Below, one piece after another: positions 1-45,684 of a stretch of 45,684 nt of DNA. The notes beneath the pieces are model-generated. The model saw only the letters and a list, made by a program, of their open reading frames with translations. It did no database searches and was not told the origin of the DNA. Numbering within the stretch: position 1 is the stretch's first letter; the number at the start of each line of letters is the position of its first letter. This stretch comes from Enterococcus lacertideformus (GTDB taxonomy: Bacteria > Bacillota > Bacilli > Lactobacillales > Enterococcaceae), in contig JADAKE010000009.1 of the NCBI GenBank assembly GCA_015680865.1, positions 1-45,684 on the forward strand. Reading direction: 5' to 3'. The position numbers and the translations under genes are program-made.

Positions 1-355
<355 letters not shown>

Positions 356-450
356 CACATTGGTAAAGAAAAAAACTCGGTAGAGTTTACGAAATACTTC
401 AAATCCAGTTTTGAGTGAACAAAATTTACTCAATAATGATAATACCACAG

Positions 451-564
451 TGTGGTGGCGATAGCGAGAAGGATACCTGTAACCATGCCGAACACAGAAG
501 TTAAGCTTCTTAGCGCCTATTGTAGTGAGGGGTTGCCCCTTGTGAGAGTAGGACGTCGCCACGC
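451..564 (+). rRNA. 5S ribosomal RNA
   Basis: 5S rRNA follows 23S after a spacer of about 95 bases. The paired ends (GTGGTGGCGA and TCGCCAC) and the GCCGAACACAGAAGTTAAGC block are clear. The gene is about 114 bases, roughly two short. In the loop before GCCGAACACAG it reads GGATACCTGTAACCATG, where the family normally has GGATACACCTGTTCCCATG. That is a two-base loss plus two substitutions at strongly conserved positions, so this copy may be damaged or mis-sequenced. Confidence 0.95.
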
Positions 565-639
565 GGTTTCTTATGAGACCATCAGGGTTAAAACCTTGTG
601 TGGATGGATGTTCATTTTTTACAAAGATGAACAAATTAT

Positions 640-713
640 TCCGGCATAGCTCAGTTGGTAGTAGCGCATGACTGTTAATCATGATGTCGTAGGTTCGAGT
701 CCTACTGCCGGAG
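640..713 (+). tRNA. tRNA-Asn (GUU)
   Basis: This is a 74-base cloverleaf. The acceptor strands TCCGGCA and TGCCGGA pair, the anticodon loop CTGTTAA carries GTT at 674-676, and the T arm contains GGTTCGAGTCC. No CCA is encoded. It lies about 75 bases after 5S and probably belongs to the rRNA transcript, an arrangement common in Lactobacillales. Confidence 0.97.
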
Positions 714-740
714 TAAATAGTTTTATATAGCTAAATAAAA

Positions 741-850
741 GAGGCTGGGATAGAATTTACTTTCTGAAGAAGTTGCTTCTGTCCCAATCGTTTACACGTA
801 TTTAGAGTGTGAAACAAAAGTGTTTTTTGCTTTTGTTTCACACTTTTTTG
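741..850 (+). repeat. Dispersed intergenic repeat, family 1, copy A (terminator-like end)
   Basis: It starts with GAGGCTGGGA and ends in a strong hairpin (GTGTGAAACAAAAG / CTTTTGTTTCACAC) followed by T residues. Copies at about 10080 (same strand) and 12826-13031 (opposite strand) share the central CGTATTTAGAGTGTGAAAC block. The hairpin probably also ends the rRNA/tRNA transcript. Similar elements occur between genes in Enterococcus. Confidence 0.8.
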
Positions 851-930
851 TTTTACACATAACAAAGATAGCTATCCATTTTTGTTTTTTCCTGATGAGA
901 GTCAAAAGCTTTTTTCGACAGATCAATATT

Positions 931-1083
931 TTATAACATTACTGAATAAGAAATAGCTGGAGACTCCACACTAATCTGTGCATAAGCTACTCGAAGAATG
1001 GAATTATATTTTTCTATGTTACTACATTCATCATATATCGGACTAGCTTTAAACAAATAATTATCAGCTATCAGACTTTTCAT
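931..1083 (-). pseudogene. Possible gene remnant, 50 codons, unknown
   Basis: The 716-1302 interval holds repeat copy A and little else. On the minus strand one 50-codon frame starts at 1083 and reads MKSLIADNYLFKASPIYDE..., a composition that looks protein-like. Another minus frame just upstream (about 1087-1135) reads NEKDSDNKKQYLDKK and would join it after a one-base shift. There is no convincing ribosome binding site and I do not recognise the protein. It could be the tail of a decayed gene or chance. Confidence 0.2.
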
Positions 1084-1302
1084 TTTTTATCTAAATACTG
1101 TTTCTTATTATCCGAGTCCTTTTCATTAGTTCCTACTCATTTTTTTAAAAGCCATACTATTTTTTTGTGGTCCTTGTTCATTCAGGTGTAAGAAATGAGC
1201 TTATCTTCACATTTAAAGGGGAAAGTTAACATAGAAAAGTTTGTATTTATAGGTACTTAAAGGTAGAATAAAAAGTATATTTTGGAATGGAAGGATGATT
1301 TT

Positions 1303-2631
1303 ATGAAAGCTATTACACCAGAAATGACTAAGAAATATGAAGACCGATTCCAAGTAAACAATAAACGACAAGCTTTACAAAGAGCTGTAGTTAAGAACGG
1401 TATCACTGCTTCAGCAGAGAATACTGCTGCTCGCGTTACAAATACCCCAGTGTTTTCAATTGATCTTTCTACAGGAAAAGTGTCAAATCAAAAACAATCT
1501 GGACGTTGTTGGATGTTTGCGGCACTAAATACATTCCGCCATAAATTGTTGAATCAATTTCATTTAAAAGAGTTTGAATTATCACAGAATTATACTTTTT
1601 TCTGGGATAAATATGAAAAAGCCAATTATTTTTACGAAAATATTATTGCAACTGGAAATGACGAGCTAGATAGTCGTAAGGTGTCATACCTACTTGCAAC
1701 CCCACAACAAGATGGGGGACAATGGGATATGATCGTTTCTCTTTTCCAAAAATATGGTGTTGTTCCGAAATCAGTCATGCCTGAGAGTACTAATAGTTCA
1801 AACTCACGTGATCTAAATAATTATTTAAATAAATTGTTACGCAAAGATGCGGTTGTTTTACGCGAAATGATTACTTCAGGAGAAACAGCTGAAGCGATAC
1901 AAAGTCAAAAAGAAGAGATGCTAGAAGGTATATATAATTTCTTGGCAATCTCGTTAGGGACGCCGCCTAAAGAATTTGATTTTGAATACCGAGATGAAAA
2001 AAATAATTATCATATCGATCAACAGCTTACGCCACAATTATTTTATGATAAATATATTGGTGTAAATTTAGATGATTATGTCAGCATCATCAATGCACCA
2101 ACGGAGGATAAACCTTTTGATCGTTCTTATACGGTAGAAATGTTAGGCAATGTTGTTGGTGGAAAAGAAGTGCGCTATTTAAATGTCGAAATGGAAACAT
2201 TTAAAAAATTAGCAATTGCACAACTAGAACAAGGTGAATCAGTTTGGTTCGGTTGTGATGTTGGGCAGTCTTCAACAAGAGACAGTGGGATAATGGCAAT
2301 TGATATTTACAACATGAATGATTTGTTCGACGTAGATTTTACCATGACAAAGGCACAACGTTTAGATTATGGTGAAAGTTTGATGACGCATGCAATGGTG
2401 CTTACTGGCGTGGATCTGGTTGATGGAGAATCCACAAAATGGAAAGTTGAAAATAGTTGGGGAGAAAAAGTTGGAAATGATGGCTTTTTCGTTATGAGTG
2501 ATGAATGGATGGATGAATATACCTATCAGATTGTTATTCGAAAAGATTTATTAACGAAAGAACAATTAAAGGCATTTAACGAAGAGCCGACTGTTCTAGC
2601 TCCATGGGATCCAATGGGAGCATTAGCTTAA
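1303..2631 (+). CDS. pepC: Aminopeptidase C (bleomycin-hydrolase family, C1B)
   Basis: This is a cytoplasmic cysteine aminopeptidase of 442 residues that removes N-terminal residues from peptides taken up by the cell; members form hexamers with the active sites facing inside. The catalytic triad is visible: cysteine in QSGRCWMFA (about residue 70), histidine in THAMVLTGVD, and asparagine in VENSWG. The length matches lactic acid bacterial PepC. I chose ATG 1303 because GGAAGG lies about nine bases upstream; the open frame reaches back to 1282 without better support. The gene stands alone and is followed by a long hairpin. Confidence 0.96.
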   Translation: MKAITPEMTKKYEDRFQVNNKRQALQRAVVKNGITASAENTAARVTNTPVFSIDLSTGKVSNQKQSGRCWMFAALNTFRHKLLNQFHLKEFELSQNYTFFWDKYEKANYFYENIIATGNDELDSRKVSYLLATPQQDGGQWDMIVSLFQKYGVVPKSVMPESTNSSNSRDLNNYLNKLLRKDAVVLREMITSGETAEAIQSQKEEMLEGIYNFLAISLGTPPKEFDFEYRDEKNNYHIDQQLTPQLFYDKYIGVNLDDYVSIINAPTEDKPFDRSYTVEMLGNVVGGKEVRYLNVEMETFKKLAIAQLEQGESVWFGCDVGQSSTRDSGIMAIDIYNMNDLFDVDFTMTKAQRLDYGESLMTHAMVLTGVDLVDGESTKWKVENSWGEKVGNDGFFVMSDEWMDEYTYQIVIRKDLLTKEQLKAFNEEPTVLAPWDPMGALA

Positions 2632-2705
2632 CTATAAAACGAAGTATTCGATTCAAATGAAGAAGTATTTTTTTAACAGGAGTTAAGTAAGGCACAAAAT
2701 AAGAC

Positions 2706-2790
2706 TGAAAAAGAAAGAGATTGAATACTGAAAAGTTTGTTACTTTTACGAATTTTTGAGGTGTTTCAATCTGTTTCTTTCTTTTTTATA
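2706..2790 (+). terminator. Terminator after pepC
   Basis: A long imperfect hairpin: AAAGAAAGAGATTGAA at about 2711 pairs with TTCAATCTGTTTCTTTC at about 2766-2782, followed by a T run. The loop is about 35 bases. Confidence 0.6.
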
Positions 2791-2905
2791 GCTGCCTCAT
2801 CTCATTTTTTTAGTTAAAAAGATAGTATACTTAAAACTTTCTTTATTATTCTCTATGTTATAATTAGGATGAATAGAGGCATGGAGCATATAAGGAGGAG
2901 TAGAG

Positions 2906-3739
2906 ATGAATATTCAAACGGTGTTAGCAGAAATCCAATTAGAAGGATAAGTGATTCCAGTAAGTGGTGGTGATATCAATCAAAATTATCGAATCGAAGG
3001 ATATAATCAATCATATTTCTTAAAAATCCATCCTAATATTAGAAAGGCATATTTCGAAGCAGAAGTTGATGGTCTAAAGGTATTGTCTCCTTATGTTCGT
3101 GTTCCTGAGACTTATATGCTTGGTGAGTTGCAAGGTGGGGCGTATCTTTTGATGGAATGGATCAAACCAAGAAGAGGAAATCAAAAGGATTTGGCTGTTT
3201 CTTTGGTAAACATACATAAGATAACAGCACCACAATTTGGTTATTGAAAGGCTAACTATTTAGGTGTGCTTCCTCAAGTAAACCAAGTGGAAAAAGATTG
3301 GTGGTTGTTTTTCTTTAAAAACCGATTAGAAAATCAAGTCGCATTAGCCCAAAAGAACAATAGGTGGGATCAGTCACGTCAAGAAAAATGTCTCGCATTT
3401 AAACAATATGTGTTAAAAAACTTTGATGACCAAGAGATTGTACCTAGCCTCTTGTATGGAGACTTGTGGAGTGGCATTGTGTTCTTTGATCAGGAAGAAC
3501 AACCAGTCTTTATTGATCCAGCAATATCTTATGGGGATTGGGCACAAGATATCGCAATGAGTCTGCTTTTTGGTGGGTTTCGCCCAGAATTTTTAGAAAG
3601 TTATCAAACGATCTATCCTTTAGAAACAAAATGGGAAAAACGAGTGCCTATTTATCAATTATATTATTTTTTAGCCCATCTAAATATGTTCGGTGAAAGC
3701 TATGGTGCACAAGTGGATCAACTACTAGTTAAAAGATAA
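2906..3739 (+). pseudogene. Fructosamine-kinase/aminoglycoside-phosphotransferase-like gene with two in-frame stops
   Basis: Read through, this frame gives 277 residues like bacterial fructosamine-3-kinase-family proteins, which phosphorylate glycated amines. Visible features are SGGDINQNYRI at the N-terminus, FLKIHP for the ATP lysine, GDLWSG for the catalytic loop and YGDWAQDIAMSLLFGGF near the end. It has a good ribosome binding site (AAGGAGGAG) and an extended -10 (TGTTATAAT, 2856-2864), but TAA interrupts at 2948-2950 and TGA at 3245-3247, both in the same frame. The catalytic motif is also altered (YGDLWSGI instead of the usual HGDLWSGN). The next gene starts 15 bases later and was probably co-transcribed. 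Confidence 0.85.
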
Positions 3740-3754
3740 GAGGAGGGTGTCTTT

Positions 3755-4492
3755 TTGGCAAAGAAATACACAAAAAAACATGAAGTTTCATATTATGAAT
3801 GTGACATTAATCAAACCATGACGTTTCCATCAATGTTAGGTATTGTGATTAAGACATCAGAAGATCAAAGTGATGCACTTGAACGAGGTAGCAAGTTTGT
3901 TAATAGCTTTGGGTTAACTTGGGTGATCACGAATTATTCCATGGATATTACTCGCTTGCCAAAAGTTGGTGAAACCATTTCTATAACGACACAGGCAATG
4001 GAATATAATAAATTCTTTTGTTATCGAAATTTTTGGATCCATGATGCACAAGGGCAGGAACTGGTTAAAATTGAATCAGTTTTTGTATTGATGGATTTTG
4101 TGAATCGAAAGATGAGTAGTGTCAATGAAGAAATCATTGCTCCTTTTGAAAGTGAAAAGATCAAGAAAATCAAGCGTCAAGAAAAAATCGAAAATATCGA
4201 ATCAGGGATGATGCTACCTTATCGTGTGCGTTTTTATGACATTGATAGCAATCAACATGTAAATAATGCTATGTATTTTAATTGGATCATTGATGTATTA
4301 GGCTATGATTTTTTAACTACGCATGTACCGAAAAAAGTATTAATCCGTTTTGATAAAGAAGTTGAGTATGGAAATGAAATTGAAAGCCACTATGAACAAG
4401 TGACAATGGCTGACGGAATCAAAACTAGACATGAAATCAGGATGCAAGATCAGTTGTACTGTGAAGCAAATATCAACTGGAAAAAGAAATAA
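3755..4492 (+). CDS. Acyl-ACP thioesterase
   Basis: The 245 residues look like a double hot-dog acyl-ACP thioesterase (PF01643 type), which releases fatty acids from acyl carrier protein. The first hot-dog has the opening YYECDINQTMTF and SFGLTWVITNYSMDI. The second has YRVRFYDIDSNQHVNNAMYFNWI, with the typical D-x-N-x-HVNN catalytic motif. The start is TTG 3755, placed by AGAGGAGGG a few bases upstream; no ATG fits. It follows the dead kinase gene directly and converges on the asparaginase gene across a strong terminator. Confidence 0.93.
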   Translation: MAKKYTKKHEVSYYECDINQTMTFPSMLGIVIKTSEDQSDALERGSKFVNSFGLTWVITNYSMDITRLPKVGETISITTQAMEYNKFFCYRNFWIHDAQGQELVKIESVFVLMDFVNRKMSSVNEEIIAPFESEKIKKIKRQEKIENIESGMMLPYRVRFYDIDSNQHVNNAMYFNWIIDVLGYDFLTTHVPKKVLIRFDKEVEYGNEIESHYEQVTMADGIKTRHEIRMQDQLYCEANINWKKK

Positions 4493-4499
4493 TCAAAAA

Positions 4500-4555
4500 A
4501 AGTGAGACATTAAAGGGAGTTACTTAAAGAAGTAACTCCCTTTAATGTCTCACTT
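4500..4555. terminator. Bidirectional terminator, perfect 26-bp inverted repeat
   Basis: Arms 4500-4525 and 4530-4555 are exact reverse complements with an AAAG loop. A-rich sequence lies on the left and T-rich sequence on the right. It sits between the convergent thioesterase and asparaginase genes and can serve both. Confidence 0.9.
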
Positions 4556-4569
4556 CGTTTAATAATCTT

Positions 4570-5538
4570 CTACTGGGTCATGAAAGAAATCAATTCTTGG
4601 TTTTTTAAGCCGTAATTTAAGGCGATTAACAATTTGATCCGGGCTTTTTGACTATTGATACTGTTACAAAAAATAACTCCCATATCTGCTAACGCTTTTC
4701 CTCCACCTTCATAATCATAGACAGGTTCTGCTATTCCGTTGAAACAACGTGAAACTATTACGACGGGGATCTTTTGTATCAATAATTTTTTCAAAGCTGT
4801 TACGGCGTGTGGGGGCAAGTTCCCAGCACCTAAAGCTTCTATCACTAGGCCATCTACTTTTGCATGAGCAATGGCTTCTAATAGATCCCCCTGCATTCCA
4901 GCATAAGCTTTAACGATTGGAATCGTCCCGTTAATTGAAGGAATATTTAGACGTGTGGTTTCAAGTAGTTCTTGCATAAATAATATACGATGTTTCGTCA
5001 CTAAACCGATTGGACCTAATGTGGGTGTACGAAAGGTTGCAACGTTCGTGGTGTGTGTTTTGGTGACATAGCGTGCGGAATGGATTTCATCATTCATTAC
5101 AACTAATACACCTTTATCGATGGCTTCTTCACAGCTTGCTACCCGAATGGCACTTTCAAAATTATAGAGACCGTCACTACCTAGTTCATTACTTGATCGC
5201 ATAGCACCCGTTAATACAATTGGCAGTTTGTCACCAATTGTTGTATCTAAGAAAAAGGCTGTTTCTTCTAGCGTATCTGTTCCATGAGTGATAACGATAC
5301 CATCCATGCCCAGATCACAGGCTTCAAGGATACGATTTTTTAAAATTAACATGTGTTTAGGCATGATATGTGGAGAAGGGAGATTGAAGATATCTTCAAT
5401 TAATAGATCAACATTTGTAGGCACCATAATTTCAGCATCTAATAAAGGGTTCACTACATCAGGACTCACCCCACCGGTCAAAATATTTTCTTTCATAGCA
5501 ATAGTTCCACCAGTGTGTAAAATAAGTATTTTTTTCAT
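4570..5538 (-). CDS. ansA: L-asparaginase
   Basis: A 322-residue asparaginase that hydrolyses L-asparagine to aspartate and ammonia. Both catalytic threonine motifs are present: HTGGTIAM at residues 8-15 and THGTDTLEETA at about 84-94; TGAMRSSNELGSDG follows at about 110. There is no signal peptide, so it is likely a cytoplasmic type I enzyme. The length is normal for the family. The gene is divergent from the DUF72 gene and convergent with the thioesterase gene. Nothing appears damaged. Confidence 0.95.
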   Translation of the reverse strand: MKKILILHTGGTIAMKENILTGGVSPDVVNPLLDAEIMVPTNVDLLIEDIFNLPSPHIMPKHMLILKNRILEACDLGMDGIVITHGTDTLEETAFFLDTTIGDKLPIVLTGAMRSSNELGSDGLYNFESAIRVASCEEAIDKGVLVVMNDEIHSARYVTKTHTTNVATFRTPTLGPIGLVTKHRILFMQELLETTRLNIPSINGTIPIVKAYAGMQGDLLEAIAHAKVDGLVIEALGAGNLPPHAVTALKKLLIQKIPVVIVSRCFNGIAEPVYDYEGGGKALADMGVIFCNSINSQKARIKLLIALNYGLKNQELISFMTQ

Positions 5539-5700
5539 TTTTTACAGACTTCCTTACGAATAATTTTGCATAGACTTTAAAGCTTATTGTATACTATATG
5601 AAAGAGTTTTGCCATTTGAGGTGTACAATAAAATAAGGTAGCAGCCGGTGACATACATAGATTGATTTTGATTTAAAAGTTAAACGAAGGGGACTTTAAA

Positions 5701-6534
5701 ATGATCAGGATTGGCTTAACATCTTTCAAAGAACATGAGAAGTTAACAGGAAAAAAGAATAACACGCTTTATGAATATGCTAGATATTTACCACTAGTTG
5801 AGTTAGATACTGCTTATTATGGTATTCCTCGGAAAACTTCAGTAGAAAAATGGATCCATGAAGTGTCAAGTGATTTTCGCTTTGTTGTAAAAGCGTATCA
5901 AGGAATCAGTGGACAAGGGGATTGGCAGGAATATTATCAAACCGAAGAAGAAATGATCACTAAATTTTTAGAAGTAATGCAACCAATGCAGGAAGCGGGT
6001 AAGCTTTTTTGTTTTTTAGTACAGTTTCCTTCTTCTTTTAAATGTACGAAAGAAAGTGTCCAGTATTTGAGGAAATTGAGAAAATGGTTTGCTGGTTATC
6101 CAGTGGCGATCGAACTACGTGATTATTCATGGTACAATGTCGATTTCATTGAACGCACGAGAAGTTTCATGACACGTGCAGCGTTTTCATTAGCAATTAT
6201 CGATGAGCCGCAATTATTGAATACAACGATCCCATTTGACCCATTTATTACCAATCCATCATTCACTCTTTTCAGACTACACGGGAGAAACGCACAAGGA
6301 TGGCAAGCCAATGATAAAGATTGGCGTAAAAAAAGGACCCTTTATCGTTATTCTGAACAGGAACTACAGGAGATAGCTGCTGCAATCAAATCTGCTGAAA
6401 CAAGAACAAAAGAAATCGGAATTATTTTTAATAATAATTCAGGGGGCGATGCAGCTGAGAATGCATTGGCTCTACAAAAAATAATGAAAATAAAACCACA
6501 AGGATTAAACCCACAACAAATGGATTTATTCTAG
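5701..6534 (+). CDS. DUF72 family protein
   Basis: A 277-residue DUF72 (YecE-like) protein with a TIM-barrel-type fold; its biochemical role is unknown. Typical segments are the N-terminal IRIGLTSF, LVELDTAYYGIP, FRFVVKAYQGI, FCFLVQFPSSF, VAIELRDYSWY, and the C-terminal IIFNNNSGGDAAENALALQ. ATG 5701 is preceded by GAAGGGGA. It is followed after 14 bases by the broken HAD phosphatase gene, so the two were likely one transcript. Confidence 0.92.
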   Translation: MIRIGLTSFKEHEKLTGKKNNTLYEYARYLPLVELDTAYYGIPRKTSVEKWIHEVSSDFRFVVKAYQGISGQGDWQEYYQTEEEMITKFLEVMQPMQEAGKLFCFLVQFPSSFKCTKESVQYLRKLRKWFAGYPVAIELRDYSWYNVDFIERTRSFMTRAAFSLAIIDEPQLLNTTIPFDPFITNPSFTLFRLHGRNAQGWQANDKDWRKKRTLYRYSEQELQEIAAAIKSAETRTKEIGIIFNNNSGGDAAENALALQKIMKIKPQGLNPQQMDLF

Positions 6535-6548
6535 AAATGGGGCATTGG

Positions 6549-7389
6549 ATGATCAAAGCAATTTTTTTTGATATTGATGGTACATTAGTAAATGACCAAT
6601 CGAAAGCACTTGATTCAACCAAACGTGCGATTAGTTATGCCAGAAAAAATGGTATTTTGTGTGGTATCGCAACAGGTCGTAGTCCAGTCAAGATCAAAGA
6701 AGTGACGGATGATCTTGAATTAGATATGTATGTCGTTTATAATGGACAATTAGTTTTTACTAATGAACGTACGATTCTGGACCACCCATTCGAACAATCG
6801 GTTTTGACTAAAATCGTAAAATTCTCGGATAAAAATCATCGACAAGTCATTTTTGGTAGTCGAGACAAATTAGATGGATCGACAACGATGTTGCTAGGTC
6901 AGTCGATTTTTATCAAACGTTTGGTAAGTCTCCTTCCCAAGAAATTCCCAGTAAGGCTGATGAAAAAAGGATTACAGCTTTTCAGTCCTCATCGACAAAA
7001 GAAGCGATATGAAACATTAGCGATTCTTGATGAACCGATTTATCAATGTATCCTATTAAGCCAAGAATCAGAACAAGAAAAAACTGGAAGAAAGTTTTCC
7101 AGAATGCACATTTCAACGGTCCAATGCCTATACGGTAGATATCATTCCACACGGTGGATCAAAACTTTTAGGAATTTCAGCTTTTGCTAAAGATCAAGGC
7201 ATAGCGATGACTGAAATTATGGCATTTGGAGATCATTATAATGATATTGAAATGTTAAAAGGTGTGGGAATTGGGGTAGCAATGGGGAATGCTAAAAATG
7301 AAGTGAAACAAGTGGCTGATTTTGTAACAAACACAAATGAAAAAAATGGAATATATGAGGCATTAAAACAGTATGGCTTGATTTATTGA
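6549..7389 (+). pseudogene. Cof-type HAD phosphatase, frameshifted
   Basis: This gene encodes a Cof-type (HAD IIB) sugar-phosphate or nucleotide phosphatase. The first part has FFDIDGTLVND (nucleophile Asp) and GIATGRSP; the last part has MAFGDHYNDIEMLKGVGIGVAMGNA (motif IV). The two parts lie in different frames. The frame switches at a run of six A at 7078-7083; with five A the protein reads on through IIPHGGSKLLGISAFAKDQG to the stop at 7389, about 279 residues. The chosen start is ATG 6549, with GGGG six bases upstream. This is either a real slippage frameshift or a homopolymer error. Confidence 0.85.
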
Positions 7390-7527
7390 AGGGCTGTCAT
7401 ACGCTAGTATTTAAAATATCGAAAAAGTCGGTAAAGAAAAAAGTTAAAGAAGCGAAGGAATCTAAGATTATTTATCTAGTATAATAGGTTGAACTATTTA
7501 TTTAGAATTAGAAAGTAGAGAAGTCAA

Positions 7528-8052
7528 ATGTCTGAACCAACACCTTTTCAAAAAGTAGAAGAATTTCATAAAATTTTTGATCCACGTTCTCCGAAAGTGC
7601 CAACTGCTTTTACCAATCAAGAAGCAATTTTTCGAGCAGGATTTAAAATTGAAGAAATAGTAGAATTTATAGCAGCTAATTGTCATGGTGATCAGGAGCA
7701 ATTGCATGAAGGAGTAAAGGCATTACATGAAGCGTTGGAGAAAGCAGAACAGAAAATGCTGACAAAAAATGAATGGGGCACCGAACCTTTAATTGAACAA
7801 GTAGATGCTTTAACCGATCTTTTATATTTTACTTATGGATCTTTTTCGTTGTTAGGAGTAGATCCAACTGAAATATTTGATATTGTTCATCAAGCCAACA
7901 TGGGAAAACTCTTTCCTGATGGTCGACCGCATTACCATCCTGTAACCAACAAAGTAATGAAACCCGAACATTGGGAAAAAGAGTATGCACCAGAGTGTAA
8001 GATAGCAAAGGAAATTCAGCGACAAATCAACGAGGCAATGAAGGAACAATAA
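7528..8052 (+). CDS. MazG-like / phosphoribosyl-ATP pyrophosphohydrolase-like protein
   Basis: The 174 residues fit the all-alpha NTP pyrophosphohydrolase fold. An E-E-x-x-E segment (FKIEEIVEFIAA) is followed by VDALTDLLYFTYGSF, the E..D metal-binding arrangement of MazG and PRA-PH proteins. The tail DGRPHYHPVTNKVMKPEHWEKEYAP is typical of a Lactobacillales group whose substrate I do not know. The gene is monocistronic with a TATAAT at 7480-7485. Confidence 0.85.
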   Translation: MSEPTPFQKVEEFHKIFDPRSPKVPTAFTNQEAIFRAGFKIEEIVEFIAANCHGDQEQLHEGVKALHEALEKAEQKMLTKNEWGTEPLIEQVDALTDLLYFTYGSFSLLGVDPTEIFDIVHQANMGKLFPDGRPHYHPVTNKVMKPEHWEKEYAPECKIAKEIQRQINEAMKEQ

Positions 8053-8153
8053 TCTTAAAAAAAGCTAAACAGGTCAAGTAAAAAAATGTGGGATTTTCTT
8101 GATAGGAATAAAAGATTTTCGATGAAGTTAGTGAATGCTTAAAAATAGTATGT

Positions 8154-8226
8154 TATAATTTAAGATAGATGTCTTTTACACGAAAGACGTATTTATTTTT
8201 CTATGCACCTTAGATAGTCATCTAAG
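8154..8226 (+). promoter_or_regulatory. ezrA promoter -10 and leader hairpins
   Basis: TATAAT lies at 8154-8159. Downstream, two small hairpins sit in the presumed untranslated leader: GTCTTT/AAAGAC (8171-8188) and CTTAGAT/ATCTAAG (8209-8226). No clear -35 is visible. Neither hairpin has a T run, so these are not terminators. Confidence 0.45.
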
Positions 8227-8266
8227 CATAAGAAATAGATGCATATTGAAAACGGAGGTACCTTAA

Positions 8267-9988
8267 ATGGGAAATAATGTTATCATCGGGATCGTCATAG
8301 CAATCATTATAGTCGCCCTAGCTGTCTTTTTGGTTAGTTACTTAATGAAGAAAAAAAACCAAGATCGATTGGACGCCTTAGAAAAACGCAAGGAAGAGCT
8401 ATTCGACTTGCCTGTGATTGAAGAAGTCGATGATGTTAAAAAAATGCATCTAGTTGGGCAAAGCCAAAATACCTTTCGTGAATGGAGTCAAAAATGGAAT
8501 GACATATCCACTTCCTCATTTGCTGAGTTAGAAAGTCAAATTTTTGAAGTTGAGAATCTTAATGAAAGTTTCAGATTTTTAAAAGGTAAAAAAGCGGTTG
8601 TAGAAGCAGAAAAAACCATGGATCAAATGGAGAAAAAAGTTTCTGAGATTCGTGATGGTTTAAAAGAACTACGTGAAACAGAAGAACGTAATTCATTAGC
8701 TGTTCAACAAGCTTTGGATGTCTATGAAGAATTAAAAGAAACGATCAAAGAAGATGAGCAAGAATACGGTCCTGCTTTTCCTGAATTACAAAAGCAAGTT
8801 AAGATGATCGAAAATGAGTTTACGCAATTTGTTGCATTGAATACCTCAGGCGATCCTGTTGAAGCTCGCGAAGTTCTAGATAAAGCAGAAAAACACACGT
8901 ATGAAGTGGAAGCTTTGATGAAAAAAATTCCACCACTGTTTGAAGATTTGAACACAACTTTTCCAGAGCAAATTGAAGAAATCAATAGTACTTATGAAAA
9001 ATTGATGCAGGAACAATATGTTTTTCCAGAAGAAGATCTTGTTGGTGAGATTGAAAAAGTAAGCCGACGTGTTGAAAGTTCATTAGCAAATCTTGAAAAA
9101 ACAGAAGTTGAAACGGTTGAAGTTGAGAATCGTGAAACTGCTGGTATGATTGATGCGCTCTACGATGTTTTAGAACGTGAAATGGAAGCACAAAATTATG
9201 TGATGATAAATCAAGCAACTGTTGAACAATATATCAAGCATGCGACGAAAAATAATCGTCAATTGATGATTGAGTTAGATCATACAGCCCAAAGTTATGC
9301 GTTGAATCATAATGAAATTGGTCGAGTACGTGGATTCCAAACAGAAGTGGAAGAAATTGAACGCCAAAGCGAACAATTGAAACCACAGATTCAGCAACAC
9401 TTGCTACCATATTCTGAAGTACGTACTTTCTACAAAAAAGTTTTCAAAATCTTAGAAGATATCGAAAAACAACAAGTTGAAATTGATGACTCTTTACACG
9501 AACTAAGAAAAGGTGAACGAGAAGCGCAAGAAAAAATTGATACATTTGAATTTAAATTGCGTAACTTGAAGCGTTTTGTTGAACAACAGCGTTTACCTGG
9601 TTTACCAAATGATTATCTAGAATTTTTCTTTGTTGCAACGGAGCGAATTGAAGAATTGAGTATGGTAATGAATAAAATCAGAGTCAATATGGAAGAAGTC
9701 AATCGACTCGTTGCTTTATGTGAAGAAGATCTAGAATTACTAGATAAGAAAACCCATGATTTAGTAGACGCAGCTGCATTAACTGAACAAATGTTACAGT
9801 ACGCCAATCGTTACCGTCATACACATGAAGAGATCAAAGAAGCGATTGATAAGAGTTATTATCTATTTAATAAAGAATACCATTATCAAGAAGCACTTGA
9901 TGAGATCGGTACAGCATTAGAACGTGTCGAACCTGGTGCTTTCAAACGAATTGAAGACTTTTACTTTAAAAATCCTGATTTAGTTTAA
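8267..9988 (+). CDS. ezrA: Septation ring formation regulator EzrA
   Basis: A 573-residue membrane-anchored cell-division protein. In Firmicutes EzrA binds FtsZ, limits Z-ring formation away from midcell and links division to penicillin-binding proteins. One transmembrane segment spans about residues 5-27 (IIGIVIAIIIVALAVFLVSY), followed by a basic stretch and then a nearly continuous coiled coil of spectrin-like repeats to the C-terminus. The length is typical. ATG 8267 has GGAGGT ten bases upstream. The next gene is nifS, as in other enterococci, separated here by repeat copy B. Confidence 0.97.
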   Translation: MGNNVIIGIVIAIIIVALAVFLVSYLMKKKNQDRLDALEKRKEELFDLPVIEEVDDVKKMHLVGQSQNTFREWSQKWNDISTSSFAELESQIFEVENLNESFRFLKGKKAVVEAEKTMDQMEKKVSEIRDGLKELRETEERNSLAVQQALDVYEELKETIKEDEQEYGPAFPELQKQVKMIENEFTQFVALNTSGDPVEAREVLDKAEKHTYEVEALMKKIPPLFEDLNTTFPEQIEEINSTYEKLMQEQYVFPEEDLVGEIEKVSRRVESSLANLEKTEVETVEVENRETAGMIDALYDVLEREMEAQNYVMINQATVEQYIKHATKNNRQLMIELDHTAQSYALNHNEIGRVRGFQTEVEEIERQSEQLKPQIQQHLLPYSEVRTFYKKVFKILEDIEKQQVEIDDSLHELRKGEREAQEKIDTFEFKLRNLKRFVEQQRLPGLPNDYLEFFFVATERIEELSMVMNKIRVNMEEVNRLVALCEEDLELLDKKTHDLVDAAALTEQMLQYANRYRHTHEEIKEAIDKSYYLFNKEYHYQEALDEIGTALERVEPGAFKRIEDFYFKNPDLV

Positions 9989-10079
9989 TGAAATAAAAAG
10001 GTTGCAAAAGAAACGTTATGACCTGAGCGATAAGAATAAAAATCAATTTCTTGAATATCGTTTATTTGGATTTATTGAA

Positions 10080-10200
10080 AGTTTGGGACAGAAGAATTTA
10101 ACTCCAATAAAAGAAGGAGTTGCTTCTGCTCCCGTTATTTGTACGTATTTAGAGTGTGAAACAAAAGTCGCTTTACTTTTGTTCCACACTCTTTTTATCT
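10080..10200 (+). repeat. Dispersed intergenic repeat, family 1, copy B
   Basis: The 9989-10307 interval between ezrA and nifS consists mainly of this element. It opens with TTTGGGACAGAAG and contains GGAGTTGCTTCTG and CGTATTTAGAGTGTGAAAC as in copy A. It ends with a GTGTGAAACAAAAG / CTTTTGTTCCACAC hairpin and T residues. It may act as the ezrA terminator. The open frame across it has no homolog I recognise. Confidence 0.75.
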
Positions 10201-10247
10201 TTAAAAGATATGTATTCTACGAAGATTTTTAAAAAAGCAACCTCCTC

Positions 10248-10276
10248 TTGAAAGCAATTGGGACAACCGTTATAAT
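10248..10276 (+). promoter_or_regulatory. Promoter of nifS-thiI
   Basis: TTGAAA (10248-10253), a 17-base spacer, then TATAAT (10271-10276): a near-consensus SigA promoter about 30 bases before nifS. Confidence 0.75.
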
Positions 10277-10307
10277 AGAAAAGAATTTCAAAAAATAGGG
10301 GTTTCTT

Positions 10308-11450
10308 ATGATATATTTTGACAATAGTGCTACAACCCCAATCTTTCCGCAAAGTTTAGATGCCTACGTAAAGACAAGTCAGCGGATTATTGGGAATCCG
10401 TCAAGTTTGCATGATTTAGGCAATCAAGCGAACCGTTTGTTGCAACAAGCTAGGAAACAAATTGCTGAACTGATTGAAGTAATGCCAGAAGAAGTTTATT
10501 TCACCTCTAGCGGGACAGAAGGCGATAACTGGGTGCTCAAAGGAACTATGTTAGAAAAGCGTGAATATGGTAACCATATGATCATTTCTAGTATTGAACA
10601 CCCAGCTGTGAGTGAAACAGCTGCACAACTGAAAGCCTTAGGGGTTGAAGTAAGTATTGCGCCAGTGGATGAGCGAGGATTTGTGATTGTTGATGAGTTG
10701 AAAAAATTAATACGTAAGGATACGGTTTTAATTTCAATTATGGCGGTGAATAATGAAGTTGGATCAATCCAACCGATTAACACCATCAGTGAGATCTTAA
10801 AAGATTATCCTAAAATTCATTTTCATGTAGATGCTGTGCAAGCGATTGGTAAAGTTTCTCGGGCTGATTGGTTAACCGAACGGGTAGACTTTGCGACTTT
10901 TTCTGCACATAAATTTCATGGTCCACGGGGTATAGGATTTATTTATTGGAAAAAAGGGCGTCGTTTAGCACCAATTTTAATGGGTGGTGGACAGGAACAA
11001 AATCAACGAAGCGGAACTGAAAATGTACCAGCGATCGTAGCAATGGCCAAAGCCTTACGGATCGCGCTTGAGCGAAAGAATCAAAAACCGGATCATACTA
11101 AAAATTTAAAAATTGCCTTGGTCAATGCATTGAAATCCTACGAGAAAGTGACTATTTTTTCCGAAGGTGAAGATTATGCTCCACATATTTTAAGTTTTTC
11201 ATTAAAGGGTATTCGGGGAGAAGTGTTAGTCCATGCTTTAGAAGAAAAGCAGATTTTTATTTCAACAACAAGTGCATGTTCTTCTCGTAAACAGATGGCG
11301 AGCAGTACATTACATGCTATGCGTGTGTCAAATGATTTAGCTTCTTCTGCTGTTCGTATCAGTTTAGATGAAAATAACTCAATGGCAGAGGTAGAACAAT
11401 TTATGATCATTTTCAAACAATTATATAAAAAATTTTCATCGATCAATTAA
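10308..11450 (+). CDS. nifS: Cysteine desulfurase (NifS/IscS family, ThiI partner)
   Basis: A 380-residue PLP enzyme that takes sulfur from cysteine and carries it as a persulfide. The N-terminus YFDNSATTP, the PLP lysine in FSAHKFHGPRGIGF (about residue 201) and the catalytic cysteine in TTSACSSRK (about residue 323) are all present. It lies 21 bases before thiI. In Bacillus the same pair (NifZ-ThiI) makes 4-thiouridine in tRNA, so this is probably a dedicated sulfur donor for ThiI rather than the Fe-S cluster enzyme. ATG 10308 follows ATAGGGG. Confidence 0.95.
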   Translation: MIYFDNSATTPIFPQSLDAYVKTSQRIIGNPSSLHDLGNQANRLLQQARKQIAELIEVMPEEVYFTSSGTEGDNWVLKGTMLEKREYGNHMIISSIEHPAVSETAAQLKALGVEVSIAPVDERGFVIVDELKKLIRKDTVLISIMAVNNEVGSIQPINTISEILKDYPKIHFHVDAVQAIGKVSRADWLTERVDFATFSAHKFHGPRGIGFIYWKKGRRLAPILMGGGQEQNQRSGTENVPAIVAMAKALRIALERKNQKPDHTKNLKIALVNALKSYEKVTIFSEGEDYAPHILSFSLKGIRGEVLVHALEEKQIFISTTSACSSRKQMASSTLHAMRVSNDLASSAVRISLDENNSMAEVEQFMIIFKQLYKKFSSIN

Positions 11451-11471
11451 TAATAGGCAAGGAGTGTTTTT

Positions 11472-12677
11472 GTGAAATATAGTGAAATCATGGTCCGCTA
11501 TGGTGAACTGTCTACAAAAGGAAAAAATCGTAAAAGCTTTATTATGCAACTTGCGCAAAACGTTCGGCAGTCCCTCAGCGATTTCCCAGAAATCAAGATT
11601 CATGCAGATCGTGATCGAATGCATTTACTTTTAAATGGTGCAGACAGTAAACTTGTTATTCCAAAATTGGCCAAAATTTTTGGTATTCAAAACTTTTCGC
11701 CAAGTATTCGTATTGAAAAAGACATTCAAAAAATAAAAATGGCTGTCCAAGAAATCATGAAAGAAATATTTACAGGAAAAGAAACCTTTAAAATCATTGC
11801 GAAACGTAGTGACCATGACTTTGAACTAACGAGTAATGAATTGAATCAGGTATTGGGAGATGCGGTTATTGATGTGTTTCCTGATATACAGGCACAAATG
11901 CGAAAGCCAGATATTCCATTACGTGTAGAAATACGTCGAGATGCAGCTTATCTGTCCTATGCAATTAAAGGCGCAGGTGGTCTGCCAGTAGGTACAAGTG
12001 GCAAAGGAATGCTGATGCTGTCTGGTGGGATCGATTCCCCTGTTGCTGGTTACTTTGCTATGAAACGTGGAGTTGAAATTGAAGCTGTACATTTTGCTAG
12101 CCCGCCTTATAAAAGTGAACAAGCGTTACAAAAAGCCAAAGATTTAACAGAAAAGTTAACACCATATGTAGGTAAAATTGAATTTATTGAAGTTCCATTT
12201 ACTGAAATTCAAGAAGAAATTAAAAAAAATATCCCACAAGGCTACTGGATGACGATTACTCGCCGAATGATGTTGCGTTTAACTGATGAAATCAGAAGTA
12301 TGCGCCACGGTTTGATTATTCTAAATGGAGAATCATTAGGTCAGGTTGCTTCTCAAACACTCCAAAGTATGGTAGCGATTAATGAAGTAACTAATACCCC
12401 CATCATTCGCCCAGTTGCGACCATGGATAAACTCGAAATCATTGAAGTGGCGGAACAAATAGATACATTTGAATTATCAGTTCAGCCTTTTGAAGACTGC
12501 TGTACCATTTTTGCCCCACCACAACCGAAAACACATCCACATCTAGATAAAGTACATCAGTATGAAGAACGGTTGCCAATTAATGAAATGATCGACCGTG
12601 CACTTTCTGGGTTAAAAATGGAGACGATCCATACAGCTACAGCAGCCGAACAAGAAGAATTTGCTGATTTACTCTAA
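11472..12677 (+). CDS. thiI: tRNA 4-thiouridine synthetase ThiI
   Basis: A 401-residue enzyme that adenylates U8 of tRNA and replaces its oxygen with sulfur; in some bacteria it also serves thiazole synthesis. The N-terminal ferredoxin-like/THUMP region ([19 protein letters not shown]) is followed by the PP-loop [13 protein letters not shown] at about residue 183. The C-terminal rhodanese domain of the E. coli enzyme is absent, as usual in Firmicutes, where the neighbouring desulfurase supplies sulfur. The start is GTG 11472 with AAGGAG at the right distance. A conserved ECD-like [16 protein letters not shown] lies near the end. Confidence 0.96.
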
Positions 12678-12825
12678 GTATTCGCATGAAAAAATACTCT
12701 TTTAAGTATTATCTTAGAGGATTTGAATAGTTATTCTTAGTAAATTATAAGCCTATTCTACCAAGAGATGCTGTTATAAGATAGTTTAGAGCCTAACAAT
12801 GCGTTTTACTGAGCAATAAGGAAAA

Positions 12826-13031
12826 GAGTGTGGGACAAAAGTAAAGCACACTTTTGTTTCACACTCTAAATACATGCAAATGGCGGGAACAAAAGAATTC
12901 TTTTTGAAATAAGCCGAAAAGCATCAAGTAGGTAATAATCAACATCAAAAACTAGTTTTTGGGTTTCTTGACAAATTTCGTGAACTCCTTCTTATTTTTG
13001 GAGTTGAATGCGTCTGACCCAGCCTCTTTTT
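12826..13031 (-). repeat. Dispersed intergenic repeat, family 1, copy C (full length, inverted)
   Basis: On the minus strand it runs from AAAGAGGCTGGGTCAG to the same GTATTTAGAGTGTGAAAC block and GTGTGAAACAAAAG / CTTTTGTCCCACAC hairpin seen in copies A and B. About 100 extra bases in the middle include ATTCAACTCC/GGAGTT and a CAAAAACTAGTTTTTG palindrome. This looks like the complete form, with A and B as internally shortened versions. It codes for nothing I recognise. Confidence 0.75.
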
Positions 13032-13111
13032 GTTTTATACTATACATATATCTTTCATGCATACTGTGGGGAGTTCATTTAAGATAGCTATTAAAAGCTA
13101 GAGAGTGTGTT

Positions 13112-13226
13112 GAGGAAGCAAATATCGAGATAATAGACAACAAGGCTGCTCTTCTGCTATTTTTTGTAAATATCCTGAATCCACGAGTATGATGGTGTTT
13201 TTTTATTGTCTATCTTATTGCTCCTC
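13112..13226 (+). repeat. Imperfect inverted repeat upstream of rex
   Basis: GAGGAAGCAA...AGATAATAGACAA (13112-13140) pairs imperfectly with TTGTCTATCTTATTGCTCCTC (13206-13226). The enclosed 65 bases include short hairpins and a T run near 13196. The right arm overlaps the -35 of the rex promoter. It could be a terminator for an upstream transcript, a small RNA or a MITE remnant. Confidence 0.45.
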
Positions 13227-13267
13227 TTTTAAAGAAATGATAAACTAAATATGTGAAAAAATTAACA
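13218..13267 (+). promoter_or_regulatory. rex promoter with a Rex-like operator
   Basis: TTGCTC (13218-13223), 17 bases, then TAAACT (13241-13246). At 13252-13267, around the expected transcription start, TGTGAAAAAATTAACA resembles the Rex operator (TTGTGA, six bases, TCACAA) with one good half-site. This fits autoregulation by Rex, but the second half is weak. Confidence 0.5.
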
Positions 13268-13280
13268 AAGGGGTTTGGCT

Positions 13281-13928
13281 ATGAGAAAACAAAACAAGAC
13301 TTTACCAAAAGCAACAGCTAAAAGATTGCCATTATACTTACGTTATTTAAAAATGTTAGAGGATTCAGATGTCAAGCGTATTAAATCAAGTGAATTTAGT
13401 AAGATAACCCAAGTACCTTCAGCGACGATTCGCCGAGACTTTTCTTATTTAGGGGAACTGGGTCGTAGTGGATATGGATATGAGGTTCCTTATCTGATCG
13501 AAGTATTTGATCAGATTTTAAATACAGAAGAAGAAAAGCGTATTGCTCTAGTTGGCTACGGGAATTTAGGGAAAGCTTTAAAACATAATAACTTTAGAAG
13601 AAATGAAAATTTAAATATTGTCTGTGTATTTGACAATGATCCGAAAATCGTTGGACAAGAAATCGATGGACAAATGGTCTATTCAATTGATCAGTTTGCG
13701 GAAATTGCTCAAAAAGAAAATATCACTGTAGCAATCTCAACGGTCCCAAGTCAATACTCCCAGTCAGCAATCAATGAAATCGTCAATGGGGGGGTGTCTG
13801 CCATTTTAAATTTTGCACCAGATCGTGTCATTGTACCAGACCACGTGAATGTGCAATATATTGATTTAACTACAGAATTGCAAACGCTTATTTATTTTGA
13901 TGAGAAATTCTCTAAGATTTTCTCTTGA
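13281..13928 (+). CDS. rex: Redox-sensing transcriptional repressor Rex
   Basis: A 215-residue repressor that senses the NADH/NAD ratio and releases DNA when NADH is high, derepressing fermentation genes. The N-terminal winged helix contains KATAKRLPLYLRYLKML and SATIRRDFSYLGELGRSGYGYEV. The Rossmann domain has the nucleotide loop VGYGNLGKAL at about residue 93 and ISTVPSQYS. ATG 13281 is preferred over TTG 13275, because AAAGGGG sits seven bases from the ATG and only a base or so from the TTG. The gene appears intact and monocistronic. Confidence 0.96.
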   Translation: MRKQNKTLPKATAKRLPLYLRYLKMLEDSDVKRIKSSEFSKITQVPSATIRRDFSYLGELGRSGYGYEVPYLIEVFDQILNTEEEKRIALVGYGNLGKALKHNNFRRNENLNIVCVFDNDPKIVGQEIDGQMVYSIDQFAEIAQKENITVAISTVPSQYSQSAINEIVNGGVSAILNFAPDRVIVPDHVNVQYIDLTTELQTLIYFDEKFSKIFS

Positions 13929-14119
13929 TTTTGAACGGGAGCAACGTTATTGAGTAATAACTGATTGAATTGAGGGTTAATGTATGGCGTTCTAAGTGTG
14001 AAGTTACAAAAAACTAAAATGTTTCAATTAGGTAAAAACATTTATTAAGAGTCTGATTTCTGCTTAGCTTGTTTTATATTAAGTTAAGTCGAATGATAAA
14101 GGATAGATATTAGCGAGGC

Positions 14120-14168
14120 TGAGACAAACACCCATGGGGGTCATGATCCTTCATGGGTTTTTGTCTCA
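14120..14168 (+). terminator. Terminator-like hairpin, GAGGCTGAGACA type
   Basis: TGAGACAAACACCCATG (14120-14136) pairs with CATGGGTTTTTGTCTCA (14152-14168), followed by AGCTTTTT. The opening GAGGCTGAGACA recalls the ends of repeat family 1, so this may be a very short member. It is about 190 bases past rex. Confidence 0.6.
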
Positions 14169-14446
14169 AGCTTTTTGTGCTGAATGATCTACTTTGTAAT
14201 TGACTTTCAGAAGATACGTCATGTTAGAAAATCATTGTAAATACTGGTAGTCGTTGATGAGATCAGCTCTTATTTTTCAGGCTCGTAGGCTAGAATTTTA
14301 TTGAAACGACTTATTAATTGAATATATAGTATATCACTAAAAAAGTTTATCTAAATAAAAGATGGATGAGAAAAGTTATGTATGGTTGTTCAAAATTAAA
14401 TAACTAATTTTTTTGTTTTTGATGTTGCATTTCTATTTTGTTTCGG

Positions 14447-14480
14447 ATAGACTTAGAACAAATCTATGTCTATTTTTTTA
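14447..14480 (+). terminator. Intrinsic terminator in the rex-downstream gap
   Basis: ATAGACTTAGA (14447-14457) pairs with TCTATGTCTAT (14463-14473), one mismatch, followed by seven T. The 13929-14594 gap has no gene I can support. It also carries a duplicated 15-mer (GATGGATGAGAAAAG at 14361 and 14534), the second copy just upstream of the next gene. Confidence 0.65.
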
Positions 14481-14594
14481 TAGTCAAAAAATAACGTGAA
14501 TTTAAAATTATTTCAGCGTTTGTTATAAAGTAGGATGGATGAGAAAAGACACAAAAGGATAGGATAAAAGTATAAAAATACTAGAGGAAAAAGT

Positions 14595-15164
14595 ATGAAA
14601 TGTGGTCGTAGACAAATGGATTATTTTGAACAAGTGAGTATCAAAGAAGAGATTCTTGCAGTAATGGAAAGTGCGGCAGATAAGGAGAGTACAGGCTATC
14701 AACAATTACTGGCGTTTTTGAAGAAAGTTCCTTATAAAGTGAATGTAATCTATGATCAACTACTGGAGAAAATAGAAGAGAAAAAACGTTTATCTGGCGG
14801 AGAGCTTCTAAACAGCGAAGATGATCAACAATCATTGCCAATATTGGAGAAAGTTATTAATACGTCGGATGAAGAATATCAACATATATTGGAAAAAATA
14901 AAAAATGAACGCTTAGTTGGGAACTTAAATGATGAAGACGTCAAAATACTCTTGAGAGCAATAAAAGAGCAAACACCATTCACAATGGAAGAAGTAGTGA
15001 GAAGCTGTCTTTATTTTCAGGAAATTTCTGATGAAGTAACAACACAGCAGAAACTTTTTGATCTTTTAGTTGAACCGCTTTTCAATCAAAGAAAACAGCT
15101 ATTTGTATTAGAAACAATGGGGGAGAGCTTCGGAGCTAAGAATTCTAGTAAAGAGCTGAAATAA
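14595..15164 (+). pseudogene. Fragment 1 of the large unknown gene (N-terminal, 189 aa)
   Basis: An acidic, helical 189-residue open frame starting at ATG 14595 (MKCGRRQMDYFEQ). It ends at TAA 15162-15164, but the same frame continues with protein-like sequence for about 70 more codons (LNIELRTGNIDLQYGIKSF...ELTDETAFKNGYREVVFDAYSAVF). That is the reason to call the stop premature. If translated today this would be the only product with a normal start. Confidence 0.5.
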
Positions 15165-15519
15165 TTAAATATAGAGCTGAGAACAGGTAATATAGATTTA
15201 CAGTATGGAATAAAGTCATTTGCCACGAAAAAACATATTTTAGTTAATATATTAGGTACGCTAGGAGAATACGAAAAATATAAGAAGAATGGAGCCGAAC
15301 TTACTGATGAGACTGCTTTTAAAAATGGTTATAGAGAAGTGGTATTTGATGCATATTCAGCTGTTTTTTTGATAAGGATGGTGAGAATATAAAGAAGCTC
15401 AAAGGTATTGTTTCTTTTTTGGCAAAAAAAAAAAAAGACTGCATAAATTTCTGCAAAGGACAGATTTATCAGAATTTGAAAAAAAAGCACATATATCTGT
15501 TGCAATATTTCAAAGTAAT

Positions 15520-16836
15520 TTGGATAAACGGCAGGAAGAAATAAATTACTATAAATCTAATAATAGAGATATAGAAAAATTGATTTCTGAAAAAGAGTTT
15601 GTTCATTTGATTGCTAAAGAAGTGGGAATAGATCATGCCATAGAACTTGATGAAGTGCTAAGAGGAAAAACGGAAGGAACAGCGGAGTTGATGTCGAAGA
15701 TTTATACTGATGCTCAATCCACGATTATTAAAGAATGGATCAAACAATTGGTCCAAGATTCTTTTGATAAAAAGAGGAGTTTACAGTTTTACAAAAAATG
15801 TCTCGAAAAAGAATTAACACCAGAAAACAGGGAAGAATTGAACCGTTTAAATGAAAAGTCCGAGATTCATGAATTCGAAAAATTATATCATTCATTAGAA
15901 TCGCTAAAGTTAAAGGAACAATTACATCCGATTGGCAGACTTATTTTTGATGAGGAAAAATGGGGAAAATTTGAAAATATTCAATTATACATACAAGAAT
16001 TAAAGGGTAAAAAAGTAAATATACCACTATCAGAAATGATGGAAAAAGATCTCGATGAAATAAAAAATCTTCGGATAATGAATGGACTTCGATCCATTGA
16101 CAGCAGGTTGGAGGATGTTACAATTATTCAGAAATTAAAGTTTGATGAAGTAGAAGGTGCTATATTTAAGTTGAAGGCACATTACCCTTATTGGGATGAA
16201 GATCTGCAGAAACAAGCAACCAAGCAAGTGAGCGTCCACTTAGAAGAAAGTGAACAAAGTCAATTGAACCAAACTTTTGAACAAAGTGAGATGATGACCA
16301 ATATTTTTGCGGTTAGTCCAAAACTAGGGCAAAAATTTCAGCAAACAGTAAAAGAAGCACAGGAAAAAATGTTAGTAAATAGAATAGATGAAGTGAAAAA
16401 AGAGTTAGAGAAACAGCATGTAGATTACTTGCTACCTGAAATAATGCAAACGATTGAACAACACTTAGTTAATGAAAAAACAAATTGTGAAACAATGGAT
16501 GACAAACAAAAAATACTTCAAGAATTAGAAAATACTCCAGAAAGTAGTAAACTCCTTGCAGGAATAAAAAAAGAATTAGCGCATAAAAAAATAAAACACA
16601 CAGGTGGTGAAGTCCTTTTATGGGTGAAAAAATTTTTAACCACTAATGAGAAAGATCAAGAAAAAGATTATCAATTTATTGTAAATAAAATTGAAAAAAT
16701 TTTAGAGGAGCAAATAAAAAGAACAGCTGGTAAAAATGACAAAGAAATAAGTCAATTTTTCGTAGAATTAAATTGGGCATTAGATAAAATAGCGGACGAG
16801 ATGAAAGAGACAGTTATTCAAGTACGTAAGATATAG
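15520..16836 (+). pseudogene. Fragment 2 of the large unknown gene (438 aa, coiled coil)
   Basis: The longest open piece, 438 residues, strongly helical and charged (KKELEKQHVDYLLPEIMQ, KILEEQIKRTAGKNDKE). It opens with TTG 15520 and has no ribosome binding site. The same frame extends upstream with good sequence (KRLHKFLQRTDLSEFEKKAHISVAIFQSN) back to the poly-A run, so it is an internal fragment rather than a gene of its own. Its function is unknown. Confidence 0.5.
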
Positions 16837-16850
16837 AAATAATCTTCTTA

Positions 16851-17776
16851 GTGAAGAAGAGCAATTTAAGAAGGAGCTTTATCAAAAAGAAATCATTCGG
16901 AATTTATATAAAGGCGGATCCTAAATTGAAGAGTGTCATTGAGGAATGTGCCAAACAAGTTCCTTTAACCTTTTATGATCGCCATGAGAGATTTAAAAAA
17001 GTGCGTAGAATGATTAAGCCTTTCGCAGAAGATTTGTGGGGTGGGCTAAAGGAAAAAATAACTAGTTTTATCAGTCAGGAGAGAATAGAACGCTCTAAGT
17101 TGAACCGTCTTGTGGATGAATTATTTACACAAAATAAACAGGTTGGAGCACAGGTTGTATGGTCATTGGTAGTATATACAGCTGGTGTACAAATTAATCT
17201 AATCCTAAATATACCGCACAGTATCGTTGGAAAGGTAGCGATCAGCAACAACAACGTTGCAAAGCGAAACAACTAGTAGAATATTGTAAGGAATTGAAAT
17301 GGTGCGCAGAGGATGCTTTATCAAAAGAGGCGCAATCACCAGAAAAGCGACCAGAATCGGAAGACAAGGCTGTTTTATCAGAAAAGGTGCAATTAGCAGA
17401 AAAGCAACCAGAATCGGAAGACAAGACTGTTTTATCAGAAAAGGCGCAATCACCAGAAAAGCAACCCAAATCAAAAGCAGTTGAAGAACCAAAAACAGAT
17501 GTGCAAACTAATATACTCACAGAGACACTTTTTAAAAAGCAAGAAATCGAACATGATTCAGCTATAGTTTGCTTAAACTCACCAAGCAACCGGACTGCTA
17601 ATAAAACGTACCGAACATTCGAAACAATTAAAGCAAATGAACAGCCTGCAAAGGAAGTTCCAGCTACTTCAGAAGATTTTCAAAGATTTTCAGAAAGAAA
17701 AAAGGTAGGTATGAAGCAAGCAACACAAGTTCCTAATTCAGTTAAAGAAAAAATTACAATATTTGAAAGAGTGTAA
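16851..17776 (+). pseudogene. Fragments 3 and 4 of the large unknown gene (C-terminal part and repeat tail)
   Basis: Open frames 16851-17276 and 17294-17776 overlap in meaning but not in frame. Fragment 3 has QVPLTFYDRHERFKKVRRM and FISQERIERSKLNRLVDELF. Fragment 4 continues with KYTAQYRWKGSDQQQQRC, then a repetitive LSEKxQ..PEKQPESEDK section, and ends ...VPNSVKEKITIFERV. The tail looks disordered. I recognise no domain. Confidence 0.45.
17318..17482 (+). repeat. 57-bp in-frame tandem repeat (about 2.9 copies)
   Basis: Units start at 17318, 17375 and 17432; the last is shortened. Each encodes 19 residues of the type LSEKAQSPEKQPESEDKTV. It lies in the C-terminal tail of the broken large gene. 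Confidence 0.85.
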
Positions 17777-17894
17777 TCATATTGTTGACAAATTATTTTT
17801 GAAGATCAACTAAAATGTATTTCGTGATACATATTAAAGAGTATGTATTATTCAATATGGTTTGTTCGCTTAAATTACTTTCTTGATAATCTGA

Positions 17895-17923
17895 TTGACA
17901 TTAAAATTGAACCATTGTAAAAT
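17895..17923 (+). promoter_or_regulatory. Promoter of the valS T-box transcript
   Basis: TTGACA (17895-17900), 17-base spacer, TAAAAT (17918-17923). It lies directly upstream of the T-box leader. Confidence 0.75.
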
Positions 17924-17929
17924 GAAACA

Positions 17930-18190
17930 TAACATTGAACAAGAGGAGTAACTAGTGATTGACTGATAGAGAGAGAACGAGTGGTGGAACGTTCTTAGGA
18001 GAGACTAGTGAAGGTAGCTTGGGAGTTTTTATCTTGAACCTTTAGTTTAGAATAATAGGATAAAGGCTAGAGATAAACGAGTCGTGATCGTTAACTCACT
18101 GAAAGAGGTAGTTAGAAATGACTACAAATTAGGTGGTACCGCGTAAATCAATACGTCCTAAAATACGAAAGTGTTTTAGGACTTTTTTAT
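17930..18190 (+). promoter_or_regulatory. T-box riboswitch of valS
   Basis: The leader has the T-box core AGGTGGTACCGCG (18131-18143), preceded by a stem I region with GAGAGAG and CTTGGGAG blocks. It ends in the terminator GTCCTAAAA / TTTTAGGAC plus T run (18155-18189). Uncharged tRNA-Val pairing with the leader should favour the antiterminator and read-through into valS. A possible specifier is GTA at 18014-18016 in GAAGGTAGC; this is a reading by eye, not a fold. Confidence 0.9.
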
Positions 18191-18209
18191 TTTTAAGGAG
18201 GATATCAGT

Positions 18210-20876
18210 ATGACGGAAGAAAAAAATCTATCAAAAAAATATAATCCGCAAGAAGTTGAAGCTGGGCGTTATCAAAAATGGTTGAAACAAGAACTATTTA
18301 AGCCAAGTGGCGACAAGAAAGCAAAACCATATTCCATTGTTATTCCACCGCCAAATGTCACAGGAAAACTTCATTTGGGCCATGCTTGGGATACAACTTT
18401 GCAAGACATGCTGATTCGGCAAAAACGGATGCAAGGTTTTGATACCCTTTGGTTACCTGGAATGGATCATGCAGGGATCGCTACACAGGCAAAAGTAGAA
18501 GAAAAACTTCGTCAACAAGGGATTTCACGTTATGACTTAGGACGTGAAAAATTTGTGGATCAAGTATGGGGATGGAAAGAAGAGTATGCAAGCCATATCC
18601 GTGAACAATGGGCAAAAATGGGTTTATCTTTAGATTATAGCCGTGAACGTTTTACACTAGATGATGGATTGTCAGAAGCAGTTCGTAAAGTATTCGTGAC
18701 ACTTTATGAAAAAGGCTTGATTTATCGTGGTGAATACATCATTAACTGGTATCCCCAAGCTCGTACAGCTTTGTCAGATATTGAAGTAAATCACAAAGAT
18801 ATCGAAGGTGCATTCTATCATATGAGCTATGAGCTTGCGGATGGTTCTGGCGTGGTTGAGATTGCAACAACTCGTCCAGAAACGATGCTAGGAGATACAG
18901 CGGTTGCCGTTCATCCAGAAGACGAGCGTTATCAGGAACTGATTGGTAAAAAAGTGATTTTACCTTTAGTGAATAAAGAAATCCCGATTATCGCTGATGA
19001 ATATGTAGATATAGAATTTGGGACCGGTGTAGTAAAAATCAATCCTGCTCACGATCCAAATGATTTTGAGGTGGGGAATCGTCATAGCTTGCCGCGTGTA
19101 AACGTGATGAATGATGACGGAACAATGAATGATTTAGCTGGAAAATACGCTGGAATGGATCGTTTTGCTGCACGTAAAGCTATCGTAGCTGATCTAAAAG
19201 AAATTGGTAGACTCATAAAAATCGAAAAAATGGTGCATAGTGTGGGGCATTCAGAACGTACTGGTGTAGTCTTTGAACCTCGTTTATCTACACAATGGTT
19301 TGTCAAAATGGCGCCATTAGCTGAGAAAGCTATGAAAAACCAAGAGACGGATGAAGCAGTTGAATTTTTCCCACCACGTTTTAATCAAACTTTTCTACGT
19401 TGGATGGAAAATGTTCATGATTGGGTTATCTCTCGTCAATTATGGTGGGGACACCAAATCCCTGCTTGGTACCATAAAGAAACGGGTGAAATGTACGTAG
19501 GGATGGAAGCCCCAGAAAATAGTGAAGAGTGGGCACAAGATCCAGATGTATTGGATACTTGGTTTAGTTCAGCTTTATGGCCTTTTTCAACGATGGGATG
19601 GCCAGATGAAAATAGTGCCGATTATCAACGTTATTTCCCAACAAGTACATTAGTGACTGGCTACGATATTATCTTTTTCTGGGTTAGTCGAATGATTTTC
19701 CAAAGCTTAGAATTTACAGATCGTCGTCCGTTTGAAAATGTCTTGATTCATGGGCTGATTCGGGACGAACAAGGACGTAAGATGAGTAAATCTCTTGGTA
19801 ACGGAATCGATCCGATGGAGGTTATCGAAAAATATGGAGCAGACGCGTTACGCTGGTTCTTATCCAATGGATCTGCTCCGGGACAAGACGTTCGTTTTAG
19901 TTATGAGAAGATGGACGCAGCATGGAATTTCATTAATAAAATTTGGAATGCTTCACGTTTTGTTCTTATAAACATCGAAGGCATGAGAGTAGAAGATATT
20001 GACTTAACGGGTGAAAAAACAGTAGCTGATCGTTGGATATTGACTCGTCTCAATGAAACAGTAACCAAAGTAACTGATTTATTTAATCATTTTGAGTTCG
20101 GAGAAGCAGGACGTCAACTGTACAACTTTATTTGGGATGATTTTTGTGACTGGTATATCGAAATGAGTAAAGAAATCTTGTATGGTGATGATGCCATTTC
20201 AAAACAAACGACAAAAAGTATTTTAGTGTATACATTGGACCAAATTTTACGTTTATTGCATCCGATCATGCCGTTTGTAACTGAAGAAATATGGCAACAT
20301 ATCCCACATCAAGGAGAGTCTTTAGTTGTTGCTGATTATCCAGTGGTTCACCTAGAATTCGATGATGAAACTGCTTCTAAAGGGATGGAAGTTTTAAAAG
20401 AATTGATTCGATCTGTACGCAATATTCGTTCCGAAGTAAATACACCATTATCAAAACCAATAACTTTATTGATCAAGACTAATGATTCTACAATCGATCA
20501 GTTCTTAACAGAGAATACCAGCTACATCGAACGTTTCTGTAATCCTGAAGAATTAACGATTTCAAGTGATATTGTGGCGCCTGATCTAGCTATGTCTGCT
20601 GTTTTAACTGGGGCGGAGATTTTCTTACCGTTGGCTGGATTAATCAATATTGAAGAAGAAATCCAACGTTTGGAAAAAGAATTAGCAAAATGGACCGAAG
20701 AAGTTAAACGAGTACAAGGAAAATTAGAAAATGAACGTTTTGTTTCTAAAGCACCAGCAGAGGTTGTTGCAGCAGAGCAAGCAAAAGAAAAAGATTACCT
20801 AGATAAACAAACGGCAGTAAAAGAACGAATCCGTAGTTTAAGAACGATCCTTAATCAAAAAAGTAACATGCGATAA
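18210..20876 (+). CDS. valS: Valyl-tRNA synthetase
   Basis: An 888-residue class Ia synthetase that charges tRNA-Val, with an editing domain that removes mischarged threonine. The HIGH-type motif is in [11 protein letters not shown] (about residue 50), the editing domain contains [19 protein letters not shown], and KMSKSLGNG is at about 526. A C-terminal coiled-coil arm ([34 protein letters not shown]) is present. The usual NWDP motif near residue 178 reads NWYP, a change at a normally conserved position whose effect I cannot judge. Expression is controlled by the T-box. ATG 18210 follows AAGGAGG. Confidence 0.97.
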
Positions 20877-20908
20877 AAGGTTAGAACAGAAATATCCAAC
20901 TATAAGAA

Positions 20909-20967
20909 ATCAGCCATTTTGCACAAAAATTGTTTAATAATTTTTGTGCGTAATGTCTGATTTTTTT
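20909..20967 (+). terminator. Terminator after valS
   Basis: ATCAGCCATTTTGCACAAA (from 20909) pairs with TTTGTGCGTAATGTCTGAT (to 20961), followed by T residues. The rest of the 20877-21197 gap shows only an extended -10 (TGCTATAAT, 21165-21173) for folC. Confidence 0.8.
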
Positions 20968-21197
20968 GTAGGCATTAGCAAACTATTTAACTTAATTTTA
21001 ATGTAAAAGATTGGACTGTTGCTATATCTTATGTTATTTCCACATGGCCCTTCAAAGAAAGATCAGCGGGAAAAGAACTTAAAATACAGTAAGGGCAAAT
21101 TTTCTTAACCATTCACTCTAGCATAAAATAGACTATGTCTTTTTCTGCTATTCCGCATTCTTTTTGCTATAATAAAATTGGAATGGGGGAAACGTTG

Positions 21198-22511
21198 ATG
21201 AAAATTGAAGAAGCGATTACTTGGATTCATAGCCGTTTACCATATGGTTCACGTCCAGGATTAGATCGAGTAGAGGCACTATTAGAAGTAGTAGGGCATC
21301 CCGAAAAAAAAGTGAAGACAATTCATATTGCGGGAACAAACGGAAAAGGATCAACAGTTACGTACCTTAGATGTCTATTGGAAGAAGCTGGATTGACTGT
21401 TGGTACATTCACTTCTCCTTATATCGAAGCCTTTAATGAGCGGATTTCGATTAATGGGAAAGGAATATCGGATAACGATTTAATCAAGCTTGTTCAAAAA
21501 TACCGTCCTCTCGTTGAACAATTGGATCACTTTGAAGCAGTGGCTGGGATCACGGAATTTGAAACATTGACTGCAATGGCGTTTGATTATTTTTTATGTC
21601 AAAAAGTAGATGTAGCCGTTATTGAAGTTGGTTTAGGTGGCTTATTAGATTCAACCAATGTGGCCGTGCCATTACTGACAGGAATTACCACGATTGGTTT
21701 GGATCATACAGAAATTTTAGGAGAAACCATTGAAGAAATTGCTATCCAAAAAGCAGGGATTATCAAACGGGGAATCCCAGTAGTAACTGGAAAAATTGAA
21801 ACAAAAGCTTTAGGTGTGATCAAAAAACAAGCAAGGATAAAAAATGCCCCTTTGTATGCTTTAGGGGAAAAATACGAAATTAGTTATCAGTATCCTGCAA
21901 AAAAGTGGGGAGAAGTATTTTCTTTTAGTAGTGAATCTGGAAAAATAGCTCATCTTATTATAGGGATGATTGGACAACATCAAGTAGAAAATGCGGGTAT
22001 GGCCATTGAATTGTACGAGATATATTGTAAAATCGAGGGTTTACCGTTTAAAGAAAAAGAAATCATTAAAGCTTTGAAAAAAGCTCAGTGGCCTGGACGG
22101 ATGGAAAAATTAAGTGAAGAACCATTTGTGATTTTAGATGGAGCTCACAATACGCATGCAGTAAGCAGATTAGTACAAAATCTGAAAAAAGAATTTAAAG
22201 ACTATCGAATCAATATTCTTTTTTCTGCTTTAAAGACAAAGAATATTGAAAAGATGATCAACCAATTAAAAGAAGTACCAAATGTCCATATCTATTTAAC
22301 TACATTTGAGCATCCTAAAGCATTAAATTTAAATGCCACTATAAATTTAGTGGATGAAAAAGTTTCAATCGTTTCATTGTGGCAATTTGGATTAGCAGAA
22401 ATATTGGAGAAGATGGCGGATGAGGATGTATTGGTCGTGACCGGCTCATTATACTTTATTTCTGAAGTACGTACGTTATTATTGCAATTAGGAGGAAGAC
22501 ATGAGTTATAA
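21198..22511 (+). CDS. folC: Folylpolyglutamate synthase / dihydrofolate synthase
   Basis: A 437-residue Mur-ligase-like enzyme that adds glutamate to dihydropteroate and folates. The P-loop IAGTNGKGSTV lies at about residue 43, followed by TFTSPYIEAFNERI, IEVGLGGLLDSTNV, the carbamylated-lysine region AIQKAGIIKRG, and LDGAHNTHAVSRL. ATG 21198 is chosen because GGGGGA lies seven bases upstream; the frame extends to 21135 but without a binding site. The end overlaps the next gene by 11 bases, so they are translationally coupled. Confidence 0.95.
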   Translation: MKIEEAITWIHSRLPYGSRPGLDRVEALLEVVGHPEKKVKTIHIAGTNGKGSTVTYLRCLLEEAGLTVGTFTSPYIEAFNERISINGKGISDNDLIKLVQKYRPLVEQLDHFEAVAGITEFETLTAMAFDYFLCQKVDVAVIEVGLGGLLDSTNVAVPLLTGITTIGLDHTEILGETIEEIAIQKAGIIKRGIPVVTGKIETKALGVIKKQARIKNAPLYALGEKYEISYQYPAKKWGEVFSFSSESGKIAHLIIGMIGQHQVENAGMAIELYEIYCKIEGLPFKEKEIIKALKKAQWPGRMEKLSEEPFVILDGAHNTHAVSRLVQNLKKEFKDYRINILFSALKTKNIEKMINQLKEVPNVHIYLTTFEHPKALNLNATINLVDEKVSIVSLWQFGLAEILEKMADEDVLVVTGSLYFISEVRTLLLQLGGRHEL

Positions 22512-23157
22512 GTCAGTCATTTTTGATATGGATGGGTTACTCTTTGATACAGAAGTTGTCTACTATGAAGCTTCTCAATTAGTCGCAGATCGAATGGGTT
22601 TTCCATATGATAAAGAATTATATTTAACCTTTTTAGGTGTATCGGATGAAGAAGTTGGGGCAAATTACCATCAAATTTTTGCAGAATTTGGTAAAAATAA
22701 TGTTAAAAAATTTATAGAGGAAACATATGAAGAAACCATCAAACGTTTTTCTGCTGGGAAAGTCCAATTGAAACCAGGAGTCCTCGAATTATTGGATTTT
22801 TTAGAAGAAAAACAAATACCTAAAGTGGTAGCATCTAGTAATCAACGCCATATTATTGAGCTGTTACTAGAAAAGAAACAACTCTCTCGTTATTTTGATA
22901 CGATTATCTCAGCGGAGAATGTACAACGAGCAAAACCAGATCCAGAGATTTTTTTATTAGCTCATCAATATTTGGGAACACAAAAGCATGAAACTTTGAT
23001 TTTAGAAGACTCACAAAATGGTATACTTGCGGCTTCAAGCGCGGGGATCCCGGTAATCATGATCCCAGATTTGTTGCTGCCTTCTGATGATTTGAAAGAA
23101 AAAACAGTAGCTGTTTTCTCTTCTTTACATGAAGTACCCGAATTTTTAAAACAATAA
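22501..23157 (+). CDS. HAD phosphatase, beta-phosphoglucomutase-like
   Basis: A 218-residue HAD IA hydrolase with nucleophile motif FDMDGLLFDTE (residues 8-18), motif II VVASSNQ, the motif III lysine in RAKPDPEIFLLA, and motif IV LILEDSQNG. It has a cap domain after motif I, as in beta-phosphoglucomutase and phosphatases of the YcjU/GS1 type. The exact substrate is not evident. AGGAGG precedes the ATG, and the start overlaps folC. Confidence 0.92.
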   Translation: MSYKSVIFDMDGLLFDTEVVYYEASQLVADRMGFPYDKELYLTFLGVSDEEVGANYHQIFAEFGKNNVKKFIEETYEETIKRFSAGKVQLKPGVLELLDFLEEKQIPKVVASSNQRHIIELLLEKKQLSRYFDTIISAENVQRAKPDPEIFLLAHQYLGTQKHETLILEDSQNGILAASSAGIPVIMIPDLLLPSDDLKEKTVAVFSSLHEVPEFLKQ

Positions 23158-23213
23158 AAAATAGTTCTTCTTTTATTCGTATCTTATAGTGAGAAGAAAA
23201 AAGGGGGACTTTT

Positions 23214-23906
23214 ATGGAAAAGAATTTGCTGGGTGCGGTGCCAGCGACCTCATTACCTAGAGAAAGAATGCTTATCTATGGCGAAGAAGCCTTATCCGAT
23301 CAAGAATTGTTAGCCATCTTACTTCGTACTGGACAGCACCCACACAATGTTCTAGAAATAGCTGGTCATTTGTTGAAAACATTTGGTGGATTAGCCCTTT
23401 TAAGACAAGCCACACTAACTGAATTAGAGGGAATACGTGGAATTGGACGGGTCAAAGCACTGGAAATCAAAGCATTGGTCGAATTAGGGAGAAGGATCCA
23501 AGCTGAACATGTTGCAGTAAAATCGGCGATCCATGCTAGCTATGAATTAGCAAATCAATTGATTCTAGAATTAAAAGACCATAAACAAGAGCATTTGATC
23601 TGTATTTATTTAGATACAAAAAATCAAGTACTATTAAAAAAAACATTATTCATCGGTTCATTGGATCAAACTATTGCACATCCAAGAGAAGTGTTTCATT
23701 ATGCTGTTCGTTATTGTGCTGCACGAATCATCTTAGCGCATAATCATCCTTCTGGAAATGTCATTCCTTCAAAACAAGATTTACTGTTTACTAAAAGAGT
23801 ACAAAAATGCGGGGAAATGATGGGAATAGATGTATTAGATCATTTGATCATTGGTTGTAAACAGTATTTTAGCCTCAGAGAGGAGGGGTTGATGGAAGAA
23901 GGATAA
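23214..23906 (+). CDS. radC: RadC family JAB/MPN-domain protein
   Basis: A 230-residue RadC (UPF0758) protein. An N-terminal helix-hairpin-helix (LEGIRGIGRVKALEIKALVELGRR, about 65-90) precedes a JAB/MPN metalloprotease-like domain with the metal motif AHNHPSGNVIPSKQD at about 176-190. Despite the name, a role in DNA repair is not established. It follows the HAD gene by 56 bases with AAGGGGGA before ATG 23214. It is intact. Confidence 0.95.
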   Translation: MEKNLLGAVPATSLPRERMLIYGEEALSDQELLAILLRTGQHPHNVLEIAGHLLKTFGGLALLRQATLTELEGIRGIGRVKALEIKALVELGRRIQAEHVAVKSAIHASYELANQLILELKDHKQEHLICIYLDTKNQVLLKKTLFIGSLDQTIAHPREVFHYAVRYCAARIILAHNHPSGNVIPSKQDLLFTKRVQKCGEMMGIDVLDHLIIGCKQYFSLREEGLMEEG

Positions 23907-24001
23907 GAAGAATTGAGAAAGCAAATAATCCACAATGAGTAGGTAGCTTTCTTGCAAAAAAAAAGAAGCAAGTGTACAATTATATTGTAATTTTGTTTGG
24001 G

Positions 24002-24090
24002 AATAGAAGTTGAAACATCTGTTGCACCTCTATTCGTACGCGAGCAATGTTACAATCAATTAAGTGCTTCGGCACGAGGAGGGTATTATT
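24002..24090 (+). promoter_or_regulatory. Cold-shock gene leader with a UUCG hairpin next to the RBS
   Basis: The leader contains AATAGA/TCTATT flanking 24002-24034 and a tight hairpin GTGC-TTCG-GCAC (24064-24075) directly before the binding site GAGGAGGG. This arrangement could tune translation with temperature, as in other csp leaders; the effect is inferred. Confidence 0.5.
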
Positions 24091-24091
24091 A

Positions 24092-24292
24092 ATGGAAAAC
24101 GGAACAGTTAAATGGTTCAACGCTGAGAAAGGATTTGGTTTTATTTCACGTGAAGACGGAAGCGATGTTTTTGTTCACTTTTCAGCTATCCAAGGTGACG
24201 GATTCAAAACTTTAGAAGAAGGTCAAGCAGTGACTTTTGATGTTGAAGAATCAGATCGTGGTCCACAAGCTGCTAATGTTGAAAAAGCATAA
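24092..24292 (+). CDS. Cold shock protein (CspA family)
   Basis: A 66-residue single cold-shock domain that binds single-stranded RNA and DNA and acts as an RNA chaperone. RNP1 (KGFGFIS) and RNP2 (VFVHF) are both present, followed by [30 protein letters not shown] 24092 follows GAGGAGGG; the open frame starts at 24047, but that extension carries the leader hairpin and is not coding. Two terminators follow. Confidence 0.97.
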
Positions 24293-24345
24293 GCACTAAA
24301 AAATAAACTAAATAAGTGTTGTTCACCTATTTAATGACTAGGTAA

Positions 24346-24455
24346 AGCTAAATAAATTGTATAATTTATTTAGCTAATTCCTATTAAAAGTACAGTAATT
24401 CTTTATAAGTGCGTCGGATATCATATCTGATGTAGCTTATAAAGGATTTCTTTTT
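24346..24455 (+). terminator. Two hairpins downstream of the cold-shock gene
   Basis: The first is AGCTAAATAAAT / ATTTATTTAGCT (24346-24375). The second is TTTATAAGTGCGTCGGATA / TATCTGATGTAGCTTATAAA (24402-24443), with CTTTTT after it. The second is the better terminator. Confidence 0.65.
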
Positions 24456-24945
24456 GTCTATAGAAAGTTGAAGTAGTAAAAAATCATAAAACTATCTAAG
24501 TCACCATATTATTCTGTTTTTTGAGGAGAATAAACTATAATGATATATTTTTTATTTTAGAATGAGCGATTTTCCATGACAAATAATGAGTATTTTTTAC
24601 TAAAAAATAACTCTATTTGAAAGTCTAAACAATGGGAATTGAAATTCTCGTCGTTCAAGAAGTGCTTTTAGTAACGACTGTAGAAAATAGAAGTTTAGGC
24701 ACGTGGATTTTTCATTGAAAGCCGATACAGCAGAAGGAGAAAGATAAGAGTAAGTGTTACTTTTATTTTTCCCTCTTTTTTTATAGCCAAATAAATAATT
24801 CGAATAGTTGAGGGAATAAAAAATATATTGTTGCAAATAATTGGAAAATGGAATAACAAAAATGGGAACATAATTCCACTTAAAATCCTTAATATTCAGG
24901 GTAAAGGCGTTATTTTCATAGCCTTGTCGATTGGGGTTGTGAGCA

Positions 24946-25100
24946 TGGTCTGCATCAAGCAATAAGAATGGATAGAGAAAATAGTTCCCCGTATTTTTGA
25001 GCTTAATTCCTCAGAAGCAATGCTGAGAATACTGTCTAAAAGAAGAGGTTATGAAAAGGCTGGTTATTCGCTTTTAAGGATTTTTGTAGACTTATATCTC
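24946..25100 (-). repeat. Dispersed repeat, family 2, copy 1
   Basis: TGCATCAAGCAATAAGAA...AGAGAAAA...GTATTTTT and, further on, TTATTCGCTTTTAAGGATTT.TGTAGAC recur at 36330-36460. On the minus strand the adjoining frame (24600-24990) reads protein-like: YFLYPFLLLDADHAHNPN, then YENNAFTLNIKDFKWNYVP. So this may be a gene or mobile-element relic rather than a simple repeat. I see nothing else in 24456-25268. Confidence 0.5.
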
Positions 25101-25268
25101 AAATTCATAGATCAATACAGTAACATAAAAGAGCAATTTGCGATGCTTGGCGTGAATAAGAGGATAGATAAAAGTCAAAGAATAGAGCATAGGTTAAATA
25201 CCCAGACTCTATTTCTTCTACTACAGATTTGTGAATGAGATATTGTTGTTATTAACTTCATTTATTGT

Positions 25269-26957
25269 TTAGTTGCTATTTTCTTCATCAGGTAACATAA
25301 CCATAGGAAGGATCATTGGATGTCTTTCTGTACGTTCAAATAAGAAAGGTTGTAGTGCGCCAGACATCGCTTCTCTCAATTTATGTTCAGAACAATCTGG
25401 AGTGTTTAGCGCTTCACGTAAAGCATGGAAGAGGATGCGCTGTGCTTCATTGATCATTTCACCCGATTCACGCATATAAACAAAACCACGAGATAAAATA
25501 TCTGGACCAGCTAAAATTTCTTTCTTTTTAATATCAACAGTAGCCACTGCTAATACTAAGCCTTCTTCAGAGAGTAGGTGCCGATCTCGTAATACAACAT
25601 TGCCGATATCGCCGATCCCACTACCATCAATGTAGACATCCCCTGCAACAAAATGACCAGCTGGGCGAGCTGTTTCGCTCGTTAAAGCTAAGACATCACC
25701 GTTTTCCATAATAAAGCAATTTTCCGCTGGCACACCGGTATCTTGTGCAAGTGAGGCGTGAATTTTCAACATTCTAAATTCACCATGGACAGGAACAAAA
25801 TATTTTGGTTTCATCAAGCGAAGCATTAATTTTTGTTCTTCTTGTCCACCGTGTCCAGAAGTATGAATGTTATTGATTTTCCCATGAATCACTTCTGCAC
25901 CGGCTTCAGATAGTAAATTGATCAAATGGTTGACGCTTGTTGTATTTCCAGGAATAGGTGAACTGGAAAAAATAACTGTATCATCGGGTTGGATCTGTAT
26001 CTGACGATGGGTACCATTGGCGATACGACTTAGAGCAGCCATTGGTTCTCCTTGAGAACCTGTACATAAGATCATCGTTTCATTTGCAGGTAATCGATTG
26101 ATTTCGTAAGCATCAACAAATGTTCCGTCAGGGACTTTGATATAACCTAACCGTTGTCCGTTTACAATCGCATTTTCCATACTACGACCAAAGACTGCGA
26201 TCTTTCTACCAGTCGCTACAGCAGCATCTGCTGCTTGTTGCAAGCGAAAAATATTTGAAGCAAAGCTAGCGAAGATGATGCGACCTTCAATTTTTTCAAA
26301 AATTTTCAAAATAGAAAGACCGATGGTTTTTTCTGATTTGGTAAAAGTAGGGATCTCAGCATTTGTACTATCTGACAATAAACAAAGTACTCCTTCTTCA
26401 CCTATACGAGCCATTTTATGCAAGTTAGCAGGTTCACCAACAGGGGTGAAATCAAATTTAAAGTCACCAGTTGCGACGATATTGCCAGAAGGTGTTTTCA
26501 CGACTACACCTAGTGCATCAGGGATACTATGAGTAGTCCTGAAAAAACTGATTGATGTTTTTCTAAAACGAATCACTGTATCTTCATTGATTTCATGCAA
26601 TTCAGCATCTCTAAGTAAGCCATGTTCATCCAACTTATTCGTAATCAATGCAAGCGCTAGTGGACCAGCATAGATAGGAATATTCGCTTGTTTCAATAAA
26701 TAAGGAATTCCACCGATATGGTCTTCATGTCCGTGTGTGATCACGAGAGCTTTCACTTTGTGTAAATTTTGAACGATATAGTTGTAGTCAGGAATTACGT
26801 AGTCAATTCCGAGAAGATCATCTTCTGGAAATTTGATTCCAGTATCAATAATGATGATTTCATCTTGGAATTGTACCCCATACGTGTTTTTCCCGATTTC
26901 ACCTAATCCACCAATAGCAAAGACACCTGTCTCATTATTTTTGATGGAAAGTTTCAT
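25269..26957 (-). CDS. rnjA: Ribonuclease J1
   Basis: A 562-residue metallo-beta-lactamase/beta-CASP nuclease with endo- and 5'-exonuclease activity, central to mRNA decay and rRNA maturation in Firmicutes. The zinc motif [10 protein letters not shown] lies at about residues 74-83. [22 protein letters not shown] and the [10 protein letters not shown] motif follow, and the C-terminal domain is present. The start at 26957 has GTGGAG upstream on the minus strand. It lies one base after the rpoY stop, so the two form an operon. Confidence 0.97.
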
Positions 26958-26958
26958 T

Positions 26959-27171
26959 TTAAAACTCCACTAATGTGAATTCAGCATTTTCTTTTTCGTA
27001 TTCTAGATGACTGCCTTCTAGAAGTTGAACGAATCCGATATTGTATGGGGTATTTTCTTCTACTTGCTGACGTGCTTCAACGTCACTGTTTGCTTCGATG
27101 TAAAGTGATTTTGTTTCTTCCCGTTTGGGATTACGGACTTTTGTTTCTTGATAATATACTTTGTAAATCAT
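26959..27171 (-). CDS. rpoY: RNA polymerase epsilon subunit (DUF1447)
   Basis: A 70-residue small RNA polymerase subunit found in Firmicutes, almost always just upstream of rnjA as here. [20 protein letters not shown] and [23 protein letters not shown] are typical. An AAAGGAG binding site lies before the start on the minus strand. The upstream leader is highly structured. Confidence 0.95.
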
Positions 27172-27232
27172 GTTTACGTCTCCTTTATCTGCTTATCGCA
27201 GTAATTTAGCTAGCTGATTTTTTAGACAACAC

Positions 27233-27315
27233 AAAACGAGGGGACAAGCCACCTGGATTTTTCTATGCTTTGATCAAAATGATGGATTTTGATCAAAGAG
27301 ACAAGCCTCGTTTTT
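27233..27315 (-). promoter_or_regulatory. Structured leader upstream of rpoY-rnjA
   Basis: An outer stem AAAACGAGG (27233-27241) / CCTCGTTTT (27306-27314) encloses a perfect 13-bp hairpin, CTTTGATCAAAAT / ATTTTGATCAAAG (27268-27280 / 27286-27298). GGCTTGTC occurs twice on the minus strand within the structure. It could be a cis-acting leader of rpoY-rnjA on the minus strand, or a bidirectional terminator. On the minus strand the right end runs into TTTTGTGTTG, not a clean T run. Confidence 0.5.
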
Positions 27316-27351
27316 GCTTATCTGTTCGGAATCTTTTTTAACCGTACCTTC

Positions 27352-27367
27352 TGTATGAATTCATACA
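27352..27367. promoter_or_regulatory. Perfect 16-bp palindrome (operator candidate)
   Basis: TGTATGAATTCATACA is an exact palindrome in the 387-base divergent gap between rpoY and efrA. On the minus strand it lies about a dozen bases after a TAAAAT -10 candidate, where an operator for rpoY-rnjA would sit. Toward efrA it is about 190 bases upstream. Confidence 0.45.
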
Positions 27368-27558
27368 ATAGTTAATTGCTATTTTAGCATAAAAAAGTGG
27401 ATAAGTATAGAAATCCACAATAGGGAAATGAAATTGTTTTTATCATCTGAATATAATAAAAAATTTTTTTGATGGATGAAGTGTTCTATATAATATAGGA
27501 GTATGCTATTATTTTTATTAAATGGTTAAATTTATTTAGATTAAAAGGAGATGAGAAA

Positions 27559-29289
27559 GTGAAGTTGATGTGGCACTATACGATGCGCTACAAGAAATAT
27601 TTGATCCTAAATTTTATTTGCGTATTTGGATTTATTTTAATTGAGTTAGGTTTACCAACGATTTTAGCAAAAATGATTGATGTGGGTATCCGTAATAAAG
27701 ATTTTGATTATGTGAAACAACAAGGACTATTGATGATCGTGATCACTGTGATTGGAATCATTATGAATATTTTATTAGGGTATTTCGGTTCTAGGATCAC
27801 GACAAATATCGTAGCAGATATTCGAGATGACCTATTCAAAAAAATCCAAGGATATTCTCACCAAGAATATGAAACGCTAGGTGTAGCTTCTTTGATTACT
27901 CGTACAACCAATGATGCGTATCAAATCATGTTGTTTTTGCAAAATATCTTAAGAATTGGTTTCATGACACCCATGATGTTTGTAGTGAGTCTTTATATGG
28001 TGATGCGTACCAGTGTTTCACGGAGTTTTTATGTGATTGGAGCTTTACCTTTTTTGTTGCTGTCAGTAGTGGCAATTGCTAAATACTCTGAGCCTTTGTC
28101 AAAAAAACAACAAAAGAATTTAGATAAAATCAACAGTATTTTACGAGAAAATCTTTCTGGATTACGTGTAATCAGAGCATTTGTAAACGAAAAATTTGAA
28201 GAAAAGCGATTTGCTAAAGTAAACGACAACTATACGAAAAGCTCAAAAAGCTTATTTCGTTTGATGGCCGTTGCCCAACCAGGTTTTTACTTTTTATTTA
28301 ATATTGTCATGGTTTTGATCATATGGAGTGGGACAGTGCAAATTGATACCGGTTCGTTACAAGTAGGAGACTTAATCGCTTTTATTGAATATATTTTCCA
28401 TGCTTTGTTCTCATTTATGTTATTTGCAAGTGTGTTTATGATGTATCCTCGAGCAGAGGTTTCAGCTGGTCGGATCCAAGAAGCGCTGGATGCTTCACCA
28501 ACGATTACGGAAGATCCAAATGGCGTAGCTGAAACTAAAACAAAAGGTTACATTGAATTTAAAAATGTGACCTTTGCTTATCCAGGACACTCGCAAGAGC
28601 CAGTTATTCGCAATGTCAGTTTTACTGCTTCACCAGGTGAAACAGTTGCTTTTATCGGAAGTACAGGTAGTGGGAAATCTACTTTGATCCAATTGATTCC
28701 TCGCTTTTATGATGTCAGTGAAGGAGAAATTTTTATTGATGGTGTTGATGTCCGTGCGTATCGTTTAAGTAAATTAAGAGATAAGATTGGGTTTATTCCT
28801 CAAAAAGCTTTACTATTCACAGGAACGATCGCAGACAATCTAAGATATGGAAAAGAGGATGCATCACAAGAGGAAATGGAGCGAGCAGCAGAAATTGCTC
28901 AAGCAACAGATTTTATTTCAAAAAAAGCAGATGGTTACGACGAGCTTCTTTCAGAAGGCGGAACAAATTTCTCAGGGGGCCAAAAACAGCGCTTGGCGAT
29001 CGCTCGCGCAATTATCCGACGTCCTGAAATCTATATTTTTGATGATAGCTTTTCAGCACTTGATTACCAAACGGATGCAAAACTTCGTGCAAGATTGAAG
29101 AAAGAAACGACAGAATCAACCGTGTTGATTGTCGCCCAACGGGTGGGTACAATCATGCATGCAGATAAAATCATTGTTTTGAACGAAGGAGAAGTTGTAG
29201 GGATGGGAACGCATCGTGAATTACTAGAAAGTTGTCCGATCTACTATGATATTGCCGCTTCTCAATTGTCCAAGGAGGAATTAGCATGA
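27559..29289 (+). CDS. efrA: Heterodimeric ABC exporter subunit, EfrA-like
   Basis: A 576-residue half-transporter with six transmembrane helices in residues 1-300 and a nucleotide-binding domain with Walker A GSTGSGKST (about 367-375), signature SGGQKQR (about 472) and Walker B IYIFDDSFSALD. Walker B has D where catalytic sites have E. This is the usual degenerate site of heterodimeric exporters such as EfrAB and LmrCD, which expel drugs and dyes. The partner follows with a four-base overlap (ATGA). GTG 27559 has AAAGGAGA upstream. The efrA name rests on similarity of type and order, not on an alignment. Confidence 0.85.
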   Translation: MKLMWHYTMRYKKYLILNFICVFGFILIELGLPTILAKMIDVGIRNKDFDYVKQQGLLMIVITVIGIIMNILLGYFGSRITTNIVADIRDDLFKKIQGYSHQEYETLGVASLITRTTNDAYQIMLFLQNILRIGFMTPMMFVVSLYMVMRTSVSRSFYVIGALPFLLLSVVAIAKYSEPLSKKQQKNLDKINSILRENLSGLRVIRAFVNEKFEEKRFAKVNDNYTKSSKSLFRLMAVAQPGFYFLFNIVMVLIIWSGTVQIDTGSLQVGDLIAFIEYIFHALFSFMLFASVFMMYPRAEVSAGRIQEALDASPTITEDPNGVAETKTKGYIEFKNVTFAYPGHSQEPVIRNVSFTASPGETVAFIGSTGSGKSTLIQLIPRFYDVSEGEIFIDGVDVRAYRLSKLRDKIGFIPQKALLFTGTIADNLRYGKEDASQEEMERAAEIAQATDFISKKADGYDELLSEGGTNFSGGQKQRLAIARAIIRRPEIYIFDDSFSALDYQTDAKLRARLKKETTESTVLIVAQRVGTIMHADKIIVLNEGEVVGMGTHRELLESCPIYYDIAASQLSKEELA

Positions 29290-31052
29290 AACAAACACTT
29301 TCTTCTTTGAAACGACTGGCTCGATACATCAAGCCGTATCAGATAACCTTTTTATTCGTTATGCTATTTACTGTTTTTACTGTGATATTCAATGCAGCAT
29401 TGCCATATGTCGTGGGGTTGCCGACAACGGAAATTAGTCGGAACGTAGCAAATGGTGAGTCAATTAATTTTTCTTATATTTTTAATTGTTTAATTTGGAT
29501 TACCATCGTCGGTATTGGGTATTGTGCTTCTCAATTGCTTTCTGGTGTTTTGATGACAAATGTGGTCCAAAGTGCGATGCAAGATTTAAGAAGAGACATT
29601 GAAGAAAAAATCAATCGTTTACCTGTCTCTTATTTCGATAAAAATCAACAAGGAAATATTTTATCTCGGGTAACGAATGACGTTGATGCGGTTAGTGGTG
29701 CCCTTCAACAAGCATTTATTGGTGTAGTGAATGCAATTTTAGGAATTACGATGGCTGCTGCTATGATGTTTTACATCCAACCGCTCATGGCATTGATCTC
29801 AATGATCATGATACCTTCTTCCATTTGGATTTCCAAACGTGTAATCAATGCATCACAAAAATATTTTCAAGAAATGCAAAATTCATTAGGGGATTTAAAT
29901 GGTTACGTCCAAGAAAATATGACTGGTTTTAGTGTTTTAAAAGTTTATGGACGAGAACAGCAAACCTTTGAAGGCTTTAAAAAAGTCAACCATCGCCTAA
30001 AATATTTTGGGTTTAGAGCGGCGTTTATTTCAGGATTGATGATGCCTTTAGTTCAGCTAACTGCATATGCTACTTATATCGGTATGGCTGTTTTGGGAAG
30101 TTTTTATGTGATTACTGGCGTGATCGTTGTGGGGCAGTTACAAGCATTTATCCAATATATTTGGCAAATCAGCCAGCCAATGGGAAATATTACGCAATTG
30201 TCTTCTGTATTACAAAGCGCTTCTGCAGCGACTAGACGAGTATTTGAGATCTTAGATGAATCAGAAGAAAAAGAAAATAACGTAGATGTGGCTTTACCAT
30301 AGACGATTTTAGGGAACGTTTCCTTTGAACATGTCGATTTTGCTTATGATCCAAAAAAACCTTTGATACAAGATTTGAACTTTGAGGTAAAAGCAGGTCA
30401 AACAGTAGCTGTCGTAGGTCCGACTGGTGCAGGAAAAACGACATTGATCAACTTGTTGATGCGTTTTTATGATGCAAGTCATGGTGCGATAAAAATCGAT
30501 GGTATTGATACAAAAACAATGAGCCGTAGTGATGTACGTTCTTTATTTGGGATGGTTCTTCAAGATGCTTGGCTTTATGAAGGAACGATTGCTGATAATA
30601 TTCGTTTTGGAAAATTAGATGCAACTGATTATGAGGTAGTAGATGCAGCAAAAACTGCAAACGTGGATCACTTTATCCGCACGATGCCAGATGGTTATGA
30701 AATGGCGATCAATTCTGAAGGAGATAATATCTCATTAGGGCAAAAACAATTACTGACGATTGCCCGAGCAGTTGTTTCAGATCCTAAAATCTTGATACTT
30801 GATGAAGCAACTAGTTCTGTGGATACGCGTTTAGAAGCTTTGATCCAAAAAGCGATGGATCGTGTGATGGAAGGCCGGACAAGCTTCGTGATTGCCCATC
30901 GTTTATCAACAATTCGCGAAGCCGATCTGATTTTAGTCATGGATCAAGGACAAATTATCGAAAAAGGCACACATGAAAGTTTACTAGCTCAAGGCGGTTT
31001 TTATGAAAAATTATATAATAGTCAATTTGCAGAAGAAGTAGTTGAAGAATAA
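29286..31052 (+). pseudogene. efrB: Heterodimeric ABC exporter subunit, EfrB-like, with in-frame stop
   Basis: Read through, this is a 588-residue half-transporter. The membrane domain is intact to about residue 320, then TAG at 30300-30302 (codon 339) interrupts just before the ATPase domain. The same frame continues with Walker A GPTGAGKTT (about 377), signature ISLGQKQ and a canonical Walker B LILDEATSSVD. Because EfrA carries the degenerate site, this lost domain would hold the catalytic one, so the exporter is probably inactive. A downstream frame opens at TTG 30363 without a binding site and would give an isolated ATPase domain. A sequencing error is possible for a single base. Confidence 0.88.
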
Positions 31053-31440
31053 GCAGTTGAAGTACCCTCTTTCAAAAGAAATGTAGAAGCTTTATTTTTG
31101 GTGTTTTTAGTGGTTAGTGCCAGGCTAAATGTATCAATAAGAAGTGGAGTATCAGCAAGAATTTTTGAACAAATAAACTGCTGTAGCGAAAAAAGAAGTT
31201 GAGCGTTTAACAACGCAATGCATAAAGCTGGCTATATCGGTTCGATCAATATTTCTAAAGTAAATGAATAAAATAATAGATACCATATTAGAAAGCGCTT
31301 GTGATAGACACTCTCTAAACCAATTTGGGTTAACCACAATTTTAGTAGATGACAGCCTTTTTTGCTGATTTAGTTTTCGTATAAAAAGCAATAACCAATG
31401 TTTTCCTAAACTCTTTTTTGAAGAGAAGATCGGGGTTCTG
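31053..31440 (+). other. Gap after efrB with a possible coding remnant
   Basis: No intact gene. Around 31192-31271 two frames, shifted once, read EVERLTT and AMHKAGYIGSINISKVNE followed by a stop, which looks like the tail of a lost protein. I do not recognise it. No clear terminator is visible after efrB. Confidence 0.25.
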
Positions 31441-31478
31441 CTATAATTGGAATCAATTCAAAAAGAAGGAGTGGAAGA

Positions 31479-31967
31479 ATGAGTCAAAAATTTATTGCGC
31501 CCAATGCAACGGTAGTGGGGGATGTTGAATTGGCAGAAGAAGTGACTGTTTGGTATCAAGCGGTTATTCGTGGTGATAGCAATTGGATTAAGATTGGTGC
31601 AAGAACAAATATCCAAGACGGAACGATCATCCATGTGGATCATGATGAACCAGTCGATATTGCTGAAAATGTGACTGTTGGACATCAATGTATACTCCAT
31701 GGTTGCAAAATTGAAAAGGGTACGTTGATTGGTATGGGATCCACTATTTTGAATCATGCAGTGATCGGTGAAAATAGTCTGATCGGTGCAGGTTCGCTTG
31801 TAACTGAAGGCAAGATTATCCCGCCAAATGTCTTGGCTTTTGGTAGACAAGCAAAAGTCATTCGTCTGCTAACAGAAGCAGAAATTGAGAAAAATCACCA
31901 AAATATCCAGCATTACGTTGAAATGGGACAACGACATCAAGAAGGTCAGTTTAAAGAGCAACACTAA
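31479..31967 (+). CDS. Gamma-carbonic-anhydrase-like hexapeptide protein
   Basis: 162 residues of left-handed beta-helix with hexapeptide repeats, like YrdA/PaaY and gamma carbonic anhydrases. The three putative zinc histidines are in IIHVDHDEP and TVGHQCILHGCKI. Whether it hydrates CO2 or is an acyltransferase cannot be told from the sequence. The promoter is an extended -10, TGCTATAAT, ending at 31447, and GAAGGAG precedes ATG 31479. It converges on clpP. Confidence 0.9.
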   Translation: MSQKFIAPNATVVGDVELAEEVTVWYQAVIRGDSNWIKIGARTNIQDGTIIHVDHDEPVDIAENVTVGHQCILHGCKIEKGTLIGMGSTILNHAVIGENSLIGAGSLVTEGKIIPPNVLAFGRQAKVIRLLTEAEIEKNHQNIQHYVEMGQRHQEGQFKEQH

Positions 31968-31995
31968 GGAACTAAAGATTGGTTTAGAGTCAAAA

Positions 31996-32045
31996 AAATT
32001 GGACAATTCGCTACTTGTTTGAAGTAGTCGGATTGTACAATTTAG
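31996..32045. terminator. Bidirectional terminator between the hexapeptide gene and clpP
   Basis: AATTGGACAATTCGCTACTT pairs with AAGTAGTCGGATTGTACAATT around a short loop, in an A-rich/T-rich setting between convergent genes. Confidence 0.75.
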
Positions 32046-32055
32046 TTAAATACAT

Positions 32056-32649
32056 TTAGTTTAAAGAAGCACTGTTTTCCATCACTTCATCAATCAAACC
32101 ATATGCTTTGGCTTGTTCAGCAGTCATGTAATTATCACGGTCAGTATCTTTTTCGATCACTTCAAGAGGTTGTCCAGTGCGTTCTGCTAAAATTTTGTTC
32201 AAGCGTTCTCGTGTTTGCAAAATATGACGAGCAGCAATTTCGATTTCTGTTGCTTGTCCTTGGGCACCTCCAAGCGGTTGATGGATCATGATTTCAGCAT
32301 TTGGCAAAGCAAAACGTTTTCCTTTTTTACCAGCTGTCAGTAAGAAACTACCCATCGAAGCAGCCATACCCATAACAATTGTTTGGACATCTGCTTTAAC
32401 AAAGTTCATTGTATCGTAGATGGCCATGCCAGCTGTAACAGAACCACCAGGTGAGTTGATGTAGAGGTAGATATCTTTTTCAGAATCCTGTGCATCTAAG
32501 AAAAGTAATTGAGCGATAATCGAATTTGCTAGATCATCTGTTACTTGTCCGCTTAGCATGATGATACGATCTTTTAATAGTCGTGAGTAAATATCATAAG
32601 CTCTTTCACCACGAGAGGATTGTTCGATAACTGTAGGGATTAAATTCAT
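32056..32649 (-). CDS. clpP: ATP-dependent Clp protease proteolytic subunit
   Basis: A 197-residue serine protease forming the barrel that works with ClpC, ClpE and ClpX. The catalytic triad is exact: Ser98 in GMAASMGS, His123 in IMIHQPLGG and Asp172 in DTDRDNYM. The length is normal. The start has AAGGAGGA on the minus strand. A CtsR operator covers the promoter. Confidence 0.98.
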
Positions 32650-32716
32650 AATAAAGTTCCTCCTTAATTTCTTTAGAAATAGTGTAACATAAAATTATTT
32701 CTTATACCTAAAAAGT

Positions 32717-32746
32717 AGTATACAATATTGGTCAATAAAGGTCAAA
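32717..32746 (-). promoter_or_regulatory. clpP promoter with CtsR operator
   Basis: On the minus strand TTGACC (32745-32740), 17 bases, TATACT (32722-32717). The plus strand reads GGTCAAT-AAA-GGTCAAA at 32730-32746, one mismatch from the CtsR consensus (A/G)GTCAAA-NAN-(A/G)GTCAAA, and overlaps the -35. Heat-shock control of clpP by CtsR is therefore likely. The site is 80 bases from the divergent gene. Confidence 0.9.
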
Positions 32747-32827
32747 TAAAAAACTTTTATAAAATAGTCCGATCTGGTTGGTTTGTGTTATGATAAAGTG
32801 GAAGAACACAGCAAGGAGGAACATTCA

Positions 32828-33355
32828 TTGGTAGTTGTTGTTATAGGTTTTATCGGCGTTTTATTAGGTGCTATTTTAGTCTATATCGGAATGGCTATCC
32901 AAATGCGCCATTTGGAAAATAAAGAACAACGTAGACGAGAATTGGAACTAAAAGTCAAAGAGATTGAAACGCTGAATCAATTAAATAAAAAAATCAATGA
33001 AATTTTACAAAAAAGAGCTACACTATTAGAAGAATATGTCAGTTTCGATGCGTTTGATGATTGCTATATCACAATTGATGACTTTGCTTATTTGCAATCC
33101 TTTTCAGCTCAAAACAGTTTCTATCTTCCGAATTATATTTTAGAAGAACTATTTAAGAATATTGCCCACCGAAAAGTTGTCCTTTCTCCTGATGAGACCA
33201 TGAAAATAGGAGGCTATGCTTATAAGGGTGGTCGAGTAATATTGGAAAATTTTGCAGATAATCTGACAGAAATGATTAATGAAAAAAAAATACAATTAAA
33301 AAACGTAACAAAACAACCGATCGGCTTTTTTTCAAAAGATGATGTTTGGCATTAA
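32828..33355 (+). CDS. Small membrane-anchored coiled-coil protein, unknown function
   Basis: 175 residues: one N-terminal transmembrane segment (VVVVIGFIGVLLGAILVYIG), a charged coiled coil (KEQRRRELELKVKEIETLNQLNKKINEIL), then a soluble domain of about 100 residues (YVSFDAFDDCYITIDDFAYLQ...) that I cannot assign. I chose TTG 32828, with GGAGG seven bases upstream, over the upstream frame at 32783, which would put charged residues before the membrane segment. It is divergent from clpP. Confidence 0.7.
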   Translation: MVVVVIGFIGVLLGAILVYIGMAIQMRHLENKEQRRRELELKVKEIETLNQLNKKINEILQKRATLLEEYVSFDAFDDCYITIDDFAYLQSFSAQNSFYLPNYILEELFKNIAHRKVVLSPDETMKIGGYAYKGGRVILENFADNLTEMINEKKIQLKNVTKQPIGFFSKDDVWH

Positions 33356-33622
33356 TTGCCATCTCATTTAAAGAGTCATTCATCTTCTGTTTTTTCTAGT
33401 CTATTTTAGATAATGCAACACTGGTACGATAACTTGTGAATCGAAGCTATAAGGCTATTCTTGCTGATACTACGATAATGAGGAGAATAGAAGCTAATAA
33501 GTAATCGCATATTTTAAAATGTGTTCTTGCGCTCTCGTTTTCCGATAATCCGATAAAGTCACAGGACTTCGTTGTAGCCTTTTTCCTATGGTACAATTTA
33601 TTGGAATGGAAGTGGTGATAAA

Positions 33623-33955
33623 ATGGTTCAGACTTTTGCACGTCGTGGAAGTACTGGCATCCATCCAGAAGATATATGCCTGCGTTTTCCTAAGAGGTTC
33701 ACATAGGTGCGGATAGCCTTTAATTAAATGTTCATTTAAGTATGTCACAAAAGAAAGTACATTTAGCTGAAAAAACTTCTTGGATAGAAGGGGTTCATCC
33801 AAACTGCGATTGGTACTTTGAGAATTTAACATCCACGAAGACATTCCCCAAAGCAATCAGGTGTTGGATGGTAAATGATGACTCACAGATGATACGCTAT
33901 TTCAATCAATAACTCAATAATCACAGACATTCCCCCAAGAAAGCATTTTGGATAA
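33623..33955 (+). pseudogene. Glycerophosphodiester phosphodiesterase remnant
   Basis: Only the two ends of a GDPD gene remain. The 5' end reads MVQTFARRGSTGIHPE, with the usual catalytic HRG changed to RRG. After a frame change it continues AFS-stop-EVHIGADSL-stop-LNVHLS. The 3' part reads AEKTSWIEGVHPN, then AIRCWMVNDDSQMIRYFNQ, and after another shift SIITDIPPRKHFG. These match the N-terminal and C-terminal blocks of the family, with roughly 450 bases missing between. The intact enzyme hydrolyses glycerophosphodiesters to glycerol-3-phosphate. In enterococci, as I recall, such a gene precedes miaA, which fits. Confidence 0.75.
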
Positions 33956-33982
33956 AACAAACAATGAAAAAGTAGGATGATA

Positions 33983-34909
33983 ATGGAAAAAGTATTAGTA
34001 ATCGTGGGACCCACAGCGGTGGGGAAAACAGCGCTCAGCATGGAATTAGCTAAAAAATTTCACGGCGAAATTATCAGCGGTGATTCGCTACAAGTATACA
34101 GGAAGTTAAATATCGGAACAGCTAAAATAAAAACATCAGAAATGGAAAGTGTCCCTCATCATTTGATTGACATCATCGAGCCGGATGAAAAGTATTCAGT
34201 AGCAGACTTTCAAAAAACTGGACGAAAATTAATCACAGAAATCAATGAACGTGGTCATTTGCCGATTATCGTTGGCGGAACGGGTTTGTATATTCAATCT
34301 TTGCTTTATGATTTTCAATTGGGCGCAAAAGAGGAGAACGTCACAGGAGTACGAAAAAAATATGTGGAATTAGCTGAAAGGCTCAGTAAAAAAGAACTTT
34401 GGGAGTACCTAGAAACAAGAGATCCGTTAGCAGCGGAAAAAATCCATTGGAACAACCAACGAAAAGTACTTAGAGCTTTAGAGGTGTTTGAATTGACTGG
34501 CTACAGCATCACGACACCGCAAGAAGAACCGGCACGACTTTATGATTATTGTATGATCGGTCTTAATACAGAAAGAGCTTTGTTATATCGGCGCATCAAT
34601 CAACGTGTAGATAGTATGTTAGAGGAAGGATTATTGGAAGAAGCACGTTTTGTTTATGAATTGGGTGAGGTCCAAGCGAGTCAAGGTATCGGGTATAAAG
34701 AATTTTACCCGTATTTTAAGGGGGAGGAATCTTTAGAAACCGTTGTGGATCAGTTGAAATTGAATTCAAGACGGTATGCAAAACGACAATTGACATGGTT
34801 TCGTAATCGTCTTGATGCACAGTGGTTTGATTTATTAGCAGAGTCCAGTAGTATGGAGCAAATTGATCAATTGATCAAAACTTGGTTGGAGGACAAAGAT
34901 GGCGAATGA
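33983..34909 (+). CDS. miaA: tRNA dimethylallyltransferase
   Basis: A 308-residue enzyme that adds a dimethylallyl group to A37 of tRNAs reading UNN codons. The P-loop GPTAVGKT (residues 8-15), SGDSLQVYRKLNIGTAK, DIIEPDEKYSVADF and IVGGTGLYIQSL are all present, and the C-terminal KRQLTWFRN is typical. ATG 33983 is preferred over 33977 because AGTAGG lies six bases before it. The end overlaps the hflX start by 11 bases. HWNN stands where many homologs have HPNN. Confidence 0.95.
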   Translation: MEKVLVIVGPTAVGKTALSMELAKKFHGEIISGDSLQVYRKLNIGTAKIKTSEMESVPHHLIDIIEPDEKYSVADFQKTGRKLITEINERGHLPIIVGGTGLYIQSLLYDFQLGAKEENVTGVRKKYVELAERLSKKELWEYLETRDPLAAEKIHWNNQRKVLRALEVFELTGYSITTPQEEPARLYDYCMIGLNTERALLYRRINQRVDSMLEEGLLEEARFVYELGEVQASQGIGYKEFYPYFKGEESLETVVDQLKLNSRRYAKRQLTWFRNRLDAQWFDLLAESSSMEQIDQLIKTWLEDKDGE

Positions 34910-36131
34910 AAAAGAAAAAGTGATCATTGTAGGCGTTGAAACACAACAGAATCAAAGGTATTTCACAGAGTCAATGGAATAATTAAGCAAGCTAACTAAT
35001 ACAGCTTCTGGGGAAGTGGTGTTTACGTTGACGCAAAAACGACCGCAAGTGGATCGTCAAACGATTATCGGTAAAGGTAAGCTACAAGAATTGATCCAAC
35101 AAGCAGATGCTCATGAAGCAGATCTGATTATCTTTAACCATGAAATGTCCCCGCAGCAGAGTCAGCTAGTCTCAGAAGCAATAGGAATCCCCATCATTGA
35201 TCGAGTTCAGTTGATTTTAGATATTTTTGCCATGAGAGCACGTTCTAAAGAAGGAAAATTGCAGGTAGAGCTAGCGCAATTAGAGTATCTTTTGCCACGC
35301 TTAGCTGGACAAGGAAAATCATTGTCTCGCTTAGGTGGTGGGATCGGGACGAGAGGTCCTGGGGAAACCAAACTGGAAACGGATCGACGTCATATACGTA
35401 ATAAAATATTAGGGGTAAAACGTGAATTGAAGGCTGTGGAAGCGCATCGAGCGAGAAATCGTCAAAAAAGACAGTCCAGTGAAATCTTTCAGATTGGTTT
35501 GGTCTGTTATACAAATGCGGGGAAGTCAACCATTCTTAATTTACTTACACAAGCGGATACGTATTCTAAAGATCAGTTATTTGCTACCTTGGATCCATTA
35601 ACAAAGAAATGGCGGTTTGCAGAAGGGTTTGAAATCACCGTCACCGATACAGTGGGATTTATTCAAGATCTCCCAACGCAATTAATCGATGCGTTCCATT
35701 CGACACTGGAAGAGAGTCAATCAATGGACCTATTGTTACATGTGGTTGATGCAAGTTCGCCAGATCTTATTTTACAAGAGCAGACTGTATTACAGTTGAT
35801 GACGGAACTAAAGATGGAAGAGATGCCTGTTCTAACAGTGTATAACAAAGCAGACCAAATTGATCCGGCCTTGTTTACACCTTCGCTCTTTCCCAATGTA
35901 TTGATTTCTGCGCAAAATACTGATGGAAAAGATAAGCTAGTACAAGTAATCAAACAACAGTTATTGGAATTGATGGAGCCGTACACTTTATTTGTGCCAA
36001 GTCGGGAGGGTCAAATGTTAAGTGCTTTACGAAGACAAACGTTCGTATTGGAAGAGCATTTTGTAGAAGAAAAAAATGGGTATGATGTAAAGGGATTTGC
36101 AAAGCCTACTTCTAAATGGCTGAAAAATTAA
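34899..36131 (+). pseudogene. hflX: GTPase HflX with early stop and altered P-loop
   Basis: Read through, 410 residues of HflX, a ribosome-associated GTPase that splits stalled ribosomes after heat stress. TAA at 34980-34982 is codon 28 (GAA-TAA, where GAA-GAA is likely). The frame then continues in HflX style: TQKRPQVDRQTIIGKGKL, the glycine-rich LGGGIGTRGPGETKLE, LFATLDPLTKKW, DTVGFIQDLP. The first P-loop glycine is also changed: VCYTNAGKST instead of VGYTNAGKST (TGT at 35505-35507). Re-initiation at GTG 35016, just after GGGGAAG, could give 371 residues lacking the N-terminus, but the P-loop change would still apply. Confidence 0.88.
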
Positions 36132-36329
36132 ATGATTTTTACTTCTTTCTTATTATTCGTATCATTATCCTTTTCACGTACTCTTTTTTAGAGAAAAAAA
36201 TTAGAAAGAGGTTGTGCTAGAAGTGTACAGCTCTACGACTTATTTCCACATCCATCCTAATCTTCTAAAGTTTAGATAATAATTTATCTTTTGGGGTTAG
36301 TACACGATAAGAGGTAAAGAGCAACATAG

Positions 36330-36460
36330 TGTGCATCAAGCAATAAGAACGAACAGAGAAAAACAGCTTCCCATATTTTTCATCTGTTTGGACTTATTGC
36401 CGTTGATGCGAGCGCTTGAATATCGCTTATTCGCTTTTAGGAATTTATGTAGACTATTGT
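36330..36460 (-). repeat. Dispersed repeat, family 2, copy 2
   Basis: This shares TGCATCAAGCAATAAGAA, AGAGAAAA, TATTTTT and TTATTCGCTTTTAGGAATTT.TGTAGAC with 24946-25100. It fills the middle of the 36132-36578 gap; the rest of the gap holds only the glnR promoter. Confidence 0.5.
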
Positions 36461-36491
36461 CCCATACTTTTTTATAAAAAAATGCCTTACA

Positions 36492-36545
36492 TGTTAGAAA
36501 ACCTAACATAAGTGGTTGACAGTAGTTTTTTTAATTTGGTATACT
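36492..36545 (+). promoter_or_regulatory. glnRA promoter with GlnR operator
   Basis: TGTTA-GAAAACC-TAACA at 36492-36508 matches the GlnR/TnrA consensus TGTNA-N7-TNACA exactly. The promoter TTGACA (36516-36521), 18 bases, TATACT (36540-36545) follows immediately. GlnR bound here would repress glnRA when nitrogen is plentiful. Confidence 0.92.
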
Positions 36546-36578
36546 TTAGCCAACTTGTTAAACGAAAGGGGACGTCTG

Positions 36579-36971
36579 ATGGGAGAAAAGGAATTGCGTC
36601 GTTCAATGTCTGTATTTCCAATTGGTACAGTGATGAAGTTGACTGATCTATCCGCACGACAAATTCGCTATTATGAAGAACAAGATTTTGTTCATCCTGA
36701 AAGAAGCGAAGGTAATCGACGAATGTATTCATTAAATGACATCGATTTATTGTTAGAGATCAAAGATTATCTTTCTGATGGGTTAAACATGGCTGGTATC
36801 AAACGAGTGCATGAAATGGCTCAAATGAAAAAACAGGAAGAAAAAAACAAGAAACCGCTAACTGACCATGACGTTCGCCAAATTTTTAGGGATGAAATAT
36901 TGGCACAAGGTGGGCTAAACGAAATTGGGCATTATCAGTCTCAAGGGATGCAAAGGCAATTCTTTGACTGA
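36579..36971 (+). CDS. glnR: Glutamine synthetase repressor GlnR (MerR family)
   Basis: A 130-residue MerR-type regulator. The winged helix has VMKLTDLSARQIRYYEEQDFVHPERSEGNRRMYSLNDIDLLLEIKDYL. The C-terminal tail through which glutamine synthetase controls DNA binding is present (HYQSQGMQRQFFD). ATG 36579 is chosen with GAAAGGGGA upstream; the frame reaching back to 36516 covers the -10 region. It is followed 30 bases later by glnA. Since feedback-inhibited GlnA normally activates GlnR, the glnA lesion should affect this control. Confidence 0.95.
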   Translation: MGEKELRRSMSVFPIGTVMKLTDLSARQIRYYEEQDFVHPERSEGNRRMYSLNDIDLLLEIKDYLSDGLNMAGIKRVHEMAQMKKQEEKNKKPLTDHDVRQIFRDEILAQGGLNEIGHYQSQGMQRQFFD

Positions 36972-37001
36972 ATGAGATAATCAAAAAGAAAGAGGGATAC
37001 C

Positions 37002-38249
37002 ATGGTAAAGAAACAGATAACAGGTGACGAAATTAAACGAATCATTGAAGAAGAGAACGTTCGATTTTTAAGATTGATGTTTACAGATATCTTAGGAACA
37101 ATTAAAAATGTTGAAGTACCCGTTAGTCAAATTGATAAAGTACTTGAAAACAAAATGATGTTTGATGGTTCGTCAATTGAAGGATTTGTTCGTATTGAAG
37201 AAAGTGACATGTATTTGTATCCTGATCTTTCAACATGGATGATCTTCCCCTGGGAAAGTGACCATGGCAAAGTTGCTCGTTTGATTTGTGATATTTACAA
37301 TCCAGATGGCACACCATTTGCCGGAGACCCACGTGGAAATTTAAAACGCATATTAAAAGATATGCGGGATCTTGGCTTCACTTCTTTAAATTTAGGACCA
37401 GAACCAGAATTTTTCTTATTTAAATTAATTGTGTTAGAATTGGAAAGTCTGGGATTTGAAGTAGAAGCTTCTCATCATGAAGTAGCTCCAGGGCAACATG
37501 AAATTGACTTTAAATATGCAGATGTTGTGGATGCTTGTGATAATATCCAAACATTTAAATTAGTTGTTAAAACAATTGCCCGTAAGCACGGTTTACATGC
37601 AACCTTCATGCCGAAACCGCTATTTGGAATCAATGGTTCAGGGATGCATTGCAATATGTCATTATTCAATGAAGAAGGAAATGTCTTTTATGATAAATAC
37701 GGGGCGTTGGAACTTAGTAAAACTGCTTATCATTTCTTAGGTGGCTTGCTGAAGCATGCACGTGCTTATACGGCAGTATGTAACCCAACTGTAAATTCTT
37801 ATAAACGCTTAGTTCCAGGATATGAAGCACCTGTATATGTTGCTTGGAGTGGTCGAAACCGTTCGCCATTAGTACGTGTACCAGAATCTCGCGGATTGTC
37901 TACACGTCTAGAATTGCGCTCTGTTGACCCATCTGCTAACCCATATTTAGCAATGGCTGTATTGTTACAAGCTGGTTTGTACGGCATCCGTAATGAGATC
38001 ACACCTCCAGCTGCTGTAGATCGTAATATTTATGTGATGAATGAAGAAGAGCGAGAAGAAGCAAATATCCAAGATCTACCATCAACTATTCACAATGCAA
38101 TCAAAGAATTAAGAAAAGATGAAGTAATGATCGATGCTCTAGGAACGCATATTTTCTCTAATTTTGTCGAAGCGAAACTTTTAGAATGGGCAGCTTTCAG
38201 ACAAACCGTTTCTGAATGGGAAAGAGAACAATACTTAGAATTATACTAG
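37002..38249 (+). CDS. glnA: Glutamine synthetase with an internal in-frame deletion
   Basis: A GlnA of the low-GC Gram-positive type, 415 residues instead of about 444. Sequence on both sides is normal: [32 protein letters not shown], then [28 protein letters not shown]. Between FKL and IVLELE (junction 37427/37428) family members carry about 31 more residues, including GGYFDLAPTD. That stretch is the loop whose tyrosine (Tyr179 in the Salmonella enzyme) closes over the ammonium/glutamate site. The frame is kept, so a protein may be made, but activity is doubtful. Metal and ATP motifs ([20 protein letters not shown]) remain. AGAGGGAT precedes ATG 37002. It is co-transcribed with glnR. Confidence 0.93.
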
Positions 38250-38345
38250 TCAACAGAAAACTGGTGTAATAAAACTTATAACAGTTAAAGCTGCATAAGA
38301 AAATATCGTTTGAAAAAATTTGCTTTATTTTATAGTAATAAAAAG

Positions 38346-38439
38346 AATAAGCCAAAATTTCTGAAAACAAGGAGTTATTACACACTAACATTAGTCCCTC
38401 AATTGTTAAGACTCAAGTTTCGTGAAATTTTGGCTTATT
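38346..38439. terminator. Long-loop inverted repeat after glnA
   Basis: AATAAGCCAAAATTTC (38346-38361) is the exact reverse complement of GAAATTTTGGCTTATT (38424-38439), separated by 62 bases and followed by TTTTTAG. It probably ends the glnRA transcript, but the loop is unusually long for a terminator. Confidence 0.5.
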
Positions 38440-38498
38440 TTTAGAGCAAACCCACTAGATACTCAGATACTGAATAGAAATTGTATAAAAAGAAAAAA

Positions 38499-38521
38499 CT
38501 CCTGAAAACATGTTTCAGGAG
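38499..38521 (-). terminator. Minus-strand terminator without a gene
   Basis: CTCCTGAAA / TTTCAGGAG with a five-base loop. On the minus strand it is followed by GTTTTTTCTTTTT, a good terminator for leftward transcription. No minus-strand gene is visible to its right, where the gap runs to the pyrG leader, so it may be a relic of a lost gene. Confidence 0.6.
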
Positions 38522-38756
38522 CGAGAATGAGAAACGGATGATGTTGAGTTATTCTGAATCACAAATAACAGGTTGGGTTGTGTAATAAAATCATTCTCTG
38601 AAGATAGTATATAACGGTTGATGTTTGAAATTTTTCAAAAAATTTGGTAGAAAAGGAAATTTTTTTAAAAAATGTGAAGAACACAGTTGTTTTTTGATAA
38701 CCAGACTTTCTTTTTGTGTTTGCTATATGTAAGGGGTATCGATCAAAAATAGGAGC

Positions 38757-38870
38757 TTGACTTTCTTTAAAATAGCTTGTAGTATACTCATTGGTCACCC
38801 TTTTAAAGGGTCAGAAGTTGACAGAAATTTTGGCTCCCTATTCTAATACAGAACAGAATAGGGAGCTTTG
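38757..38870 (+). promoter_or_regulatory. pyrG promoter and leader attenuator
   Basis: TTGACT (38757-38762), 17 bases, TAGTAT (38780-38785). The leader holds an intrinsic terminator GCTCCCTATTCT / AGAATAGGGAGC (38833-38866) followed by TTTG. In B. subtilis pyrG, CTP shortage causes repeated G addition at the transcript start, and the G run pairs with the CTCCC arm to block termination. The CTCCC arm is here. The predicted start reads GGTC rather than GGGC, so the same mechanism is plausible but not shown. Confidence 0.7.
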
Positions 38871-38923
38871 TTTATTTTCTGAGACTTTTCCTGCAGATAA
38901 AATAAGAAGGAGTTTTTGAACTT

Positions 38924-40534
38924 ATGACAAAATACATTTTTGTAACAGGCGGCGTAGTTTCATCGATTGGTAAAGGAATAGTTGCAGCTTCTTTAGGTCG
39001 TTTGTTGAAAAATCGTGGCTTAAAAGTAACTATCCAAAAATTCGATCCTTACATTAATGTAGATCCAGGCACAATGAGTCCATATCAGCATGGCGAAGTT
39101 TTTGTTACCGATGATGGTGCAGAAACGGATTTAGATTTAGGTCATTATGAGCGTTTTATTGATATCAATTTGAACAAATACTCCAATGTTACCACAGGAA
39201 AAATTTATTCTGAAGTACTACGTAAAGAACGTAAAGGGGAATGTCTAGGCGCAACAGTTCAAGTAATTCCTCATATTACGAATGAAATCAAAGAAAAAAT
39301 CATGCGTGCAGCAAAAATGACGGATTCAGATATTATTATTACCGAAGTAGGCGGAACGGTTGGCGATATTGAGTCTCTACCATTTTTAGAAGCATTACGT
39401 CAGATGAAGGCAGATGTTGGTGCAGATAATGTAATGTATGTCCATACTACGCTTATTCCTTATTTAAAAGCTGCTGGAGAAATGAAAACTAAACCAACCC
39501 AACATAGCGTAAAAGAATTACGCGGATTAGGGATCCAACCAAATATCTTAGTTGTCCGTACCGAACAACCAGTTTCACAAAATGTGAAGAACAAATTAGC
39601 GCAATTTTGTGATGTGGAACCAGAAGCAGTCATTGAGTCACCTGACGTTGACACACTTTATTCCATTCCGTTACTGTTACAAAAACAAGGAATGGATCGA
39701 ATTGTTTGTGAGCATTTGAAGCTGGAAACACCAGAAGCAGACATGAATGAATGGAAGCAATTAGAAGAAAAAGTGTTGAACCTGAAGAAAAAAGTCCGCA
39801 TTGCCTTAGTCGGGAAATATGTGGAATTACCTGATGCGTATATTTCCGTTGTTGAAGCATTGAAACACTCTGGTTTTTCTTTTAATTCAGATATTGAGTT
39901 AGATTGGGTCAAGGCGCAAGAATTGACAAAAGAAAATGTGGCGGAGCGATTAATAGAGGCGGATGGTATCTTAGTTCCTGGTGGTTTTGGTGATCGTGGG
40001 ATTGAAGGGAAAATGGAAGCGATTCGTTATGCACGTGAAAATGATGTGCCATTCTTAGGTATTTGCTTAGGTATGCAAATGGCATGCGTTGAAATTGCAC
40101 GTAATGTGGTTGGTTTAGAAGATGCAGCTTCAGCAGAAACAACTCCGAATACCTCAAATAACATCATCGACTTGATGGCAGATCAAGAAAATGTGGAAAA
40201 CTTGGGTGGGACATTACGTTTAGGACTTTATCCATGTAAAATCAAAAAAGGAACCAAAACAGCAGAAAGTTACGATGGAGCAGATGTAGTACAAGAACGT
40301 CACCGTCATCGCTACGAATTCAATAATAAGTACCGACAATCTTTTGAAGAAAAAGGATTAGTATTTTCAGGTGTTTCGCCAGATAATCGACTAGTTGAAA
40401 TCGTTGAATTAACAGATAAGAAGTTCTTTGTAGGTTGTCAATTCCACCCAGAATTGATTTCCAGACCAAATCGTCCACAAAAATTGATCAAAGGATTCGT
40501 TGGTGCAGCCTTAGCCGAACGTGCGGGCAAATAA
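38924..40534 (+). CDS. pyrG: CTP synthase
   Basis: A 536-residue enzyme that makes CTP from UTP using glutamine. The N-terminal synthase domain has [40 protein letters not shown] and [11 protein letters not shown]. The C-terminal glutamine amidotransferase domain has the nucleophile GICLGMQ and the HPE of [16 protein letters not shown] is present. AGAAGGAG precedes ATG 38924. In many relatives rpoE lies directly upstream; here it does not. Downstream, a TAAAATAGCTATTTTA palindrome (40624-40639) sits in an otherwise empty gap before fba. Confidence 0.97.
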
Positions 40535-40805
40535 CCCTAACAAAAAGAATCGAAAAAAAGAACATGTTTTCATAACAAACAAGTATAAGTTGGTTTTGTT
40601 ATTGTTTGTTCAAAAAGTAGCGATAAAATAGCTATTTTATTAATAATTATCTACATGTTCATTTTATTTTTTACAAAAATATTCTTGAAAACTTTCATTT
40701 TCATTGATTTTAGTAGAAAACTATGAAAATGTTTGGTAAAATAGGTATGTTGGTTAAGAATAGTCTTAACAAATTTAGTTTTACAAAACTTAGGAGGAAT
40801 TTATT

Positions 40806-41675
40806 ATGCCAGTAGTATCAGGAGCTGAATTTTTAAAAGCTGCTCGTAAAGGCGGTTATGCTGTCGGCGGATTCAATACAAATAATTTAGAATGGACTCA
40901 AGCAATTCTTGAAGCAGCTGAAGCGAAAAAAGCACCAGTACTTATCCAAACTTCAATGGGCGCTGCTAAATATATGGGTGGCTACAAAGTTGCTAAAGAT
41001 ATTATTTGTGATTTAGTGGAATCAATGAACATTACTGTTCCTGTTGCCATTCACTTAGACCATGGCGACTATGATGCAGCAATGGAATGTATCGAAGTAG
41101 GCTATACTTCAGTTATGTTCGATGGCTCTCACTTACCATTTGAAGAAAACTTAAAATTAGCGAAAGAAGTTGTCGAAAAAGCTCACGCTAAAGGTATTTC
41201 TGTGGAATGTGAAGTTGGTTCAATCGGTGGAGAAGAAGATGGAATCATCGGTAACGGTGAATTAGCAGATATTGAAGAATGTAAACAAATGGTTGCTACA
41301 GGTATTGACTACCTAGCATGTGGAATTGGTAATATCCACGGCCAATACCCAGAAAACTGGGCTGGATTAGCATTTGACCACTTACAAGCAATTGCTGATG
41401 CTGTAGGCTCAGATGTACCTCTTGTATTACATGGTGGGTCAGGTATTCCTCAAGAACAAATCCAAAAAGCAATTTCAATGGGTGTTTCGAAAGTAAATGT
41501 AAATACTGAATTCCAATTGTCATTTGCTAAAGCAACTCGTGAATACATCGAAGCTGGCAAAGATTTAGAAGGTAAAGGATTCGACCCTCGTAAATTGTTA
41601 GCACCAGGTAAAGCTGCAATCATCAAAGATGCAGAAGAACACATTGATTGGTTCGGTTCAGCAAACAAAGCTTAA
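40806..41675 (+). CDS. fba: Fructose-bisphosphate aldolase, class II
   Basis: A 289-residue zinc aldolase of glycolysis that splits fructose-1,6-bisphosphate. The metal and catalytic segments VAIHLDHGDY, VECEVGSIGGEEDG, GIGNIHGQYP, VLHGGSG and KVNVNTEFQ are present. Codon use is strongly biased, as expected for a highly expressed gene. AGGAGG precedes ATG 40806, and a GTTAAGA/TCTTAAC inverted repeat (40753-40770) lies in the leader. Confidence 0.97.
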   Translation: MPVVSGAEFLKAARKGGYAVGGFNTNNLEWTQAILEAAEAKKAPVLIQTSMGAAKYMGGYKVAKDIICDLVESMNITVPVAIHLDHGDYDAAMECIEVGYTSVMFDGSHLPFEENLKLAKEVVEKAHAKGISVECEVGSIGGEEDGIIGNGELADIEECKQMVATGIDYLACGIGNIHGQYPENWAGLAFDHLQAIADAVGSDVPLVLHGGSGIPQEQIQKAISMGVSKVNVNTEFQLSFAKATREYIEAGKDLEGKGFDPRKLLAPGKAAIIKDAEEHIDWFGSANKA

Positions 41676-41722
41676 TTCAAGAAATTAAGGCTAGAGGTTG
41701 TGAACACTGTTTATTCAGATTC

Positions 41723-41755
41723 AGAGAGTGAGAGTTTTTCTCACTCTCTTTTTTT
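41723..41755 (+). terminator. Terminator after fba
   Basis: AGAGAGTGAGA / TCTCACTCTCT (41723-41733 / 41739-41749) with a five-base loop, followed by seven T. Confidence 0.92.
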
Positions 41756-41959
41756 ATCCAGTAGATGTTGTGCTATTTATTGAGACAAATTGATTGTCGT
41801 GATACCTTACAATAAGTCTTTCTCATTTTTATAGCAATCTAAATTAAAAACCTCTTTATTTTAATGCAAAATAAGAAAAAAGAAACTCGTTTCTTTATTT
41901 CATCTATGATAAAATATAATCATATGTAATAAATTTGAACAATAACAAGGTGGAAATCA

Positions 41960-43234
41960 ATGAAAAAAATCGTAATTGAAGGAAATCGTGCATTAACTGG
42001 TGAAGTAATAATCAGTGGAGCTAAAAATAGTGCAGTCGCTTTGATACCAGCAGCTATTTTAGCAGATTCTCCGGTTATTTTAGAAGGCGTACCTGATATT
42101 CAGGATGTTCATTCGTTAATTGAAATTTTAGAGATCATGGGCGCAAAAGTCCATTTTTCAGAAAATGTCTTAGAAATTGATCCACGTGAAATTGTCTCTA
42201 TCCCAATGCCAAGTGGCAAAATCAATAGTTTGCGTGCGTCTTATTATTTTATGGGCACGTTACTTGGAAAATTTGGTGAAGCAGTGGTAGGGCTACCTGG
42301 TGGGTGCTATTTAGGCCCACGACCAATTGATTTACATGTAAAGGGGTTTGAAGCGTTGGGCGCCTCTGTTAATAATGAGCATGGTGCGATGTATTTGCGT
42401 ACTGAAAATCATCCATTACAAGGTAATCGAATTTTCATGGATGTTGTCTCAGTCGGTGCGACGATTAATATCATGCTGGCAGCAGTGAAGGCAAAAGGAC
42501 AGACTGTGATAGAAAATGCTGCTAGAGAACCAGAAATCATTGATGTCGCTACTTTATTGAACAATATGGGGGCAAAAGTGCGAGGAGCAGGTACCGATGT
42601 AATCCGAATTGATGGTGTGGAAAAACTTCATGGCTGTCGTCATTTTATGATACCAGATCGGATTGAAGCTGGAACGTATCTGGTATTAGCTGCCGTCGCT
42701 GGAAATGGGATCAAGATTAAAAATGTTATCTATGAACATTTAGAAAGTTTTATTGCAAAGCTACAAGAAATAGGCGTAAATATGACCATTAGAGAAGATG
42801 AAATTGAAGTATTTCCTTCATCAAAAAATTTAAAAGCAGTAAACGTCATGACTTATCCGTATCCTGGGTTTGCAACGGATTTACAGCAACCACTCACACC
42901 TTTGTTACTTATGACGCATGGGACAGCTGAAATCGTTGATACGATTTATGCAAAACGTGTTAATCACGTGCCAGAACTAGCACGCATGGGTGCAGATATC
43001 TCAGTTGAGGGGAATTTGATTATCGCTAATGGCCCAAATAAACTTCATGGAACAGAAGTGGTGGCTTCTGATCTTAGAGCTGGAGCTTGTTTGGTAATTG
43101 CTGGATTACTTGCCGAAGGAACCACAACCATTTATAATGTGGAATATATTTTACGTGGTTATGATCATATTATCGAGAAGTTGACAGCATTAGGAGCTAA
43201 AATTCAAATGGTGGAGGAAGTGGAAGCTGAATGA
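41960..43234 (+). CDS. murA: UDP-N-acetylglucosamine 1-carboxyvinyltransferase (MurAB/MurZ type)
   Basis: A 424-residue enzyme that transfers enolpyruvate to UDP-GlcNAc, the first committed step of peptidoglycan synthesis. The catalytic, fosfomycin-reactive cysteine is present in [14 protein letters not shown] (Cys116, Cys115 in E. coli numbering), so fosfomycin sensitivity is expected. [12 protein letters not shown] and [14 protein letters not shown] are also present. Low-GC Gram-positives carry two MurA paralogs; the location between fba and rho marks this as the MurAB/MurZ copy. It overlaps rho by four bases. Confidence 0.95.
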
Positions 43235-44526
43235 GTGATTATTTAACGATGGCAGAACTGGAAAACAAAACGTTAAAAGAAGTTTACAGTTATGCAAAAG
43301 AATTCAAAATTCCTTATTATAGTAAAATGAATAAAAAGGAACTATCCTTAGCAGTTATTCGAGCTCAAGCAGAAAAACAAGGATTCTACTATATGGAAGG
43401 AATTTTAGATATTGTCGGACAAGATGGGTACGGTTTTTTACGTCCTATCAACTATGGTCCTAGTGTGGAAGATATCTATATCTCTGCTTCACAAATCAGA
43501 CGTTTCAGTTTACGAAATGGTGATAAAGTTGCAGGGAAAGCACGTCCGCCAAAAGAATCAGAACGTTATTATGGTTTAATGCACGTTGAAAGCGTGAATG
43601 GCAAAGATCCAGAAGAAGCAAAAGAACGTCCACATTTTCCAGCGTTGACGCCTCTTTATCCACAAGAACAACTTCGTTTAGAAACAACCGCTCAACGACT
43701 TTCCACAAGAATGATCGATATTTTCTCTCCTGTTGGGTTTGGTCAGCGTGGATTGATTGTCGCGCCACCAAAAGCAGGAGAAACTTCTGTATTGAAGGAA
43801 ATCGCAAATGGTATCACTGAAAATCATCCAGATGTTGAACTGATTGTTTTGTTGATTGATGAACGTCCAGAAGAAGTAACTGATTTAGAACGTAGCGTTA
43901 AAGGAGATGTAGTCTCATCAACCTTTGATTTACAGCCACAAAACCATACACGTGTTTCTGAGTTAGTCTTAGAAAGAGCTATGCGCTTAGTCGAAGACAA
44001 AAGAGATGTAGTCATCTTAATGGATAGCATCACTCGATTAGCTAGAGCCTATAATTTAGTGGTACCACCAAGTGGTCGGACATTAAGCGGAGGGATTGAT
44101 CCAGCAGCTCTTTATAAACCTAAAAAATTCTTCGGTGCGGCGAGAAACATCGAAGAAGGAGGCAGTATAACGATCCTAGCTACCGCCTTAGTCGATACAG
44201 GTAGTCGTATGGACGATGTGATCTATGAAGAATTCAAAGGTACTGGTAATTTAGAATTACAGTTGTCTCGCGAACTTGCTGAGCGTCGGATTTTCCCGGC
44301 CATTGATATCAAAAAATCTGGAACTCGAAAAGAAGAGTTGCTGATGGCTGAAGAGCAATTAGATGAGATTTGGAAACTGAGAAAAAATATGACTGGAGAC
44401 TCTTTGGAGTATACGGAACAATTGATCCGATTTTTGCGAAAAACCAGAAATAATCAGCAATTTTTCAAAGAATTTCAAGATGTATCATTTAGTAAAAAAA
44501 ATCAAACCAGAAATCTAAAAAGATAA
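43231..44526 (+). CDS. rho: Transcription termination factor Rho with a mutated Walker A lysine
   Basis: A 431-residue Rho, the hexameric RNA-dependent ATPase helicase that ends transcription. The N-terminal region and RNA-binding cold-shock-like domain ([19 protein letters not shown]) are present, as are [26 protein letters not shown], and [21 protein letters not shown]. The Walker A motif reads APPKAGETS, where all Rho proteins I know have APPKAGKT. Codon 184 (43780-43782) is GAA instead of a lysine codon. This lysine binds the ATP phosphates, so ATPase activity should be lost. The frame is otherwise intact and of normal length. Start ATG 43231 overlaps murA. Confidence 0.95.
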
Positions 44527-44555
44527 TTGCAACGTTATTAGAAACATGGTAAGAT
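44527..44555 (+). promoter_or_regulatory. Promoter of rpmE2
   Basis: TTGCAA (44527-44532) begins at the base after the rho stop; 17 bases on is TAAGAT (44550-44555). It gives rpmE2 its own transcript. Confidence 0.65.
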
Positions 44556-44624
44556 GTTACTGTTGTATATCGACAAATCAACTCTGGTTCAGCAAATGGA
44601 TCAGGGCAAAGGAGCGAAAAAAGC

Positions 44625-44888
44625 ATGAAAGAAAACATCCATCCAGATTATCATCCAGTTGTATTCATGGACTCAACTACTGGTTTCAAATTCTTGTCAG
44701 GTTCAACAAAGACTTCACAAGAAACTGTTGAGTGGGAAGACGGTAATACATACCCAGTCATCCGTGTCGAAGTTACTTCTGACTCACATCCATTTTACAC
44801 TGGACGTCAAAAATTTACACAAGCAGACGGACGTGTGGACCGTTTCAACAAAAAATACGGTCTCAAAGACGCAAACGCTGCGGAATAA
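44625..44888 (+). CDS. rpmE2: Ribosomal protein L31 type B
   Basis: An 87-residue L31 of the zinc-free type: [28 protein letters not shown] with no CxxC pairs, ending in [17 protein letters not shown]. It follows rho as in many Firmicutes. GGAGCG precedes ATG 44625. A clean terminator follows. Confidence 0.96.
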
Positions 44889-44915
44889 TCAAAACATTGT
44901 TAAATCAAGGTTTAG

Positions 44916-44947
44916 CAGACTATCTTTTACGGATAGTCTGTTTTTTT
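44916..44947 (+). terminator. Terminator after rpmE2
   Basis: CAGACTATC / GATAGTCTG (44916-44924 / 44932-44940) followed by seven T. Confidence 0.92.
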
Positions 44948-45250
44948 GCGTTTTGTCCATACCAATTGATTCTGGATATTCTTTGGAATCATCCATGAAA
45001 TCCGCAAAATGATTTGCCGTTTCTTCTGTTTGTCTTCTTGTGACGTGGCGTAGATATCCATATAGTGGTTTTAATATCTGTGTGACCTAACCGAACTTGA
45101 ACTTCTTTGAGCGATGCACGGGATTCAAAAGACTACAATGCGTGTGCCGAAAGTTGTGAGGTGTACGTTTTAAGTTTAATGATTTTCAAGTTGTGATTAA
45201 CATAGTCTAAATAAAGCGTTTTATTTTCTTCTGACGAAAATAAAAGTTGT
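44948..45250 (-). pseudogene. Phage-type tyrosine integrase, C-terminal remnant
   Basis: On the minus strand, pieces in shifting frames read ENKTLYLDYVNHNLKIIKLKRTPHNFRHTHC, then ESRASLKEVQVRLGHTDIKTT, then MDIYA, then VTRRQTEETANHFADFMD. These are the catalytic blocks of Lactobacillales phage integrases (R in FRHTH, H in LGHTD, Y in DIY). At least three frameshifts are needed and the N-terminal two thirds is gone. It marks a former prophage or island end next to rpmE2. It abuts the rpmE2 terminator, and its true 3' end is unclear. Confidence 0.8.
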
Positions 45251-45473
45251 ATTAATGTGTGATGTGTGTGTTACACTCAAATTGCTCATATATGATCATG
45301 ATTAGAAAAATAGGACAATAACTATAACAGGAAAAGTAGCAGTAACGCCAGTAAAATGAAATTATAAGTGATTTTTTTTTGTGATTTTATTCTCAAATTC
45401 AATCCGCAAAGTAAACACAATGAATCAACAAATTGTAGAGACTATTTTTCTATCACTTCAGGGAGGAAAAATT

Positions 45474-45684
45474 ATGGAAAAAATTACATCTAACACAGCA
45501 GTAGCTAATAACGCGATTATAGCAGTTAAATCTGTCACGATTAGTAAATGTACACAGATTCCTGTTGGAAAAAGTACGGTTTCAGGATTGAAAACAGGCG
45601 TTTCTGTGAGCAATCAATTAATATCTGATTTGGAACAATTGGTTACTTGTATGAAAGATCAAAGTGATAGGTTTCCTAAGTTGG
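45474..45684 (+). CDS. Probable type VII secretion substrate, TIGR04197-like (partial)
   Basis: The gene starts at ATG 45474 after GGGAGG and runs off the window; 70 residues are visible. MEKITSNTAVANNAIIAVKS, then the TVSGLKTGVSVSNQL region, match the style of the small helical TIGR04197 (SACOL2603-type) effectors found with type VII secretion genes and LXG toxins in Firmicutes. Two cysteines are unusual for such proteins. The assignment rests on pattern memory from a partial protein. The 45251-45473 spacer is AT-rich and shows no other gene. Confidence 0.5.
   Translation, partial: MEKITSNTAVANNAIIAVKSVTISKCTQIPVGKSTVSGLKTGVSVSNQLISDLEQLVTCMKDQSDRFPKL

Follow-up and report, generated by a model that had tools for sequence, protein, structure and literature searches.

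The question raised by this locus is whether a rho gene that looks intact to annotation encodes an active transcription termination factor. The gene (43231..44526, forward strand) lies in the window, by which we mean the whole 45,684-base contig JADAKE010000009.1 of Enterococcus lacertideformus, and encodes a Rho of 431 amino acids, full length and without an internal stop. Its Walker A (P-loop) stretch is translated as PPKAGETS (residues 179-186; 43765..43788, forward strand), and codon 184 (43780..43782, forward strand), which translation and alignment to homologues place at the Walker A lysine position, is GAA (Glu). A sequence-only reading of the same DNA had described the frame, the motif and the codon correctly; the coordinates it gave for the motif, 43771..43788, fall inside PPKAGETS and span only the last six of its eight codons. 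We propose that K184E is a real and recent mutation that abolishes the ATPase activity of Rho in a lineage of Enterococcus undergoing gene loss, an explanation towards which we lean without great confidence. If it is real, a single missense change switches rho off while annotation still calls the gene intact.

A Rho protein with glutamate in the P-loop

The encoded protein is a member of the Rho sequence family, above the curated cut-offs: over the whole protein it scores 647.6 bits against the NCBIfam profile NF006886 (cut-off 315) and 636.4 bits against TIGR00767 (cut-off 509.45), and Pfam finds the domains of Rho in order, namely Rho_N (PF07498, residues 9-51), Rho_RNA_bind (PF07497, 55-128) and ATP-synt_ab, the RecA-type ATPase (PF00006, 159-363). 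The E. coli Rho structures 3ice, 1pv4 and 8q3q align to the window Rho over residues 4-414, and residue 184 of the window falls on native residue 184 in the E. coli chains once an apparent three-residue tag offset is allowed for. The equivalents of E. coli K181, T185, E211, R212, D265, R353 and R366 are identical in the two proteins, whereas Lys184 is replaced by glutamate in the window, so that the GKT expected in the Walker A motif of an active Rho is GET. The catalytic glutamate (E211), the arginine valve (R212), the Walker B aspartate (D265) and the arginine finger (R366) are thus all present, the roles of the last three being those that we take them to have from their residue numbers. E211 is named as the catalytic glutamate of Rho in a passage of PMC4499133, which also gives lysine or arginine as usual at position 326, where the E. 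coli protein has lysine and the window Rho arginine.

The window Rho has the same length as the Rho of E. lactis and of 14 other genomes of the genus, with 92-97% protein identity to all 15; every one of them carries the Walker A lysine (codon AAA in 12 and AAG in 3), and the window carries glutamate. Besides residue 184, the window Rho has four residues absent from these 15 genomes, I313 (L in the others), A373, D378 (E) and R406 (K), all of them mild changes and A373 at a variable site. Conservation was also assessed in an alignment of 200 rows, made of the best 120 of 7998 scored proteins and the best 80 genome loci retained from a scan, in which the codon-184 column holds lysine in 200 of 200 rows. 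APPKAGKT is present in 120 of the 120 best proteins; among the 80 best loci the lysine motif is found directly in 74, and in the other six a neighbouring residue is altered and the lysine kept. Gaps aside, 128 columns of this alignment are invariant, and the window breaks one, residue 184 alone.

We also scanned 395 genomes of the order for exact APPKAG followed by a codon not starting with A and then T, a pattern that requires exact flanks, and it returned no Rho. Its four matches, all APPKAGQT, were rejected since by translation the frame reads as lactate-dehydrogenase-like. The corresponding pattern allowing lysine or glutamate matched in 231 of the 395 genomes, with AAA or AAG among the matches listed.

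Expected activity of the K184E protein

In the part of PMC8828861 that deals with it, Lys184 of E. coli Rho is the Walker A lysine and changes conformation upon bicyclomycin binding; the relevant text of PMC11829017, on a Rho structure with a guanosine-type nucleotide, has Gly183 and Lys184 stabilising the nucleotide. Our literature search on K184 and on Walker A changes in Rho yielded no assay of K184E Rho, and a search for Walker A lysine-to-glutamate changes in general gave nothing. Substitutions of K181 and K184 in E. coli Rho are reportedly the subject of earlier work. Within the literature retrieved on Walker A changes in Rho, on its dispensability or absence, on Enterococcus Rho and on pseudogenes of E. 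villorum and E. ratti, we recognised no report of a Rho with a Walker A glutamate or of Rho decay in Enterococcus.

By analogy with P-loop enzymes in general, K184E would be predicted to cost the ATPase activity. We envisage that a genuine missense change arose recently in the rho gene of a lineage losing genes by decay. The protein would still fold, because everything else that is deeply conserved in Rho is retained; the negative side chain, placed at the point of contact between Walker A lysine and nucleotide, would prevent productive ATP binding or hydrolysis, and the hexamer could then bind RNA at most, with neither translocation nor termination. Such a loss would be tolerated, given that at least some Bacilli can do without Rho. 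Observed are the codon, its uniqueness among the homologues compared, the otherwise intact protein and the broken neighbouring genes; we infer each of the four elements of this scheme, that the base is correct, the ATPase lost, the allele fixed and the loss tolerated. The earlier suggestion that a gene which looks intact to annotation may encode an inactive Rho stands as the best reading, because the protein passes the Rho cut-offs easily while an invariant residue of the ATP site is missing; the gene is thus intact to annotation and its product probably inactive. For a dominant-negative hexamer, which the sequence-only reading had raised as another possibility, we found nothing in support.

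That reading had also held that Rho is dispensable in several Firmicutes and its loss tolerable, which fits published work: B. subtilis strains with a rho deletion have been grown and assayed (PMC5540618), and several lineages of Bacilli have lost rho (PMC13323073).

Disrupted genes on the same contig

The rho gene shares its contig with several broken genes. In glnA (37002..38249, forward strand) an in-frame internal deletion of 93 bases, with its junction at 37427/37428, removes 31 residues relative to the relatives and also appears as a gap against a solved glutamine synthetase; the gene carries two more radical private changes, D327Y and R393L, and judging from its sequence the glutamine synthetase of the window is probably inactive. 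A fructosamine-kinase-like pseudogene (2906..3739, forward strand; Pfam PF03881 on the piece 3266-3736) has two in-frame stops, and one of the window's lesions is a pseudogene with just 65-77% identity to relatives. Comparison with relatives further revealed a one-base frameshift in an A run of a HAD-type hydrolase gene (6537..7389, forward strand) and an in-frame stop at 30300 in the second ABC transporter gene (29286..31052, forward strand). An early in-frame stop at 34980 interrupts hflX (34920..36131, forward strand; Pfam domains on 34983-36128); a later start could still yield most of the protein, and the gene is flagged against the reference genomes G012 and G001 and not in the stricter count against G006, a near relative. 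A truncated gene also lies before miaA (33724-33972).

Counting as a lesion any stop, frameshift or gap of at least 15 residues, we found 5 lesions in the 29 window genes compared when G012 served as reference, versus 5 in 338 genes summed over 14 relatives (Fisher p = 0.0004). The five lesions of the relatives fall one each in G003, G004, G006, G007 and G015, four of the five in one ORF. The count for the window becomes 4 lesions in 29 genes when G006 is the reference and 6 in 29 when it is G001; one of the six, in an ORF flagged in nine relatives also, we take for an artefact caused by the long start of the reference. On this one 45-kb contig, then, the window has the excess of disrupted genes over close relatives that marks a genome in decay. 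Because several neighbouring genes on the contig are broken, a context that the sequence-only reading had missed, a passive loss of Rho becomes the more likely course.

Substitution rates and purine content

At columns where all other genomes agree, we counted 102 non-synonymous and 92 synonymous private changes for the window (ratio 1.11) versus 53 and 92 (0.58) for G006. The counts are 184 versus 150 (1.23) in G009, 102 versus 114 in G015 and 326 versus 174 in G004. With G012 or G006 as reference G009 is free of lesions, and with G001 it has one that is shared and artefact-like; since its ratio reaches 1.23 without lesions, the ratio alone is no proof of decay. Of the 71 private changes in the window, 8 are radical (BLOSUM62 score of -2 or lower), compared with 29 of 565 for the 15 relatives together (p = 0.054), and against G006, G009, G015 and G004 alone the difference has p = 0.04, a weak excess; G006, with 3 of 34, is much like the window, and the other three have 5 of 141 (G009), 3 of 62 (G015) and 9 of 221 (G004). 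The rates fit a lineage under somewhat weaker selection and stop short of proof, the ratios of G009 and G004 being higher without such lesions. As a separate observation, valS (18210-20876), an essential gene, carries three radical private changes, D181Y, I194N and P715L, where 11 relatives show no variation.

A test for relaxed selection on the rho gene gave no significant result (4 of the 71 private changes, compared with 15 of 565 for the relatives; p = 0.15). Since rho is not detectably relaxed, selection held the gene until very recently, or still does.

Purine content offers a view on timing. Coding purine bias is weaker in Rho-less Bacilli, according to the portion of PMC13323073 that treats it; in those lineages the gene is absent, whereas the window has the gene and a bias within the range of its relatives, and they are without Rho activity, as the window lineage would be. 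Over 25 shared genes (8773 codons) the coding purine fraction is 0.5518 in the window and 0.5470-0.5521 in nine relatives; at third positions the values are 0.5151 and 0.5068-0.5237, and at four-fold sites 0.5066, near the low end, and 0.5033-0.5293. Private four-fold changes from purine to pyrimidine outnumber the reverse by 25 to 17 in the window and by 34 to 17 in G006. The weakened bias that marks Rho-less Bacilli is accordingly absent from the window, a comparison to which 45 kb and a recent loss lend little power. An old loss of Rho is rejected because purine content at all, third and four-fold positions lies within the range of the nine relatives, and any loss must be recent. If the mutation is real, a lineage of Bacilli has been caught at the start of Rho loss, before its purine bias relaxes, and the link that has been proposed to exist between Rho and the purine bias of coding strands could be traced through time.

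Sequence error and selected change as alternatives

The chief rival, which we regard as possible though less probable, is that the glutamate codon arose by an error of sequencing or assembly, or stands for a minority allele caught in the consensus, and that the organism's Rho has the lysine and is normal. A single base is involved, and one break in 128 invariant columns is what one stray base would give; that rho is otherwise constrained and the purine bias retained fits as well. The other end of the contig also contains oddities: at positions that are uniform among ten copies from seven genomes of relatives, the tail of the 23S rRNA gene (1-358) carries one inserted base and two substitutions, and the 5S rRNA gene (451-564) lacks two bases and carries one substitution. 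Assembly faults are common where a contig ends inside rRNA, and the rRNA oddities suggest either a decayed operon or errors near that end; for K184E, too, a technical origin thus has to be reckoned with. Against an error, the distance from codon 184 to the nearer end of the contig is about 1.9 kb, and the comparison of 29 window genes flagged a single frameshift, which shows that indel errors do not abound in the inner contig. In 4 of 26 genes (clpP, fba, murA and rpmE2, a set chosen after the fact, in which murA has three private non-synonymous changes at other sites) there are no private amino-acid changes at sites invariant in the relatives, which also tells against this rival. As to the broken neighbours, neither the clean 93-base deletion nor the 65-77% identical pseudogene could be produced by a base-call error.

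It is unlikely, in our judgement, that K184E was selected, giving a Rho that is weakened or ATP-dead yet able to bind RNA and form hexamers, and acting as a hypomorph or an interfering subunit and changing antisense and read-through transcription to the advantage of the cell. In its favour, the protein is full length and otherwise conserved, and evolution experiments with E. coli have repeatedly yielded beneficial mutations in rho (PMC7863352); however, the residues named in the accessible text of that source (37, 87, 88, 218, 278 and 293) are all outside the P-loop. Reversing the charge of the Walker A lysine would moreover be expected to give a null rather than a hypomorph, and the change did not recur in the 395 genomes of the order with the pattern used. 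More doubtful still is that a natural lineage has fixed an ATP-dead Rho under otherwise purifying selection, as an RNA-binding ring without motor function; were it true, nature would have separated the RNA binding of Rho from its ATPase. That the substitution is to be explained by an altered bicyclomycin pocket is hardly credible: the conformational change of E. coli Lys184 on drug binding (PMC8828861, in the part cited above) would speak for it, but glutamate should cost ATP binding, and nothing seen in the window points to the drug. We return, then, to a recent inactivating mutation as the preferred explanation; if it is real, the presence of a rho gene in bacterial surveys need not equal Rho activity.

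Genomic context and related sequences

The window holds the 3' end of the 23S rRNA gene, the 5S rRNA gene and tRNA-Asn, and its gene order is largely common to three genomes from the genus to which E. lactis belongs, G006, G005 and G009. Directly upstream of rho, with a 4-base overlap in the ORF list, lies an intact murA-type gene (41960..43234, forward strand), which aligns to the G006 and G009 orthologues over reference residues 1-416 with no stops. Downstream are an L31-Firmicutes leader RNA (44582..44614, forward strand; Rfam RF03156, 35.6 bits, gathering threshold 33.3) and, after it, an rpmE-type L31 gene (44625-44888), an ORF identical to that of G009 over 87 amino acids; the order murA-rho-L31 is the same in G006 and G009. 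Just past the L31 gene, minus-strand remnants (44950-45250) are spread over several frames and appear to resemble the C-terminus of a tyrosine recombinase. The start of an ORF at 45474-45684 is cut off by the contig end, and Pfam gives no match on the 70 residues present. Between rex and valS, a block at 14595-17776 holds four ORFs, three without a Pfam match and one with a sub-threshold ELMO_ARM match, and is left uncovered where G006, G005 and G009 align, falling between their blocks.

Among the loci compared, the nearest rho has 85.4% DNA identity to that of the window; the folC matches listed, other than the window's own, have at most 85% identity, E. villorum being among those with a name, and the genomes compared all belong to other species. 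A phage, plasmid or viral origin of rho was considered and rejected: the plasmid collection contained nothing near to rho, and of three stretches in viral contigs that fit the search pattern none encodes a relative. Two short unannotated records labelled 'Listeria phage' (OR847440.1 and OR848620.1) contain a full-length rho match with 83.7% identity and are probably host DNA.
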